Shown: piece by piece, positions 1-64,000 of the stretch
Layout of the letters: every line of letters begins with the position of its first letter
Position numbering within the stretch: the first letter of the stretch is position 1
NCBI RefSeq assembly: GCF_014279995.1
Contig: NZ_CP047935.1
Location: 965,243-1,029,242, forward strand
Source of the DNA: Synechococcus sp. BIOS-E4-1
GTDB taxonomy: Bacteria > Cyanobacteriota > Cyanobacteriia > PCC-6307 > Cyanobiaceae
Direction of reading: 5' to 3'
Length of the DNA: 64,000 bases
Position numbers and translations under genes: made by a program
Notes under the pieces: model-generated
Database searches by the model: none
Told to the model about the DNA's origin: nothing
Seen by the model: only the letters and a program-made list of their open reading frames with translations

Positions 1-1016
1 AATAAAGATCAAGCTTGCGATTTTTGTGGGAGAATTGAGAATCGATACATTAACAATACCTTTGGCCTTAGATTGTTCTAGTTCATTTTTCATCTGATTT
101 CGGCTGCTTCTCTAGGGGATAGCTCTTTTCCTTTCGTGCGCTTTATCGCAGGAACAATCTCTACGCCTACAAGCCTGATCTGTTCTCCAAGCTTCAAGCT
201 GAGCATTTATAAAGAATAGATTTGCATGATGCTACCGAGCTGATTAGCCCAAGTCAACCAATTGTTTTGGATCTTGCACCTCCCTCCGTGTGCATGATTT
301 GCTATTGGTTAACGATTTGATTGCTTTTGCCGTGAGGCCAGTTTTCATGATTGATGGCCTCTCTTTGAACCGTTTGATGCCTGGAGTCCCTGTCCTTTTG
401 TCCTTCATCCTGCCAGCCTTGATGTATTCTTTCTTTGCTGTCGCTTGGCACGGGTTTATCAGTTGCTGATCAATGGTCTTGAGTTCATTGAAAACACAAT
501 TGAGTGCCCACCGTCACACCAATCAATGTCATCATACTGGCACTGAATGATTCATCACTGAAGCATTGATTTGCTGTATGTTGTCTCAAGTGAGGCCTTG
601 AAGATCTCCGTTTTGTGATTCCCTACCTCTGGTCATGAGGAATTAGTTTGATGTTCCTTCTGCTGCAAGCTGGACCTTCAATCGCATCAGTCTTGCATCA
701 CGACTAGCAAAGGTTTGAACCTTAGCCTCACTTTTTTGATTATCGAACATAGACTTTTATGGAATTTCATACTTTTTTCGTGCCTTCACCATCGATTGAT
801 TCGCCTGATTGAATGCCAAAACAACTGGGTTGCTATTCACATTATCCGAACACTACAACGTGAATCCTTTCTGCTCCGCCGCGCTGAGATAGGAGAGTGT
901 ATTTCTTCTGATGATCAGCACCCGAATGAATCACGATGTCTTGAACCAATGGGTGGAAGGTTCATTGCGTTCATCTTTATCTGATTTGGAGTTCTAGCTA
1001 CGCCTGGCCTCATTGC
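1..1016. other. Stretch with no supportable gene
   Basis: This is an AT-richer stretch with frequent stops in all frames. An open frame at 715-984 on the + strand has neither a recognisable motif nor the G/C-ending codon bias of nearby genes, so I do not call it. No tRNA-like fold, terminator or repeat was recognised. It may be eroded intergenic DNA of the kind seen elsewhere in this window next to accessory genes. Confidence 0.5.
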
Positions 1017-1163
1017 ATGCCAATCCCACGTGATCGGGATGCAGTGCGCTGGTGGTCTGAACTCAATCGGATTATCAGGCCTGTTGGGCACCTTACGGAC
1101 TCCATCGACAAGCTTTGGACTGAAGGATCGTGCAGCATCATGCGAATCGCCGTGATGACTTGA
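1017..1163 (+). CDS. Possible small protein, 48 aa
   Basis: The frame reads MPIPRDRDAVRWWSELNR, continues with a second basic, hydrophobic stretch and ends ...MRIAVMT. Most codons end in G or C, as in the confirmed core genes and unlike the DNA just upstream. That bias and the tryptophan-rich, amphipathic look are the only support; I recognise no family. It runs toward the 3' end of another small gene (1181-1354, opposite strand) with 17 bases between them. No strong Shine-Dalgarno is visible. It could still be a chance frame. Confidence 0.45.
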   Translation: MPIPRDRDAVRWWSELNRIIRPVGHLTDSIDKLWTEGSCSIMRIAVMT

Positions 1164-1180
1164 AGGCCTTGAGCCCAGAA

Positions 1181-1354
1181 TCATTGACGCGCACTTTCCT
1201 GGGCTTGCTTCACTTCAGCTTTGCTTTCAAAGTGGCTGAACGCAGTGGAGACGTGTTGCCAACTCGTTTGAACACTGTCTTTGGCGGTGCGGAACCCCTT
1301 GAAGCCGTACGTCCTCAAGGAGCTAGAGCAATTCTCCAGATATCCCGATCGCAT
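1181..1354 (-). CDS. Small hypothetical protein, 57 aa
   Basis: Reading leftward from the ATG at 1354, the frame begins MRSGYLENCSSSLRTYGF and ends ...VKQAQESARQ. G/C-ending codons prevail from about residue 13 on. The C-terminal half is charged and helix-like (Lys, Glu and Gln rich). It lies 27 bases downstream of the clpB stop on the same strand, so it may share the clpB transcript. An internal TTG at about residue 13 would remove the less convincing N-terminus. No family is recognised. Confidence 0.5.
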   Translation of the reverse strand: MRSGYLENCSSSLRTYGFKGFRTAKDSVQTSWQHVSTAFSHFESKAEVKQAQESARQ

Positions 1355-1381
1355 TCAGGCCATTGGCAACCAGCCCAGCGA

Positions 1382-3997
1382 TCATCGCAGTATGAGTTTC
1401 AATTGCTGTTCGCTGCCGCCGGTCTGCTGCACATCCACACTGACGTCATCACCGTCGCCGAATCGTCCGGACAAAATGGCCTTGGCGATCGGTGTTTCCA
1501 GTTCGCGCTGGATGGCACGCTTGAGAGGACGGGCTCCGTAGACCGGGTCATACCCTGCATCAGCAAGCCAGTCGGTGGCGTTGTCGCTGATGGTCAGACC
1601 GAGCTTGCGCTCCATGAGACGTTTGCGTAGACGTTCCACCTGTAGATTCACGATCTGGCGCAGTTCGTTTCTGCGCAGACTGTGGAAGATGATCTGATCA
1701 TCAAGTCGATTGAGGAATTCGGGACGGAAATGGCCGCGAAGGGCTTCATTCACTCGGCGTTCCATTTCCTCGTGCTGCCCATCATCGCCGCCGAGATCCA
1801 GGATCGACTGGCTGCCGATGTTGCTGGTCAGGATCAGAACGGCATTGGTGAAGTCAACGGTTCTGCCCTGCCCATCGGTGACTCGACCATCGTCGAGGAT
1901 CTGCAGCATCACATTGAATACGTCGGGGTGCGCTTTCTCGACTTCGTCGAAAAGGATCACGGCATAGGGGCGACGGCGCACCGCTTCAGTGAGCTGACCG
2001 CCGGCCTCGTAGCCGACGTAACCAGGAGGAGCACCAATCAGACGACTCACGGTGTGTTTCTCCATGTATTCACTCATGTCGATGCGCACCATGGCGTCTT
2101 CACTGTCAAACAGCTGAGCCGCCAGGGCCTTGGACAGCTCGGTTTTGCCGACACCGGTGGGACCGAGGAAGAGGAAGCTGGCGATTGGCCTGTTGGGATC
2201 ACTGAGACCGGCACGTGAGCGTTGAATCGCATCGGCCACAGCGGCAACGGCCTGCTGCTGGCCCACGACTCTGTCGTGCAGCTCATGCTCAAGCCCAAGA
2301 AGCTTGGCCATTTCCGACTGCACCAGCTTGGCCACGGGAATGCCTGTCCATTTGGCAATCACCTCTGCGATGTCGTCTTCGCTGACCTCCTCGCGCAGCA
2401 GCGACTTCTCTTGACCGTTGTCATCGTGTTCGGTCAGCGCGGTCTCTTTCTCCGCCAGCTGCTTCTGGAGTGTGGCCAGTGTTCCGTATTCCAGTTCAGC
2501 AGCCTTGTTCAGGTCATAGCTGCGCTTGGCCTGATCCACCTGCAGTTGCACACGCTCAATCTCCTCCTTGAGGTTGGAGAGCTCATCAATCGCTCCCTTC
2601 TCCTGCTGCCACTGAGCATTGAGGGTGCTTTGCTGTTCCGATAGTTCTGCAAGTTCCCGCTCGAGTCTCTCCAGCCGCTCCTGGCTGGCGGCATCCGACT
2701 CACGGCCCAGAGAGAGTTTTTCCATCTCCAGCTGCAGGATCTTGCGATCGATTTCATCGATCTCCTCCGGTTTGGAGGTGATCTCCATCTTCAGCCGCGC
2801 TGCGGATTCATCCACCAGATCGATGGCTTTGTCAGGCAGAAAGCGGTCTGCGATGTAGCGACTGCTGAGCACAGCGGCAGCGACCAGAGCGCTGTCGGCA
2901 ATGCGTACACCGTGGTGGACCTCGTAGCGCTCCTTGAGCCCGCGCAGGATTGAGATGGTATCTTCCACCGTGGGCTGGTCCACCAGCACCTGCTGGAAGC
3001 GACGCTCCAGAGCCGGATCTTTTTCGATGTGCTGACGGTGTTCGTCGAGTGTGGTTGCGCCGATGCAGCGCAGTTCACCTCGCGCGAGCATCGGTTTGAG
3101 TAAGTTGCTCGCATCCATGGCTCCTCCGGTGGCGCCGGCACCTACCACGGTGTGGATCTCGTCGATGAACAGAACGATCTGCCCTTCCGAGTCAGTGACT
3201 TCCTTTAGAACCGCTTTGAGGCGTTCTTCGAATTCACCTCGATATTTGGCTCCGGCGATCAGGGCCCCCATGTCGAGGGCGATGAGCTGACGATTCTGCA
3301 GCGCCTGTGGAACATCGCCGTTCACGATGCGCTGAGCCAGCCCTTCCACAATGGCGGTTTTGCCCACTCCGGGCTCGCCGATCAATACAGGGTTGTTCTT
3401 GGTTCTACGGCTGAGGATCTGAATGGTGCGGCGGATTTCCTCGTCGCGGCCAATCACAGGATCAAGTTTGCCGTCCCGGGCAGCTGCCGTGAGATCGCGT
3501 CCGTATTTCTCCAGCGATTCGTAGGTTGCTTCTGGGTTCTGGTCGGTCACGGTTTGGCTGCCGCGCACGGCATCAATGGCGGTTTTCAGGGCTTTGGCGT
3601 CGGCCCCCACCTGAGTGAGCAGGCGTTGGCCGCAGCGGGAATCCTCGGCTAATGCCAGGAGAAGGTGCTCGATTGAGATATAGCTGTCTCCATAGCTCTG
3701 CTTGAGAGATTCGGAACGATCCAGCAGGGCATTGAGCCCCTTACCGAGGTAAACGGATTCTGGTGGAGATTGCAGCGCTGGTTGCTGACTGAGATGGGCT
3801 TCAAGGTTGCTTTGCAGAACGGATGGCGTGACACCGGCTTTCTCGAGAATGCGACTGGTCAGTCCGTCCTGGTCCAGGAGTGCCAGCATCAGATGCTCGG
3901 TCTCCAATTGCTGATGGCGTCGCTGCTGGGCCAGGTTCTGGGCCGAGAGGATCGCGGCCCAGGCCTTTTCAGTGAATTGTTCGGCCGTGGGTTGCAT
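1382..3997 (-). CDS. clpB: ATP-dependent disaggregase ClpB
   Basis: ClpB is a hexameric AAA+ chaperone that threads aggregated proteins through its pore, working with DnaK/DnaJ in the cytoplasm. The 871 residues show the double Clp N-terminal repeat (about 1-150), the first AAA+ module with Walker A GEPGVGKT at 207-214, a long coiled-coil middle domain (about 410-520) rich in Glu, Gln and Leu that separates ClpB from ClpA/ClpC, and a second AAA+ module with GPTGVGKTE near 610 and the GYVGYEAGG pore region. Length is normal for the family. The ATG at 3997 is the natural start. No CIRCE-type inverted repeat was seen upstream. Cyanobacteria often carry two ClpB paralogues; which one this is cannot be decided here. 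Confidence 0.97.
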
Positions 3998-4140
3998 GAT
4001 TACTCTTGTACTGCAACAACCGTATGGGGCAAGTCATGGTCATGGCCATGGGGAACCGATCCTCTGGGTTCGGTGTTCACGCCAGCATGCGGTCAACCGG
4101 TCCAGATCGGTATGGTCCACCGAACGATGGTGCATCAGCA

Positions 4141-4356
4141 GTGGATAGAAGCGGTGTGACCCCTGATCTGGTCGCGAGACTGGTTGTCAGAGTCAGGGAG
4201 CTTTACGGACCCTCTCCCTCGGACCTGGAGAGAATGTGCTGGACCGTGGTCCACGAACATCATCACGGCGCGATGCCCTCGGAGTACGACATCCGCGAGG
4301 TTGATGAGGACCTTTACCTTGCAGTGTTGACCGCATCTCGCCAGTCACTGCAATGA
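4141..4356 (+). CDS. Small hypothetical protein, about 71 aa
   Basis: The convincing part begins around VTPDLVARLVVRVRELYG and includes a His-rich turn (HEHHHGAMPSEYDI) before an acidic segment (REVDEDLYL). Codon use is typical of the local genes from about 4150 onward. The frame is open back to an ATG at 4006, but that would overlap the clpB promoter, and residues before the GTG codons at 4141 or 4156 look non-coding, so a GTG start is chosen. It is divergent from clpB. No family is recognised. Confidence 0.55.
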   Translation: MDRSGVTPDLVARLVVRVRELYGPSPSDLERMCWTVVHEHHHGAMPSEYDIREVDEDLYLAVLTASRQSLQ

Positions 4357-4853
4357 GCTTGAAGAATTTCTCCGGTGCATGCAGAGGCAAGTCAACACCT
4401 CAAAAACCTGCCTTACTGGATGCCTCGTGCATCAATCCAACAATCGACTGACGTTGTTTCAAAAGCCGATTGAGTCCCATCACATCACTCACAAAAGCTT
4501 CTGTAAGCAGCAAACTGGCTTTCAAGTTCGCGATGGATACATTCAGCGAGACAGCTGTGCATGACCGGCCAAAGCAAGTGGAATTCTTCCCTTGGGCATC
4601 GATCGTTGATCAGCTCGTCAACGTAACCAATTGCCTCCAGACAGGTGGTGATTAAGGGGCTCCGAGATTTAGTGGATGGCTTTGCAAATCAGGCACTGAC
4701 GGAACATCTACCAGCTGCTGGATCGACGCATGTCGAGCCCTAATATGATCTTATCGCTTCCATCCTGGCAAGACTTGGATTGCTCACTGAATATACACTA
4801 GTATTTTAAATCGCACCTCCAATCAGAATCTTCACCAACTATCTTTCGAAGAC
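4357..4853. other. Gap with one weak 40-aa frame
   Basis: About 500 bases without a firm gene. A frame at 4533-4655 (+) would encode MDTFSETAVHDRPKQ, then FFPWASIVDQL and a short tail, 40 residues. The wording is protein-like but there is no clear ribosome site. GC content falls from left to right, marking the edge of the AT-richer segment that holds the methyltransferase. The last 60 bases before 4854 must hold that gene's promoter, but no box can be assigned with confidence. Confidence 0.35.
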
Positions 4854-5873
4854 ATGAATCCCGATTCGCAAAACGCAATGGCCAACGCTCATACCTTGCG
4901 AATGGTCGATTACAATCAAAATTCTGAAGTACAGGCACTAGCAGCAAGCATACTCTCGGAACTGATAAAAAAGTTTGCGGCAAAGATCCTTGTCCATTTA
5001 GCTCCGAATGAGATATTGAATGTTTGTGAGTACGGTTGCGCAACGGGTGGATCATCAATTGCGCCAATCAGGGCGATCGAAGAGCTTGCAGGTCAACGAA
5101 AAGTTGTAATTATTATGAATGATTTGCCCATGAATGATTGGAAAACACTTGAAACAACGATTGAAGCAAAGTTTCCCAGGATTGATTTTAAATATCTCGC
5201 GAAAACCATGTATTCTCCAATCGCTGAAGAGGCCTCGATCCATCTTGGCTATTCATGCTTCGCTCAGCATTGGCTGGACAATGGCGCTCCAACAGGGCTA
5301 CCTGGCGATGCCCTCTGGGCGAATCAGCTCCCCATGAATTGTCTCGAACGCCAATCCTGGGAGAAAGCTTCGAGAGACAATTGGAAAAACAAACTCCTGC
5401 TACGTGCCAACGAGATTGTTCCAGGAGGCAGGCTCATTATCCATATTCATAGCTCATTGAACTGTGGCAACCTCAGCGAAAAGTTTGCTGAAACACTACG
5501 GAAAGCCAAGTCTCAAATGATTACAAACAAAGAACTGAGTCCAGAACAAGCAATCGATCTGCTCATTCCACAATATTGCAAATCACCAGCCGAAATATTC
5601 AATATCTTGTGTACTCCAGAGATGAGTTCATTGTGGCAGATGGAGGAAGCGCATCATCAGCAGCTGCCTTGTGACGAACTATTCGAGCAAAGCAATATAC
5701 AAAAGCAAATAGGATTCTTAAAAGGATTCTTGGATTCAACACTGAGAACATCGCTTAACCAACTGCAGATCAACAGGTTCTGGGATCATGTTTCGCAATT
5801 GGCAAGCAACGATCCGAACGCGCTAACCTCTAACGGAATGTCTACATTTATTAGCCTGAAAAGGGTGGGATGA
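4854..5873 (+). CDS. SABATH-family carboxyl methyltransferase-like protein
   Basis: SABATH enzymes transfer a methyl group from S-adenosylmethionine to carboxyl groups or ring nitrogens of small molecules such as salicylate, jasmonate, indole acetate or xanthines. The 339 residues carry the family's landmarks in order: YNQNSEVQ near 22, a SAM loop CEYGCATGGSS near 60, NDLPMNDW near 87, the aromatic pocket run SIHLGYSCFAQHWL near 130, and PGGRLIIHI near 190. Length is close to the plant enzymes (about 360). The family is best known from land plants, with scattered bacterial relatives. The gene is AT-richer than the core genes and has no operon partner, which suggests acquisition. The substrate cannot be deduced; a plain class I methyltransferase is the alternative but would lack the NDLPxND and HWL motifs. 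Confidence 0.85.
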   Translation: MNPDSQNAMANAHTLRMVDYNQNSEVQALAASILSELIKKFAAKILVHLAPNEILNVCEYGCATGGSSIAPIRAIEELAGQRKVVIIMNDLPMNDWKTLETTIEAKFPRIDFKYLAKTMYSPIAEEASIHLGYSCFAQHWLDNGAPTGLPGDALWANQLPMNCLERQSWEKASRDNWKNKLLLRANEIVPGGRLIIHIHSSLNCGNLSEKFAETLRKAKSQMITNKELSPEQAIDLLIPQYCKSPAEIFNILCTPEMSSLWQMEEAHHQQLPCDELFEQSNIQKQIGFLKGFLDSTLRTSLNQLQINRFWDHVSQLASNDPNALTSNGMSTFISLKRVG

Positions 5874-7002
5874 TTCAGTCAAATTCAATCACATGTACCC
5901 AGTCAACTCCGAAAAACAACATGATTGAATATCCACTCCCCTAGGTGGCCTGTCTTACCTTTCTGATCGATGTCATCACGACATCCCAATCATGCTGAGC
6001 TGAATCACCGCCAGCATGCACTGATGCTTGTGGTCCTGATCTTCGGTTGATGAAACACCTGCAAAAAGCCCCTGGCTTTTGGATCTGGAAATTCGCCAAC
6101 TACAAATACCTATCCATAATTTCACTTGCTTGTTGCAGGAGCTTTCATAACAATCATCCCGAGTTAAAGTTGTTCAATACATCCTTGGATGGCTGTTACG
6201 GCGAGAGCTTTGTACCAACAGAGACCGTTGATGAATGCAGAGCGAGCAACTGGCAGGACGTTTGTGTGTGCGATCAGCCCTGCATTTGGGTTGAATCGTT
6301 TCAACTGACTGCCATAAATAAGAGTTTCTGTCTGATTGATCACCAATCATTGGCTTGTCGATGGATGTTTTATCTATATCGTTTCTAACTGCAGTCAGCG
6401 CCTGGCTAAAAATCTAGGCTAAATCTGGGAATTTCAGAACATCTCTTTATTGCTGTTTTGAATGGATGCTAGCGACGTTGAAAACAGCAATCGATGCAAA
6501 AAATCTGTTTTGTTGCATCTTAAATCCATGATTCAACACCACGGAAAAGCTCAAAATCCCCATTCTCTGACCCAGGTGATATTCGAGAGACTTTGAAGAT
6601 TGCCATCGGTGAGGCGTCCATTGCCTTTCCAGCTTATGGGAATGTGTGTTGAAATATTGCTTTTGGATGGGACCATGGCTACGCAGGGTTCTGTTCTTGG
6701 AGGCTCATCGCTGCCTTGGTTTGGGGTGGATCAATGGGCCGATGCATCGACCTTTGACAGGTGAATGTATTGAGCAAGTCTCTCTGGGACTGATGACGTA
6801 TGGGAGCTTCAAGGCTTGCACCGTATTGGCTGGGTCGATCTTGCTGCTTGAATCAGTTGCATAACATTGCTGTCGTAATCGACGCGATATATCAAAAGGT
6901 GCCAAAAATGTTGTCGATGCTACGAAAAACCTTACACTTTTGTTAAGGCTGATGACGATTTTAGGCTTTTTCTTTATTAATAGAATGATTGCTTTTTCTT
7001 GA
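5874..7002. other. Long gene-poor stretch
   Basis: About 1.1 kb of AT-rich DNA between the methyltransferase and the 644-residue protein. Frames at 6047-6388 (+), 6164-6346 (-) and 6646-6864 (+) are open but have no motif and no codon bias, and are not called. One short frame at 6462-6596 is listed separately with low confidence. The bases just before 7003 are T-rich. No tRNA, terminator or repeat was recognised. Confidence 0.45.
6462..6596 (+). CDS. Possible small protein, 44 aa
   Basis: The frame reads MDASDVENSNRCKKSVLLHL followed by a basic, His-rich stretch and ends ...LTQVIFERL. It has a compact, helical, charged composition that is less like random frames than its surroundings. There is no clear ribosome site, and codon bias is weak in this AT-rich segment. 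No family is recognised and it may be spurious. Confidence 0.25.
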   Translation: MDASDVENSNRCKKSVLLHLKSMIQHHGKAQNPHSLTQVIFERL

Positions 7003-8937
7003 ATGGCTGAACGAGACATTATTTCTACAATCGCAGAGTTCCGTGATGCGATTTTGAATTATGAGGTGAAGGAAGTTTCCAGTGATTTAATTTTTAATTT
7101 TTCAGGAGTTAAGTCACTTGAACGTCAGGAATTTGGATTTGCTTGGACAGGAAGTTCAGCGACTCTGTACGACTTGCTTGTTCTTAACCATCGATACCAG
7201 TCTTCATCGGTTGATTTGTCTAAGAATGATCCGAATGAATTAAAGATTGATCTGAAAGTGATCAATGCACTCGAGCGTGGAGTGGGATTTGGCTTTGGAT
7301 ATCAAAACTTGCTGAATGTTGAAGAATTAGAGAAGATTGATTATCCGGTGTTTGATGTAATAGAGAACACTTTTGGTATCTCAGCTTACATCTTTGACAA
7401 GACAAAAGGACCTTTTGTGGCTTATGACTCAAGTGGGAATGAGATTGCGATCAATCAGCTGACAATCGATCAGAGAATACCAACTCAGGCTTATTGGCAA
7501 GAGCTATTGGGCGAGAAGATTGCTGCAAATGTTGACAACCCTATTCCTATTCCTGGGATTGTCTTCCGTGAAATAAGCGAGCGATATGCGAATAGTGATC
7601 CGGTGACTACAAATTATGGAAAGATTGTTGGTATAGAAGATCCGCTGTTTTTTGGTGCCGGGGGTGCCAATAGTGTTCTAAAGCCAGACGGTACTCCTGC
7701 GTTCACTGAGGGATTGAAGAAGGCTGATTTTGATCAATGGAATAGGTTCCCTCAAGCATTTGTCAGTTCAGAAGGAGCTTTTGAGCTCATGAAGAGTGTT
7801 AATAAAAGCTTTGGTGCCAATGGAGGTCCAAATTTCAGCCTTGACCAGGCGTCTGGAATATTTTATGAGGAGTTTTTAAGGAGCAGATTGAAGGAATATG
7901 TTCAATTGGAGAATCAAGGTGGAAACGTTGAATCTAGACAAGCCGAGATTATCAGCGAGCTTGTGGTGTTGGTTCGTTCGTTTGAGAATTTTCAGCTTGG
8001 CTCCTCTTCCTTGAATACGGGAAGCAATGGAGAAGGCTTTTCCAATGCTGCCAATCCATTGGTTGGAAGAACTTATGAGGACATAACTCTGAATGATGAT
8101 TTTTATCTTGATACTTTCATGGGGCAAGAGTTTATTGTTGATAATTTGATCATTCCTGATCCTGGCGAATTTGCTGCTGCGGGCTGGTTGTCTTTGAATT
8201 CAAGTTCCGATGGCGCCGATCAAAATATCAAAACTTATCCTAGTGATGGATGGTTTGATTTGGATAAAAAGAAATCGCTAAAGAACAGTGACGTCGGTGG
8301 TGATTTGAATGATTATAAAAGCAATTATTCCATCAACGATGATACGATTAAATATGCCGTTTTCGCTCGGGATTCGGTTAGTAGTGATACGCTCTCTGCT
8401 GCTGAGCTGACCTCTGAATTTAAGAATACGCTTCAAGCTAGTACGCGCATTGATAATGATGCCTTTGAAAATGTTCGCATTGATGATCTTGTGGGATTTG
8501 GAGGCGACTTCCTTCCTGATGAATTCAGTACATTCATCTCAATGGCCGGCGGAGTGGATCGAGTTACGGGAAGTCGCTTTGCCGATGTGATTCTTGGGCC
8601 GGGCCTGAGCAGCTTGCATGGAACGCTCAAATTTAACTCCGGGGAGGGGGATGATTTTGTCAAGCCAGGAAGGGGGCAGTCGTTGTGGTTGCTTGGAGAA
8701 GGGCGCGATGTTATTGCAGTTTCCAAGGGAGATTTGTTTGGTGAGTCGATCTTCCTTGACTACAACATGGACGAGGATGTATTGATCTATGAAAAGGGAA
8801 TTACTGCGGAAATTGATGCCAATGATCGTTCAATTCTTTATTTGAAGGATGATTCTAGTGATGCCGTGAAGACAATCCTGCTGTCCGGCTCCAGTGATCT
8901 GTTCTGGTCTGAACAATCAATCCAGGCTGGTTTCTAA
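7003..8937 (+). CDS. Large hypothetical protein with RTX-like C-terminus
   Basis: A 644-residue acidic protein without a signal peptide or membrane segment. Residues 1-500 match no family I know; they contain Asn/Asp-rich loops and few cysteines. From about residue 515 it has degenerate RTX-like turns (GGVDRVTGSRFADV, FNSGEGDDFV, LLGEGRDVI) and a terminal DYNMDEDVLIYEKG block. The 2411-residue protein at the other end of the window closes with a comparable DYTVGEDKIDLS block. RTX turns bind calcium and usually mark substrates of type I secretion, so export through a TolC-type channel is likely but inferred; no transporter gene is present. Codons are A/T-rich compared with core genes. The start is the first ATG of the open frame. 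Confidence 0.75.
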   Translation: MAERDIISTIAEFRDAILNYEVKEVSSDLIFNFSGVKSLERQEFGFAWTGSSATLYDLLVLNHRYQSSSVDLSKNDPNELKIDLKVINALERGVGFGFGYQNLLNVEELEKIDYPVFDVIENTFGISAYIFDKTKGPFVAYDSSGNEIAINQLTIDQRIPTQAYWQELLGEKIAANVDNPIPIPGIVFREISERYANSDPVTTNYGKIVGIEDPLFFGAGGANSVLKPDGTPAFTEGLKKADFDQWNRFPQAFVSSEGAFELMKSVNKSFGANGGPNFSLDQASGIFYEEFLRSRLKEYVQLENQGGNVESRQAEIISELVVLVRSFENFQLGSSSLNTGSNGEGFSNAANPLVGRTYEDITLNDDFYLDTFMGQEFIVDNLIIPDPGEFAAAGWLSLNSSSDGADQNIKTYPSDGWFDLDKKKSLKNSDVGGDLNDYKSNYSINDDTIKYAVFARDSVSSDTLSAAELTSEFKNTLQASTRIDNDAFENVRIDDLVGFGGDFLPDEFSTFISMAGGVDRVTGSRFADVILGPGLSSLHGTLKFNSGEGDDFVKPGRGQSLWLLGEGRDVIAVSKGDLFGESIFLDYNMDEDVLIYEKGITAEIDANDRSILYLKDDSSDAVKTILLSGSSDLFWSEQSIQAGF

Positions 8938-9290
8938 AGTGGATGGCTAGATGCGCTTGAGCCGCCTCGAGTCGAGGGAATCAGCAACCCGTGGGCCCAA
9001 TGGCTCCACTTCTTCAATCCTGTTTCATCCTCTTTCGGCAGAGCTCTTGTCTGTGTTCGATGTGTTCATCGGTGAGCATCGTTCTTGCGTTGAAGTTTAC
9101 TGTTTGCATTGGAAACAATGGAAGCTGCCTATTGATGATCTGCCCATGTTTGGGTTTCGGGTTTGACAAACCTGCATGGATCTCACCACGTTCACGCCCC
9201 TTGCTCCACTTCACCCAAGTGCTCGGTGCGCTGCAGTTGCATCTCAGCCGAAGCCTGGGCCATGGTTAAGCAAATCTGAAGGAGTGGGTC
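8938..9290. other. Stretch with no supportable gene
   Basis: About 350 bases separate the RTX-like protein from a series of very small genes. A frame at 8951-9166 (+) is open for 71 codons but its codon use is mixed and no motif is visible. Here GC content rises back to core values, so this marks the right edge of the AT-richer segment. No structural RNA or terminator was recognised. Confidence 0.4.
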
Positions 9291-9476
9291 GTGAAGGCTG
9301 CCCCGTCCTGTCCCCTGCATCTGGGGATTCTTGATTCACCTGACTACTGGACCGACAACGCTCTGGTTGACGCTGTTTCGCCAGCCTCCGCTTCAGAGTG
9401 GAGGCAGTGGACTCTTGAATCGAAGTCCGCCGGCATGAACGGCAACCAAGACGGGCATGGTGGTTCGCGTGGCTGA
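9291..9476 (+). CDS. Possible small protein, 61 aa
   Basis: The frame starts at a GTG preceded by a purine-rich AAGGAG a few bases upstream, which is what favours it. It reads MKAAPSCPLHLGILDSPDYW, then an alternating polar stretch and a Gly/Asn-rich tail. G/C-ending codons are frequent. No family is recognised. It is the first of several tiny rightward frames. Confidence 0.4.
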   Translation: MKAAPSCPLHLGILDSPDYWTDNALVDAVSPASASEWRQWTLESKSAGMNGNQDGHGGSRG

Positions 9477-9504
9477 ATCTGCCTCTGTTCGTCAGGATGA
9501 AGGG

Positions 9505-9663
9505 ATGAAGATACGCTCATGGCTGGCTCGGATCAGTTCTCACCTCCTGGGTGTGGTGGATGAGTACTGGGCGATGCGCGAACCTGCTCAGTACCACCAG
9601 CAACTCCCCTGCTGCAATCTGAAAAGTGAAGCGGATTCCACCAGGCCGACCGGCAAGCGTTGA
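9505..9663 (+). CDS. Possible small protein, 52 aa
   Basis: It begins MKIRSWLARISSHLLGVVDEYW, an amphipathic helix, and ends in a polar tail with paired cysteines (LPCCNL). About two thirds of codons end in G or C, in line with core genes. A GAAGGG tract abuts the ATG, closer than ideal. The frame is open further upstream, but those residues look non-coding. No family is recognised. Confidence 0.4.
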   Translation: MKIRSWLARISSHLLGVVDEYWAMREPAQYHQQLPCCNLKSEADSTRPTGKR

Positions 9664-9788
9664 GTCCGCGTCATCCCTGGTGCGGTTTCGTCAGTTCTGG
9701 ACCAGTTCATGTCAGCACTGACGAGCTTGCTGCCACTCGGTTGGGCCCTGGCTAGGGATGGGAGGTGACCTCATTGGTGGTGAGCTGC

Positions 9789-10019
9789 ATGTCCGTGATC
9801 AATATCTCCGGTGAGAAGACCCCCAAGCTTGACCGGGTGTCCGAGTATTGGCCTGGCACGATCCAGCAGTACTGGCGTGATCAGGAGAACCGTCAGAAGT
9901 CGCTTCAGGCCAAGCTCCTGTCTGAAACAATTCGTCTGCGAAGTACTTCCAGGCCTCGCAAGCAGCTCTTCGCGAAGCGCCAGAGCTTTGTCTCGCCGAG
10001 CCATACCCTGCGCTCCTGA
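9789..10019 (+). CDS. Small hypothetical protein, about 76 aa
   Basis: The frame MSVINISGEKTPKLDRV...YWPGTIQQYWRDQENRQ has a strikingly high share of G/C-ending codons, as good as the confirmed genes, so I regard it as coding. A perfect GGAGGTGA lies at 9761-9768, about 20 bases before this ATG; it would fit better with a TTG at 9774 (five extra residues), so the exact start is open. The product is basic, with aromatic pairs near residues 20-30 and an Arg/Lys-rich C-terminus. No family is recognised. Confidence 0.55.
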   Translation: MSVINISGEKTPKLDRVSEYWPGTIQQYWRDQENRQKSLQAKLLSETIRLRSTSRPRKQLFAKRQSFVSPSHTLRS

Positions 10020-10082
10020 GGCCCGATCCCAGCATTTTCCTCAGTCCTGCTGCTTGATTCGGCAGCCTATGCTTTTTGAGTT

Positions 10083-10241
10083 TCAGCGACAGGCGGCAAG
10101 GTTGATCTTTGCTGATTTCAGGGCTTCTTCACAGGCAGCACGATCCTCTTTGTCAATATCCCCCTGACTGCCATTCAGGCGCGCTTCAAGAAAGGCGATT
10201 TCGTCGATCCAGTGGTGGCGGTCTTTCGATTCAATGCTCAT
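10083..10241 (-). CDS. Small hypothetical protein, 52 aa
   Basis: Leftward frame beginning MSIESKDRHHWIDEIAFLEAR and ending ...ALKSAKINLAACR. It is highly charged and predicted helical, with good codon bias toward G/C endings. It lies between two opposite-strand small genes and seems to be transcribed alone. No family is recognised; the regular heptad-like spacing of hydrophobic residues suggests a short coiled coil. Confidence 0.6.
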   Translation of the reverse strand: MSIESKDRHHWIDEIAFLEARLNGSQGDIDKEDRAACEEALKSAKINLAACR

Positions 10242-10300
10242 GGCTGACTGATCATCATGGCGTCCGGCGCACCTACCATCTCAACATCCGGGTAGTGCTG

Positions 10301-10606
10301 ATGTCGTTTGTGGCGCCGGAGGATTTCGATTATTCAGCTTCGATCTCATGTCTTGAGATTAGGGATCAGCTGCCATTCATCGATCCTGAAAGCCTTACCC
10401 GGTCGGATGTGCTGGCGATCCTTTTGCACCTGTTTGATCAGAAACCCGGTTTTGTCGACCGAGGACACGATCTCAACAACACTGAAACGGCCTGGGTGAA
10501 TGCCTATCTCTTCAGGCTGAGGCCAGGCAGCGACGATCAGGGGTTGGAGGGATACGTTGTGGAATGCATTGGATCGAGTGTTGATCGCATGGCAGAACTG
10601 CGCTGA
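10301..10606 (+). CDS. Hypothetical protein, 101 aa
   Basis: It begins MSFVAPEDFDYSASISCLEI and is acidic overall, with segments such as RSDVLAILLHLFDQKPGF and ending ...SSVDRMAELR. The frame is open well upstream, but the residues before this ATG are not protein-like. Codon bias fits core genes. Length and acidity suggest a soluble cytoplasmic protein. No family is recognised. The neighbours on both sides are on the opposite strand. Confidence 0.65.
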   Translation: MSFVAPEDFDYSASISCLEIRDQLPFIDPESLTRSDVLAILLHLFDQKPGFVDRGHDLNNTETAWVNAYLFRLRPGSDDQGLEGYVVECIGSSVDRMAELR

Positions 10607-10643
10607 TCTCAGTCATTGATGATCGGTGCTCTGACCGGATCAA

Positions 10644-10817
10644 TCACTGCTCCAGTGGGCGATCAACCAGGTCGCATTGATTCAGTCCCTGGGCATTGGG
10701 GTCGGCTTCCTGAAGTCGATGCAGGATGTTGCGTAGATCGGCTCCAGCCAGTTCTCCATTGGTTTCCCATTTCAGGCTGGTCCCGCGACGGTTGTGAACG
10801 GTGTCGTTCATGAGCAT
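10644..10817 (-). CDS. Small hypothetical protein, 57 aa
   Basis: Leftward frame beginning MLMNDTVHNRRGTSLKWE, with a middle NGELAGADLRNILHRLQEAD and ending in VDRPLEQ. An ATG two codons in (10811) is an equally good start. Codon bias is strong. It lies 60 bases downstream of the 149-residue gene at 10878 on the same strand and may share its transcript. No family is recognised. Confidence 0.6.
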   Translation of the reverse strand: MLMNDTVHNRRGTSLKWETNGELAGADLRNILHRLQEADPNAQGLNQCDLVDRPLEQ

Positions 10818-10877
10818 TCTCGAGCCAATGCACTTTCGTCAATCAGCAGGGCTCGACACCGCTGTTCCTTAAAAGCC

Positions 10878-11327
10878 TTAATGGAAGTTTAAAAATGTAG
10901 TGATTGCTACCATTTGAACGCGGCGCAAGGCTCTGCCGAATCCTTTCGCTTGTGCCTGCCGGGTGAGCTTGAGTTGCCGGCGGCTGAACAGAGCCTTGCG
11001 CTCCATCGCTTCGCCGACATGGGGTGCTATTTCAACACCACTTGCCTGCATGGCTTGCTGTTGTCTCTCTTCTTCGTCAGACCACGTATCGGTCTGGAGG
11101 TAAGCGGCCACACTCGCCTGGGCCGTCTCCGTCGGTGCGTAATAAAGCGTGCCGGGCCCCCTGCGGCGGCGGGTGAGATTCCTCGCCAGGCGCCGTTGCT
11201 GCATGCCCGCCCACAGTTGGCCAGGGCTGCGGACCATGTAACTGTTGAGGCTTTGCGCCTCTGTGTCTTCGCTGAGTGCCATGGAGGTCCCATCAACGAA
11301 GTCGCTCAGCAGGGTCACCACTGGCAT
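10878..11327 (-). CDS. Hypothetical protein, 149 aa
   Basis: A basic protein starting MPVVTLLSDFVDGTSMAL with an Arg-rich middle (RRLARNLTRRRRGPGTLYY) and a C-terminal Arg/Lys-rich region (FSRRQLKLTRQAQ). No signal peptide or membrane segment is visible. It follows the Nif11-like gene by 18 bases on the same strand, making a likely petJ - nif11 - unknown transcription unit. The basic patches could bind nucleic acid, but nothing else supports that. Confidence 0.7.
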   Translation of the reverse strand: MPVVTLLSDFVDGTSMALSEDTEAQSLNSYMVRSPGQLWAGMQQRRLARNLTRRRRGPGTLYYAPTETAQASVAAYLQTDTWSDEEERQQQAMQASGVEIAPHVGEAMERKALFSRRQLKLTRQAQAKGFGRALRRVQMVAITTFLNFH

Positions 11328-11345
11328 GGCCGGGGCTGCAAAGGT

Positions 11346-11573
11346 TCAGTCTGTGCTGCCGGGCGGTCGGATTCCCAGGGCACTGCGGCTGAACCAGCTC
11401 TCCAGGGTCGATGCCTGATGATCCTCGATCAGATCGGCACGATTGATGGCGAAGTCGAGACTTCTTGCCAGGGAAACAATCTCAGCGTCATCTGAACATC
11501 CATGCAGTTGTCGTCTGAGCGATGCACTGTGTTCGAGCGCATGAACAAAGGCGCTCAATGCTTCTCTGCTCAT
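11346..11573 (-). CDS. Nif11-domain small protein, 75 aa
   Basis: The segment MSREALSAFVHALEHSASLR, the following acidic link and SLDFAINRADL match the Nif11 domain, known as the leader of many cyanobacterial RiPP precursors but also as a free-standing small protein. There is no Gly-Gly cleavage site and no Cys-rich core (one Cys only), so a peptide precursor role is unlikely. The ATG overlaps the petJ stop by four bases (ATGA), which implies translational coupling to cytochrome c6. The C-terminus (WFSRSALGIRPPGS) is short and polar. Function is unknown. Confidence 0.75.
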   Translation of the reverse strand: MSREALSAFVHALEHSASLRRQLHGCSDDAEIVSLARSLDFAINRADLIEDHQASTLESWFSRSALGIRPPGSTD

Positions 11574-11932
11574 CGTGACCAACCCTTTTCGGCCTGATTC
11601 TCCACGAATGCAGCCACATCATCGATGTCCGTAAGACTCAGTTTTCCTTCGTAGGAAGGCATCGCATTTTTACCGTTCTCGATCTGGTGTTCGATGGCTT
11701 CAATCGGATGCTGGCTGTAGGAGTCGAGATAGGCCTGCAGGTCGGTCTGACTGAGCGTGCGACTGGCGCGGATGACATTGCCGCCACCCATATGACAAGC
11801 AGCACAGTTGCTGGAGAACAGCTGGGCGCCATGGGACAGGTCTGGTTCAGCGATTGCTCTGACAGGCAGAGCCGCCCCGAAACTCAGGCAGATGCTGAGG
11901 ATCAGTGCCAGTGCAGAAGCAGGGTTTGGCAT
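11570..11932 (-). CDS. petJ: Cytochrome c6, photosynthetic electron carrier
   Basis: Cytochrome c6 carries electrons in the thylakoid lumen from the cytochrome b6f complex to photosystem I, replacing plastocyanin when copper is short. The 120 residues have a signal peptide (to about 28), the haem-binding CAACH at 43-47 and a likely axial Met at 91 in NAMPSYEG. Length matches the family. It lies beside petE on the same strand, but the petE terminator separates the two, so they are regulated apart, as expected for interchangeable carriers. The downstream Nif11 gene overlaps its stop. Confidence 0.93.
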   Translation of the reverse strand: MPNPASALALILSICLSFGAALPVRAIAEPDLSHGAQLFSSNCAACHMGGGNVIRASRTLSQTDLQAYLDSYSQHPIEAIEHQIENGKNAMPSYEGKLSLTDIDDVAAFVENQAEKGWSR

Positions 11933-11980
11933 CCCTTGGCGTTCATCTCTATGCCAAACCTATCCATCATCAACAACATG

Positions 11981-12017
11981 AAAAGACCCCAGAATGAACA
12001 TTGACAAACTGGGGTCT
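11981..12017 (-). terminator. Rho-independent terminator of petE
   Basis: On the - strand a nine-base stem AGACCCCAG pairs with CTGGGGTCT across a loop of about 16 bases and is followed by a T run. It lies about 40 bases after the petE stop and closes that gene as a single-gene transcript. A smaller hairpin (CCTGA/TCAGG) lies between the stop and this stem. Confidence 0.8.
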
Positions 12018-12059
12018 GAATATGTTGAAACCTGAAAAATCAGGTGTTGTCTGAACAGA

Positions 12060-12419
12060 TCACTCGACGATGACTTGACCAACCATGCCTGCGCCACGGT
12101 GGGGCTCGCAGTAGAAGTCGTAGGTACCGGCTTCACTGAAGGTTTCCTCCCAGGATTCGCCGGGGGAGAAGGCCAGGTCGGCGTGGCTGTATTCGTCGTG
12201 ACCTTCAAAGACGGCATTGTGAGGGGCCATCTTGTTGTTGACGAACTTGACGGTGTCACCCGCTTTGATCGTGACGGAGCTGGGCTCGAAAGCCAGCATT
12301 CCGGAATCAGCACCAAGCTTCACCTCAACGGTGGCTGCGCTGGCAGATGCGACACCCACTGTGCAGGCCAGCACAAAGGCGAGTGCGGTGTAGAAAATCG
12401 ATTTAAGGCTCTTCAGCAT
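12060..12419 (-). CDS. petE: Plastocyanin
   Basis: Plastocyanin is the blue copper protein that carries electrons from cytochrome b6f to photosystem I in the thylakoid lumen. The 119-residue precursor has a signal peptide ending near ASA at 27-29. The copper ligands are all visible: His67 in MAPHNAV, Cys104 and His107 in YCEPH, and Met112 in GAGMVG. Length is normal. Its own terminator follows. The 35-base gap to the epimerase gene upstream leaves little room for a separate promoter, so it may start inside or just after that gene. Confidence 0.97.
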
Positions 12420-12454
12420 GACGACTGTTGAAGTTGGCTTATTATAGGGGCACT

Positions 12455-13462
12455 TTAGGGTGATCCTCGCCTCGGTAAACCTGAATCCTGCAGGACCGCC
12501 TCTAGGTCTGCCGCATGGCTTTTTTCTCCAAAACGCTCCGGCTGGGTCACGGGCTCATGGATGAAATGGCGCTGACGAATGGAGAAGCGATCCCAGGCAT
12601 TGACTTCGATCGGCAACACCCGGATCAACGTTTCGATCAACCAGGGCCAGAGAGGGATGCCAGGGGTTCGTCGAATTCCCCGCCAGCGGCAGAGGCTGGC
12701 CACTGCTTCGTTCACGCTGATGGCCTGCTGTCCCATCACAATCCTGCGGACAGCGCCCTGGCCGGGTTCCCGGTTGCGTTGATGGGGGTGGGTGGCGAGA
12801 TGGCCACAAATCGCAGCGATGTCTGCTGCATGGATGAAGTGGAAACTGGCATCGGCCCGAAGAAATCGAGCCAGCCAGAGCCATTTGCTGGCCTCCGCAA
12901 GACCTTCGGTGAGGTAGCTGGTGGGAAAAGGGCTGCTGCCGTCGACCCGGCCTCCGAACACCAGGGTGGGGAAGACGGCAACGATTTTTTTGGCCAGAGG
13001 ATGCTGCTCCAGATCTTGCAGGCACTGGGCCTTGGTCTGGATGTATTCAGTGCCGTAAGCCAGCGCTTCGGTCAGGGGCTGCAGATGTTGATCCAGGATG
13101 CTGGCTGTCGAGAAATAGGTGATCTGCTCGATCAAGGATGGATTGAGCAGTGACAGCATTCGCTTCACTGCCACCACATTCACCTGCTGGGCGCGCTCGG
13201 GATCACCCCAGGCTGTGGCTGTGTGGATCACGCGCTGCACGCTGGCCAGTTCTGAGGCGAAACGATCGGCCTCGCGAAGGTCGCCCACCAGCAGTTGGAT
13301 CCGCGGATGATTCGCGGAAACCGCAGTGAGTTTGCTGGGATCACGCAGCCAGAGCAGCAGCTCGGCGTCGCTGTTCTCCAGCAGCCATGAGGTGGTGTAT
13401 TGACCGACGCAGCCGCTGGCGCCGGTGATCAGAATGCGCTCCCGAGTGGTGGTCTGACTCAA
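12455..13462 (-). CDS. NAD-dependent epimerase/dehydratase family protein
   Basis: A 335-residue extended short-chain dehydrogenase with the Rossmann dinucleotide motif [13 protein letters not shown] at the N-terminus and a YxxxK-type site in YIQTK near 122. The family acts on nucleotide sugars or other small NAD(P)-linked substrates; the substrate is not evident. The start appears to be TTG at 13462, which overlaps the hemE stop (TTGA); no in-frame ATG exists before the nucleotide-binding loop, so the TTG is needed. The overlap suggests co-translation with hemE, and a link to pigment metabolism is possible but only inferred. Confidence 0.85.
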
Positions 13463-14517
13463 GCGAGAGCCCCGACCCTGTCCATCACGCTCTTGCCGGC
13501 GGTGAAGAAGGCAGCTCCATTCTCCTCAGGCGTGCCGGGGAGGATTCCATGGCCGAGGTTGAGGATGTGGCGACGGCCACGGGCCTTGCGAACGCAGTCA
13601 TCGATTCGGGCTTCGATGGCCTGCGGGGTTCCGAACAGCAAGCCGGGATCAACATTGCCCTGCACCCCGATGTGTTCAGGCAGGCGTGCACAGGCCTCGG
13701 CCATGTCCACGGTCCAGTCGAGAGAGATGATGTCCACGCCGGTCTGGGCCATGCGTTCAATCACCCCGGCGCTGCCGGAGATGTAGAGGATGAATGGGGT
13801 GTCGGGATGGGTCTGCTTGACCAGGTCGACCACCTTTTTCTGGTAGGGGGCTGCGAAGACGTCGTAGTCGGCTGGGCTGAGTTGCCCGGCCCAGGAGTCG
13901 AACATCTGCACGACCTGTGCCCCGGAATCGATCTGATAGCGCAGGTAGTTGGCAATGGACTCGGCGAAATGGTCGAGCAGTTTGTGGAGCAGTTCCGGCT
14001 CTCGGAAGGCCATGGCCTTGATCACCGCATAGTTCTTGCTGCTTTTGCCCTCCACCACGTACGCAGCCAGGGTCCAGGGAGCGCCAACGAAACCCAGCAC
14101 AGCAGCCTGATTGCCGACGCTTTCGCGCAAACGACCCAGTACTTCGCCCACGAAGGGCATGGATTCGCTTGGAATCAGAGGACGCAGAGCATTGACTTGG
14201 TCGATGTTGCGGATCGGATCACCGATCTGGGGACCTTTGCTCTCGACGATGTCGAAGTCGATGCCCATGCCGGGGAGAGGCGTGAGGATGTCGGAGAACA
14301 AGATCACGCCGTCCGGCTTGAAGGCCCTGAACGGCTGCATCGAGATCTCATAGGAGAGATCGGGGTTCTCGGAACGCTCGCGAAAACTCGGGTACTGATC
14401 CCTCAGGTCGCGGTAGATCTTCATGTAACGACCGGCCTGGCGCATCATCCAGACCGGAGGACGCTCCACCGCTTCACCGCGGGCTGCACGCAGTAACAGA
14501 GGCAGAGAGTCGCTCAT
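13459..14517 (-). CDS. hemE: Uroporphyrinogen decarboxylase
   Basis: HemE removes four carboxyl groups from uroporphyrinogen III to give coproporphyrinogen III, a shared step of haem, chlorophyll and phycobilin synthesis. The 352 residues contain the N-terminal signature [14 protein letters not shown] and the second signature [11 protein letters not shown] near 140-150. Length is typical. The ATG at 14517 is preferred over an in-frame TTG one codon upstream. It heads a pair with the overlapping epimerase gene. Confidence 0.97.
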
Positions 14518-14617
14518 CAAGCCGAAATCAAATCATTCGGAAACCTACCTGAAGGAACCGTGCGCAAACGCTGGATTCCAGGCATGCTGAGCGGTTCGTC
14601 ACATCGCTGGTAACGGC

Positions 14618-16915
14618 TCAGTCGCTCTTGGATTGTTGAAGAGCGCTCAGGCTGCGTCTGGGATCGTGTCTGAACACCATCAGACTCAACGGTGGCAGGC
14701 AGAGGTCGAGAGAGTTGTCATAGCCGTGAATGCCCCATTCATCGGTGGGTTTGCCGCCCATGTTGCCCAGATTGCTGCCGCCGTATTTGGAGGCATCGGT
14801 GTTGAAGATCTCCTCATAGAAGCCCGACAGCGGCACGCCAACTCTGTAGTGGGAATGGCTCTGAGGAGTGAAATTGGCGACCACCACAAGCCAGGTTCCA
14901 CTGCTGCTTTCCCTGCGCATGAAGCTGATCACGGAATGGCGATTGTCGTTGCAGTCGATCCATTGGAAGCCGAACTGATCGAAGTCATCCCTCCATAAAG
15001 CAGGTTCCGCCTTGTAGAGAGCATTGAGATCACCCACAAGGAGCTGAAGACCCTGATGTGGTTCGTGGTTCAGCAGGTCCCATTGCAGATCGCCCCACAC
15101 GTTCCATTCGGATCGCTGACCGAACTCCATTCCCATGAAGATGGTTTTCTTGCCTGGGTGAGTCCACATGTAGGCCAGAAGAGCACGCGTATTGGCGTAT
15201 TTCTGCCAGTCGTCCCCAGGCATCTTGTGCAGGAGATGACTCTTGCCGTGCACCACTTCATCGTGGCTCAGGGCCAGCATGAAATTCTCGGTGTAGGTGT
15301 ACCAGATCGAGAAGGTGATGTTGTTCTGATGAAACTGACGGAACCAGGGATCAAGCTCGAAGTAATCGAGCATGTCGTGCATCCACCCCATGTTCCATTT
15401 CAGGTTGAAGCCAAGCCCGCCAATGTCGGTGGGTTGGGTCACCATCGGCCAGGTGGTGGATTCTTCCGCGATCGACAGTGCTCCAGGGAAATGCTGGAAG
15501 AGCACATGATTGGCCTGCTGAAGAAAACGCACCGCTTCAGTGTTTTCACGGCCGCCGTTTTCGTTGGGGAGCCACTCGCCGTCCGGCCGCAGGTAGTCGC
15601 GGTAAAGCATTGAAGCCACCGCATCCACGCGAATGCCATCGATGTGGAACTGGTCAAACCAGAACACCAGGTTGGCCACAAGGAAGTTGCGCACTTCGTT
15701 GCGGCTGTAGTTGAAGATCAGCGTGCCCCATTCCTTGTGCTCGCCGATGCGTGGATCGGCATGCTCATACAGGTGGCAGCCATCAAAAAAGGCCAGACCG
15801 TGACTGTCACGGGGAAAGTGACCTGGCACCCAGTCGATGATCACGCCGATGCCCTCGGAGTGGCAGCGGTCAACGAAAGCCCGGAATTCATCCGGGGTTC
15901 CGTAACGGCTGGTCGGGGCATACCAGCCAGTGACCTGGTAGCCCCAGGAGCCATCAAACGGATGCTCGGTGATCGGCATCAGTTCGATGTGCGTGAAGCC
16001 CCTCTCCTTGACGTACGGAATCAGCCGATCAGCCAGTTCCGGATAGGTGAGCAGGCGTGCGCCTGGCTTGAGATCTGCTGCGGGAACAGGCGTCCGTGCG
16101 CTGCCATCGGCCTCGATGAAAGGCTCTTCCGCGGAGGCATGAATCCAGCTGCCAAGGTGCATCTCATACACAGAGATCGGCTGGTCCAGCACATTGCTGC
16201 TGTCTCTCGTCTGCATCCAGCTGCTGTCGGTCCAGTTGAAACCATCGAGATGGCTCACGAGCGAGCTTGTGGCCGGACGCACTTCGTGCTGGAAGCCATA
16301 GGGATCGGCCTTCTGATAGCAGTGGCCGTCCTGAGTACGGATTTCGTATTTGTAGAGCTCTCCTTCAGCCAGTCCGGGGACGAATAGCTCCCAGATCCCT
16401 CCCAGGCGCAGTTGCATGGGGTGCTGGCGTCCATCCCAGCTGTTGAGGTTGCCGATCACGCTGACGCTGCGTGCGTTGGGAGCCCACAGGCAGAACATCA
16501 CCCCCTGGACTCCGTCCTGATCGCAGCGATGGGCACCCATGCGCCGCCAGATGTGATGGTGATTGCCCTCCGCGAACAGATGGCGGTCCATTTCGCCCAT
16601 CCATTCCTGACGGAAAGCCCAGGGATCGTGCTGTTCATGGGTGATCCCTCCACGGTTGACGCGGACCCTGTAGGCACTGCCTGGGTTGTGATCGACCTCT
16701 GCTTCGAAGATCCAGGGATGGTGGGGAGTTGCCATGGCGATCTCCTCTCCAGTGATCAGAAGAGTCACGTGGCTGGCTTCGGGCATCCAGACACGGATCA
16801 CCCAGCCACCGTTGTTCTGCGATTGAGGGCCGAGAACGGAGAAGGGGTAGTCGTGACGACACTCCGCCAGTCGCTGGGCGTCCTCAACCATCCAGTCCTG
16901 CACAGTGATGGTCAT
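14618..16915 (-). CDS. glgB: 1,4-alpha-glucan branching enzyme
   Basis: GlgB creates the alpha-1,6 branches of glycogen, the main carbon store. The 765 residues show an N-terminal carbohydrate-binding region, then a GH13 barrel with [18 protein letters not shown] (nucleophile Asp), AEEST (acid Glu) and LSHDEV in order, and a C-terminal beta domain. Length is standard for the two-module N-terminal form. It lies in the leftward block upstream of hemE with 100 bases between them. Confidence 0.97.
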
Positions 16916-16985
16916 GACGACGGAGCTTTCGTAGGCCGGGAGCTTAAGCGGAAAGCCCGCTCAAACTCCTTCCCTGCCAGGGATT

Positions 16986-17732
16986 TCAGACCAGATCTGC
17001 TGAGAAGTCGACGTTGATGATCCGCCCCTGGCGGTTGAAGACCACGAAGAGGTTGTCGGTCATGTTGCCGAATTCGATCGTGACCAGCACCAGCTGCTGC
17101 TCACTGCTGCTTGAGGCTGCAAGTGAGCTTTTGATGCTCTTCACGCCCCCGAGAACCCGCTCCAGCTTCGACCACTTGCGTTTGAGGTCAGCTGGGGAGA
17201 TCTCCCTCTGAAAGTCGAGGTCCAGGTAATAGCGGGCTGCGACCCAACGACCGGCATCTAGATCCTTCACAAAGTTCAGTGCGGTCTGCTCGATGGGGAG
17301 CATCGTGTCGACCCACTTCCAGGCCAGCAGTTGTCCGTCGTCATCGAGAACCAGGAGAAGTGGCAGTTCACGGGTGCCACTGTTGGTGATCGCCACCGTT
17401 TCCACGGTCGTGTCGTCAAGCCCCGGGTTGATTGCGCCCACCCGGAAAGACTCGATCAAGGGTGCGCTTTGCAGGCGCTGGCTAATGGCTTCCACGCTGG
17501 TGGCTGACTTCAGTGGCGTCGCCAGCAGCTCGTAGATGCCCTGGGCGTTCTTTGTCTGGATCGATTTGAGAAGTTTGCTGGCGGCCGCTTTGGCTTGGCT
17601 TGGGGTGAGATTGGTCCGCGGCGCATTGAGGGCCTGTGCAACCCCAACGTCGGCTCGCACGCTCGCCGCAGGGATCATCTCCACAGTGCAGGTGGCCATG
17701 GCAGCGGCCAGAAGACAGGAGGTGAACTTCAC
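16986..17732 (-). CDS. Conserved hypothetical secreted protein, 248 aa
   Basis: It begins with a signal peptide (MKFTSCLLAAAMATCTVEMI, cleavage near ASVRA). Residues 45-140 and 150-245 look like two alpha/beta halves of similar build, each beginning with an Ala/Lys or Asp-rich helix (LLKSIQTKNAQGIYELL and FVKDLDAGRWVAARYY), which recalls the DUF3887 or NTF2-like fold. No catalytic residues are evident. It likely sits in the periplasm or thylakoid lumen. It lies between glgB and the CocE-type hydrolase on the same strand. Confidence 0.7.
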   Translation of the reverse strand: MKFTSCLLAAAMATCTVEMIPAASVRADVGVAQALNAPRTNLTPSQAKAAASKLLKSIQTKNAQGIYELLATPLKSATSVEAISQRLQSAPLIESFRVGAINPGLDDTTVETVAITNSGTRELPLLLVLDDDGQLLAWKWVDTMLPIEQTALNFVKDLDAGRWVAARYYLDLDFQREISPADLKRKWSKLERVLGGVKSIKSSLAASSSSEQQLVLVTIEFGNMTDNLFVVFNRQGRIINVDFSADLV

Positions 17733-17754
17733 GGCAATCGTCAGAACAGTCGCG

Positions 17755-19404
17755 TCAGTCTGCCGGAGTTCCCAGGTGTTGGGGCGCCAGCAGAGGCAGC
17801 ATCCACAACTGAGCTATCTCAAGGTGCAACTCGATGCTGATCACGCGGCAATCGGCACTGGGTGCACTGCAGGCCATGCCCGGTTGCCCAGGATTGATGC
17901 CAATGGCGGGCCAGGCGGCTCCTGCAATCGACAGGCGCAGCCGGTCGCCGGGCTCGAGCGTGGCATGCAGAGGCTGAAGGTCCAGCTCCCGCGCACTGAG
18001 CTCGAGGGCTCCCTGTCCGCGAACTCTCAACATCCCCGTTGAAAGCTGTTGCACCGTGTTCGTGCCCAGCGGCAATCGCGACAGTGCCACGCACAGATCG
18101 AATCCAGGCTGGTCGGCGCAGACGCGAAGCTTCAGCTTCGGCGTTCCATTCAGAGCGAGGGCGCTTTCCAGGGGTGCTCCGGTGAACACCGCTACATCAC
18201 TTCGACGGTCAAGGGATGCCCGATCGCAGGGGCCTGCGCTGGGGCTGAGGTGCCCGCCGATGGCGGGCACAGGCCGCCATGGGTCATGCACGATCATCAC
18301 CCCACCAGCATGGTCAGGGGCTGTGCCAAGGATCTGTCCTTCTTCGGGGTCAAGACAGGCGAGGCCTCGACTGCAGAGGTGCCAGCGCTTCTGATCCGTC
18401 GTTTGTGCTGAACCCATGGATGAGGCTGTGATCGATGCTGGGTTCAGATCGTTCGGTCCGCTCCAGCTTTCGCTGACCTGGTCCCACAGCCGGATAACAA
18501 TGTCATCCGCACTTTGCAGAGGTGCGGAGTCGCTGAGAGAGGTGATCAGATGCCGCTGGAAGAAGTTCAGCAGCAGTGCGCTGCTCTCTGGCCACCACTG
18601 CAGGTGGGTGGCTGGGCCGATATGGAGTTCAGGTCGACCTCCCGCCGCCCTGGCATGTTCCGCAAGAGCAATCACGCCGCGGAGATGGGGATCCCACCAT
18701 CCGCCCAGTAACAGCATGGGTAGCTGCAGCCATCGATGCGGCATGGAATGTTGGATCCAGTCGCTCTCCCTTTCGGGGTTTTGCCTGAGCCAGCGCAGGG
18801 CCATGCCTTCGGGATCATGGCGTTCAAGCATCGCGATGCCTTCACGCAGATAGTTGCCGTCCTCAAGGCTGCGTCGCATCTCGTCCCAGGCCTGATGATC
18901 CCCCCGTCTTCTGGCCTGGAGACTCGCCAGCTGCAATCCCCAGCCCAGTCCCAGGTGCCACCAGTGGGCGTTGCCATCGCAGCTCCAGTGATCGCGTTCG
19001 TTCAGGCCGCACATCGCCGGTGCCAGGCAGTCAGGCGGCTGGCAGTCCACAGGCGCCAGCAGTTGGGTCACACCTTGATAGGAGAAGCCGTACATGCCGA
19101 TACGACCATTGACCTCCGGTCTCTGCCTCAGCCAGGTCAAGGTGTCCTCTGTGTCCTGCGCTTCCTGGGCGAATCCTCGGAAGCATCCTCCCGAGTCTCC
19201 CTGACCGCGCACATCCTGGACCACGACAACAAAACCGTGACTGCACCACCAATCGGGGTGAGGAAGCGTGACTGTCGATGCGATGGACCTGCCATAGGGC
19301 TGTCGCATCAACAGTGCAGGCCAGGGTCCATCTCCGCGGGGGCGCCACAACCGCGAGACGAGCTCAACGCCGTCGCGGGTGATCAGTGACGCATCAGCGA
19401 ACAT
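17755..19404 (-). CDS. CocE/NonD family hydrolase (X-Pro peptidase-like)
   Basis: An alpha/beta hydrolase of 549 residues. The N-terminal DGVELVSRLWRPRGDG, the oxyanion-region Tyr in RQPYG, and GMYGFSYQGVTQ with the nucleophile Ser near 110 match the CocE / X-prolyl dipeptidyl-peptidase class. The C-terminal jelly-roll-like domain (from about 340) is also typical. Family members hydrolyse esters or acyl-proline peptide bonds; the substrate is unknown. No signal peptide is visible. It overlaps the next upstream gene by 11 bases. Confidence 0.85.
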   Translation of the reverse strand: MFADASLITRDGVELVSRLWRPRGDGPWPALLMRQPYGRSIASTVTLPHPDWWCSHGFVVVVQDVRGQGDSGGCFRGFAQEAQDTEDTLTWLRQRPEVNGRIGMYGFSYQGVTQLLAPVDCQPPDCLAPAMCGLNERDHWSCDGNAHWWHLGLGWGLQLASLQARRRGDHQAWDEMRRSLEDGNYLREGIAMLERHDPEGMALRWLRQNPERESDWIQHSMPHRWLQLPMLLLGGWWDPHLRGVIALAEHARAAGGRPELHIGPATHLQWWPESSALLLNFFQRHLITSLSDSAPLQSADDIVIRLWDQVSESWSGPNDLNPASITASSMGSAQTTDQKRWHLCSRGLACLDPEEGQILGTAPDHAGGVMIVHDPWRPVPAIGGHLSPSAGPCDRASLDRRSDVAVFTGAPLESALALNGTPKLKLRVCADQPGFDLCVALSRLPLGTNTVQQLSTGMLRVRGQGALELSARELDLQPLHATLEPGDRLRLSIAGAAWPAIGINPGQPGMACSAPSADCRVISIELHLEIAQLWMLPLLAPQHLGTPAD

Positions 19405-19681
19405 CCGGGCAGTTGAGTCCGATCACGTAGGTCGCCACAATTTCGGCCTCCGTCTTGTTGAGATTGCGTTGGCCTGCGATCAAAGCAATGGATTGGCTCG
19501 AGAGAGCTGACTCACCTCGGGAATTGATGGATTTGAATTGTTGGCAGAGTGCTTGGGCTTCGCCGGGATTGCGCTTGACGCTCTCCAGAAGCGAAGACTG
19601 GGCCTGACTGACAGGGCTCACCGCGAACAGCGTTGACACAGCGGCCACTGTTGCGAAACTGAGGTTGTTGATGAAACGCAT
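19394..19681 (-). CDS. Small secreted hypothetical protein, 95 aa
   Basis: It has a clean signal peptide (MRFINNLSFATVAAVSTLFA, cleavage near SQAQ at 26-28). The mature part contains two cysteines (LCQQF and LNCPDV) that could form one disulphide, and a helical middle (LNKTEAEIVATYVIG). It is likely periplasmic or lumenal. The overlap with the CocE-type gene suggests joint transcription. No named family is recognised. Confidence 0.7.
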   Translation of the reverse strand: MRFINNLSFATVAAVSTLFAVSPVSQAQSSLLESVKRNPGEAQALCQQFKSINSRGESALSSQSIALIAGQRNLNKTEAEIVATYVIGLNCPDVR

Positions 19682-19746
19682 CGGAACCTCTGTCCGAATC
19701 TGTCCTCATTTGAAACGGGTGAGACGGACCTGGCTGGTCCGGACGG

Positions 19747-20151
19747 TCAGTTCGTGTTTTGCCTCTCCCTGGCACGCTTGATCCAGCGTCGTGCCAGGAC
19801 CAGATCCACAACCGGGGGGCGCCCGCTGCGCAGCTGACGTTCAAGCCGTCCGGTTCGGGTGAGCAAGTCCTGAGGGGAAGCGCCAGCAATCGCTGTCACG
19901 GTGGCCAGTCCTGCATGCATCAGCAGGGCAGCATCCTGGGGAGCCAGGTCCAACGCGCAGGCGAGATCGGCCATGCCTTGCAGCCTTCTGAGGTTGCGTG
20001 CTGATGCCCGTCCGCTGGCGGCCAGTCGACTGATCTGCAGCGCATCGAGAGCCTGCAGCTGCCCCCAGGTGGTAATGCCCGAGGCAAGAAGCTGTTTCTG
20101 TTCATCGCGCAGGCCCTGGGGCAGGTCCTGCAGAGGATCCTCGGGTCTCAT
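19747..20151 (-). CDS. Helix-hairpin-helix-like DUF4332-type protein
   Basis: The 134 residues contain repeated short helix pairs such as LLASGITTWGQLQALDALQI and LMHAGLATVTAIAGASPQDLL, each with a Gly-containing turn, as in helix-hairpin-helix modules of the DUF4332 family that may bind DNA or RNA. The C-terminus is basic. Its ATG overlaps the ycf51 stop by four bases, so the two are probably co-translated. Assignment is by pattern only. Confidence 0.65.
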   Translation of the reverse strand: MRPEDPLQDLPQGLRDEQKQLLASGITTWGQLQALDALQISRLAASGRASARNLRRLQGMADLACALDLAPQDAALLMHAGLATVTAIAGASPQDLLTRTGRLERQLRSGRPPVVDLVLARRWIKRARERQNTN

Positions 20152-20591
20152 CCGGCTCGGAAGTCGCGCACGGTTTCACCCAGAACCACCGATCGGGAAG
20201 CGCCTGCACCTGCGGGCTGAAGCTGACGCAGGCGAACGGTCACCTTCGGGCTGTTGCGGCCGCCTGGTCGCACATTCCCTGCCAATTGCTGCAGGGTCGG
20301 TTCGATCGCTTCATCTGGAAAATCGGCCTGGGCCTGAGCCACAACCAGGTCATCACCATTGTCAAAAACGATTGGTGCCCGCAGTGCACCCTCCACGCTG
20401 ACGCTGGGTGTGTAGCTGAGACCGAATGCCCAGCAGCTTGCCGACAACAGCAGCGTGAAGCTGCTCACTCCTACCAGCCGGAAACGGATCTCCCAGCGGG
20501 CGATGAAAGCGATCAGGGTCAAGCCGAACAGCGCCACCCCTCCCTTGGCGAGCCAGATGCTGGAGGTGGAGAGCAATTCCTCAAGTGGCAT
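20148..20591 (-). CDS. ycf51: Ycf51 family protein
   Basis: Ycf51 (DUF2518) is a protein of unknown function found in cyanobacteria and some algal plastids. The 147 residues begin MPLEELLSTSSIWLAKGG, have two membrane segments (about 12-32 and 38-60) around RWEIRFRLVG, then a soluble domain starting near SVEGALRAPIVFDNG that ends in VVLGETV. A longer open frame to 20723 overlaps the divergent gene's start and is not protein-like, so the ATG at 20591 is used. It diverges from the TamB-like gene with 85 bases between. Confidence 0.85.
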   Translation of the reverse strand: MPLEELLSTSSIWLAKGGVALFGLTLIAFIARWEIRFRLVGVSSFTLLLSASCWAFGLSYTPSVSVEGALRAPIVFDNGDDLVVAQAQADFPDEAIEPTLQQLAGNVRPGGRNSPKVTVRLRQLQPAGAGASRSVVLGETVRDFRAG

Positions 20592-20676
20592 GGGCTGGTC
20601 TGCTGGGAATGTGGTCCTTATATTGCGTCGACCTCCGGCGTATTGACGGGCATCGATGCGAGGAGGTCCAACCAGC

Positions 20677-23600
20677 ATGCGGCGTAACAGGCTCGTTCTG
20701 TCTGTTCTCGGAGGATCCCTCATCGGTGGGGGCGCGCTCTGGTTCGCGGCCGATCGCTACGCTGCTTCACTTTTTCAGCGTGTGCGTCCAGGGATCGAGG
20801 CTCAGATTTCCAGGCCCCTCGGTCATCCCGTCAGCATCGGTCGCTATCGCGGCCTGGGTCTGCAGGGAATCGCTTTAGGACCTGTTCAGGTCGGCAAAGG
20901 TCCACTTGATCAGTCGACTGCGGAGATTCAGCGCATCACCATCGGGCTCGATCCCCTGGCCACAGTGCAGCGACTCAGGCCTGTGTTGCAGGTGCGGGTC
21001 AGAGGAGCTCATCTCGAGCTTCGGCGCAATGACAAGGGTGCTTACTGGGTTCCAGGCCCCTTCCCAAAACAAGGCGACCCACCTCGCGTGGATCTGAAGG
21101 TGCGTTTCAGCAACCCTGCCAGGATCCGTATCGCTCCTGCGGGACTCAGTTTCACAGCTGCAGGTTGGAGCGGTATCCGTCTTGATGAGCACAGGGCTGA
21201 TGGCGTCCTCAAGTTTGTGCTTCCAGAGAGGGGGCGCATCACCGTCAAGGCACGGGGGCGCTGGGTCCGCCCGGAGTTTGAGCTCACCACCCGACTGGAA
21301 CGGATTCAGTTGGCTCGCTATCAGGGCCTGCTGCCGTCGAAGCTGCCCCTTCAGATGCGGGGGCAGCTCGGAGGCGACCTGCGCCTGGGCTGGAGTCGGG
21401 GACAAGCCAATTGCAGCGGGGGAGTGTCCCTGCAGAGAGCGGAGTTCAGCGGCCAGGCCATGGAGCACACGCTCGAGTCGCCACAGCTGCGCGTCAGTTG
21501 TCGTGGGGACGTGCTCAAAGTCACGAACAGTCGATGGACCTACGGGCCTTACAGGGCTTCACTTGGAGGCGGCGTGCGTCTCAATCGTTCCTTTGATCTG
21601 AAGGGGGCTCTGAAGGAACTGGATCAGAACCGCAATCTGGCTTTCCAGCTGAACGGCGACTGGTATCAACCGAAATTGCGCATCAATGGGATCTGGGCTT
21701 TGCCGGACACCATCCCGGTGGACGGACCTCTTCGACTTGGTGCTCAACTGAGTGCTGATTGGCGCGACTCCAAGAACTGGTCGGCAACACTGGATGGGCT
21801 TGATCTCAAAGCACCTGGTCTGGATGTGAAGGCCAAGGGTGCCTTGCACCCTCAGCTGAACGTTGCGACCCAGCGGCTTGATCTGGCGGGGCCCGCCTGG
21901 AAGCGCCTGCCTCTGGTCCCGTCTCTTCTCGGGACTGCAGCTCCCCTTAAAGGAGAGCTGAGATTGACCGGTGCATCATCCAAGCCGGAGCTGTCTCTCG
22001 CCATGGCTCAGGCCAACAATCCCTTGCTGCAGGCCTGGTCGCTGCAGGCTGGCTGGACTGCGCAATCGGGATTGCTGAAGCTTGAGCAGTTCCGCAGTCC
22101 TGATCTCACCGCCCGCGCCCGGATGCCGCTCAGCCTCGGTGCAGGTGGTCTGAAAACCGGGCTACTGGAGGCCGATCTGCGTCTTGAGTCCTACCCCCTG
22201 AAGCGGCTGGGACCTCTTCTGGGTACGGAAATGGATGGAACGATTGCGGCATCCGGCCGGGTGCAGGGCCCTCTTGATGCACTGCGGCCTGATCTGCGTC
22301 TTGCAGTGAATCATCCGCAGGCGGGTGCTGTGCGTCTGATGGAGGACTGGAGTGGAACCTTCCTCGGTCGCTCCGGTGGAGGCGGTGTGCTGTCGATGGC
22401 GTCGGTTGGAGCGGTCATTGCGGGATCACTTGAGGCTCGGCTAGGTGCGAACTGGCTTCCCAGCGAAGTGATGCTGCGCCGTCGCAAGGGGGATCTGCAG
22501 CTCAGAGGAACGCCGGCTGCTTACCAATGGACAGCCAATGACCTGACGGTCGATGGACTTGAACTGGCCCTTCCTCCCAGGCAACGCTGGGAAGGGGTGT
22601 ATGGCCGCTTGAGTGGTGAGGGCACTCTTGGGCTGCAACCGCTCGCCATGACAGGCGATCTGAGCATCAAACGTCCTGGAATCATGGGGCTGCAGCTTCA
22701 GCAGATTCTGCTCACCGGCCGTTATTCGGATCGTCGTTACGCGATCACGGGCGAGCTGCTGCCACCGGATACGGGCCAGATCACAGTGGATGCCGAAGGA
22801 CGGTTTGATGGTCCTTTCAAGGGTGAGGCCGTGGCGAGGGGACTGAGCGCTCGCTGGCTCAGCAACAGTGCCCTAAGCCTGCCCAGGCTCAATCAGGATG
22901 CGCCTTTGGAGCAGGGCTCAGCGGCAGATCTGGGCACGCTGCTGGTGAATACATTCGGCGGCATTCTGGACGGGCAACTTCAGGCCTTGCGTGACGCCCG
23001 GAAAGCCCTGCTGCAGGCACGGCAGGAGAACCGTGACCGTGAACCCTTCCGGCTTGAGGATCTCCGCGGTCAGGTGGATGCAGTGATCGATCTGACCGGT
23101 CCTCGGATCAGTCGTCTCAACCTTGATCTCAATGCCCGGGGGCACCTCTGGATCGAAGGTGATGATGCGGATTACGCCTTGCAAGTGAAACCCTTCACCG
23201 CACGGATAGAAGGTCCACTTCAGGGAGGAGAGGGGCAGTTCTCCTTTGCCCATCTGCCCTTCAGCCTCCTGGCACTGGTTGCACCCGTTCCGAGGTCACT
23301 GATGGGAGCACTTGGCATGAGCGGCACTTATCGACTCGATGGCTCCAAGGCAGCGATTAGCAGTGAGTTGGTGCTCGAAGATGCGCGCCTCGGCCCCAAC
23401 CCGATTGCGCTCAAACGCGGCCAGGTGCTGCTGAGTGATCAGGCTCTCAAGCTCGACCTTGCTCTTGTTTCCGAAACCTCCACAGAGCCAGTGACCGTTA
23501 CCGGGAGGATTCCCTTTGCGGCTGATCAGCCACTCGATGTCCGGATCGTGAGTCTTGGCGATGGCCTGAAGTTCCTGACAGGACTCACCAATGACACCGT

Positions 23601-25077
23601 GTCTTGGGAGAAGGGTGACGCGGATCTTCGCCTGTTGCTCGGTGGCACTCTGCGAGCGCCGAAGGCCAATGGCTACATCGTGATCAAGGAGGCTGCGTTC
23701 AAGGCTCAGGGCCAGAGCCTTGCCAAAGTCAATGGCTCCATGGTCTTCGACTTCGACCGCTTGGAAGTGCAGTCGCTGAAGGGTCGCTTCGGCTCTGGTG
23801 GTCAGCTCGAGGGAAGTGGTGCCTTAGCGCTTCTGCGCCCCAATCCTGAGCCCAAGCCCCTGCGAATCCAGCTCGAAAAGGCTCGCCTGAAGCTTCCCAA
23901 TGCTGATGTGAACGTTGGCGCTGACCTGATGATTACCGGAGCTGTGGTGAATCCACAGATCGGCGGAATTCTCGAGGTCAGTGATGGAGCGATTCGGCCG
24001 GGTCGCTCTGTGCTCTCCCGCGTCAGGAATCCACTGGCTCAGAAAACAGACTCCACAAAGGCGTTTTCCACCGAGGCCGCTTCCGTTGATGAACTCCTGG
24101 AGGAAAAGTGGGACTTCAAAGAGCCACTGGTTCTCCGGGGTGCTGATGTTGAGGCGGAGACGAGCCGCTCGATCAAGGCGTCTTTGCCCAAGCTGCCCTT
24201 CATCGGATTCCGCGACCTGCGCGTCACGCTCGGTCCCAAGCTGAGAGTTGAGATGCAACCGTGGTACAACTTCACCACAGCGGGGCTTCTCAACCTCAAC
24301 GGGGCTCTGGATCCCAGCCTGGAACTGCGGGGAGTTGTTCAACTGCTGTCCGGTCGGGTGACCATGTTCACCACGACTTTCAACCTTGATCGTGCTGCCC
24401 CAAATGTCGCGGTCTTCACCCCTTCGCTCGGGCTGATCCCCTACGTGGATATCGCCATGGTCACGCGGGTCTCCGACAACGTGACCATCAACGACGACGA
24501 CAACGCCTTCTCCAAATCCATATTCGATACCAACGGTCTTGGCAATCTCGGTGCCGGAGGAGAGCTCCGCCTCATCAAGGTGATGCTCTCGGCCAGCGGA
24601 CCGGCCGACCGTCTGTCTCAGAGCATTCGTCTGCGCAGCACACCATCTCTTCCCCAGCCGCAGCTGCTGGCTCTGATCGGCGGCAACTCACTGGCTGGTC
24701 TATCGGGAGCTGGCGCCGGTGCCGCTCTGGCCGCTGTTCTGGGGCAGTCGCTGTTGTCTCCGGTCCTCGGGACGCTCTCGGATTCGTTCAGCCAGAGGCT
24801 GCAGTTTGCCCTCTATCCGACCTACGTCTCCACCATTGTTCAGAATGAAAAGGATCGTGTTTCTGGACAGGTCCCCCCCCAGCTCGCCCTCGTGACCGAA
24901 GTGGGTGTTGCCATCACTGAACGCTTCGACTTCTCGGTGCTGGCTGCTCCCAATCGCAACGACATCCCGTCGCAGGGGACCGTGACCTATCAGATCAATC
25001 CGAACTTGAGTCTGTCCGGATCGGTTGATAGTCAGGGCACCTGGCAGAGCCAGCTGCAGCTGTTCATGCGGTTTTGA
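20677..25077 (+). CDS. tamB: TamB/Tic236-type outer-envelope biogenesis protein
   Basis: A 1466-residue protein with an N-terminal membrane anchor (VLSVLGGSLIGGGALWF), a very long run of amphipathic beta-strands, and the C-terminal DUF490 domain (from about residue 1100, including LNLNGALDPSLELRGVV and the closing LSLSGSVDSQG). In bacteria TamB spans the periplasm and helps lipids or beta-barrel proteins reach the outer membrane; the plastid homologue is Tic236. A strong AGGAGG lies 10 bases before the ATG at 20677, so this start is favoured over an ATG seven codons upstream. It heads the rightward run, three bases before the ROK kinase. Confidence 0.92.
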   Translation: MRRNRLVLSVLGGSLIGGGALWFAADRYAASLFQRVRPGIEAQISRPLGHPVSIGRYRGLGLQGIALGPVQVGKGPLDQSTAEIQRITIGLDPLATVQRLRPVLQVRVRGAHLELRRNDKGAYWVPGPFPKQGDPPRVDLKVRFSNPARIRIAPAGLSFTAAGWSGIRLDEHRADGVLKFVLPERGRITVKARGRWVRPEFELTTRLERIQLARYQGLLPSKLPLQMRGQLGGDLRLGWSRGQANCSGGVSLQRAEFSGQAMEHTLESPQLRVSCRGDVLKVTNSRWTYGPYRASLGGGVRLNRSFDLKGALKELDQNRNLAFQLNGDWYQPKLRINGIWALPDTIPVDGPLRLGAQLSADWRDSKNWSATLDGLDLKAPGLDVKAKGALHPQLNVATQRLDLAGPAWKRLPLVPSLLGTAAPLKGELRLTGASSKPELSLAMAQANNPLLQAWSLQAGWTAQSGLLKLEQFRSPDLTARARMPLSLGAGGLKTGLLEADLRLESYPLKRLGPLLGTEMDGTIAASGRVQGPLDALRPDLRLAVNHPQAGAVRLMEDWSGTFLGRSGGGGVLSMASVGAVIAGSLEARLGANWLPSEVMLRRRKGDLQLRGTPAAYQWTANDLTVDGLELALPPRQRWEGVYGRLSGEGTLGLQPLAMTGDLSIKRPGIMGLQLQQILLTGRYSDRRYAITGELLPPDTGQITVDAEGRFDGPFKGEAVARGLSARWLSNSALSLPRLNQDAPLEQGSAADLGTLLVNTFGGILDGQLQALRDARKALLQARQENRDREPFRLEDLRGQVDAVIDLTGPRISRLNLDLNARGHLWIEGDDADYALQVKPFTARIEGPLQGGEGQFSFAHLPFSLLALVAPVPRSLMGALGMSGTYRLDGSKAAISSELVLEDARLGPNPIALKRGQVLLSDQALKLDLALVSETSTEPVTVTGRIPFAADQPLDVRIVSLGDGLKFLTGLTNDTVSWEKGDADLRLLLGGTLRAPKANGYIVIKEAAFKAQGQSLAKVNGSMVFDFDRLEVQSLKGRFGSGGQLEGSGALALLRPNPEPKPLRIQLEKARLKLPNADVNVGADLMITGAVVNPQIGGILEVSDGAIRPGRSVLSRVRNPLAQKTDSTKAFSTEAASVDELLEEKWDFKEPLVLRGADVEAETSRSIKASLPKLPFIGFRDLRVTLGPKLRVEMQPWYNFTTAGLLNLNGALDPSLELRGVVQLLSGRVTMFTTTFNLDRAAPNVAVFTPSLGLIPYVDIAMVTRVSDNVTINDDDNAFSKSIFDTNGLGNLGAGGELRLIKVMLSASGPADRLSQSIRLRSTPSLPQPQLLALIGGNSLAGLSGAGAGAALAAVLGQSLLSPVLGTLSDSFSQRLQFALYPTYVSTIVQNEKDRVSGQVPPQLALVTEVGVAITERFDFSVLAAPNRNDIPSQGTVTYQINPNLSLSGSVDSQGTWQSQLQLFMRF

Positions 25078-25080
25078 TCG

Positions 25081-26007
25081 ATGGCTCAATCGAGTGCTGA
25101 TCGGTGCGTTCTGGGTGTGGATCTCGGTGGAACCGCGATCAAGCTCGGTCTGTTCAGCCTTGAAGGGGATTTACTGGCGGACCACCAGCGTCCAACGCCT
25201 CAACCCGCCACACCTGGATCAGTTTGTGTGGAGATCGTTGACGCGATCGGAAGCCTCGATCCCCATGGCCTGGCTTCGGTAGTCGGGATTGGCTTGCCGG
25301 GTCCGATGGATGCCCAAGCGCGGGTTGCCCGCGTCTGCATCAATCTGCCCGGTTGGGAGGAGGTTCCACTGGCTGCGTGGCTTGAACCACGCCTGCAGCG
25401 AAGGGTCACCCTCGCCAATGACGGGAACTGCGCTCTCGTGGGTGAGGCCTGGAAAGGCGCGGCCGTGGGCTGCAGTGATGTGGTGTTGCTGACTCTTGGA
25501 ACCGGTGTTGGCGGAGGGGTGATGCTCGGTGGCCAGTTATTCACAGGTCACAACGGAGCCGCCGCGGAACCGGGGCTGATCACGCTGTTTCCTGATGGAC
25601 CTGAGTGCAACAGCGGCAACAGGGGGTCGCTGGAGCAGTTTGCGAGCATCGCCGGCTTGAAGCGGCTGAGTGGCACTGAGCCGTCCTCACTGGCCATGGC
25701 TGCATCCAGTGGGGATGCTCAGGCCAGGGCGCACTGGGAGCGCTACGGCCAGCTTCTCGGCACAGGCATCAGCTCGCTCGTTTACCTTTTCACGCCGCAG
25801 CTGGTGCTGGTTGGGGGGGGACTGGCTGGGGCCAGTGAGCATTTCCTGCCTGCGGTGCGTCATGAGGTGGCTACCCGTGTTCAGGCGGTGAGTCGCGAGG
25901 GCCTACAGATCAAGGCGTGTGCACTAGGCAATGGCGCGGGGCGTCTGGGCGCTGCACGCCTGGCGATTCAGCGGCTGTTGCCTTCAGCGTCTCCCCAGGC
26001 GGGATGA
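25081..26007 (+). CDS. ROK-family sugar kinase
   Basis: A 308-residue cytoplasmic kinase with the phosphate loop GVDLGGTAIKLGLFS at the N-terminus, the catalytic Asp in LANDGNCALVGE near 118 and LTLGTGVGGGVMLGG near 137. ROK enzymes phosphorylate glucose or related sugars. The usual zinc motif CxCGxxGCxE reads CNSGNRGSLE here: two of three cysteines are serine, as in some cyanobacterial ROK proteins, so the structural zinc is probably lost. The window has a second, unrelated glucokinase (36973-38049). Substrate is not known. Confidence 0.88.
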   Translation: MAQSSADRCVLGVDLGGTAIKLGLFSLEGDLLADHQRPTPQPATPGSVCVEIVDAIGSLDPHGLASVVGIGLPGPMDAQARVARVCINLPGWEEVPLAAWLEPRLQRRVTLANDGNCALVGEAWKGAAVGCSDVVLLTLGTGVGGGVMLGGQLFTGHNGAAAEPGLITLFPDGPECNSGNRGSLEQFASIAGLKRLSGTEPSSLAMAASSGDAQARAHWERYGQLLGTGISSLVYLFTPQLVLVGGGLAGASEHFLPAVRHEVATRVQAVSREGLQIKACALGNGAGRLGAARLAIQRLLPSASPQAG

Positions 26008-26022
26008 TGGAAGTCGTTCTCA

Positions 26023-27339
26023 ATGTTGCCTGTGCAGGCCGTTCCAGACCCCTCCCCGGAGCTTCTGTCTGTGGCGGTGAGCCTGCGCCGTGCCGCCACC
26101 AATCTGGGCCTGACCAGCGACGACCAGCGTCGGCAGGCCCTGCTGGCCATGGCGGATTCACTCCGTGCGCACTCCGGCGCCATCGTTGCCGCGAACCGTA
26201 CGGACCGTGAGACCGCCGAGCGCAACGGGCTGGCTCCGGCACTGATGGCCCGTCTCAAGCTCGATGAAGTCAAGCTTGAAGGAGCAATCACCGGGGTGCG
26301 ACAGCTGGCAGAGCTTGCTGATCCCCTCGGCCGACGTCAGTTGCACCGGGAGCTTGATGACGGTCTTGTGCTTGAACGCGTCAGCGTCCCTCTCGGGGTC
26401 GTCGGTGTGATTTTCGAGGCCCGACCGGATGCTGTGATCCAGATTGCCTCACTGGCGATCCGGTCCGGTAACGGGGCGATCCTCAAGGGTGGACGTGAAG
26501 CCGAGTGCACCAACAAGGCAGTTATGGCAGCACTGCAGGAGGGACTCGCGGCCACCTCGGTCGCTCCCGAGGCCCTCGCTCTGCTCACCACCCGTGAAGA
26601 CAGCCTTGCACTGCTGCGCCTTGAGGGATTGGTGGATCTGATTATCCCCAGGGGCAGTAACGAACTGGTGCGCTTCATTCAGGACAACACCCGCATTCCC
26701 GTGCTCGGCCATGCCGATGGGATCTGTCATCTGTATGTGGATGCCGAGGCGGACGCTGATCAGGCTGTGACCATTGCCCTGGACAGCAAGGTGCAGTACC
26801 CGGCTGCCTGCAATGCAATCGAGACCCTGCTTGTGCATGCCGATATCGCCGGCACTTTCCTGGAGAAGGCCATCCCGGCCTTCCAGTCGGCAGGTGTGCG
26901 GCTGCTCGGCGATCCAGGCGCCTGTGCACTTGGGATCAGTGAGGCCGCGGCTGATGAGGACTGGAGCACGGAATACCTGGCCTTGACCCTGTCCGTTCGT
27001 GTTGTGGACGATCTCGATGCAGCTCTTGAACACATCCGTCGCTATGGCTCACGCCATACCGAGGCGATCGCAACCCGTAACCTCTCCACTGCGGAGCGAT
27101 TCCTTCGCTCAGTCGACAGCTCCGGTGTTTATCACAACTGTTCCACTCGATTTGCCGACGGCTTCCGCTATGGATTCGGCGCAGAAGTGGGCATCAGTAC
27201 GCAGACTTTGCCTCCAAGAGGTCCCGTGGGCTTGGAGGGACTGGTGACCTATCGCTATCGATTGCGTGGTGACGGCCACATCGCTGCCGACTATGCATCG
27301 GGTGCGCGTCGCTTCAGCCATGTGGATCTGGAGGGATGA
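26023..27339 (+). CDS. proA: Gamma-glutamyl phosphate reductase
   Basis: ProA reduces gamma-glutamyl phosphate to glutamate-5-semialdehyde with NADPH, the second step of proline synthesis. The 438 residues show the family order: N-terminal helices, [17 protein letters not shown] near 130, [13 protein letters not shown] near 155, and the catalytic Cys in [14 protein letters not shown] near 260. Length is typical. It follows the ROK kinase by 15 bases and its stop overlaps the folB start by four. Confidence 0.96.
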
Positions 27340-27719
27340 GCAACGTCACCCATCCCCTGGACATCATCAGAGTCGACAATCTCCGACTCTGGGCCCATGT
27401 CGGGGTCCTCGACCATGAGCGTGAACACGGCCAGTGGTTCCGTGTTGATCTGGAGCTGCATCTTGATCTGAGCCAGTCGGCCACTGCTGATTCACTGGCG
27501 GCCACCGCTGATTACAGCCTGGGAGTGCAGGCTCTGCAGCACCTTGCTGCCGAGATCCGCTGCCATACCCTCGAACATTTCAGTGAGCGCATGTTTGAAG
27601 AGCTTGAGGGGATCTATGGGGCTTTGCCGATCCATCTTCGGCTGAGCAAATGTCATGCTCCGATTCCAGGTTTCGCGGGTACGGTGAGCCTTGAGCGCTG
27701 GCGCCGTAAGCCGTTCTGA
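27336..27719 (+). CDS. folB: Dihydroneopterin aldolase
   Basis: FolB cleaves dihydroneopterin to hydroxymethyl-dihydropterin in folate synthesis. The 127 residues include [21 protein letters not shown] at the N-terminus, which carries the family's substrate Glu, and [15 protein letters not shown] in the middle. Length fits the family (about 120). Translation is probably coupled to proA through the ATGA overlap, and the lipase gene starts one base after its stop. Confidence 0.92.
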
Positions 27720-27720
27720 T

Positions 27721-28335
27721 ATGACCACCACGGTGCCTTCTTCATCACGGCGACCGCTGGTCCTTGTCCATGGCCTCTGGGATACGCCGCATCTGTTTCG
27801 GCGATTGGTCCGTCGATTGGAGGTGCATGACGTTCCACTGCTCGTGCCCCATCTTCCGCACCGCCTGGGGGCTGTTCCTCTGCGCACCCTGGCGGAGCAG
27901 CTCGACGTTCACATCCGTGAGCGCTGGGGTGACGACATGGAGGTGGACCTGCTTGGTTTTTCGATGGGCGGCATCATCGGGCGTGTCTGGCTGCAGCAGC
28001 TGGGTGGTGCAAAACGCACCCATCGTTTTGTCAGTGTTGGCAGTCCTCAGCGGGGAACTGTCACGGCTCAATGGATTCCCTCATGGCTTTGCGCCGGGCT
28101 GGCCGACATGAAACGAGGCAGTCCTCTGTTGCGTTCTCTCAACGCTGATCTGCAGACGCTCAAGGGATTGGACTGCGTCAGTTATTACTGTCGCTGGGAT
28201 TTGATGGTTTTCCCGGGGTGGCAGGCCCATCTGCCAATAGGACTCGTGAGCAGTGTTCCTGTATTCACCCATCAGCAGTTGATGTCGCATCCCCGATCGC
28301 TTGATGTTTTGCTGAGAACGCTTCTGAGTGACTGA
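27721..28335 (+). CDS. Lipase-like alpha/beta hydrolase
   Basis: A 204-residue alpha/beta hydrolase. PLVLVHGLWDTPHLF near residue 12 supplies the oxyanion region and DLLGFSMGGIIGRVWL near 75 the nucleophile Ser in GFSMGG; a His lies near the C-terminus (FTHQQLMSH). This matches small triacylglycerol lipases or thioesterases. No signal peptide is present. It belongs to the tamB-folB run and starts one base after folB. Confidence 0.85.
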   Translation: MTTTVPSSSRRPLVLVHGLWDTPHLFRRLVRRLEVHDVPLLVPHLPHRLGAVPLRTLAEQLDVHIRERWGDDMEVDLLGFSMGGIIGRVWLQQLGGAKRTHRFVSVGSPQRGTVTAQWIPSWLCAGLADMKRGSPLLRSLNADLQTLKGLDCVSYYCRWDLMVFPGWQAHLPIGLVSSVPVFTHQQLMSHPRSLDVLLRTLLSD

Positions 28336-28405
28336 TTGGTGCACGAACAGTGACATGTTCTGTGCTGATGGGCACACTTTGGATGTCATCCATGTCCTGC
28401 CGCGC

Positions 28406-29101
28406 ATGTGTTTTTCGGCTTCGGCAAGTTTCACGGCATCAGCCGTGCTCGTTCCTCTCGGTCTTTATTCGCATCATCTGGCTACGAGTCATGAGCGGCC
28501 TGATTACAAACCCCTCGCCCTGGTGCCGTTCTTCTTCGGGGTTCAGCAATTTGTCGAGGGTCTGGAATGGACTGCGATCGACCGTGGCGGCATCGAGCCC
28601 CTCGCAACGATCGGTGGGCTCGGTTTTCTCTTCTTCGCCTATTGCTTCTGGATGATCTGGATCCCGTGGAGCGCATGGTCCGTTAGCCGAAGTACGGACT
28701 CCAAGGGATTGCAACGACGTTTGAAATGGGTCGCGATTGTGGCCACTGTTATCGGCATCGCCTTCTATCTGCCGATGCTCTTCAACCCGCCGGCGATTCA
28801 ACCAGCGGTTCACAGCAATGGTCGACTTCTCTACAACATTTCCGATCTGCACAGCATCCTGCATAACTTCGTGAATACGGAACCGATCGGTGAACTGGTG
28901 TACTGGGCCTTCATTGTTTTGCCGTTGATTGCCCTCAGTGACAAAGCAGTGAAGCTGTTTGGTGTGCTCATTTTCGTGTCGATCTTCCTCACCTGGGCCA
29001 CTTACAGCGCAACTTTCAATTCGGTCTGGTGTTTCTACTGCGCCGTGCTCTCGATCGTTGTGATCTGGATCGTAAATCGTCCCCATCTGCGTCAGGCCTG
29101 A
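28406..29101 (+). CDS. DUF6629-type membrane protein, 231 aa
   Basis: It begins MCFSASASFTASAVLVPLGLY, the hallmark Cys-containing N-terminus of this family, and has about six membrane segments, with LGFLFFAYCFWMIWIPWSAW and YWAFIVLPLIALS among them. Function is unknown; a transporter or membrane enzyme is possible. An ATG 26 codons upstream exists but overlaps the lipase stop and lacks membrane character. The next gene follows after five bases. Confidence 0.8.
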   Translation: MCFSASASFTASAVLVPLGLYSHHLATSHERPDYKPLALVPFFFGVQQFVEGLEWTAIDRGGIEPLATIGGLGFLFFAYCFWMIWIPWSAWSVSRSTDSKGLQRRLKWVAIVATVIGIAFYLPMLFNPPAIQPAVHSNGRLLYNISDLHSILHNFVNTEPIGELVYWAFIVLPLIALSDKAVKLFGVLIFVSIFLTWATYSATFNSVWCFYCAVLSIVVIWIVNRPHLRQA

Positions 29102-29106
29102 AGCCG

Positions 29107-29658
29107 ATGGCTGACCAGCTGTTGGCATCTCTGGAGTCCATGGGTCAGGTTCTGCTGGCCATGGACACCGGCGTCGGACTTCTGATCGGCGTTGGATTCT
29201 CGATGTCTGCCTCGCATCTGTTCGCGTTGCTCGCCAATCGACTGACGCCGATGCAGATCCTGATGCACATGATCGTGGATGCTCTGGTGCTCAGTCTGGC
29301 TTTTCTGCTCGGAATCCTCTGCCACAGCCTGATGCTGATGCTTCTCGAAGGTGTTCCTCTGCAACCGATCACCTTCGCCAATCGCATGGGTGCCGCCATG
29401 TGGCCAGGTTTGTTTTATGTGCTGGCGGCGGCTCCTTATGTGAGTGATCTGATTGCAGTGACCCTGCTGGCCTGGATCCATCTCAATGTGATGTTGCTGC
29501 TTCAGGCGGTTTACAACATCCCCTTGGAGACGAGCCTGGTGGTGGCGCTGCCTGGATTTGTGCTCGCGCTGCTGCTGGTGGGCTTGCTGTTTGCGCAGCG
29601 CTGGCGCACGAGCTACGCCATGCTCGCCACAGAGGTGTCAGCCCTGACGTCGCCATGA
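29107..29658 (+). CDS. Integral membrane protein, 183 aa
   Basis: It has four or five hydrophobic segments (TGVGLLIGVGFSMSASHLF, LVLSLAFLLGILCHSLMLML, LFYVLAAAPYVSDLI, and VALPGFVLALLLVGLLFAQ among them). The layout recalls Yip1-type proteins, but no motif proves it. The stop overlaps the next gene by four bases, so the two products may act together in the membrane. Confidence 0.75.
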   Translation: MADQLLASLESMGQVLLAMDTGVGLLIGVGFSMSASHLFALLANRLTPMQILMHMIVDALVLSLAFLLGILCHSLMLMLLEGVPLQPITFANRMGAAMWPGLFYVLAAAPYVSDLIAVTLLAWIHLNVMLLLQAVYNIPLETSLVVALPGFVLALLLVGLLFAQRWRTSYAMLATEVSALTSP

Positions 29659-30782
29659 CAGGGTCTCCCCACGCAGAAACACAAGCAGCTGTCCAGCATC
29701 AACGTCGTCGTCTTCGTCATGTGCGCCGTTGGCTGGTGGTGGCGCTGGTCTGTGTCGCCATGCTCGGCCTGCTTGGTCTGACCGCTGTGCGTCGTGATGC
29801 GACCTCCCTGTTGCAACCGGAATCGCTGCTGGAGCTGCTCACCTGGTTCGGGATCGTGCTGGTGGTTGTGGTCGCACTGGTTGGTGTCTATTCGGTGATG
29901 GTGGATTTTGTCTTCTGGGAAGGCTGGATGCATGGTCTTCCAGACCCCAGCCACCTTTTTGCATCGGGCAGCGAGGGCTCTGATCGGCATCGTCACTATG
30001 TCGTCTATCTCGATGGCATTCATCAGAGTGAAGAGAGTCATCCACCGCGTGTGAGCGATTTCCTCAGCTGTCTGCAGGAGTCGATTGCGGATGACACGAT
30101 GCTGGTGAAAGGGATCGAGGCCTACACGATCACCAATGTTGGACTGCGCTCGACCACTTTCGCCGGCTGGTTCTGGCAGCGCCTGTTCGCCCTCCAGGAG
30201 CATCACCCCAATGGTCTGGTTCGCTTCATCTGCGCCTTCTGCGTGCAGGCCAACAACGTGATCAAGGTTGGAATCTCCTCGGATCGCCGTTATGGCCCTG
30301 TGATGAACTACGAGTTGGCATTGAAGATCGCCCGTCGTCTCGATGCGATCGGCTTCCGTCCCCATCAGGCTTCTCGCATCGTCCTCGTCGGTTACAGCGG
30401 AGGTGGAGAGATGGCGATTGGAACGGCTGAGATTCTGCAGCAGCTCTGTCGTGTGAGAGTTCAGGTGATCACGGTCTGTGGCGTCTTCAGCGGCAACGGC
30501 GCGCTCGAGTCTGTCAATGATGTGGCCATGGTGTTGGGCAGCCGAGATCCCGTGGCGGCTCTGGGGCGGATCGCTTATCCCGGTCGTTTGCCCCTGCTTC
30601 CACTCACCAACTGGAATCGCTGGCAACGTCATCACACGCTGCAGCGCTACATGATCGAGGGGATGAGTCACAACGGATCATCCGGTCCATTCTCCACTGC
30701 GTTCCGCGGCTCGGTTGTCGAGGCCATCTGCCAGGAACTGGAGCGTTCGGCGCTCAGTCCTCCGCTGAGAGCTCTCCGTTAA
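29655..30782 (+). CDS. Membrane-anchored alpha/beta hydrolase-like protein
   Basis: A 375-residue protein with two N-terminal membrane segments (VVALVCVAMLGLLGLTA and VLVVVVALVGVYSVMVDF) and a soluble domain with IVLVGYSGGGEMAIGTAEIL, a GxSxGG nucleophile elbow near 250. A His in MIEGMSHNGSS near 340 could complete a triad. It is likely a membrane-bound esterase or lipase of unknown substrate. Its 3' end overlaps the convergent gene by 29 bases. Confidence 0.75.
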   Translation: MTGSPHAETQAAVQHQRRRLRHVRRWLVVALVCVAMLGLLGLTAVRRDATSLLQPESLLELLTWFGIVLVVVVALVGVYSVMVDFVFWEGWMHGLPDPSHLFASGSEGSDRHRHYVVYLDGIHQSEESHPPRVSDFLSCLQESIADDTMLVKGIEAYTITNVGLRSTTFAGWFWQRLFALQEHHPNGLVRFICAFCVQANNVIKVGISSDRRYGPVMNYELALKIARRLDAIGFRPHQASRIVLVGYSGGGEMAIGTAEILQQLCRVRVQVITVCGVFSGNGALESVNDVAMVLGSRDPVAALGRIAYPGRLPLLPLTNWNRWQRHHTLQRYMIEGMSHNGSSGPFSTAFRGSVVEAICQELERSALSPPLRALR

Positions 30783-32223
30783 GAGCGCGCACCAGCGCGA
30801 AAGGGCTGTGTCTTGGCTGGCTTGCTTTCAACCTGCGATGAGCCTCAGGTCGAGACTGGTTGTCGTGAAAGAGGTCCTGGGGCAGCTGGTCCAGGGCGAG
30901 GCGGTAGCGGTTCACGCTGTCGTCGGTCGCTTGCAGACCAGCGTCCAGTTGATGTTGCAACTGGCGGTGCAGTCGCTGACGCCACAGGTCTCCGAGTGTC
31001 AGCGGGAACAGATTGGTTGTGCCCGTGATGGCCTGCTCCAGCAGGGCTGTGGAATCGATGCAGAACCCCAGCGCTCCGTATCCGCCCATATGAAGATGGC
31101 TGAACTGGGCTTCGCTGTTGTGCACTGCCGCCATGAGCTCACAGAGGTCGAGGGTTTCGCCCAGCTGTTCGCCTCTGAGTTCGGTGGCTTGATAGGCAAC
31201 GGTGCCATTGCTCCGGTCGTTCTGCCAGGGACGATGCAGCTCATTGAGGGCCGCCCAGCCATTCAGTCCTTCAACGCCCTGGTAGTACTGCAACAACAGC
31301 GGTGAGCCGCTGGGAGGCTGCAGCTCCATTTCCAGGGAGGAGTGGGGCATCAGTGCCTGGATCTCTTCGCCTGTTGCATCGACCAGAGCGGTTCGATAAG
31401 GCACCGCAAGGGGAATCTGCAGCCATTGCTCCTCCACGCGAGTGCTGGCACCGAGGCCGAAACTGGCCACACTCGTGCGAATCCGAGCGCAAGACTGCCA
31501 TCCCTGGCTGTTCAGATGATTCAACAGCTCACGGCCACTGCTGACGCTTTCGAAGCTGAATGGTTCGGATGCAGTCCCTGCTCTCGGCATTCGGTTACTC
31601 CCCAGCACGTTGAGGATCTGAGCCAGCAGACGGTTGCGCAGTCGTGCAGCTTCTGTCTGCACATTGGGGAGTCCGCGGTTGCTCCAGGTCAGAACCCCTC
31701 CCATGGCACTGATCTTCGCCAAAGTTCCTGAAGACTTCTTTGGCATCACCGGCAATTCCTCCATGGCTTCCGCCGTCATCGACCAGAGCTCCTCGAGGGT
31801 TTGCGGCAGGTCCAGGTTTTGTTCAGCGCTGCCTTTGATCGTTCGCTGATACCAGCGCTCAAGGGCATTGATTGCTGAGGATTTGGAGACTGCGGGCAAC
31901 AAGTGCTGCAGGTCATCGGCCAGGGTTGCTAACAGCAGTGGACTGACCAGATTGTTTTCCAGCAGGCTCCCCAGGCTGCGCAGATGCTCCGGCAGGCTGG
32001 CGCTCTGTCCGCGCCAACGGCGAGGAAGCATCAGTAACAGCGGGATCAAACGTTGATGGTTCAGATCGCTGAGCAGCTCTTTGATAAACGCATCACGACT
32101 GATGCCGCGTCGCAAGCTGCTTTGCTCCAGTGCTTCATCCAGCGCGATCAGAGGCGCGAGATCAGTGCCATCGTCAGCGCAATGGCCCCAGGTTGCACTG
32201 AGCCCGAGCAGATTGTCTGCCAT
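30754..32223 (-). CDS. Conserved hypothetical protein, 489 aa
   Basis: A soluble, mostly helical protein without signal peptide or membrane segment. It starts MADNLLGLSATWGHC and has no motif I recognise; the C-terminal half contains HMGGYGALGFC near 385, a Gly-rich turn after a long Leu/Gln-rich helical part. It is last in the leftward run that begins at thrS, 19 bases after the oligopeptidase gene. Convergent overlap with the hydrolase gene could produce antisense transcripts at both ends. Confidence 0.7.
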   Translation of the reverse strand: MADNLLGLSATWGHCADDGTDLAPLIALDEALEQSSLRRGISRDAFIKELLSDLNHQRLIPLLLMLPRRWRGQSASLPEHLRSLGSLLENNLVSPLLLATLADDLQHLLPAVSKSSAINALERWYQRTIKGSAEQNLDLPQTLEELWSMTAEAMEELPVMPKKSSGTLAKISAMGGVLTWSNRGLPNVQTEAARLRNRLLAQILNVLGSNRMPRAGTASEPFSFESVSSGRELLNHLNSQGWQSCARIRTSVASFGLGASTRVEEQWLQIPLAVPYRTALVDATGEEIQALMPHSSLEMELQPPSGSPLLLQYYQGVEGLNGWAALNELHRPWQNDRSNGTVAYQATELRGEQLGETLDLCELMAAVHNSEAQFSHLHMGGYGALGFCIDSTALLEQAITGTTNLFPLTLGDLWRQRLHRQLQHQLDAGLQATDDSVNRYRLALDQLPQDLFHDNQSRPEAHRRLKASQPRHSPFALVRALNGELSAED

Positions 32224-32242
32224 GGCTCAGGCCTCAATCTGA

Positions 32243-34360
32243 TCAGGACGCCGAGACCGCCAGGCCGGTATGGCGGATGAGCGCAGCGCTGGTGGCGTCC
32301 CTGCCGCGGAAGCGTCGATAGACCTCGGCGGGCCGCAGACTGCCACCAAGGCTGAGGACCGTGTTGCGGAAACGTTCACCTGTGGCAGCGACGTCATCGT
32401 CTTTCTCCAGACCCACTTCCTCAAAGGCGGCAAATGCATCGGCGCTGAGCACCTCGGCCCATTTGTAGGAGTAATAGCCAGCGGCGTATCCGCCGGCAAA
32501 GATGTGGCCAAATGCGCAGAGGAAGCGGTCTTCCTCCACCGGTTGCAGCACGCTGGTGGTTTCAGCGATGCGGCGACGGAACGCATCCGGACTGATCTTC
32601 AGATCCGGGGTCCATTGGCTGTGGAGGCGCAGATCTGTCAGGGCGAAATGCACCTGCCGAAGCGTGCCATTCCCCTGCATGAAGGTGCGGCTGCTGCAGA
32701 GCTTCTGATAATCGGCCTCCGGTAGTGGCTCGCCCGTCTGCCAGTGGCGGGCCATCCCCATCAGGGTGCTTCGATCGAGACACCAGTTCTCCATGAACTG
32801 GCTGGGAAGCTCCACGGCGTCCCATTCCACGTTGTTGATGCCAGCCGCTTCCGGATGCTCAACCGTGGTGAGCATGTGCTGGAGGCCGTGACCAAATTCA
32901 TGGAAGAGGGTTTCCACCTCCTCGAAGCTCATCAGGCTGGGCGTGTCGCCTGAGGGAGGTGTCTGATTGCAGATCAGGTATGCCACCGGCAGGGTGAGAT
33001 CACCGTCGGCATTGCGCTGACGGCTCAGGCACTCATCCATCCATGCACCGCCGCGCTTGCTGGCGGGACGGCTGAAAGGGTCCAGATAAAAGGCCGCCAG
33101 ATGCTCGCCGCTGCAGTCCATCACTCGGAAGAAGCGCACATCCTCATGCCAGATGGGCGCCTCACCGTCTGCGGGCTTGATACGGATGCTGAACAGGCGT
33201 TCGCAGAGGCTGAACAGCCCCTCGAGCACCTGGGGGAGCGGGAACCAGGGACGCAGGGCTTCCTGATCGAGATCAAAACGTTCGCGTCTGAGCTGTTCCG
33301 CCCAGTGGCTCACATCCCACGGGGCCAGTGCATCGGCTTCGGCGGCACCATGACTCAGGGCGCATTCACGCAATTCCTGGAGCTCGTTCTGAGCCACAGG
33401 CATCGCCGAGGATCTCAGCTCTTCCAGCAGTGACTCAACAGCTGAAATATCATCCGCCATCTTGGAGGCAAGGCTGAGCTCCGCCCAGTTGGCGTACCCG
33501 AGCCGTGATGCCTGCTCACGCCGCAGCTGCAGGATTTCCTCGATCAGCGGTGCGTTATCCAGATCGCCATGGCTGGCTCTGCTCACGTGTGCTTTGTAGA
33601 GGGTCTCGCGCAGGTTTCGGTCCTTGGCGTGGGTGATGACCGGGATGTAACGCGGCATGTCCAGACCCAGACGCCAGGGACCTTCGGCAGCGGTTGGTGC
33701 TGAACCGTCAGCTGACTGATCCCCAGCTTCAGCTGCAGCTGAAGCGAGAATTGCCAGGGCACGGTCGGGAACCCCCTCAAGCTGTTCACGTTTGTGGATC
33801 ACCAGATTCCATGTCTGCGTGGCATCCAGCACGTGATTGCTGAAACTGGTCGAGAGAGCGGCCAGCCGCTCACTTGTGCTGTTGAAATCAGCTTGCTCAG
33901 CCCCTCGCAGGCCCACTCCGCGATGCTGCATCGAGAGAAGTTCAGCGTCGAGGATGCGTGTTTGTGTGCCGTCCAGCGGTTGAGCGGGGGATGTTTTCAG
34001 TCTGCTGAGCGCTTCGTGCAGAACCTGGCTCTGGCCGAGGCGATTGCTGAAGCGCACCACCTCGGGTTGCTGTTTTGCATGGGCCTCACGTAGCTCAGGA
34101 GTGTTGCGGACACCGGTGAGATGACTCACCACTCCCCAGCTCCAGCGCAACCGCTCACCAAGCTGATGCAGTCTGGGCATCAGCTCGTCCCAGCTCAGCG
34201 GTGATGCTGCGGCGAGGCGCTGCTGCAGCGATGTTTCCAGAGTTTCCAGCTGATCGTTCAGCGTGGTCAGCAAGACAGGAATTTCCTTGTTGACCTGCTC
34301 AGCATCGATGGCCTCAAAGCGAGGAAGACCTTTGCCGCGCAACAGTTCTGGGGTACTCAT
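32243..34360 (-). CDS. prlC: M3-family oligopeptidase A
   Basis: A zinc metallopeptidase of 705 residues that degrades short peptides in the cytoplasm, including cleaved signal peptides. The zinc site ETLFHEFGHGLQHML lies near residue 485, with the third ligand Glu in NNVEWDAVELPSQFMENW downstream. Length matches oligopeptidase A. It starts seven bases after ndhD ends on the same strand. Confidence 0.93.
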   Translation of the reverse strand: MSTPELLRGKGLPRFEAIDAEQVNKEIPVLLTTLNDQLETLETSLQQRLAAASPLSWDELMPRLHQLGERLRWSWGVVSHLTGVRNTPELREAHAKQQPEVVRFSNRLGQSQVLHEALSRLKTSPAQPLDGTQTRILDAELLSMQHRGVGLRGAEQADFNSTSERLAALSTSFSNHVLDATQTWNLVIHKREQLEGVPDRALAILASAAAEAGDQSADGSAPTAAEGPWRLGLDMPRYIPVITHAKDRNLRETLYKAHVSRASHGDLDNAPLIEEILQLRREQASRLGYANWAELSLASKMADDISAVESLLEELRSSAMPVAQNELQELRECALSHGAAEADALAPWDVSHWAEQLRRERFDLDQEALRPWFPLPQVLEGLFSLCERLFSIRIKPADGEAPIWHEDVRFFRVMDCSGEHLAAFYLDPFSRPASKRGGAWMDECLSRQRNADGDLTLPVAYLICNQTPPSGDTPSLMSFEEVETLFHEFGHGLQHMLTTVEHPEAAGINNVEWDAVELPSQFMENWCLDRSTLMGMARHWQTGEPLPEADYQKLCSSRTFMQGNGTLRQVHFALTDLRLHSQWTPDLKISPDAFRRRIAETTSVLQPVEEDRFLCAFGHIFAGGYAAGYYSYKWAEVLSADAFAAFEEVGLEKDDDVAATGERFRNTVLSLGGSLRPAEVYRRFRGRDATSAALIRHTGLAVSAS

Positions 34361-34366
34361 GGGTGA

Positions 34367-35938
34367 TCAGCCGGTGGGGAGAAGGGCGCGGGCAGCAATA
34401 ACCGTGTGACTTGCCAGATCGGAGGCAAGGGCATCGGTGGATGCTTCATAGAGATCCATGGCGATCCGAGGCCAGAAACCGATCACCAGTGTTGGGACAA
34501 GCAGGGTGAGTCCGATCACCGCTTCCCGAGGGCGCATGTCCTTCACGAAAGCGAGTGCGGGAATGCGTGGTCCGAAAAACACTCTCCGGCACATGGACAA
34601 CAGGTAGATGGGAGTGAGGACGAGCCCGATGGCCGCCAGCACGATGGTCGTGACTCTGAAAAAGGTGGTGAAGCTTTCCTGACTTGTGATGCCGAGGAAC
34701 ACTGTGATTTCGCTGATGAAGCCGCTCATGCCCGGTAGGGCCAGTGAGGCTAGGGAGCTGGCAAGGAAAAAAGCGAATGTGATCGGCAGCGCCTTGGCCA
34801 GGCCTCCCATGTTGGGGATCGAGAGGGTCTTGGTGCGTTCGTAGAAGCAACCCGTGACGAAGAACATCGCTGCCGCGATCAGACCATGGCTGATCATCTG
34901 CAGCATGGCTCCACTCAGGCCGAGAGCATCGACGGCGCCGATCCCCACCAGCACGAAGCCCATGTGACTGACTGAGCTGCAGGCGATCCTGCGCTTCACA
35001 TTGTCCTGGGCAAAGGCGTTGAGAGCGCCATAAACGATGTTGACAATCCCGAGAATGATCAGAGCTGGTGCAAGCACCAAATGGGCTTCCGGCAGCATCT
35101 GCACGTTGAAGCGCAGCAGCGCGTAACCGCCCATCTTGAGCAGAACCCCGGCAAGCAACATGGAGACGGGAGCATTCGCTTCACCGTGGGCATCCGGAAG
35201 CCAGGTGTGCAGAGGGAAAATCGGCAATTTCACACCGAATCCCACCAGGAAACCCAGGTAGCAGAGCAGGCCGAAGCTGCCTCCGGGAGAGCGCTGGGCC
35301 ATCTCAGTCATGTTGAGGCTGAAGCTGTCACCGGAATTGGCGATGGCCAGCCCACTGATCAGGATCAACAGAGATGCCAGCGCTGTGTAGAGAATGAATT
35401 TGGTTGCCGCGTACTGACGGTTCTGACCGCCCCAGATGGCAATCAGCAGGTACACCGGCACCAGTTCCAGCTCCCAGGCCAGGAAGAACAGCAGGAAGTC
35501 CTGGGACAGAAACACCAGGGCCTGCGCTGAGGCCTGGACAAGCAGAAGTGCGAAATAGAGCCTCGATTTATGGGTGATATTCCAGCTGGCGGCAACGGTC
35601 AGCAGCGTGACCAGACCGCTGAGCACAACAAGTGGAGCTGACAGTCCGTCCGCTCCAAGGGACCACTCCAGGCCGATTGCGGGCACCCAACTGACCCGTT
35701 CCACCAGCTGGAGTTGACTCTCCAGCGGGTCGTAGTGACGGCTGAACGCAATGATCATCAGGCCGAGATCCGCCAGCAGGACGGCAATCGTGAGATTGCG
35801 TGGGATCGGCGAAGTGTTCTGGTCTTCCCCTGGGAGAAGCGGCATCAACAGCGCTGCTGCTGCAGGAAGCAGCACGATCAGCGAAAGCCAGGGGAACCCT
35901 GCGTCGGACGCAGCCGTCAGCGGCAGGTTGGCGTCCAT
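34367..35938 (-). CDS. ndhD: NAD(P)H dehydrogenase-1 subunit 4 (NdhD)
   Basis: NdhD is a proton-pumping, antiporter-like subunit of the thylakoid NDH-1 complex, used for respiration and cyclic electron flow. The 523 residues form about 14 membrane segments, with the conserved Glu in [20 protein letters not shown] near 135 and Lys/His residues in [20 protein letters not shown] near 225. Length is normal for the chain. Cyanobacteria carry several NdhD forms; I cannot say from this sequence whether it is the respiratory or a CO2-uptake type. It lies between thrB and the oligopeptidase. Confidence 0.93.
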
Positions 35939-36010
35939 GAGACTCCCCGGATTGTGATTGAACTTATCAGCCCCGAGGCCTCTCCTGAGTACTTCTACCC
36001 AGCTCTGAGC

Positions 36011-36958
36011 TCAGCCTGCGTCCTTGGGCTGCCAGTGACTGCCTGCTGTTTGCAGGCTGAGCAGCGGTGCGCGACTGGCAACGCCCACGGATTCCCATGC
36101 CTTCACCATCGCCTGGCTGACGGCTGCACCATGCTCTTCGCAACAGAGAGCCAGAATGCTTGGGCCGGCACCACTGATGGCGCATCCCCAGGCTCCTGCA
36201 GCAAGCGCGGCTTCCTTGACTTCCTGTCCGCCCTTGATCAATCGCCAGCGATAGGGCTCATGCAGCCTGTCGTGCATTCCATCTGCGATCAGGTCGCCAT
36301 TCCCTGTGCGCAATCCCTGGAGCAGCAGTGTCAGTGCCCCCAGGTTGACCACCGCATCGCTGATCGGCACAGCCTTGGGCATCGCACGACGGGCTTCACT
36401 GGTGCTCAGTCGTATCGCTGGAATCGCCACAACGGCCTTGATGCTGTTCATCCATTCGCAGCGCACAACCCGCCAGCGTTGTGAGGCGGCCTTGGCCGTC
36501 ATGCAGAGGCCGCCGAGCAGCGAGGGAACGACATTGTCGGGATGCCCTTCGATATCGATCGCAAGCTCCAGCAGTTTTTCCCGACTCAGAGGCTCTCCCA
36601 CCAGCGCGTTGGCTCCTACAAGCCCTGCCACGATTGCCGTGGCGCTGCTGCCCAGTCCTCTTGCTGGAGGCACGGCGAGACGTACTCTTGCCTCAAGAGC
36701 AACTGGTTCTTCTCCGGCCGCTTTCCAGACGCGTTGAGCAGCTCTATACACGAGATTTTCAGCACCGCCTCGCAGGTGAGATCCCTCCTGTCCTTCGATA
36801 ATCAGCTCAAAACGTTCTCCATGGCCCTCGATGCGCCGCATCGTGAAGCGATTGTTGAGATCCAGTGCGGCGCCAAGGCAGTCAAAGCCTGGCCCGATGT
36901 TGGCGGTGGTGGCTGGTACATCCACCACCACGGTCTGGCCTATGCGCGGCTGCGCCAT
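36011..36958 (-). CDS. thrB: Homoserine kinase
   Basis: ThrB phosphorylates homoserine on the way to threonine. The 315 residues begin with PATTANIGPGFDCLG and carry the GHMP ATP motif PPARGLGSSATAIVAGL near 95. Length is normal. It follows glk by 14 bases. With thrS further up the same run, two threonine-linked genes share one transcription direction, which may be coincidental. Confidence 0.95.
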   Translation of the reverse strand: MAQPRIGQTVVVDVPATTANIGPGFDCLGAALDLNNRFTMRRIEGHGERFELIIEGQEGSHLRGGAENLVYRAAQRVWKAAGEEPVALEARVRLAVPPARGLGSSATAIVAGLVGANALVGEPLSREKLLELAIDIEGHPDNVVPSLLGGLCMTAKAASQRWRVVRCEWMNSIKAVVAIPAIRLSTSEARRAMPKAVPISDAVVNLGALTLLLQGLRTGNGDLIADGMHDRLHEPYRWRLIKGGQEVKEAALAAGAWGCAISGAGPSILALCCEEHGAAVSQAMVKAWESVGVASRAPLLSLQTAGSHWQPKDAG

Positions 36959-36972
36959 CCCTGCTGCTCTGC

Positions 36973-38049
36973 TCAGGCCAGTGTCCCACCCGACTCCAAG
37001 AGATCACGTGCACGGCAAGCCGCGCTGAACAATCCGGCCTCCGGATCAATGACCGCACGGATGGTCATTCCCTCGATCAGAGATCGAAATCGTCCTTTGG
37101 ACCGCAATGGCTCAAGAAACTGCCTGGAACCCAGTCCATCCAGGTTTTTCGGGGCCGTTCCCCCTCCGATCCAGAGACCTCCGATACAGAGCTCCTGGAG
37201 CGCCAGGTCACCAGCGACGGATCCATAGGCTCCCAGCCAGAGTTTCATGGCTTCGCCAGCGAGATGATCACCGTTTGCGGCTGCTTTGCCTGTGCAGGAC
37301 GGGAGATCTTGATAGCCGGGTTGATCGGCAGACAGGGTGCGCCAGGCGTGGGCCTGAGCCATCAGAAAATGCTCGATCCCCGACTGACGATGGAGCAGCC
37401 AATTCATCACATGCCCCAGTCCTGTGCCACTGACAATCCGCTCGATGGACAACCGTGGCAGTTCAAGGTCCTGCTTCAGCCACTGAGCTAATTCCCATTC
37501 CGCCTCGTTGCGCGGTGCAAATTCCCTGTGTCCGCCTTCGCTGGGTATGGCAAGCCAGCCGTTCGGAGTGGGTAGTCCGCGCGCCATGCCGAGGCCGGTT
37601 CCCGCACCGAGAATGGCCACAGGTCCGTTTTCGGCACCGGCAGGTGCGGGAGTCGAACGGTCGCGTCCCATCTGCAACACGACCTGTTGCTCGTGACTGA
37701 AATGGGAAAGCCCATGGATCAGTACAGAGAAGTCATTGACCAGCTCCAGGTGTTGCAACCCCGTTGCAGCGGATAAGGACGTCTGACTCATCTGCCAGGG
37801 CAGATTGGTGAGCTTCGCGCTGCCCTGATGCACAGGCCCGGCAACGGCAATGCAGCTGGTGGTTGGCCTTGGCAGCTCGGCAGGTGTCTGATCCAGAAAA
37901 TGCTTGAGCATCGACTCGAGATCGTGCCAATCCGCTGATTTGTAGCGGTGGCTGTGCTCTTTCTTGAGCTGCCCATCAATTTCCCTGTAGATGCTCAGGA
38001 GTGTCTTTGTGCCTCCAAGATCGCCTGCCAGGTAGGTCTTGGCTGCCAT
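36973..38049 (-). CDS. glk: Glucokinase
   Basis: Glk phosphorylates glucose at C6. The 358 residues begin with YLAGDLGGTKTLLSIY (phosphate loop) and contain CIAVAGPVHQGSAKLTNLPW near 88 and AILGAGTGLGMARGL near 145, as in the bacterial Glk (not ROK) family. Length is close to the usual 320-360. It is followed by thrB. Together with the ROK kinase it provides two candidate hexokinase activities in the window. Confidence 0.92.
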   Translation of the reverse strand: MAAKTYLAGDLGGTKTLLSIYREIDGQLKKEHSHRYKSADWHDLESMLKHFLDQTPAELPRPTTSCIAVAGPVHQGSAKLTNLPWQMSQTSLSAATGLQHLELVNDFSVLIHGLSHFSHEQQVVLQMGRDRSTPAPAGAENGPVAILGAGTGLGMARGLPTPNGWLAIPSEGGHREFAPRNEAEWELAQWLKQDLELPRLSIERIVSGTGLGHVMNWLLHRQSGIEHFLMAQAHAWRTLSADQPGYQDLPSCTGKAAANGDHLAGEAMKLWLGAYGSVAGDLALQELCIGGLWIGGGTAPKNLDGLGSRQFLEPLRSKGRFRSLIEGMTIRAVIDPEAGLFSAACRARDLLESGGTLA

Positions 38050-38140
38050 GGCTACGGATCAAGCCTGCTGTCTTCAGGCTGGAGCTCACGCCGAAACTCG
38101 GCAACCAATTGGGATCACCCAGCTCAAGGATGGAGAAGCC

Positions 38141-38527
38141 TCAGGTGGTCGACTCGAAGAAATCCAGGGGCAGCGGCCCCCAGGTCACGCTTGGCTCGGT
38201 GTTGTCATAGCCGTGACCGCTGATCAGGATTCCTTCCCCGAGACCATGCTCGATGCGCATCCTGGCGGTCAATGTCTGTTGGTTGGCCTTGAGATAAACC
38301 GGTCCTTCCAGTGCGGGATCAGCGATGAGCTCGTGAGCGGCCCAGCCCTGATGTTGTTCAAGCTGGCGAAGTGATTCGACAGCCTGATCAGCCGTTAACG
38401 CCATGATCCCAGCTGTGAACCATCGATAAAGAGTCATTTGTTCCTGAAGATCTGGAATTAATAAGGCCCTCTCATTCGCACTGAGTATTGGTGCAGTCCT
38501 TAACCGGTTTAAGTCACTCAGCTTCAT
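38141..38527 (-). CDS. DUF1824 family protein
   Basis: A 128-residue protein typical of cyanobacteria, of unknown function. It begins [20 protein letters not shown] and has the family's YRWFTAGIMALTADQAVESL and closing GHGYDNTEPSVTWGPLPLDFF. Its ATG shares one base with the thrS stop (TAATG), implying coupled translation. The first third is AT-rich like thrS while the rest has core composition, so a composition boundary runs inside this gene. Confidence 0.8.
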   Translation of the reverse strand: MKLSDLNRLRTAPILSANERALLIPDLQEQMTLYRWFTAGIMALTADQAVESLRQLEQHQGWAAHELIADPALEGPVYLKANQQTLTARMRIEHGLGEGILISGHGYDNTEPSVTWGPLPLDFFESTT

Positions 38528-40461
38528 TAATCCACTGCTTTGACAAGAGGATCTTCTGATTTTTTGGTGTTTGCGTTATTGCAGTAATCGATCAATTCGT
38601 TAACAGATATTTCCCCAAGATCACCATTTTTTCTGCTTCGAAGGCTGACTGTGTTGTTTTCGGCTTCTTTGGCTCCGATCACTGCCAACACAGGGATTTT
38701 GGATTTTTCTCCATTGCGGATTAATTTGCCAAGGCGCTCCCCTGATTCATCGACCGTGGCGGAAATACCCTGATTGAGTAACTGTTTCTGGACCGTTTCA
38801 GAGAAGTTTCTCGCATCATCACTCACTGGAAGGATTCTGATTTGTTCTGGTGCAAGCCAGAACGGGAATTCACCGGCATAGTTTTCAATCAGAATGCCGA
38901 TGAAGCGTTCGAAACTGCCGAGAACTGCTCTGTGAAGCATTACGGGTGTATGGCGTAATCCATCTTCCCCAATGAAGCTTGCATCGAGACGGTCAGGCAT
39001 TGAGAAGTCGACCTGGATTGTTCCGCACTGCCATACCCTTCCTAAGCAGTCTTGTAAAGAGAATTCGATTTTGGGGCCATAGAAAGCTCCTTCTCCTGGA
39101 TACAACTCCCATTCCAGGTTTTTATTGTCTAATGCCTCTTGGAGTGCTTTTTCGGATTTGTCCCAGACTTCATCGCTACCCACTCTCTTTTCAGGACGTG
39201 TAGATAATTTGATTGAAATCGTGTCAAATCCAAGTGTTTTGTAGACGTCAAATACAAGGTCGATGAAGTTGGAAACCTCGGACTGAACTTGGTCTTCTGA
39301 GCAAAAAATATGCCCATCATCCTGAACGAAGTTTCTGACCCTCATCAATCCATGAAGTGTTCCTGATGGCTCGTTTCTGTGGCATGAGCCAAATTCGGAA
39401 AGTCTGACTGGCAAGTCTTTATAACTACGTAATCCCTGGTTGAAGATTTGAACATGACACGGGCAGTTCATTGGCTTAACCGCGTAGTCTCTGTTTTCAG
39501 AGGAGGTTGTGAACATGTCTTCTTTAAACTTGTCCCAATGTCCTGATTTCTCCCACAAGGTTCTGTCAACAATCTGAGGAGTGCTGATTTCTTGGTAGCC
39601 AGCTTCTCTTAGTCGTCTTCGGATGAATTGTTGGAGCTTTTGATAGATAGCCCATCCCGGTGGGTGCCAGAACACCATTCCTGGTGCATTGTCCTGGATG
39701 TGAAACAGCGAGAGCTGACGACCGAGGCGTCGGTGATCTCTTTTTTCGGCTTCTTCGAGCTGTTTTAAGTGCGATTTGAGTTCTTTCTCTGTACTCCAGG
39801 CAGTTCCATAGATTCTTTGGAGCATCTGGTTTTTGGAGTCACCTCTCCAATAAGCACCAGACACCTTCATTAATTTGAAATGTCGCAAGTGTCTTGTATT
39901 GGGGACATGAGGCCCGCGGCACATGTCTGTGTATTCCTCATGGTGGTAGAGCTTGATTATCTCGCCATCGGGTATTTCTTCAACAATTTCCAGTTTGTAT
40001 GGCTCTTCTCTGGATTCGAATGCTTGTTTTGCCTGGTTGCGATTCACTACCTCAACATTCACTTCGTAGTCTTTTGCAATCAGTTCTTTCATTCGCTGTT
40101 CTATGGCTTCTAAGTCTTCCGGGGTGAAGGGTTTGTCATAGGCAATGTCATAATAAAATCCGTCTTTAATGACAGGACCAATCGCCATACGAGCTTCTGG
40201 GTAAAGCTGTTTGACCGCATGTCCTACGAGATGAGCAAATGAATGTCTTATGATGTCAATTCCTTCAGCATCTTTTGCTGTTAACAGACGTAGGTCAACA
40301 TCCTTTTCGATAGGCATAGCCATATCCAAGGATTCACCGTCAACGACTCCTGCGACAGCTGCTTTTGCCAGTCCGGGGCCGATTGATGCAGCGACGTCTG
40401 CGATGGTGACTGGCCCGTCAAAACTTTTGGTGGTTCCGTTTGGAAGAGTGACGACGGGCAT
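38527..40461 (-). CDS. thrS: Threonyl-tRNA synthetase
   Basis: ThrS charges tRNA-Thr. The 644 residues contain an N-terminal TGS domain ([10 protein letters not shown]...), the editing domain with the HLVGH motif near 95, the class II core with the zinc-site Cys in [10 protein letters not shown] near 335, and a C-terminal anticodon domain. An open frame extends 35 codons upstream but starts in the TGS-less region, so the ATG at 40461 is used. The gene is clearly AT-richer than its neighbours (sampled lines about 42-45 percent GC against about 60 percent in ndhD). Confidence 0.96.
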
Positions 40462-40488
40462 GGATGCTTGAGTCCTGAGATCTGATCG

Positions 40489-40878
40489 ATGGCTGTTGCC
40501 GCAGCTGACAGCCACGAACATCCTATTAGTGGATGTACGCTCGCAAAAGAACGAGGCTCGTTTCACTTGTCCTCTGATGCTGAAGATGGTGACTTGCTGA
40601 GGTCACTCCTCGCTTCATTGCTTGCTGATTTCGACCACTGGTTTACCAGGGGTCAGTCAATACTTGAGCAATGTCCCGACAGTGTTCTCGCGTCCGGTGA
40701 TCGTCTGGATTTGGCCGAACGTCTCGCTGACGGAAAGCGTTCGATCGCTGCCACCCGCTCTCTGTTGCAGGCCTCATCCGAGCCTGTCGCCGTCTCGATG
40801 AAAGCGATGGCTCCCTGGCATCAGCTGGTGATGGAGGTCTGGGCTCTTTCGGCCCGTGTTTCGCGTTCCTCAGGATGA
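40489..40878 (+). CDS. DUF2605 family protein
   Basis: A 129-residue protein of a cyanobacterial family of unknown function. The core is [23 protein letters not shown] followed by an amphipathic helix and [14 protein letters not shown] near the C-terminus. It is soluble. It starts 27 bases from the thrS start on the opposite strand, so the two genes share a divergent promoter region. The first 25 residues are less regular, and a later start is possible. Confidence 0.75.
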
Positions 40879-40982
40879 GCTTTCCGCTTGTGGCACTTGG
40901 CTGCAAGTCGCCCAACAGGATGTGGTGATGGCGCTATCCGCTGCTGGGCAGGGTTTCTCTGCTGTTGTCAGCTGAAGCGCCT

Positions 40983-41711
40983 TCAGGCGCCCCGACGCAG
41001 CTGACTCAGATTGGTCACATAGAAGGCCACCAGTTCGGCATGGCTTTTCACGGGTTGTCCGTAGGCGCTTTGGCCGGCATGGGTTGGAAACGAAGCCCAT
41101 TCCGGTGCGAGCCGATTCATTGCAGCTTTGGTGAGGCCATTGCGATCGATCTCCTGCAAGGCGCCACGCTTTTTAACGAGATGCAGCGCTGCCTGGTCCT
41201 GGTGCTCAGGGGCGAAGCTGGGCAGGTCAAGTCTGTGGGCGACTTCCTGCCAGGTGGTGGGGAGGAACTGATAAGCCCCTGCTGCGGCGCTGGTATATCG
41301 CTTGACGACCACACGTTCGGGATGGCGAGAGAGGTCCTGAAACTGGCCTCCTCCGTAAAGGATGCGGTAGCCGAGATCCTTGCCGTCCTTCCAGGTGCCT
41401 TCAGCAAAGCGAATGGTGTTAAGCAGTGCACGACGTTCAGGGGTGATCGCGTAATGCGATGCGGGCTGGCTGGAGAGGGCCGCATCGCTGATGTTGTCCG
41501 CCGTGGTGTTCGCGGATCGCTGCGGCTTCAGTGCCTCGGCAACCATGCGGTTCTGCTGATTGCGTTCGCTGGAGCGCTCAGCCTGCAGGCTCTGTCCCAG
41601 GGAAAGCGCCAATCCCATTCCGATCGAGCCAAGACCGATGGCTTTTGGAGCGGCCTGGACAAGGGGTTGGATCCGTTGGGTGAATCGATGCAGCAACCGA
41701 GTTAACTCCAA
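40983..41711 (-). CDS. Lambda-endolysin-like lytic transglycosylase (GH104)
   Basis: The 242 residues have an N-terminal signal or anchor (about 20-45) and, from about 88, a domain whose motif order matches phage lambda endolysin R: LLNTIRFAEGTW (catalytic Glu), GYRILYGGGQF, AAGAYQFLPTTWQEV, QDQAALHLVKKRGAL and WASFPTHAGQSAYGQ. Such enzymes cut the glycan strands of peptidoglycan. No holin, spanin or other phage gene is nearby, so it is more likely a domesticated cell-wall enzyme than a prophage remnant. Confidence 0.85.
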   Translation of the reverse strand: MELTRLLHRFTQRIQPLVQAAPKAIGLGSIGMGLALSLGQSLQAERSSERNQQNRMVAEALKPQRSANTTADNISDAALSSQPASHYAITPERRALLNTIRFAEGTWKDGKDLGYRILYGGGQFQDLSRHPERVVVKRYTSAAAGAYQFLPTTWQEVAHRLDLPSFAPEHQDQAALHLVKKRGALQEIDRNGLTKAAMNRLAPEWASFPTHAGQSAYGQPVKSHAELVAFYVTNLSQLRRGA

Positions 41712-41945
41712 ACAAAGGAGCCGCCAGCCTCGTCAATGCCATGGCTTGATGGCGAGGGCCTCGAGCGCTCTCTTGACGCGTTGCCGTTGATATGCCTAGG
41801 CAGAAAAGCTCAGTCAAATCTCGGCGCTGGACTCGCGAGACCGGCCTGATGGAGTGCAACCCATCAAGTGCGTGCCCTTTGATGCGCTTGGTGCTCTCAT
41901 CAGGCTTTAAGTATTAGCGAATCTTTTTAATTGATTTGGAACTGA

Positions 41946-42959
41946 TTAGCTGGCACTGAGGAAACCCATGGCTTCTCGTGTCCGCCTGACAGTGGAGCAA
42001 GCCACGGCACCAGCCCGCTCGCGACCTTGCTGCAGGACCATCTCCAGTTGAGCGCGGTCGTCCATCAGCAGGCGGTAACGCTCCTGAATGGGCTCGAGAG
42101 CAGCAATCATGGCCTCCGCCAGCAGCGGTTTGAACTGGCCCCAGCCCATCTCAACGCACTCCTTGGACACGGCGTCGCGTCCCTTGCCGCTGAGGATGGC
42201 GTAAAGCCCCAGCAGGTTGTCGGTCTCGGGGCGATCGGGGTTGTCAAATTCAAGACCACGCTCAGGGTCTGTTTTGGCCCGTTTGATTTTCTTGGCAATC
42301 AGTTCGGGTGGGTCAAGCAGGGTGATGCGGCTTCCCTCATTGGGATCGCTCTTGCTCATCTTGCTGCGGCCATCCGTCAGGCTCATGACCCTGGCGCCTT
42401 CCTTGAGGATGAGTGGTTTGGGAACCTTGAGCACCGGGGTCTCAGCCTTGCCGAAGCGGGCATTGATGCGCTGTTGAGCGATGTCACGGGCCAGTTCCAG
42501 GTGTTGCTTCTGGTCTTCGCCGACCGGAACCAGATCAGCGTCATATAAAAGGATGTCCGCTGCCATCAGCACGGGGTAGTCGAGCAGGCCCACAGACACG
42601 TTGTCGCCTTGTTTGACCGCCTTTTCCTTGAACTGGATCATCCTTTCCAGCCAATTCAGAGGCGTGACGCAGTTCAGCAGCCAGCAGAGCTCGCTGTGGG
42701 CGGCCACCTGGCTCTGAACAAAAACAGTCGAGTGCTTCGGATCCAGCCCGCAGGCCAGATACAGCGCTGCTGTGCTGAGAGTGTCCTGGGCTAAGCGATC
42801 CGGGTCATGGGGAACGGTGATGGCATGCAGGTCGACCACACAGAAAAAGGTGTCGTGATCCTTCTGCAGATCAACCCAGTTGCGGATCGCTCCCAGCCAG
42901 TTGCCCAGATGAAGGGCGCCCGTCGGCTGGACGCCCGAAAGAACACGAGGCAGCCTCAT
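41946..42959 (-). CDS. trpS: Tryptophanyl-tRNA synthetase
   Basis: TrpS charges tRNA-Trp. The 337 residues begin MRLPRVLSGVQPTGALHLGN (HIGH-type motif HLGN) and carry KMSKSDPN near 195. Length is normal for the bacterial type. The start is the ATG at 42959, three bases after the stop of the RG-rich gene; an in-frame TTG one codon earlier is less likely. The two genes are probably co-transcribed. Confidence 0.96.
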   Translation of the reverse strand: MRLPRVLSGVQPTGALHLGNWLGAIRNWVDLQKDHDTFFCVVDLHAITVPHDPDRLAQDTLSTAALYLACGLDPKHSTVFVQSQVAAHSELCWLLNCVTPLNWLERMIQFKEKAVKQGDNVSVGLLDYPVLMAADILLYDADLVPVGEDQKQHLELARDIAQQRINARFGKAETPVLKVPKPLILKEGARVMSLTDGRSKMSKSDPNEGSRITLLDPPELIAKKIKRAKTDPERGLEFDNPDRPETDNLLGLYAILSGKGRDAVSKECVEMGWGQFKPLLAEAMIAALEPIQERYRLLMDDRAQLEMVLQQGRERAGAVACSTVRRTREAMGFLSAS

Positions 42960-42962
42960 CAA

Positions 42963-43490
42963 TCAGGCCTCTGCTGTGCTGTCCTGGTTTGCGCCGTCAT
43001 CTCCTGCCGGTTGTTGAGAAGTTGAGTCCGCTTCTGCAGGAGCTGCTGTTTCGGCAACCTCTTCAGGCTCCGGTTCAGGTGCGGGGGGCTGGGGCTTGGC
43101 CGGGCGCGCGAAGGGATCCGGTCGGGAACCGCGACCTCCCTCTCCACGGCCCTCACGGCGACCGCCACGGTCATCATCACGACGGCCACCACCACGGCTG
43201 CCCTGGTTGCCCTGGGCACGTTGCTGAGCCACCAGCTCCTCCAGCTTCCCCTCCTCGAGCATCTGGCCGAGTGTGCGCACTGCGAAGCCAAGCACGGCAA
43301 CGGTTGAGCGAAGATTGAAGGCCTCCTGGAGAGCTCTTGCGGAGCGCATTTCGTTGTCGCTCAGTCTGATTCTGAAGCCACCGCCCTCACGGTTGCCCTG
43401 GCCGCGACCTCCGCGGCCTCCACGACGGCCATCGCGGCCGTCGTCACCTTGTCCGCCCTGATGGCGGGAATCGCTGTAGGAATCAGTCAT
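42963..43490 (-). CDS. Arg/Gly-rich hypothetical protein, 175 aa
   Basis: A three-part protein: an RG-rich N-terminus (residues 10-40, many RGG repeats), a short helical core (IRLSDNEMRSARALQEAFNL and TLGQMLEEGKLEELVAQQ), then a second RG-rich stretch and an acidic, Pro/Ala-rich tail. RGG boxes often contact RNA, so RNA binding is plausible, but there is no RNA-recognition motif. It lies just upstream of trpS. The composition makes similarity searches unreliable. Confidence 0.75.
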   Translation of the reverse strand: MTDSYSDSRHQGGQGDDGRDGRRGGRGGRGQGNREGGGFRIRLSDNEMRSARALQEAFNLRSTVAVLGFAVRTLGQMLEEGKLEELVAQQRAQGNQGSRGGGRRDDDRGGRREGRGEGGRGSRPDPFARPAKPQPPAPEPEPEEVAETAAPAEADSTSQQPAGDDGANQDSTAEA

Positions 43491-43773
43491 GGCCTGGGGC
43501 CTGGAGTCAGGCGCAAGTGTGACGCATCACCGCGCTTCTGACAGTGACCCGCACCGTTTCAAACAGCTTTGCTGAGATTGTTGCGGTCGAGACCAGATCC
43601 TTCCCCCCTTGCAGGATTCGGGTGGGGCAGGCAGAACCGAGTTGTTGATCGATTGCAGGCTGTGGATTCTCTGGGCTGTATCACTGGAGGTGAGCTAAGA
43701 AGGCCTGATCTGGAGGATCCCAGTGCAGTACCCGGTGCAATTGATCCGCTCCCTGTCGCTGGGTGATGGAACC

Positions 43774-45087
43774 ATGACATCCGGTTTGACCAGACGTGTT
43801 CTGCTGTCAGTTGGCGTGATCGGAACCGGTCAGTGGCTTCTGTCGGATGTGCTGCACATTCCTGGTGGTGGGCTGGGCATTGCTGTTGCTGCTACTGGCC
43901 TGTGGTGGTTGTCCAGGCCTCCGAAGCCACCCAGCTTCCGTGAGCCGACATCCTTGAAAGCTTGGATCGAGCGCTGTGAGCGGGTGTTGAACCAATTCGC
44001 GGAGCTTGAGGAGGTGTTGGAACTGCAGGGATTGCGCTCCTCCCGTGAAACTGAGCTGCGGCGAATCGAAGGCTTTGATGCGCCGCTCACTCTCGGTGTT
44101 GTGGCGACTGAGGGATCCGATCTGCCCGCTACTGATCAGTTGCAGCAGGCTTTGGTGGGCGTGAGCTCTCTCGATCTCTGCCTGGCCAATCCATTGCCGG
44201 TGACATCCACCTCCTGGTGCTGGCCTGACGACCTTCAGGAGCTGGATGTGCTGCTGCATGTGTTGTCCCTGCCTCTCCGTGCTGCAGACCTGCTCTGGTT
44301 GGATCAGCTGCCTGCGGATCGTCCGGTTTGGCTGCTGCTGCGATCCTCAGCCGGCAAATCTGCCGATGACCATCTGCAGGCTTTGCGCTGTCAGTTGCCG
44401 GAGCGATGGCATCAGTGCCTGCTTCCTTGGTCCGGTCAAGCCATCGAACTGCGGGGAGTGCTCCAGCCGGTTCGCCAACAGCTGATGCGTTCGGGAAGGG
44501 TGCGACAGGGCACCCGTCAACGCTTGCTCAGCAATCTGCATCGGCGCTGGCAAGCCGACCTTGAAACACTGCGAAGAGAGAGATTCCGCCTGCTGCTGCA
44601 GCGCAGTCAGTGGATTGTCGCTGGCGTTGTCATCGCTTCGCCTGTTCCCTCTGTTGATCTGTTGGCTGTTGCCGTGGGCAATGGCCTGATGGTGAAGGAG
44701 ATGGCCACGATCTGGAGCTGTCCCTGGAGTGCCGAGGTGCTGCAGGTGGTCGCCAGGCAGCTGGGCAGCGCCGCCCTGGCTCAGGGTGTTGTGGAGTTGA
44801 GCGGGCAGGCGCTGCTTGGACTGGCCAAGCTTGACGGGGCCAGCTGGATCGCCGCAGGTGCCATGCAGGGATTGAGCGCTGCTTACCTGACCCGGGTGGT
44901 GGGCGTTTCCATGGCCGACTGGATGGCGTTGAACGCCGGCGTCGCTGAGCCCGATCTGGATGAGCTCAAGCGACAGGCTCCATTGTTGGTGGCGCGTGCT
45001 GCAGAGCAGGAGCGCCTCAATCTTGCTGGATTTGCTCAGCAGGCCCGTGAATGGATCGAGGAACGCAACAGCTGCACAACGGCATGA
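43774..45087 (+). CDS. DUF697/YcjF-like membrane protein
   Basis: A 437-residue protein with one N-terminal hydrophobic segment (SVGVIGTGQWLL and the glycine-rich GLGIAVAATGLWWL) and a C-terminal hydrophobic DUF697-type domain (about 290-385) with IVAGVVIASPVPSVDLLAVAV and LAKLDGASWIAAGAM. The central part (about 90-240) has Walker-like beta-strand spacing but no intact P-loop. Related proteins often carry a GTPase; here it seems lost or absent. The ATG at 43774 is preferred to an earlier in-frame start. psbA follows 197 bases later. Confidence 0.75.
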   Translation: MTSGLTRRVLLSVGVIGTGQWLLSDVLHIPGGGLGIAVAATGLWWLSRPPKPPSFREPTSLKAWIERCERVLNQFAELEEVLELQGLRSSRETELRRIEGFDAPLTLGVVATEGSDLPATDQLQQALVGVSSLDLCLANPLPVTSTSWCWPDDLQELDVLLHVLSLPLRAADLLWLDQLPADRPVWLLLRSSAGKSADDHLQALRCQLPERWHQCLLPWSGQAIELRGVLQPVRQQLMRSGRVRQGTRQRLLSNLHRRWQADLETLRRERFRLLLQRSQWIVAGVVIASPVPSVDLLAVAVGNGLMVKEMATIWSCPWSAEVLQVVARQLGSAALAQGVVELSGQALLGLAKLDGASWIAAGAMQGLSAAYLTRVVGVSMADWMALNAGVAEPDLDELKRQAPLLVARAAEQERLNLAGFAQQAREWIEERNSCTTA

Positions 45088-45106
45088 TTCACACGATCCG
45101 AGCCTC

Positions 45107-45161
45107 TTCATTCAACTTGCTTCAAGTTTGTTCATGAAGCCTTCATGAAGTCGTCATGAAT
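45107..45161 (+). promoter_or_regulatory. Helically phased TTCA repeats upstream of psbA
   Basis: TTCA half-sites recur at 45107, 45111, 45121, 45131 and 45142, with a variant at 45153. The last three units are 11 bases apart (TTCATGAAG, TTCATGAAG, GTCATGAAT), one helical turn, and so are the spacing of OmpR/PhoB-type response regulator sites. This is about 125 bases before the psbA ATG. A role in light regulation is inferred; the regulator is unknown. Confidence 0.5.
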
Positions 45162-45284
45162 CAATGCTGCGAGTTGACTCGAATGATGTGATTGCCAGGC
45201 CATCAGTCGACATTTCCATAGCCTTGGTTCGAATCTTGGCCGACCTATTGGAAAGCCTGGTTCAAATCCGTTCTCATTCCTTTC

Positions 45285-46361
45285 ATGGCTACTGCAATCC
45301 GCAGCGGGCGCCGCGGCAGTTGGGAAAATTTCTGTCAGTGGGTCACCGACACCAATAACCGCATTTATGTGGGTTGGTTCGGTGTGCTGATGATTCCCTG
45401 TCTGCTTGCAGCCACCGTCTGCTTCATCATCGCCTTCATCGCCGCTCCCGCGGTGGACATCGACGGCATCCGTGAGCCCGTCGCCGGCTCCCTGATCTAC
45501 GGCAACAACATCATCTCCGGTGCTGTTGTGCCCTCCTCGAACGCCATCGGCCTTCACTTCTATCCCATCTGGGAAGCGGCTTCACTCGACGAGTGGCTGT
45601 ACAACGGCGGTCCTTACCAGCTGGTTGTCTTCCACTTCCTGATCGGCATCTCCGCCTACATGGGGCGTCAGTGGGAACTCTCCTACCGCCTCGGCATGCG
45701 CCCCTGGATCTGCGTTGCCTACAGCGCACCGCTGTCTGCAGCCTTCGCTGTGTTCCTGGTGTACCCCTTCGGTCAGGGTTCCTTCTCTGACGGCATGCCC
45801 CTGGGCATCTCCGGCACCTTCAACTTCATGTTGGTGTTCCAGGCCGAGCACAACATCCTGATGCACCCCTTCCACATGCTTGGTGTGGCTGGCGTCTTCG
45901 GTGGTTCACTGTTCTCCGCCATGCACGGTTCACTGGTGACCTCCTCCTTGGTTCGCGAAACCACTGAGAACGATTCACTGAACTACGGCTACAAGTTCGG
46001 CCAAGAGGAAGAGACCTACAACATCGTGGCTGCCCACGGTTACTTCGGTCGCCTGATCTTCCAATACGCATCGTTCAACAACAGCCGTAGCCTGCACTTC
46101 TTCCTGGCTGCCTGGCCCGTTGTCGGCATCTGGTTCACCGCCCTGGGCGTGTCAACCATGGCCTTCAACCTGAACGGTTTCAACTTCAACCAGTCCATCC
46201 TTGATGGTCAGGGCCGCGTCCTGAACACCTGGGCTGATGTGCTGAACCGCGCCAACCTCGGCATGGAAGTGATGCACGAGCGCAATGCTCACAACTTCCC
46301 CCTCGACCTGGCTGCTGCTGAGTCCACTCCTGTGGCTCTGCAAGCTCCCGCCATCGGCTGA
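45285..46361 (+). CDS. psbA: Photosystem II D1 protein, D1:1-type
   Basis: D1 is the reaction-centre subunit of photosystem II, binding the manganese cluster, P680 and plastoquinone QB. The 358 residues show five membrane helices, [17 protein letters not shown] near 90, [16 protein letters not shown] near 241 and the C-terminal [12 protein letters not shown], after which CtpA trims the tail. The residue at the usual position 130 (GRQW) is Gln, which marks the low-light D1:1 form; high-light D1:2 copies have Glu. Marine Synechococcus usually keep several psbA genes; only this one is in the window. No clear Shine-Dalgarno precedes the ATG. A terminator follows. Confidence 0.98.
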
Positions 46362-46401
46362 GGCTGAAGTCTCCAAGAGATTCAGCTTTAGCTGAATCGG
46401 G

Positions 46402-46428
46402 AAGCCCCCTCTCACGAGGGGGCTTTTT
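46402..46428 (+). terminator. Rho-independent terminator of psbA
   Basis: AAGCCCCCT pairs with AGGGGGCTT around a short CTCACG loop, followed by TTTTT. Just before it (46381-46396) TTCAGC/GCTGAA forms a smaller perfect hairpin with a TTTA loop, which may protect the 3' end of the messenger. Confidence 0.9.
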
Positions 46429-46822
46429 GCTGGTTTGCTGTGAGATCAGTGACCGGCAATCAGTGATCATTGCTGATGTGGCAGGCGAAACAAAGATTGT
46501 TTTGATCTGTTGAATGGATTGACGAATTAGCCGTTAACTCGTCGGTGATCTTTTTTATGGATACTTGGCTGAATTTGGTTGTATGGATTGTTGTTTAAAC
46601 TAGTAATTATTGTGGGATAATTGATTGTGATCTGTGCCTTGTCTTGGATGTTTTGAAGTCGCTTTTGACCTGCTTGAGCGTAGGTGTGATTTTAGACAGC
46701 TCAAGTCAGCGAGCGGATATGTGTTAATCCAAATGGCATTACGATTTGGCGTTAAGATGAATATTAAGCAGGTGAATTGCCTGAAATATTTAATCCAATC
46801 TCTTTGGTATAGGGCAAATTAA
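46429..46822. other. AT-rich gap after psbA
   Basis: About 390 bases of AT-rich DNA with many stops. A frame at 46634-46822 (+) is open for 62 codons but shows no motif and is not called. This is the left edge of the AT-richer insert between psbA and gap. No repeat or integration site was seen. Confidence 0.4.
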
Positions 46823-47146
46823 TTAGTATTTTTGTCCTGATCTGAAATCATGCTCTTCTTCTTTGAGTTCTGAAGAGCTGCAGGTTGACTGAGCGTAGTG
46901 GATCAAATTTTTGTAGCCGGCAGGAACCAGCTTGGGGCAAAGAGTTCCAACCTCAATGGCCTGAGGGCAGAAATAAACACCAGCCCAGCGATTGATGAAT
47001 CGGCCTTTGATCTCGTCGGAGAACATGAAGCCATTGCGAGCCGCGTAATCAATGATTTGTTGCGGTCCAAGATCAGCTAATTGGTCTCGGAATGCCTGGT
47101 CGTCTCTTGCTCTGTCAATAAAAGCATGCAGCGCAGCCTTAGACAT
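46823..47146 (-). CDS. Nif11-domain protein, 107 aa
   Basis: Residues 1-45 (MSKAALHAFIDRARDDQAFRD, then QQIIDYAARNGFMFSDEIKG) match the Nif11 leader-type domain. The C-terminal half (WAGVYFCPQAIEVGTLCPKL...CSSSELKEEE) contains three Cys but no Gly-Gly processing site, so it is not an evident RiPP precursor. The frame is open upstream, but the ATG at 47146 starts exactly at the domain. Function is unknown; it sits within the AT-richer insert next to the phycobilin lyase. Confidence 0.7.
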   Translation of the reverse strand: MSKAALHAFIDRARDDQAFRDQLADLGPQQIIDYAARNGFMFSDEIKGRFINRWAGVYFCPQAIEVGTLCPKLVPAGYKNLIHYAQSTCSSSELKEEEHDFRSGQKY

Positions 47147-47358
47147 TGGGCTCCTGGATGTTTTCATCAATTTACTGCTTTGTGATTCTCTCATTGCTAT
47201 CAAGCTTGTGATTGCAATATTTGCTTGCACCGTGGGTGAGGGCTGTTGAGCTTTGTAAACTGAATTGCTTTCTGAATCCATTTCTTATTAAACGATCTAG
47301 GATCAATGGAATAGGGCTTTTCTTTGTTTTACGCTCTTATTAAGCTAGCTGTTTTCAT

Positions 47359-47526
47359 ATGAAACGGGTCACGTTTGAGCTCAGCGATGAACTCCATAAG
47401 AAATTAAAACTTCTCTGTTATACCGAAGGCGTTTCTATTGGACATATTTTGCGCGAGTGTGTTTCTGACTTCTGCAATAAGCATGATGCTCATCTTATTG
47501 AATTAATTGATCATCGCTCCAAATAG
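47359..47526 (+). CDS. Ribbon-helix-helix-like small protein, 55 aa
   Basis: It begins MKRVTFELSDELHKKLKLLC, the beta-strand plus helix pattern of MetJ/CopG-type ribbon-helix-helix proteins, followed by YTEGVSIGHILRECVSDFC, the second helix pair. Such dimers usually bind DNA operators, often for their own gene or as antitoxins. No toxin partner is adjacent; the next gene is the phycobilin lyase, 250 bases away on the same strand. It could regulate that gene, but this is speculation. Confidence 0.7.
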   Translation: MKRVTFELSDELHKKLKLLCYTEGVSIGHILRECVSDFCNKHDAHLIELIDHRSK

Positions 47527-47776
47527 TTTTTTGGGTCTGGTGGTTTAAGGTTGCTTTTGTTTTGTTTTGTTTGAGATTGGGTTCTTCTTAGATTGCTGTA
47601 TTGTTTGCTTGAGTATGGGTGTTAGGTCAAGTCTAATTGTTCTGTCAGCGGTATTGGTTTGATCGGTTTTGATTGGTGGCAAAGTGTAATTAAAAACTGT
47701 AACGCATTTGCTTGAATGTTCTGGTTTTGAATGGTTTGGCGATAGTTTAAAATACTTTGTTAAATGCTGCAGGGGT

Positions 47777-49006
47777 ATGGCAGAGCGTTTCGATGTTTTG
47801 GTTCAGGGGATATCAAAGCCTGATGCACTTCATTTATTGTTTGCCAAAACAGACTCTGTTGAAAGACCATCTGATCGGTATTTTGCGGCTACAAGATTGG
47901 GGCTGTGTGATTGTGACGAAACTCTGGATGCTTTGATCAGGGCGACTAGCGATCTAAAAGTTGACGAATTGTTCGACAGGATTACTCGACGTAAAGCTGT
48001 TGAAGCACTGGGTAGAAGGAAGGATGCAAAGGCGATTCCTGCATTGGTTGAAGTTCTGAGGTGCACTGATACCGAGGCGGTGATTAATTCCTTGTCAGCA
48101 TTGATCAGAATTGGCTGGTCACCAAGTGAAGAAGAGGAAAGTCATCTTCTCAACCTCTTGGATGGAGAAGTCACGCAAGCACGTGCAGTGATTCAGCTTT
48201 TCACGAGGCTTCGCATCAAAAGCGTTCGTTCCAAAGAATGCATAGGAGGTTTGTGCGATCACGAAAGTCTTTTGATCTCTGGTGCTGCCAGGGCCTGCAT
48301 GGCCTCGATTTACGGGGAACATGATCTGATGAAGCCATTGGTGGCATGTCTGACAGATCTTGTCGCAGGCAAGCGTAGGTCCGCTGTCATTGATATCGGT
48401 GACTCTGGCGTTGAAGCTCTCCTTCCGGATTTGATTCGTGCGCCTGTTTCAATGTCCCTCAGGGCTAAAAGTTTCTTTCAGATTATTGATGCTAATGACT
48501 CGGCCTCTGATCCCAGACATCAGATTTTTTTAAAGCAGCTTTTACGTGATGATCCCCTTTTATTGGATATCAATTCTGAGTGGCAGTGTGGTGAAGATCC
48601 CTCCGAGATTGAGCAAAATCTCAGTCATCGTGATGAAGCACGGCAATATGGTGCTGCAGCGAGTCTGATGAGAATAGATCGTGATGAATGTTTGAAGTTA
48701 ATTGAGAGTATGCAGGAGAGGCTCTGGTCTGATTATGTGACTCACTACTACCTGACCTGCATTGTTGGACTGCGTTCAATTCAGGAGAAAGGAGATCTGA
48801 TCCGCTCTGCGCTTGCGGAGACAACACCTCAATACACCAAGTCAAGAATTGCTGCCGCCTGGGCTTGTGTTGAACTACAGCTTTTTGATCAGATGGAATT
48901 ACTGGCTGAACTTTCCAGCTCTGCTCCATGGGCTCCACTGCGTTGGTCTTGCCAACAGGCACTTGGACATCTGCGTGAACAGCAAAACATCGCCGCTAGT
49001 GCATGA
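47777..49006 (+). CDS. CpeY/MpeY/MpeZ-type phycobilin lyase
   Basis: Lyases of this family attach phycoerythrobilin, or attach and isomerise it to phycourobilin, on phycoerythrin subunits. The 409 residues are a string of HEAT-like helical repeats: SDRYFAATRLGLCDCDETLD, RRKAVEALGRRKDAKAIPAL, INSLSALIRIGW, then ARQYGAAASLMRIDRDECLK and WAPLRWSCQQALGHLREQ. Length fits CpeY/MpeY/MpeZ rather than the shorter CpeE/F or MpeU types. AGGGG lies just before the ATG at 47777, chosen over an upstream frame. No phycobiliprotein gene is nearby. Which bilin and subunit it serves cannot be read from the sequence. Confidence 0.8.
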   Translation: MAERFDVLVQGISKPDALHLLFAKTDSVERPSDRYFAATRLGLCDCDETLDALIRATSDLKVDELFDRITRRKAVEALGRRKDAKAIPALVEVLRCTDTEAVINSLSALIRIGWSPSEEEESHLLNLLDGEVTQARAVIQLFTRLRIKSVRSKECIGGLCDHESLLISGAARACMASIYGEHDLMKPLVACLTDLVAGKRRSAVIDIGDSGVEALLPDLIRAPVSMSLRAKSFFQIIDANDSASDPRHQIFLKQLLRDDPLLLDINSEWQCGEDPSEIEQNLSHRDEARQYGAAASLMRIDRDECLKLIESMQERLWSDYVTHYYLTCIVGLRSIQEKGDLIRSALAETTPQYTKSRIAAAWACVELQLFDQMELLAELSSSAPWAPLRWSCQQALGHLREQQNIAASA

Positions 49007-49059
49007 AGTTTGTTAGTTGAATTCTGCTGATAAAGTTCTGCTATCGAGGGATTCAGTTA

Positions 49060-50094
<1,035 letters not shown>

Positions 50095-50174
50095 TTATAG
50101 AGCCCATTGCAGTCGAAAACCCCCTCCTTTTCTGGGACGAAGACAGAGTGGGCTCAGGTCGTTCCCTCAAGTCC

Positions 50175-50648
50175 ATGGTTTCTCCGGAGCCGCAAGCCTC
50201 CTGCGCAATCTGTGCCCTGCATGGCGATGAGTCTGAGCTGACGGCCCATGAGGTCTGGCGGAGTGATCTCTGGTTGCTGCGACATCATCCTCGTCCTGCT
50301 CCGCTGACCGGTTGGTGTCTGCTGGATTCCCGGCGCCACTTTGGTGGTCCGATGAACTTTGCTCCTGACGAAGCGCGACAGTGGGGCGCTGTTGTGCAAC
50401 GAGCTTCCCAGTTGATCTGTGAGGTCACAGGCTGCGATCGGGTCTATGCCATTGCATTTGGAGAGGGTGCCCGCCATTTGCATCTGCATCTGATCCCACG
50501 CTGCGGTGATGATCCGCGCACCAGCGCATGGAAGATTGCTGATCTCTATCGCGATATCGAAGCGGGAAAGGTCACTGCAGCTTCCACTGAGCATGTGCAT
50601 GACTGGTTGCTGCGCGCCAGGGTTTTAGCCCCGGCATTCCTGAGTTGA
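50175..50648 (+). CDS. HIT-like (histidine triad) protein
   Basis: A 157-residue protein with EGARHLHLHLIPRCG near 105, the HxHxHxx signature of the HIT superfamily, whose members hydrolyse or transfer nucleotidyl groups. An N-terminal CAIC pair (near 10-13) could bind zinc, as in related HIT hydrolases. The start at 50175 is used because earlier residues overlap the gap promoter. It is divergent from gap. The substrate is unknown. Confidence 0.85.
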   Translation: MVSPEPQASCAICALHGDESELTAHEVWRSDLWLLRHHPRPAPLTGWCLLDSRRHFGGPMNFAPDEARQWGAVVQRASQLICEVTGCDRVYAIAFGEGARHLHLHLIPRCGDDPRTSAWKIADLYRDIEAGKVTAASTEHVHDWLLRARVLAPAFLS

Positions 50649-50671
50649 TCAAACCATTGCGGTTGCGAGAC

Positions 50672-50896
50672 TCACCGATGCCAGTCGTTGCCAGTGACGG
50701 TCTTGTAGCGATCAATCAGCATTTTTTCAGTTTGCTTATATCGTTCGATATTTTCTTCTAGCTCCTGTTCGTTATGCTTGAGATAGGCATGATGTCTTAC
50801 TTTCCATAATGTTCTGGCTTTTTTCCAGCGAATCCCTGCCTCCTTGGCGGCAGCAACTAATTCGTCGAATTCTTCTTTTGTGAAGTCAAATTTCAT
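50672..50896 (-). CDS. Small conserved-looking hypothetical protein, 74 aa
   Basis: A very charged, helical protein: MKFDFTKEEFDELVAAAKEA, then a basic middle (RWKKARTLWKVRHHAYL) and a Glu/Lys-rich coiled end (ELEENIERYKQTEKML). It would form a helical hairpin. It is AT-richer than the HIT gene it meets tail to tail. No family is recognised. Confidence 0.65.
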   Translation of the reverse strand: MKFDFTKEEFDELVAAAKEAGIRWKKARTLWKVRHHAYLKHNEQELEENIERYKQTEKMLIDRYKTVTGNDWHR

Positions 50897-50949
50897 CCGT
50901 TTAGGATGCTGATCTTGTTGTTCAAGAGTCTTAGCAGCGATTTGTGGTG

Positions 50950-51189
50950 ATGTCGAAAATCCTCTGGAATTCGATCTCGATCAAGCTTTTCATGGGGTTG
51001 TTTGCTTGCGTTCCCATGGTTCAGGCAGAGCCCAAAACCTTGATCAGACTCGGTCACACAAGCGAAGAGGTGACTTTAAACAACCTCTTGTCAAAAGTAC
51101 CACAGGGTGCAACTATCACAGAGCAATCCTGCATCAGAATTGGGACAGGCAGGAGCTATCGCTACCGCTGCCAAATCACATTTGAATGA
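50950..51189 (+). CDS. Small secreted hypothetical protein, 79 aa
   Basis: It begins MSKILWNSISIKLFMGLFAC, a signal peptide with likely cleavage near VQAEP at 26-28. The mature part has two Cys (EQSCIRIG and YRCQITFE) that could pair. It is likely periplasmic. The ATG at 50950 is chosen over a GTG two codons before. Divergent from the 74-residue gene. No family is recognised. Confidence 0.6.
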   Translation: MSKILWNSISIKLFMGLFACVPMVQAEPKTLIRLGHTSEEVTLNNLLSKVPQGATITEQSCIRIGTGRSYRYRCQITFE

Positions 51190-51306
51190 TTGTTTCTGCT
51201 GTTCTCAATTGCAGCTTGATGCATCAATAAGAGCATCGGTTCAAACGCGTCGAATCGAGAGCGGTGTGTTCGCCATTGATGCTTTCTGTCACTGAACGGA
51301 TCAGCT

Positions 51307-52140
51307 TCAGCCGTAAGGACCGAAGCGTGTTGCACAGGCAGCACCGCAACGCGCTCCCAGCACAACGGCCTGATGGGTGCTCCAACCTGCGCTCAGTCCT
51401 GCGGTGACACCGGCGGCAAAGCTGTCACCACATCCATAGGTTTCCACCATCCGGCCTGGCAGTTGCAGAGCATCAAAACGTCCGCCGGGAATCATCAGGC
51501 CGCCTGCCTCACCCTCGGTGGCGATGCGAACAGCGGGTGCAGGATTGAGACAGTTCTCGGGAACCTGTTCACCGGGGTCAAGTCCGCTGCCGATCAGGGC
51601 GTCCAGTGGCACCGATGCTTGCTGCAGTACCGAGAGGCCCAGCCGTGGCGTTGCGCTCAGAACCCTGGCCTGGCGAGCCTGCCGGAGGCCATCGCAGTCG
51701 GTAGCCGATGCGAAGACGCCGTCGCAGTCGGCAAGTCGTTCCCAGCCGAGTTCATCTTGAGCCGTAGGCATCAAACGCTCTCCGATCACTGTGATCGCAC
51801 GGTCACCGCTGGGGTCCATCAGGCTGATTCCGCGGCGACTGGGTTTGTCACGCCAGGCCACCACCGGTTCAACGCCTAACTCCCTGAGGCGTTGTTCGCT
51901 GCGTTGGCCGATCGCATCTCGACCGAGTGCTGTGAAAAAGAGCACTCTTTGACCGGTGAGGCGTGCCAGCTGGACTGCGATCACAGCTCCGGCACCCGCA
52001 GGTTCTTCGAGGTCCCGGAAAGCTCTGCCGATCCTGCCTGGCCTGGGCAGGGCATCGACCTCCAGAAAGGTGACCCATTCCTGATGACCCACCACCGCCA
52101 GTTTGAGAGATTTCAACTCGCGGTCCAAAGGCGTGGGCAT
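51307..52140 (-). CDS. PfkB-family carbohydrate kinase
   Basis: A 277-residue cytoplasmic kinase of the ribokinase fold. The C-terminal motif VETYGCGDSFAAGVTAG holds the catalytic Asp in GCGDSF, and GAGAVIAVQLARL near 47 and GDRAITVIGERL match the substrate side. The family phosphorylates sugars or nucleosides; the exact substrate is unknown. The ATG at 52140 is used, since residues before it are not protein-like. It follows the 180-residue gene after four bases and is probably co-transcribed with it. Confidence 0.85.
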   Translation of the reverse strand: MPTPLDRELKSLKLAVVGHQEWVTFLEVDALPRPGRIGRAFRDLEEPAGAGAVIAVQLARLTGQRVLFFTALGRDAIGQRSEQRLRELGVEPVVAWRDKPSRRGISLMDPSGDRAITVIGERLMPTAQDELGWERLADCDGVFASATDCDGLRQARQARVLSATPRLGLSVLQQASVPLDALIGSGLDPGEQVPENCLNPAPAVRIATEGEAGGLMIPGGRFDALQLPGRMVETYGCGDSFAAGVTAGLSAGWSTHQAVVLGARCGAACATRFGPYG

Positions 52141-52144
52141 TGCG

Positions 52145-52687
52145 TCAGGGGATTGGCAGGACGGATTTGGCGGCATCGCGCAGCTGCACGTTGATCTTGC
52201 CTCCAACAGAATCCACTTTCACTCCTCCGGTCACATTCAGCAGTTCCCCGTCGGGAGTGCCGACCAGCACTGGGCCTCCCTCGGGGCCATTCACGCTGAC
52301 AGGAGCGGTGACCTCTCCCACCGTGACGGAACCATCCACGGAGACCCCGCCCTTGACATTGACTGGTTGAGTCACAGCCACACCCTTGGGGACTCCCACG
52401 TCACCACTGACGGGTAACACCTTGACAGCTTCGATCGACAGGGGCTCCTCGCCTTTCACGCTGACGGGTGCAGAGAGTTTGTCGACGGTGATGCCACCGA
52501 CGAGCCGCACGGGAAATGGCTGATTGAGTGGCAAGCCAATGGGAATCGGTTGGCGAAGAATCTGAATGGCAGCCACGGCAATGGCCCATGCGGCAATGAC
52601 CACAGCCAGCGGCCAGCGGCTGGCCATCATCAGAACGAACCAACGTGGATCCGAGCTTTGTGGGGTCTTTGGGCCCTGGTCTGCCAT
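52145..52687 (-). CDS. Single-pass membrane protein with beta-rich repeats
   Basis: One N-terminal membrane helix (WPLAVVIAAWAIAVAAIQIL, about 25-44) is followed by about 130 residues of short Val/Gly-rich beta segments with recurring VSVKG/VNVKG/VSVNG phrases (SAPVSVKGEEPLS, TQPVNVKGGVSVDG, TAPVSVNGPEGG). The periodicity suggests a small beta-solenoid or beta-prism exposed outside the cytoplasm. Function is unknown. It is upstream of the PfkB kinase. Confidence 0.7.
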   Translation of the reverse strand: MADQGPKTPQSSDPRWFVLMMASRWPLAVVIAAWAIAVAAIQILRQPIPIGLPLNQPFPVRLVGGITVDKLSAPVSVKGEEPLSIEAVKVLPVSGDVGVPKGVAVTQPVNVKGGVSVDGSVTVGEVTAPVSVNGPEGGPVLVGTPDGELLNVTGGVKVDSVGGKINVQLRDAAKSVLPIP

Positions 52688-52768
52688 GGCTTGGATGCAC
52701 TTGATGCACCGGTTGTACCGGCTTCCAGCGGCTCGGCCATGGGTGGCACTGTGACCTGCGGCTCAAGT

Positions 52769-53038
52769 TCAGAGCTCGTATTCCTCTTCGAAGCGCGTCA
52801 AAAGGCCTTTGTAGAGAGCAAGAGTTCCCTCGCTTTCTTCGGTCACCCCCTCGGTGACGTAAAGCGCTGCCAGGTGGGTGCAAGCGGCATGAACCTGGGC
52901 AAAGGCTTCCGCATATTCGTTCTGAACGTCCTCCTCGCGGATGTCTCTGATCATCGCCGAGACAAATTCCACTTTCTTCTCGGCTGCCTTGATCTCAGCC
53001 TCCATCTCCTTGCTCAGTTTGCGACGCTTGCGAGCCAT
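52769..53038 (-). CDS. Small helical hypothetical protein, 89 aa
   Basis: A Glu/Lys-rich, probably all-helical protein: MARKRRKLSKEMEAEIKAAE, a middle FAQVHAACTHLAALYVTEG and an acidic end RFEEEYEL. Codon use fits core genes. It precedes the 180-residue gene in the same direction after 81 bases. No family is recognised. Confidence 0.7.
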   Translation of the reverse strand: MARKRRKLSKEMEAEIKAAEKKVEFVSAMIRDIREEDVQNEYAEAFAQVHAACTHLAALYVTEGVTEESEGTLALYKGLLTRFEEEYEL

Positions 53039-53112
53039 GCCTCTGGGTCGACTGACTTCAACCTAGGAGTGAGACCTGCAGGCGGACTGAGACTTGCAGG
53101 TCTGCACGCGAG

Positions 53113-53349
53113 TCAGAAACAGAAGGGAAGATATTTGGCGCTGCAGGCGACGTATCCATCAACGAGTGGTCCGAGTCCGATCTGGTGGACGATTCCCTGA
53201 CCTGTGATGGCTTCAGTCAAGACGCCAATCACGATGCCCAACATGGCGGCACGCCCGTTGAAACGTTCCACCTGCTCGAGCTGTTGTTCATGGATGGCGC
53301 GGGCCGCTGAATCCTGAAACCACTTGTTGGTTGCCTGCTGCTGACTCAT
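53113..53349 (-). CDS. hli: High-light-inducible protein (Hli, small CAB-like)
   Basis: Hli proteins are single-helix thylakoid proteins that bind chlorophyll and carotenoid and protect the photosystems under excess light. The 78 residues have the chlorophyll-binding ERFNGRAAMLGIVIGVLTEA (about 28-47) with a typical Glu, Asn, Arg set and a short tail after it. Length fits the longer Hli type. The ATG at 53349 is the natural start. It follows thiD by 49 bases but is likely expressed separately under light stress, as known for the family. Confidence 0.9.
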   Translation of the reverse strand: MSQQQATNKWFQDSAARAIHEQQLEQVERFNGRAAMLGIVIGVLTEAITGQGIVHQIGLGPLVDGYVACSAKYLPFCF

Positions 53350-53398
53350 GGAACCGATGCGAATGTTGAGCAATGTAACAGCACATTGACTTTTGTTC

Positions 53399-54220
53399 TC
53401 AATCACTTTCTTTAATGTCTCTGATTTCCACCCAGTGGCAGATCGGTCCCTGACCCTGTCCGATGGCCAGGGCCTGCTTCAGGCCTCGTTTGACGTACTC
53501 CCGCGCCCGCGCAATCGCCTCTTCGAGATCCTGGCCAAGAGCAAGTCCTGCGGTGACGGCTGCTGACAGCGTGCAGCCTGTGCCGTGGGTATGTGGCGTG
53601 TCCACCCACGTGCCTTCCTCAAGCCAGTGGGGTTGGCCGTTGAACAGCAGATCACGGCCACCCTGGGATCGATCACTGCCGCTTTTGATCAGAACCGCCG
53701 CAGGGCCCTGGGCGTGGATGATGGCGGCCGCTTTCTCGGTGTCACTGTCGTTGTTCAACTCATGGCCGCTGAGCAGTCGGGCTTCATGGCGATTCGGGGT
53801 GAGCAGGGTTGCCAGCGGCAGGAGATTTTGGCGAAGCGCCGCGATCGCGTCAGCTTCAAGCAGTACTGCACCGGTGCGGCTCACCATCACAGGGTCGATC
53901 ACCTTGGGGATGGTCCAGTGCCGTAACAGCTCAGCAGTGGTTTGAATCAGTTCGGCATTCAGCAGCATCCCGGTTTTCAGTGCATCGACAGCCAGGTCGT
54001 TCTGGATGGCTTGCAGCTGTGCTTCCAGGCCTGCGGGCGGAATTGGATCAACCCGGTCGACTCCACAGGTGTTTTGTGCGGTGACGCATGAGAGAGCGCT
54101 GCAGCCGTGCACCCGGAAGGCCATAAAGGCGCGCAGATCAGCCTGGATTCCAGCCCCTCCTCCTGAATCGCTTCCCGCGATGGTGAGGGCGATCGGTGGA
54201 GTGATGTGATGGGCCTTCAT
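53399..54220 (-). CDS. thiD: Hydroxymethylpyrimidine (phosphate) kinase
   Basis: ThiD phosphorylates hydroxymethylpyrimidine twice for thiamine synthesis. The 273 residues begin [20 protein letters not shown] (substrate loop) and end with the ATP-side motif [20 protein letters not shown] near 215. Length is normal. Its ATG shares one base with the nth stop, so the two are co-translated. Confidence 0.95.
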
Positions 54221-54876
54221 CAGGGTTTACGCCAGATCACCGGCTTGCGGCGTTTGGGATAGAGCTCTCGGCATAGCTTGCAGACCGTGCCATCGCAGCC
54301 GCGAGCCGTGCAGTGCTCGCGGCCGTAGAAAATGATCTGCAGGTGCAGTCGATTCCAGTGCTCCCTGGGGAAGAGAGCCTTGAGATCAGCTTCTGTTTTC
54401 ACAACGCTGTCGCCCTTGCTCAACCCCCAGCGTTGGGCCAGACGATGAATGTGGGTGTCCACGGGGAAGGCGGGAACGCCGAAGGCCTGCGCCATCACCA
54501 CGCTGGCGGTTTTGTGACCGACACCCGGAAGCGCTTCAAGCTCTTCAAAACTCTGTGGCACCGCTCCGCCGTGGACATTCACCAGGATGTGGGCCAGTTT
54601 GTGCACATTGCGCGCTTTGGTTTTCGCCAGTCCCAGCTGACGGATGTGGCTGTGGATCTCTGTTTCGTCGAGCGCTGCCATGGCAGCGGGCGTCGGTCCA
54701 GCGGAAAACAGTGCTGGAGTGACTTCGTTCACTTTCTTGTCGGTGCACTGGGCACTGAGCAGAACGGCGATCAGCAGCGTGAAGGCATCGCTGTGATCCA
54801 GGGGAATCGGCGTCTCGGGGTAGTGCTCGTTCATCCGATCGAGGATCACTCTGGCCCGTTCGCCCTTATTCATCAC
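54220..54876 (-). CDS. nth: Endonuclease III (DNA glycosylase/AP lyase)
   Basis: Nth removes oxidised pyrimidines and nicks the DNA. The 218 residues hold the helix-hairpin-helix LEALPGVGHKTASVVMAQA (catalytic Lys near 120) and VDTHIHRLAQRW (catalytic Asp near 138). The C-terminal cluster region reads CTARGCDGTVCKLC: four Cys, but not in the standard C-x6-C-x2-C-x5-C spacing of the 4Fe-4S cluster. The rest matches the family, so the enzyme is probably active with an unusual cluster loop. Divergent from the 68-residue gene. Confidence 0.94.
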   Translation of the reverse strand: MMNKGERARVILDRMNEHYPETPIPLDHSDAFTLLIAVLLSAQCTDKKVNEVTPALFSAGPTPAAMAALDETEIHSHIRQLGLAKTKARNVHKLAHILVNVHGGAVPQSFEELEALPGVGHKTASVVMAQAFGVPAFPVDTHIHRLAQRWGLSKGDSVVKTEADLKALFPREHWNRLHLQIIFYGREHCTARGCDGTVCKLCRELYPKRRKPVIWRKP

Positions 54877-54951
54877 GTTCTGGGATCGACAGCCATAATT
54901 GCAGCGCCGTGCCTGGGATGAGAGATTGGCAGAGGTTCGAACTGTGGGTTC

Positions 54952-55158
54952 ATGAACTCTGAAAAGCGCCGAACCGGTTCTGATTCAAGCGACGCCTACG
55001 CACGGGCTGTTCGCAGGGAAGAGCAGCAACAGGAGCGTGAGCAGCAGCAGCATCCTGATGACGACAAAATTGAAAAGAATGCTGAAATCACTGAGATTGA
55101 TGACGCCAGTGATCTTTTTCGTCAGCACAGCCATCAGCAATCGATGGAGGGTGGGTAG
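54952..55158 (+). CDS. Small Gln/Glu-rich hypothetical protein, 68 aa
   Basis: A highly charged, low-complexity protein: MNSEKRRTGSDSSDAYARAV, a central Glu/Gln run (VRREEQQQEREQQQ), then an acidic part and the end HQQSMEGG. It is probably disordered or coiled. Its last codons lie in the repeat at 55130-55207, whose second copy (55942-56019) keeps the same HQSMEGG-stop reading, so this gene end was duplicated. No family is recognised. Confidence 0.6.
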   Translation: MNSEKRRTGSDSSDAYARAVRREEQQQEREQQQHPDDDKIEKNAEITEIDDASDLFRQHSHQQSMEGG

Positions 55159-55207
55159 CAACGATTTAACAAAATATCTCTGCGGCTGTTTCTTAATTAC
55201 CTTCAAA
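55130..55207 (+). repeat. Direct repeat copy 1 flanking the precursor gene
   Basis: A 78-base segment that covers the end of the 68-residue gene and the bases after its stop. Copy 2 lies at 55942-56019 in the same orientation, with 68 of 78 positions identical and no gap in my hand alignment. The most conserved part is the non-coding AACAAAATATCTCTGCGGCT block. Confidence 0.85.
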
Positions 55208-55295
55208 AGCCAGCAGCATTAATCTTAAATAAATACATGCTTTTGCATTGCTCCTTTCGCTTGCAATAAAGTCAATACGATGCTATCTATTAAAG

Positions 55296-55625
55296 ATGAC
55301 TTCACCAATAGAGGATCTACTCGCTCATCTTGAAGCCAATCCCGAAGTGCGTAACGCAATTATAACGGCAACTACACTCGAAGAAGCGACTGAAATTGCG
55401 GAAAATGCTGGATTCAAAATTGACGCGAAAGATCTATGCAATGCTCATAAAGATGAACTCTTAGAATTATCTGATGAGGAATTAGAAGTTATTGCAGGTG
55501 GAAAGTATACAGCCACCCCTGGTCAACCCCCGGGCACCACCCAAGGCTGTCCCGGGACCGCACATACGCTCGATATTGCTCATGGTGAGAAGTGTGGTCA
55601 ATCACCTTTGTCTTCTGCTCCATAA
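55296..55625 (+). CDS. Prochlorosin-like lanthipeptide precursor (Nif11 leader)
   Basis: A 109-residue ribosomal peptide precursor. Residues 1-69 are a Nif11-type leader: PIEDLLAHLEANPEVRNAII, then EIAENAGFKIDAKDL and the terminal ELSDEELEVIAGG with the Gly-Gly site at 68-69. The 40-residue core carries Thr at 72, 74, 81, 82, 88 and 91, Cys at 85 and 100, and Ser at 103, 106 and 107, suited to dehydration and thioether ring formation. This is the pattern of ProcA peptides of marine Synechococcus and Prochlorococcus, which a single ProcM enzyme modifies in trans. No modifying enzyme or transporter is in the window. The ATG at 55296 starts the leader; upstream residues do not fit. Another Nif11-type RiPP class is the alternative. 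Confidence 0.82.
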   Translation: MTSPIEDLLAHLEANPEVRNAIITATTLEEATEIAENAGFKIDAKDLCNAHKDELLELSDEELEVIAGGKYTATPGQPPGTTQGCPGTAHTLDIAHGEKCGQSPLSSAP

Positions 55626-55759
55626 CAATTCGGCATTCCTTAAAAAGTCAAAGGCAAGACTTGGTCATGGGTTGAGCAACTCTTTCCACGATTGATTATG
55701 CTCTGATAGCCTTCTACAAGCGGCTACAGTAGGCATCAACAACTCTTCAGAGGTGCTAG

Positions 55760-55901
55760 CTAGCTATCACTAACACTCTCTGAGGGGTCTTCAAGGGCAG
55801 GTAGTGCCTGGTTAACGCTTCTGCGAACCACTCTCGGTGTTGCCTCAGGTGCGGCGGCTTATGAATTAGCTTATAGATACAAAACAGCACCGCTGAGATA
55901 G
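55760..55901 (+). pseudogene. Open frame without a start, possible gene remnant
   Basis: After an in-frame stop at 55757-55759 the frame is open for 46 codons with no ATG, GTG or TTG: it reads LAITNTLSEGSSRAGSAW, then a hydrophobic LGVASGAAAYELAYRY and ends TAPLR. The Gly/Ala-rich end resembles the tail of a secreted or membrane peptide. It lies between the precursor gene and repeat copy 2, so it may be the worn remains of a duplicated neighbour. Weak support. Confidence 0.25.
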
Positions 55902-55941
55902 CCTGTAAACACTAGCTTCTGAGTTTGTCCATTTGATGGCT

Positions 55942-56019
55942 GCAATCATCAATCGATGGAAGGTGGGTAACGGTGGATTAACAAAATATCTCTGCGGCTG
56001 TTGCTTAATTACCTTCAAA
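55942..56019 (+). repeat. Direct repeat copy 2 flanking the precursor gene
   Basis: Copy of the segment at 55130-55207. It retains the HQSMEGG-stop reading of the 68-residue gene's end without the rest of the gene, so it is a remnant of a duplication. The surroundings (55626-56202) otherwise hold no gene beyond the possible remnant at 55760-55901. Confidence 0.85.
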
Positions 56020-56202
56020 GCTCCTTAACTTAGCTCAGCATTTGCTATTTGTGCAGTTATCCGATGGTGATGTACGAAATAATTGAGACGAAAAAATACT
56101 TTTTACAGGAACTACCACGCGTAGTTCACTGTGTCTTTTTGTTGGAAAGAGATGACGTTCTGCAATGTTTAGCTAAGTTTGCCTAACTAGTTTTGACTTC
56201 GA

Positions 56203-59200
56203 ATGAGTTTCGTTATCCCCGAACTCGCTGAGCTGACCAAAATTGATGCCAACCAAGGCGACATCCCTATTTATTACGACAAAGAAGGTCATGTTTACCT
56301 TTGGCCTGCCGGTGAAAGTATTCCCATTCCTCTCAAGGACCGCACTGGTGATGAGTGGCCTACACGCCTCTTTGAAGAATGGGATAGTGGAAATAAGTTT
56401 CATAAGGTTCATTCAGTTCAAAAAGATGGTGATAGCTATCAGGTTGTTATTCATGAAAATCACGGCGATGGAGTCGCTTGGGGCATCATCCCCGCATCGT
56501 CCTCAGGAATCCTGAGTTGGAAATCGTCGTTATTTTCTGAAAACGTTGGCGAGATCGAAGAGCGTGTCAAACTTGACTTAAACAAAGACGGCAAAACCGG
56601 GATTGTTGTTGAAGTTACCCCCAAAACCGATGATGTTGGTGATGTCGTCCTGGCGGTGAATTCCGATGGCGATAGCTATATCAAGGACAAAGAAAATGTT
56701 TTGAAGCTGAAAGATTTTGAAGGTAATGGCCTTCGATTTGATTTCGACCAGAAGAATTCTGATGGTTCGGGCTTTGAGCGAGAAGCGGTGCAGGCAGCCT
56801 GGGATTCTGAAGCCAAGCAATATGTGGTTGCCATTGAAGAAACATTTACATCAACCTGGGAAGGCAAAAGCTATTCGGACACGGAATGGGTGATCAACGC
56901 ATTTAATGAGAATGGAGGGAGCGTCGGTCAAGATCTCTTCAATGTCGATATCGTTAATTACGAAAAGGTCTTTAACTATGATTTCAATGGTGATAAATCA
57001 ATTGGTTTTGATAACAGCGCCCTCGAGAAAATCACTGCCGATACTTCGTCAGATTCGGGCGTTACTGTCAAGCGATTTAAAGGTAATGGTGATATTTATA
57101 TCGTTGACAACGGAGCCACGAAAAAGGTTGCAGATGAATATGGTTTCGCTTTAGAGCTTGAAAGAGAAGAGCGTTGGGAGGGTGGTTCGTCATCTTCCGT
57201 TGTGGTCGCAGCCGAAGGAACAGCGAATGGCGGCTATGTTCTTGTCGTCAAGCATCAGGAAACGCACAGCGGCGGTGAGGATGAACAAGGATCCCGTGAG
57301 GAAAATGCAACCACGCTTAAGACATCTGCGGAGTCTCAATCTCAGTTAAGTGGATCTGATCCTGAAGTATCACTCGCTTCAACATCTCATTCTGGATTTA
57401 ATTCAGCTCACAATATTATTGAACGATCAAAAAATGCAGATACGATAATCTCCACTGACTACAATTCGGCTTATGCGCTTGCAACAAGCTTCACAGGTGC
57501 ATTGGAAGATGATATTTTAATCACATTCGAGGAAGATAACGGATGGTTGAATGTCAATGGTTCTTATAGCGGTGGATTTGTCAGTCATGATCATCAATAT
57601 TTAGCTGGCACATCATCGCCATACAGCAGTTTCAGTCCAGCATCATCGTCTTCAGCCACAGGCCGCACAACCTTAGTGGCTGCTGATGCAAAGGGCGATC
57701 ATGCCAACGGAACGGCAGAGGGCACGATTGAATATATTGTTGCGAATGGCGGTGAATTCGACGGCAATCGAGTTCACTTCAATCTGAGTAATGTTGGCCA
57801 CAGTGGTGGACCTGATGAACCTGATCTTGCCCGTATCAACTCGGGCTCAAATATTGATCGAGGCATCAATATTACGCAAGGCTTTAATACTACAACTACA
57901 CCTCCTGAACCAAGAGATCAATTTCTTGAAGTGTTGCCAAGCGAGCTAGAAGAAGGTGGACTAAATGTTTATTTTTATGGCAACGAAGCAGCTTCTGGAG
58001 ATGCATTCAATAACCCAGTCTCTGCGTTTGGCTTTTACTTGATGGGTCGTGAAATCAAGAGAGATGTTTTTCTTGATGTCAGAGATACATCAAATTCCCT
58101 CATTCATTCCACGGTCACAACGGTTCCAGGTGATGCGAGCCAGGCAGTTGTTGAATATATTTCATTTCAAGCTGCTGAAGACCAGGCTGTTTCTTCATTC
58201 TCCCTTCGTGAAGCCTTTAATTCTTCAATTGATACTGCTAGTGCTCGTGATATCTTCAGCATTGATAATTTAAGTCTTAAATTTGCGGTTGATGGTGAAG
58301 AGGGTGGCAACAGCGAAGAAGGTGAGGATGAAGAAGAGCAAACTTCCACATATTATGAGATTTACAATTTAGACAAGGATGGCAAATCAAGCTGGTCAAA
58401 TCCATCCTTTTTCACCGAAAGCATTGCAGGTTTTGAATCAGTTGTTAAGGAAGATATTAATAAAGATGGCAAAATTGGCATTGATGTTTCAAGTTTAACG
58501 CAGCTCACTACAGATACTGCCGGCATTGAGCTGTGGAAATCAACAGCCAATACAGTCCATATTGTTGATCCAACTACAAAAAAGCAAGTTGATGTTAAAG
58601 ATCAAAGTGGAGGTTTCCCGACAGTTTTTGTTGACGAAAAATGGGATAATGGGTATTTCAGGATCACACCCATAGCAGCTTCTCTGTGGGATGGAGGGTC
58701 GTCAGACGATTATTATCGTGTAGCCGTGAAAGTTGAAGATGCCTATTTTGAGAATTCAACGGATAAGACACCTACGACGAGTCGCGTTGAATGGGAAATC
58801 TATAAGGTTTCACTTGATGGAATTCTTGATACTTCCGGTACGATCTTTACCCCTTCAATTACAACCTACGAAGATGAATTTAAGCAAGATTTGAATGGAG
58901 ATAAGGACTTCTCTGGAAATATCGATATAGCTCTTCGTAATTCAGATACGTTCGGAGTCAAGCTAGGAGAAGCTGATGGTCAGATCTTTATTGTCGATGG
59001 TGAAAAACAAATTGCTATTCAGGATTCGTGGATTGAACATGAGGATAAATGGGAAGGTGGTAGCTCAAAAGCTGTCGTTAAGGCAGTCGAAAAAAATGAG
59101 GCTGGTCTCTATCAAGTTGCTGTCAAGCAAGACCATACCTGGACTGAACTCGATACTGGCAGGACTGGGCAAGATAGCGGTTGGCAAGTGTATGCAATCA

Positions 59201-62200
59201 AAGAGGATGGATCGGTTGATTTCTCTAAAACCATTTGGTCAGATTCGATTACCCCCTTTGAAACATCACTATTCAAACAAGATGTTAACCAAGATGAATT
59301 TGTAGGGGTTAACACTGGAAAGCTTGAGCGCTCTTCTCGAGATAAGAATGGACACTATTTGAAAAAGGATATTGACGGCTTGCTCTATGTCTTCACACCA
59401 GACGACAAACTTGAGTTTGCCGTTACCAATGAATTCAATGAGTTTCCTTCATTTGACTTTTCTGGCAGCTGGGGAACGAGTAATGCCGTAGCTGTTGAGA
59501 AAAATGATGATAATTCTTACTCTCTAGCTGTTGAGCGTACGGAAAAGTATTCAGGTGACGTAGAAAAATTCTGGGAAGTTCTATCCCTGAGTTCCACTGG
59601 CGTGATCGGCGATTCGTCTTGGTCTAGCAGCATTGAAGCTAAGGAAACTACGATCTTTAAGGACGATTTGGATTTATCGGGCAGTATCGGCTTTAATCTC
59701 AGTCAATTGATCGATGTTGCGACGGATCTAGGTGATGTTCGTTTAAAGCGTAAGCAGGGAATCACAAACAATCGAGACCAGTTTTTTATTGAAGATTCAA
59801 CGGGTGGGGTTGTTGAAATCCTATATAGCTGGGGTGATTCTCCTGACTATACGGAACTCAATATTGAAGCTGATGTCACCTTCAGGCGTGATGCTGTAGC
59901 GGCAGAAAAAACAACATTAAATGGAAAGGATGTGTATGTTGTTGCTATCAAAGAATCTGAAATTAGAACGATTGATGGAGGTGAAAATGTTGATGTTCGC
60001 TGGAAGTTGGATTACGTTGACCTCAAGGGTTCTATCCTTGAGGAAGACTCTATTGAGACAGGCTCGATTCAGTCTTACGAATCAATTTTCAAGCATGATT
60101 TGGATAGTGATGACAAGGTTGGCTTAAATCTTGCTGGTTTGAGTGCAATCGGTACAGACAGTCAGGGTGTCTCCGTCAGTCGTAATGGTGATGCTATCTA
60201 TATCACTGATGACAATCTGACTTCTAATAAGACATTCCTCGTACAGGATTACTGGGGAGATACTCCTGATATTGAGTGGGGCGATGAGAACTCCAGTTCA
60301 AAATCCAGGGTTTATGCCGTGGAGTCGTTTGAGGATCCCCTCGATAAGATTAATAAGTATCTTCTGGTTGTTAAAAATGAAGAGATTTTTGAGGGAGACA
60401 CACCAACTGAGTCTTGGCAAACATTTAAAATTAAGGAAAAAAATGTAGGCCAGCAGGATTGGTATCTCGATTACAATTCAGCTACTACATCAAAGAGTGT
60501 TAGAAAAATTGAACCACTGATTAAGCAGGATCTAGATGGTGATAAGAATTTTGCGGTAATTAATCCAACTACCAAGCGAATCACCACGGATTTAAGCACG
60601 ACCGGTCAAACAGGCATCAGCTTGCTCGAAGATGCTAATGGCAAGGGTGGTTTATATCTCCAAAAAGGGGCCCAGATTACAGAAATTGTTGATCCCAACG
60701 GAGGTTCTGTTGATTTCGCTCCAATCAAATGGGGTGGTATCAAAAAAGAACAAAAAGCCTATGCCGCTGAGGCAGTACTGAAGGATGGAGATATTGCATC
60801 CTATAACCTGCTTGTTAAAGAAACTGAGACGGATTTAGCTGGCAACGTCACGACTAAATGGAACAACTATGAGGTCAGCAGACTTGGGGTTTTAGACCAA
60901 GCCAGTAAGAGGTCTAGCGACAACTCTGAATTGTTTGAAAAAGACCTCAATCAAGATCTCAGTGGTGATAGCAAAATCTTTAATCCCGATACCCTTACTC
61001 TTTCAGCCTTAACAACTGATTCTGGTGTTGACAAATTATATACCGATGATGCTAACCGTTTGTATGTTCAACTCAGTGGATCTAATACACGTCAGGCGCT
61101 TTTTGATAGTGACGGAGATGCTTTAGTTGTTGATGAGCGTTATGTAAAAGGCAACGCTACCATTAATAAAACTGCAATAGCGATCGAATCATTGCGTACT
61201 GTTGATACGCCGTTTCTTCGTCTGTTGGTTGAATCGAAGGAAACCACTGGTGAAGTGACTAAAAAAACATATGAGACATTTAATGTTAATCAGACAACTT
61301 TTGAAGCAGATCAATCGACAACCATCGTTCATTCCAATCTAAAGCCTCTAGAGATTGGCTTTAACATGGATCTTGACGATACCCCTGGTGTGTATTCCTA
61401 TAATCAGAAATCTGCTGTCAAGAAAAGCACGGATACTTATGGAGCAGAATTGAGATCTGTTGGCAATATTTTGTTTGTAACGGAAAAGACTGGGGGGCAA
61501 GAGACCACATATGACATTGTGGATAAAGCCTCTAGATTCAATGCTTCACTGGACGTTGAGAGTAAGGAAAGTGGCAAGCCGATCTTTAAAAAGGAAACAT
61601 TGGCGATTGAGAAGAAGTTAGATAAGAAGGACGAATATCGTTTGATCGTCAAGGAAACATCAACATTCAATTCTGAATCTGATGTTTCTTATTTGCAGTA
61701 CACCTTGGAAGAGGATAAAAAAACTAATTCTCTGCTGCTTGATAGATCCAGCATTGAGTTCCTAGCTGCAGGTGATATCGATGAAACAATGTATCAGGAA
61801 GACTTTAATGGGGATGGATCCAAGACAAGAGCTTCGACGAAATCCTCTACCCAAGGCTTGGTGAAAAAGGGTGCTGCAGTTAAGATCAAATCGGAATTTG
61901 AGTCGCGAGCCAACTCCGATTTTTCGACAATTAAGAGTGCATCTGATGCCACTGATGCTGCTGATATTGCGATATTTGGTTCTAAAACAAGTGCTGAATC
62001 TGCTGCGCGCAATGATATTCAGGTCAACGTTGCCAAGGACGTCTCCAGCCAAATGCTTGAGCAGGCCAAGAGTGATGCCGGTACAGCAAAGGTCAGCACA
62101 AGCACATCAAGTGCTTCAGAGTCAGTTGGTTCGACTTCAGCTTCAGCGAGCTCCAGCACATCTCAATCGAACAGCGATTCAACCTCTGCAGCCGTAAGTT

Positions 62201-63438
62201 CCCAGTCATCACAAGCTTCTAGTGGGTCTGCTTCAAGAGCAGTCAGCTCCCGATCATCACAAGTTTCTACTGGGTCTTCGCCAAGAGCAGCCAGCTCTAG
62301 CACGTCTCAACAACTTGGATCTGCATCTGAGGTGAAGATCAAGCCCCTAACAGATCTGCTCGACTTCAGTGTGACTTCAACTGATCCTTCCCAGTTTGGC
62401 CAGATCCAATCGGTTACAATCGTCCTCAATGATGTAGGAGCTGATGATGATGCTCCTATTTTCTACAAGAGGGATAAGTCGACAGGTGGCTTTGTTGCTT
62501 TTACATATGATGCCAATACTGGTGAGGGTGCTCTTTGGAATGCTCAAAATAAGACACTGACCATCAATGTGCGAGATAATGGCCGTTATGACTGGAATGA
62601 TCAGTTAGGTGTTATCCGAGATCCTGGTTTTGTTGGTTTAACTGTCCAATCATCGACGACTCCCACACCACCAACACCAACACCAAAAACAAAAACAAAA
62701 ACAAAAACAAAAACATCCTTATCGACATCTTCAACACCGCCTCCAATTCAATACCCTATTCCAACAGAGAATGGATATCTTATTTATAGCGATGCAGCTG
62801 ATTCGCTGAAGAATCAAAGGGATGTCAAGTTTCGGATGATGGGTGGGAGTGACACCGTCCAGATTATCGGAGGTAAAAACAACTTTGTGAACGGCAACCA
62901 GGGGGATGATCAGCTTATCGTTCTTGATTCCCAAGACAGTCAATTCCTGGGAGGCAAAGGGCGTGACCTGTTTGAGGTCAGAGGTGGCACAGATAATTAT
63001 TTTTATGGTGCGATTGGTGAGGATGTATTTAAACTGATTGCCGGTAAAAGTCATATTTCTGGTGGCGATGACAATGACACCATCGAAGTTCTTGGTGCTG
63101 TTGCTGGTACCTTTGTCAACGGTAACCGTGGCAATGATCTCATCACTGGAGTGGTTGCTGGTGTTACTTACAGAGGTGGTAAAGATGATGATCTCTTAGC
63201 TGTCTGCCAAGGCGATGTCTGGGGAGATTTAGGTGTTGATACTTTCCAGGGTGTTTCAGGTGATGGCTATGCAGTGGTTCGGGACTACACCGTTGGCGAG
63301 GACAAGATTGATCTTTCGATGGTGCAGGGGGAGAGTTGGAAAGCCGTTGACAACGGCTTGATGCTCACAGATTCTTCCGGTGATCAAATCATGCTGCTTG
63401 TTGGTATTGAAAGCGTTGATCAAGTTTCACTTGTTTAG
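56203..63438 (+). CDS. Giant repeat protein with calcium loops and RTX-like tail
   Basis: A 2411-residue acidic protein without signal peptide. EF-hand-like loops of the form DxNxDxxxG begin at about residues 125, 260, 751, 896, 1027, 1155, 1299, 1443, 1581, 1723 and 1867, roughly every 128-145 residues. Each is preceded by WxxYxxxxxG...E..F and followed by TDxxGV and WxGGSS...AVE. This recalls the cyanobacterial tryptophan-rich repeats (PF07483-type). Between loops 2 and 3 lies a different region (about 360-700). Residues 1955-2045 are Ser-rich, 2150-2185 Pro/Thr/Lys-rich, and the end (about 2215-2411) has RTX-like turns (NGNQGDD, GGKGRD, GGDDND) and DYTVGEDKIDLS. It is probably a type I-secreted surface or adhesion protein. 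Codons are AT-rich. Confidence 0.88.
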   Translation: MSFVIPELAELTKIDANQGDIPIYYDKEGHVYLWPAGESIPIPLKDRTGDEWPTRLFEEWDSGNKFHKVHSVQKDGDSYQVVIHENHGDGVAWGIIPASSSGILSWKSSLFSENVGEIEERVKLDLNKDGKTGIVVEVTPKTDDVGDVVLAVNSDGDSYIKDKENVLKLKDFEGNGLRFDFDQKNSDGSGFEREAVQAAWDSEAKQYVVAIEETFTSTWEGKSYSDTEWVINAFNENGGSVGQDLFNVDIVNYEKVFNYDFNGDKSIGFDNSALEKITADTSSDSGVTVKRFKGNGDIYIVDNGATKKVADEYGFALELEREERWEGGSSSSVVVAAEGTANGGYVLVVKHQETHSGGEDEQGSREENATTLKTSAESQSQLSGSDPEVSLASTSHSGFNSAHNIIERSKNADTIISTDYNSAYALATSFTGALEDDILITFEEDNGWLNVNGSYSGGFVSHDHQYLAGTSSPYSSFSPASSSSATGRTTLVAADAKGDHANGTAEGTIEYIVANGGEFDGNRVHFNLSNVGHSGGPDEPDLARINSGSNIDRGINITQGFNTTTTPPEPRDQFLEVLPSELEEGGLNVYFYGNEAASGDAFNNPVSAFGFYLMGREIKRDVFLDVRDTSNSLIHSTVTTVPGDASQAVVEYISFQAAEDQAVSSFSLREAFNSSIDTASARDIFSIDNLSLKFAVDGEEGGNSEEGEDEEEQTSTYYEIYNLDKDGKSSWSNPSFFTESIAGFESVVKEDINKDGKIGIDVSSLTQLTTDTAGIELWKSTANTVHIVDPTTKKQVDVKDQSGGFPTVFVDEKWDNGYFRITPIAASLWDGGSSDDYYRVAVKVEDAYFENSTDKTPTTSRVEWEIYKVSLDGILDTSGTIFTPSITTYEDEFKQDLNGDKDFSGNIDIALRNSDTFGVKLGEADGQIFIVDGEKQIAIQDSWIEHEDKWEGGSSKAVVKAVEKNEAGLYQVAVKQDHTWTELDTGRTGQDSGWQVYAIKEDGSVDFSKTIWSDSITPFETSLFKQDVNQDEFVGVNTGKLERSSRDKNGHYLKKDIDGLLYVFTPDDKLEFAVTNEFNEFPSFDFSGSWGTSNAVAVEKNDDNSYSLAVERTEKYSGDVEKFWEVLSLSSTGVIGDSSWSSSIEAKETTIFKDDLDLSGSIGFNLSQLIDVATDLGDVRLKRKQGITNNRDQFFIEDSTGGVVEILYSWGDSPDYTELNIEADVTFRRDAVAAEKTTLNGKDVYVVAIKESEIRTIDGGENVDVRWKLDYVDLKGSILEEDSIETGSIQSYESIFKHDLDSDDKVGLNLAGLSAIGTDSQGVSVSRNGDAIYITDDNLTSNKTFLVQDYWGDTPDIEWGDENSSSKSRVYAVESFEDPLDKINKYLLVVKNEEIFEGDTPTESWQTFKIKEKNVGQQDWYLDYNSATTSKSVRKIEPLIKQDLDGDKNFAVINPTTKRITTDLSTTGQTGISLLEDANGKGGLYLQKGAQITEIVDPNGGSVDFAPIKWGGIKKEQKAYAAEAVLKDGDIASYNLLVKETETDLAGNVTTKWNNYEVSRLGVLDQASKRSSDNSELFEKDLNQDLSGDSKIFNPDTLTLSALTTDSGVDKLYTDDANRLYVQLSGSNTRQALFDSDGDALVVDERYVKGNATINKTAIAIESLRTVDTPFLRLLVESKETTGEVTKKTYETFNVNQTTFEADQSTTIVHSNLKPLEIGFNMDLDDTPGVYSYNQKSAVKKSTDTYGAELRSVGNILFVTEKTGGQETTYDIVDKASRFNASLDVESKESGKPIFKKETLAIEKKLDKKDEYRLIVKETSTFNSESDVSYLQYTLEEDKKTNSLLLDRSSIEFLAAGDIDETMYQEDFNGDGSKTRASTKSSTQGLVKKGAAVKIKSEFESRANSDFSTIKSASDATDAADIAIFGSKTSAESAARNDIQVNVAKDVSSQMLEQAKSDAGTAKVSTSTSSASESVGSTSASASSSTSQSNSDSTSAAVSSQSSQASSGSASRAVSSRSSQVSTGSSPRAASSSTSQQLGSASEVKIKPLTDLLDFSVTSTDPSQFGQIQSVTIVLNDVGADDDAPIFYKRDKSTGGFVAFTYDANTGEGALWNAQNKTLTINVRDNGRYDWNDQLGVIRDPGFVGLTVQSSTTPTPPTPTPKTKTKTKTKTSLSTSSTPPPIQYPIPTENGYLIYSDAADSLKNQRDVKFRMMGGSDTVQIIGGKNNFVNGNQGDDQLIVLDSQDSQFLGGKGRDLFEVRGGTDNYFYGAIGEDVFKLIAGKSHISGGDDNDTIEVLGAVAGTFVNGNRGNDLITGVVAGVTYRGGKDDDLLAVCQGDVWGDLGVDTFQGVSGDGYAVVRDYTVGEDKIDLSMVQGESWKAVDNGLMLTDSSGDQIMLLVGIESVDQVSLV
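62206..62301 (+). repeat. Two 48-base repeats in the Ser-rich linker
   Basis: Two adjacent 48-base units encode SSQASSGSASRAVSSR and SSQVSTGSSPRAASSS. They differ by a few substitutions, some changing residues. They lie in the Ser-rich part of the giant protein, a likely flexible linker whose length can change by in-frame repeat gain or loss. Confidence 0.8.
62685..62714 (+). repeat. Five AAAAAC repeats encoding Lys-Thr
   Basis: Five perfect AAAAAC hexamers give five Lys-Thr pairs just before the RTX-like tail, following a (Thr-Pro)-rich run. A unit of six keeps the frame when copies slip, so the linker can vary in length without breaking the protein. Confidence 0.9.
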
Positions 63439-63695
63439 GGAATTGCAGATGCCCCGTTTTAGATAGGTCTTTGCTGAATTTTTCGACCTGATCTAGTCAT
63501 TCTTAAGTCATGATCTGGTCGTCTTAACAGATTCCTGACCTGTTCTGCAGGTTCATCTCATGCGCCTTGTTTTGCTTTTCTATCGGATTTAAGTTTGAAA
63601 ATTATTCAATAAGATTATTCATTGATCTCTCAGTCTGCGCTCAGGCTTGTCTTTTCGCGGGTCGCTATCCAAGTAGAAGATTCATTGATGTCTTC

Positions 63696-63827
63696 ATGTC
63701 ACCTGCTATCGACGGCGATGTTCAGCATGGGTTGAGTGACACGCTGTTGTTTTCATTTTTATCCACGGCTCTATCCTCTGCTGCTGTTTGCTTTGTTTTG
63801 ATTATGTGGTTTGATTTGCTCCCATAG
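63696..63827 (+). CDS. Possible small membrane protein, 43 aa
   Basis: The frame reads MSPAIDGDVQHGLSDTLLFS followed by a single membrane helix (LSTALSSAAVCFVLIMWF) and ends DLLP. This resembles many single-helix photosystem or thylakoid peptides in layout, but matches none that I know. The frame is open for 43 codons upstream, with less convincing residues. The 257 bases between the giant gene's stop and this start hold no other gene. Confidence 0.4.
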   Translation: MSPAIDGDVQHGLSDTLLFSFLSTALSSAAVCFVLIMWFDLLP

Positions 63828-63940
63828 GCTTCTGCCTGTTCTTTTCTCTGGTGCGTCTGACCAGACTGCGACAAGGCTTGTCCTGATCACCAGTAAGATG
63901 CCTTTCGGTCCTAGTCTCGGCGAACGAGTTCTCTAACCAC

Positions 63941-64000
63941 ATGTCGAGTCGACGGACCGCTTTATGGATCGGCAGCGCTCTCGGCCTGATTGCGATTGTT
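63941..64000 (+). CDS. Partial gene at right edge (N-terminus only)
   Basis: The frame starts MSSRRTALWIGSALGLIAIV and runs off the window. A basic start followed by a hydrophobic stretch suggests a membrane anchor or signal peptide. With the giant secreted protein nearby it could belong to a secretion or envelope function, but 20 residues are too few to say. Confidence 0.5.
   Translation, partial: MSSRRTALWIGSALGLIAIV

Follow-up and report, generated by a model that had tools for sequence, protein, structure and literature searches.

Organization of the precursor locus

The analysed window is a 64,000-bp stretch of the Synechococcus sp. BIOS-E4-1 genome (positions 965243–1029242 of the 3,314,220-bp single contig). 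It contains a short gene, hereafter the query, that encodes a Nif11-type leader followed by a core peptide. The features of the window are as follows (window coordinates).

1–93, minus strand: HlyD-like gene, 5′ end; its operon (TolC/ABC/C39-ABC/HlyD-like, genome 957808–965335) is a candidate exporter without an adjacent LanM
54220–54876, minus strand: endonuclease III-like ORF (named by eye)
55130–55207, plus strand: direct repeat, copy 1 (78 bp, 87%), ending where paralogue similarity begins
55206–55295, plus strand: upstream stretch, conserved in the nearest paralogue as part of an 80% match
55296–55625, plus strand: precursor peptide gene, 109 aa, Nif11-type leader and core (ORF, Pfam and TIGR03798 matches)
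55296–55502, plus strand: leader, residues 1–69, ending ELEVIAGG (TIGR03798, paralogue alignment, C39 consensus)
55503–55622, plus strand: core, residues 70–109, with Lys-1 and with Cys at positions 16 and 31 of the core (translation)
55942–56019, plus strand: second copy of the direct repeat, offset by 812 bp from the first

The query frame runs from the ATG at 55296 to the TAA at 55623–55625. An in-frame TTG at 55248, which would add 16 residues, was rejected as the start because a Met is invariant at ATG 55296 in the paralogue alignment. The leader begins with MTSPIEDLL and terminates in SDEELEVIAGG. The 40-residue core, KYTATPGQPPGTTQGCPGTAHTLDIAHGEKCGQSPLSSAP, contains nine Ser/Thr residues (six Thr and three Ser) and Cys residues at positions 85 and 100. 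The leader matches the leader_Nif11 family TIGR03798 at 40.9 bits (cut-off 32.3, E 1.8e-10), and Pfam Nif11 is matched at 26.1 bits (cut-off 23.8). The Nif11-type leader and the Thr/Ser-rich core with two Cys described in a sequence-only reading of the locus are thus both borne out. The leader carries the pattern L(−12)xxxE(−8)L(−7)xxxxxGG, which fits the C39 consensus quoted in a passage of PMC6363468.

The nearest paralogous proteins are 1283745 (74% over residues 1–85) and 1937506 (70% over residues 4–79). In the leader, dN/dS against these two paralogues is ∼0.18 (0.105/0.58; frame 1283724) and ∼0.12 (0.138/1.16; frame 1937464); these low ratios indicate purifying selection. Given the two family matches, the paralogues and the leader dN/dS, the frame is not a chance one, and the query is a real gene. 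Assignment as a non-RiPP Nif11 protein, which the sequence-only reading had named as the outcome that would speak against it, was rejected because the double Gly closing the leader is of the C39 type and the leader aligns along its entire length with like precursors.

The other neighbours of the query are a 68-aa ORF and a 2411-aa ORF, and no modifying enzyme was recognised among the neighbours, in agreement with the sequence-only reading. By eye, the 2411-aa ORF (window 56203–63438) contains segments that repeat and finishes in a glycine-rich, RTX-like stretch. Six relatives share the block 54200–55157, with its endonuclease III-like and 68-aa ORFs, in collinear order at 86–94% DNA identity. 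Past ∼55157, the six no longer follow the window; another ORF, of ∼125 aa, is common to three of them, and small ORFs recur. No match to the precursor stretch 55208–55941 was found in 29 foreign loci (flank of at most 1.5 kb each; one genome gave no locus). In genome G002, the 2411-aa gene is still present at its start (87%), separated from the block by the ∼125-aa ORF, so the intergenic site occupied by the precursor is a variable one. The comparison of the six relatives did not yield a clean empty site. In a DNA search, the 78-bp repeat occurs nowhere else in its own genome; the two copies bracketing the query fit an insertion or a duplication without proving either.

A conserved leader module ending at Lys-1

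DNA similarity between the query and its paralogues covers 55206–55506 (80%) and 55328–55504 (81%), with a third, weak match at 55463–55508 (78%, E 8e-4). All three matches end at the Lys-1 codon (55503–55505) or at most one codon away. The core and downstream DNA (55500–55941) have no second copy at E ≤ 0.01 among 31 genus genomes. Because similarity ends at the leader–core border and the core has no further copy in these genomes, the upstream stretch, leader and Lys-1 codon form a conserved module; the core attached to it was either exchanged or altered by abrupt divergence. Judged from this conservation, 55206–55295 is probably the promoter or 5′ region.

Precursor inventory of the genome

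Of 281 candidates in a family search, 150 were scored, and each of these exceeded the cut-off. A local profile search of the fetched stretches and the window identified 225 Nif11 frames (221 non-overlapping), 29 of which were dropped because they left the last Gly column empty or fell outside it. The remaining 196 frames comprise 14 class B frames, defined by a short leader motif (EDLL and variants), 160 class A frames, defined by a score over 75 bits, and 22 unclassed frames. For this strain, 143 SyncA precursors have been published, a number not directly comparable with the 196 frames, some of which are partial or broken. The frames are dispersed over the genome, consistent with the earlier expectation of scattered precursors. 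The label ‘orphan’ given to the query in the same reading does not stand, as the gene is one among ∼200 precursor-like frames. The window also contains, at 11349–11618 on the minus strand (genome 976591–976860), a weak Nif11-like frame whose leader does not end in Gly-Gly.

The start could be placed for 147 of the 182 non-class-B frames. A TGYTAYRA motif occurs within 120 bp upstream in 86 of these 147, exactly at −30 in 77, and this upstream module may be a common promoter. The motif is found in six of the 14 class B genes, and the upstream module of standard precursors was recognised by eye in four, one of them partial. For ten of the 14 class B genes, a non-B Nif11 frame is found no more than 1 kb away, against a random mean of 0.84 and a maximum of 5 in 2000 trials. 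The query is isolated, with its nearest non-B precursor frame 51 kb away.

Phage-type ORFs are found near class B genes at L236 4713–5876 and 10347–11039, L237 10544–11239, L128 1278–2483 and L234 15105–15809. The class B genes 1347752 and 1730946 each divergently adjoin a similar phage-head-like ORF, and an integrase-like ORF lies 5 kb from 1347752. The 945–949 kb cluster comes after a terminase-like ORF, and class B gene 1269447 lies ahead of a phage-type exonuclease ORF. Precursor genes may travel with prophage-like elements.

Class B constitutes a separate leader branch

The 14 class B leaders (the query and 13 others; alignment A1) share the consensus MSAIEDLLNxLxTNPELRQAITxATTxEEAVKIAADAGIxISxxDLxxAFKSKMSELSxEELEAVAGGK. 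All 14 match TIGR03798 at E ≤ 0.01. The NHLP leader family TIGR03793 is matched weakly by two of the 14 (best E 0.0021) and is absent from the families matched by the query at E ≤ 1. Against the A1 profile, the 14 genes score 109–123 bits and two genes of genome G024 score 107 and 97 bits, and the next hits among the 31 genus genomes, a truncated own copy and hits in other genomes, reach at most 54 bits. This score gap agrees with class membership as set by the motif. No class B gene of comparable score was found in the 29 other genus genomes (of the 31, 24 reach 90% completeness or more with contamination no higher than 5%). A draw of 201 genomes across the family gave no score above 68 bits except in the own genome; G024 was evidently not drawn, as it is not among the matches there. 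In viral contigs, 327 pattern matches for A1 were obtained and none was confirmed; phage and plasmid records yielded no copy of the query.

In a tree of 73 leaders, for which every third class A leader was taken, class B lies behind a long branch with support of 100/99. A distant long-branch sequence from G178 is placed inside class B, which stands alone on one side in 4% of the trees of a bootstrap that had not settled, so the strict monophyly of class B is left undemonstrated. The query groups with 1283724 and 1937464 (query as 1020475; support 84/87).

The end of the query leader, DEELEVIAGG, fits D/EELExxxGG, which PMC10783134 gives as the C-terminal motif of ProcA/SyncA leaders. The MTSPIEDLL start is not the MS/TEEQL of ProcA/SyncA, a start that the same source rates as only slightly conserved. 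The description of the query as prochlorosin-like, or ProcA-type, thus holds in part: the leader end, the CCG-type LanM enzymes of the genome (below) and the Ser/Thr and Cys core agree with it, and the leader start and grouping do not. The query leader falls outside the standard ProcA/SyncA leaders, on the separate branch. By alignment and tree, it is not of the standard type but belongs to a well-separated side-branch, new here. No description of this branch was found in the main text of PMC10783134 or the accessible text of PMC7522525, PMC6363468, PMC11667668, PMC9872173, PMC12328550 and PMC13060382, and a literature search with four class B leader strings returned only single-string matches in unrelated work.

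Class B cores are marked by Lys-1 and low Cys content

Lys occupies core position 1 in 13 of the 14 class B precursors, including the query, versus nine of the 160 class A precursors (Fisher 5e-13, uncorrected for relatedness). Both AAA and AAG encode it in class B. Cys is present in ten of the 14 class B cores compared with 151 of 160 class A cores (Fisher 0.013) and accounts for 3.5% and 11.8% of core residues, respectively; the mean core length is 28.6 residues in class B and 20.3 in class A. The Cys-free cores (four class B, nine class A) are represented in class B by 811589 (genome 811589–811909) and the subclade 1264255/1269447/1816908. All three members of the query subclade contain Cys, with Ser/Thr ahead of each. 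Some class B cores outside this subclade have the reverse order, with Cys preceding Ser/Thr; these may still be lanthipeptides, since SyncM is reported in a passage of PMC9872173 to form rings in the Cys-first direction.

Modification and export genes

The sequence-only reading had called for a genome search for LanM/ProcM and C39 homologues, and both kinds are present. A complete lack of LanM-type enzymes, the other outcome named there as speaking against the proposal, is thus not what the genome shows. The genome encodes two LanC-domain proteins, both full LanM enzymes (genome coordinates):

496472–499792: LanM1, close to a Nif11 precursor at 500407
2202991–2206374: LanM2, in a run with NHLM-type ABC, C39-ABC, HlyD-like and TolC-like ORFs

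LanM1 and LanM2 match TIGR03897 at 723 and 708 bits (cut-off 304), and both carry the WCHG and LCCG motifs. According to PMC10783134, the CCG motif marks ProcM-like enzymes. The NHLM-type ABC protein beside LanM2 matches under the equivalog cut-off, and the HlyD- and TolC-like ORFs of this run were named by eye. Three C39-domain matches, two strong and one weaker, exceed the cut-off in the genome; C39 domains lie at 963474 and at 2210303, the latter in the LanM2 gene run. Two YcaO proteins are also encoded.

Proposed maturation and alternative readings

Prochlorosins are a leading case of one promiscuous enzyme producing many ring peptides. We consider the query to be, with reasonable probability, a class II lanthipeptide precursor of a divergent leader branch that is modified in trans to carry one or two thioether rings. 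The RiPP-type leader with its double Gly, the two LanM enzymes, the C39 transporters and the dispersed precursors make this the best reading of the locus, and the proposal of a trans-modified lanthipeptide is retained without the terms ‘orphan’ and, in the strict sense, ‘ProcA family’. Further support comes from the TIGR03798 matches of all 14 class B leaders, from the position of class B genes among standard precursors, from the Ser/Thr-before-Cys order in the query subclade and from the selection on the leader. In the proposed route, one of the two ProcM-like LanM enzymes, both encoded far from the query, would bind the Nif11 leader and dehydrate Thr/Ser residues of the core. Cys-16 would then react with, most likely, Thr-12 or Thr-13 and Cys-31 with, most likely, Thr-19 or Thr-22, with one or two methyllanthionine rings as the outcome. 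Cleavage behind the Gly-Gly would be carried out by a C39-domain ABC exporter, which would export a peptide with an N-terminal Lys.

Several observations count against this reading. The Pfam Nif11 score of the query is 26 bits versus 54–75 bits for the 150 paralogues listed, and the query lacks the standard upstream module by eye and lies 51 kb from any non-B precursor frame. Lanthionines are impossible in the four class B cores without Cys, although nine class A cores have no Cys either. LanM chemistry also leaves Lys-1 unaccounted for. With a Lys-1 branch of Cys-poor and sometimes Cys-free cores, lanthionine chemistry is not deducible from the leader alone.

The query resembles the prochlorosins and synechococsins (ProcA/ProcM and SyncA/SyncM) in its Nif11 leader, D/EELExxxGG end, dispersed precursors, hypervariable Thr/Ser and Cys core and distant ProcM-like LanM with CCG. 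It differs in that the class B leader branches separately and does not begin with MS/TEEQL, Lys-1 is nearly invariant and the cores are longer, Cys-poor and partly Cys-free. The nostolysamides (NpuA/NpuM/NpuN, selidamide type), as described in parts of PMC13060382, share the Nif11 leader, a Gly-Gly followed by Lys-1, a class II LanM and a C39 exporter; unlike the query, which has no adjacent enzyme, NpuA has four Cys and lies in a cluster with LanM and GNAT genes. The query scores over the TIGR03798 cut-off, but this Nif11-like leader family is broad and leaves the chemistry unfixed.

The prevalence of Lys-1 and its use of both Lys codons, together with the Cys-free cores, would be explained if class B were a RiPP subfamily with a common Lys-1 modification, such as GNAT side-chain acylation, and with optional, Cys-dependent LanM rings. 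NpuA, a Nif11-leader class II lanthipeptide precursor, offers a precedent: according to the same parts of PMC13060382, it is acylated by a GNAT only at Lys-1, Lys-3 and Lys-24 cannot substitute for Lys-1, and the lanthionine synthetase is sometimes missing from related gene clusters. By this analogy, nostolysamide-like acylation is the boldest option for the role of Lys-1. Against a shared modification, neither a motif scan lacking a positive control (ORFs of at least 110 aa, mostly within 10 kb of class B genes) nor inspection by eye within 6.5 kb of them revealed a GNAT-like ORF. A 310-aa ORF at 812108, beside two class B genes, was suspected by eye to be a tandem GNAT, a reading that gained no support: it shows no internal repeat, and searches of Pfam, NCBIfam, PHROGs, PDB sequences and plasmids gave no match. 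We regard a common Lys-1 modification as unlikely.

The region L231 3337–10876 (genome 806336–813875), which adjoins the same two class B genes, also encodes a 2OG-Fe(II) oxygenase-like ORF (PF13759), a second oxygenase-like ORF whose match is weak, an Asp/Asn hydroxylase-like ORF (PF05118), a TPP enzyme and an amine-oxidase-like flavoprotein, alongside the unmatched 310-aa ORF. It is a possible tailoring cluster.

Somewhat less probable still is export of an unmodified, bacteriocin-like or signalling peptide, whose leader would serve the C39 exporter only and whose Lys-1 would suit cleavage or export. The LanM-less export-type operon at 957808–965335 adjoins the window, with NCBIfam matches that are clear yet below curated cut-offs, and bacteriocin leader families match the query weakly and under cut-off (e.g. 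the CTB family, E 0.00035). The operon has an identical make-up by eye in G024, G004 and G021, where its C39-ABC protein has orthologues of 68–86% identity; the next matches in the 31 genus genomes reach at most 40%. G004 and G021 have the exporter (68%) and no class B gene, their best A1 scores being 49 and 53 bits. A link between class B and this exporter therefore gains no support from co-occurrence. The ring-compatible spacing of Thr and Cys in the query subclade also argues against unmodified export. In G024, three similar ORFs with DLDELESVAGG lie beside another C39-ABC/HlyD-like set (L227 5888–7553), perhaps a further precursor type.

A broader proposal, in which class B is a separate RiPP family within the prochlorosin system that combines a leader–Lys module, swapped cores, a common Lys-1 modification, optional lanthionines and the LanM-less C39 exporter, is a speculative one that we hold to be rather improbable. 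That the query is a decaying or silent duplicate left by precursor gene spread, as its isolated position, the flanking 78-bp repeats, a −10-like box seemingly weaker by eye than that of the nearest paralogue and the truncated class B copy at 1723772 might suggest, is very improbable in view of its intact frame, leader dN/dS of ∼0.1–0.2 and conserved upstream region.

Class B offers a natural setting in which to separate the effects of leader and core on LanM recognition. A second leader branch in the same genome, with a nearly fixed Lys-1 and cores with or without Cys, would show whether the leader routes peptides to different enzymes or exporters. Precursor counts built on the standard leader possibly miss genes of the class B type.
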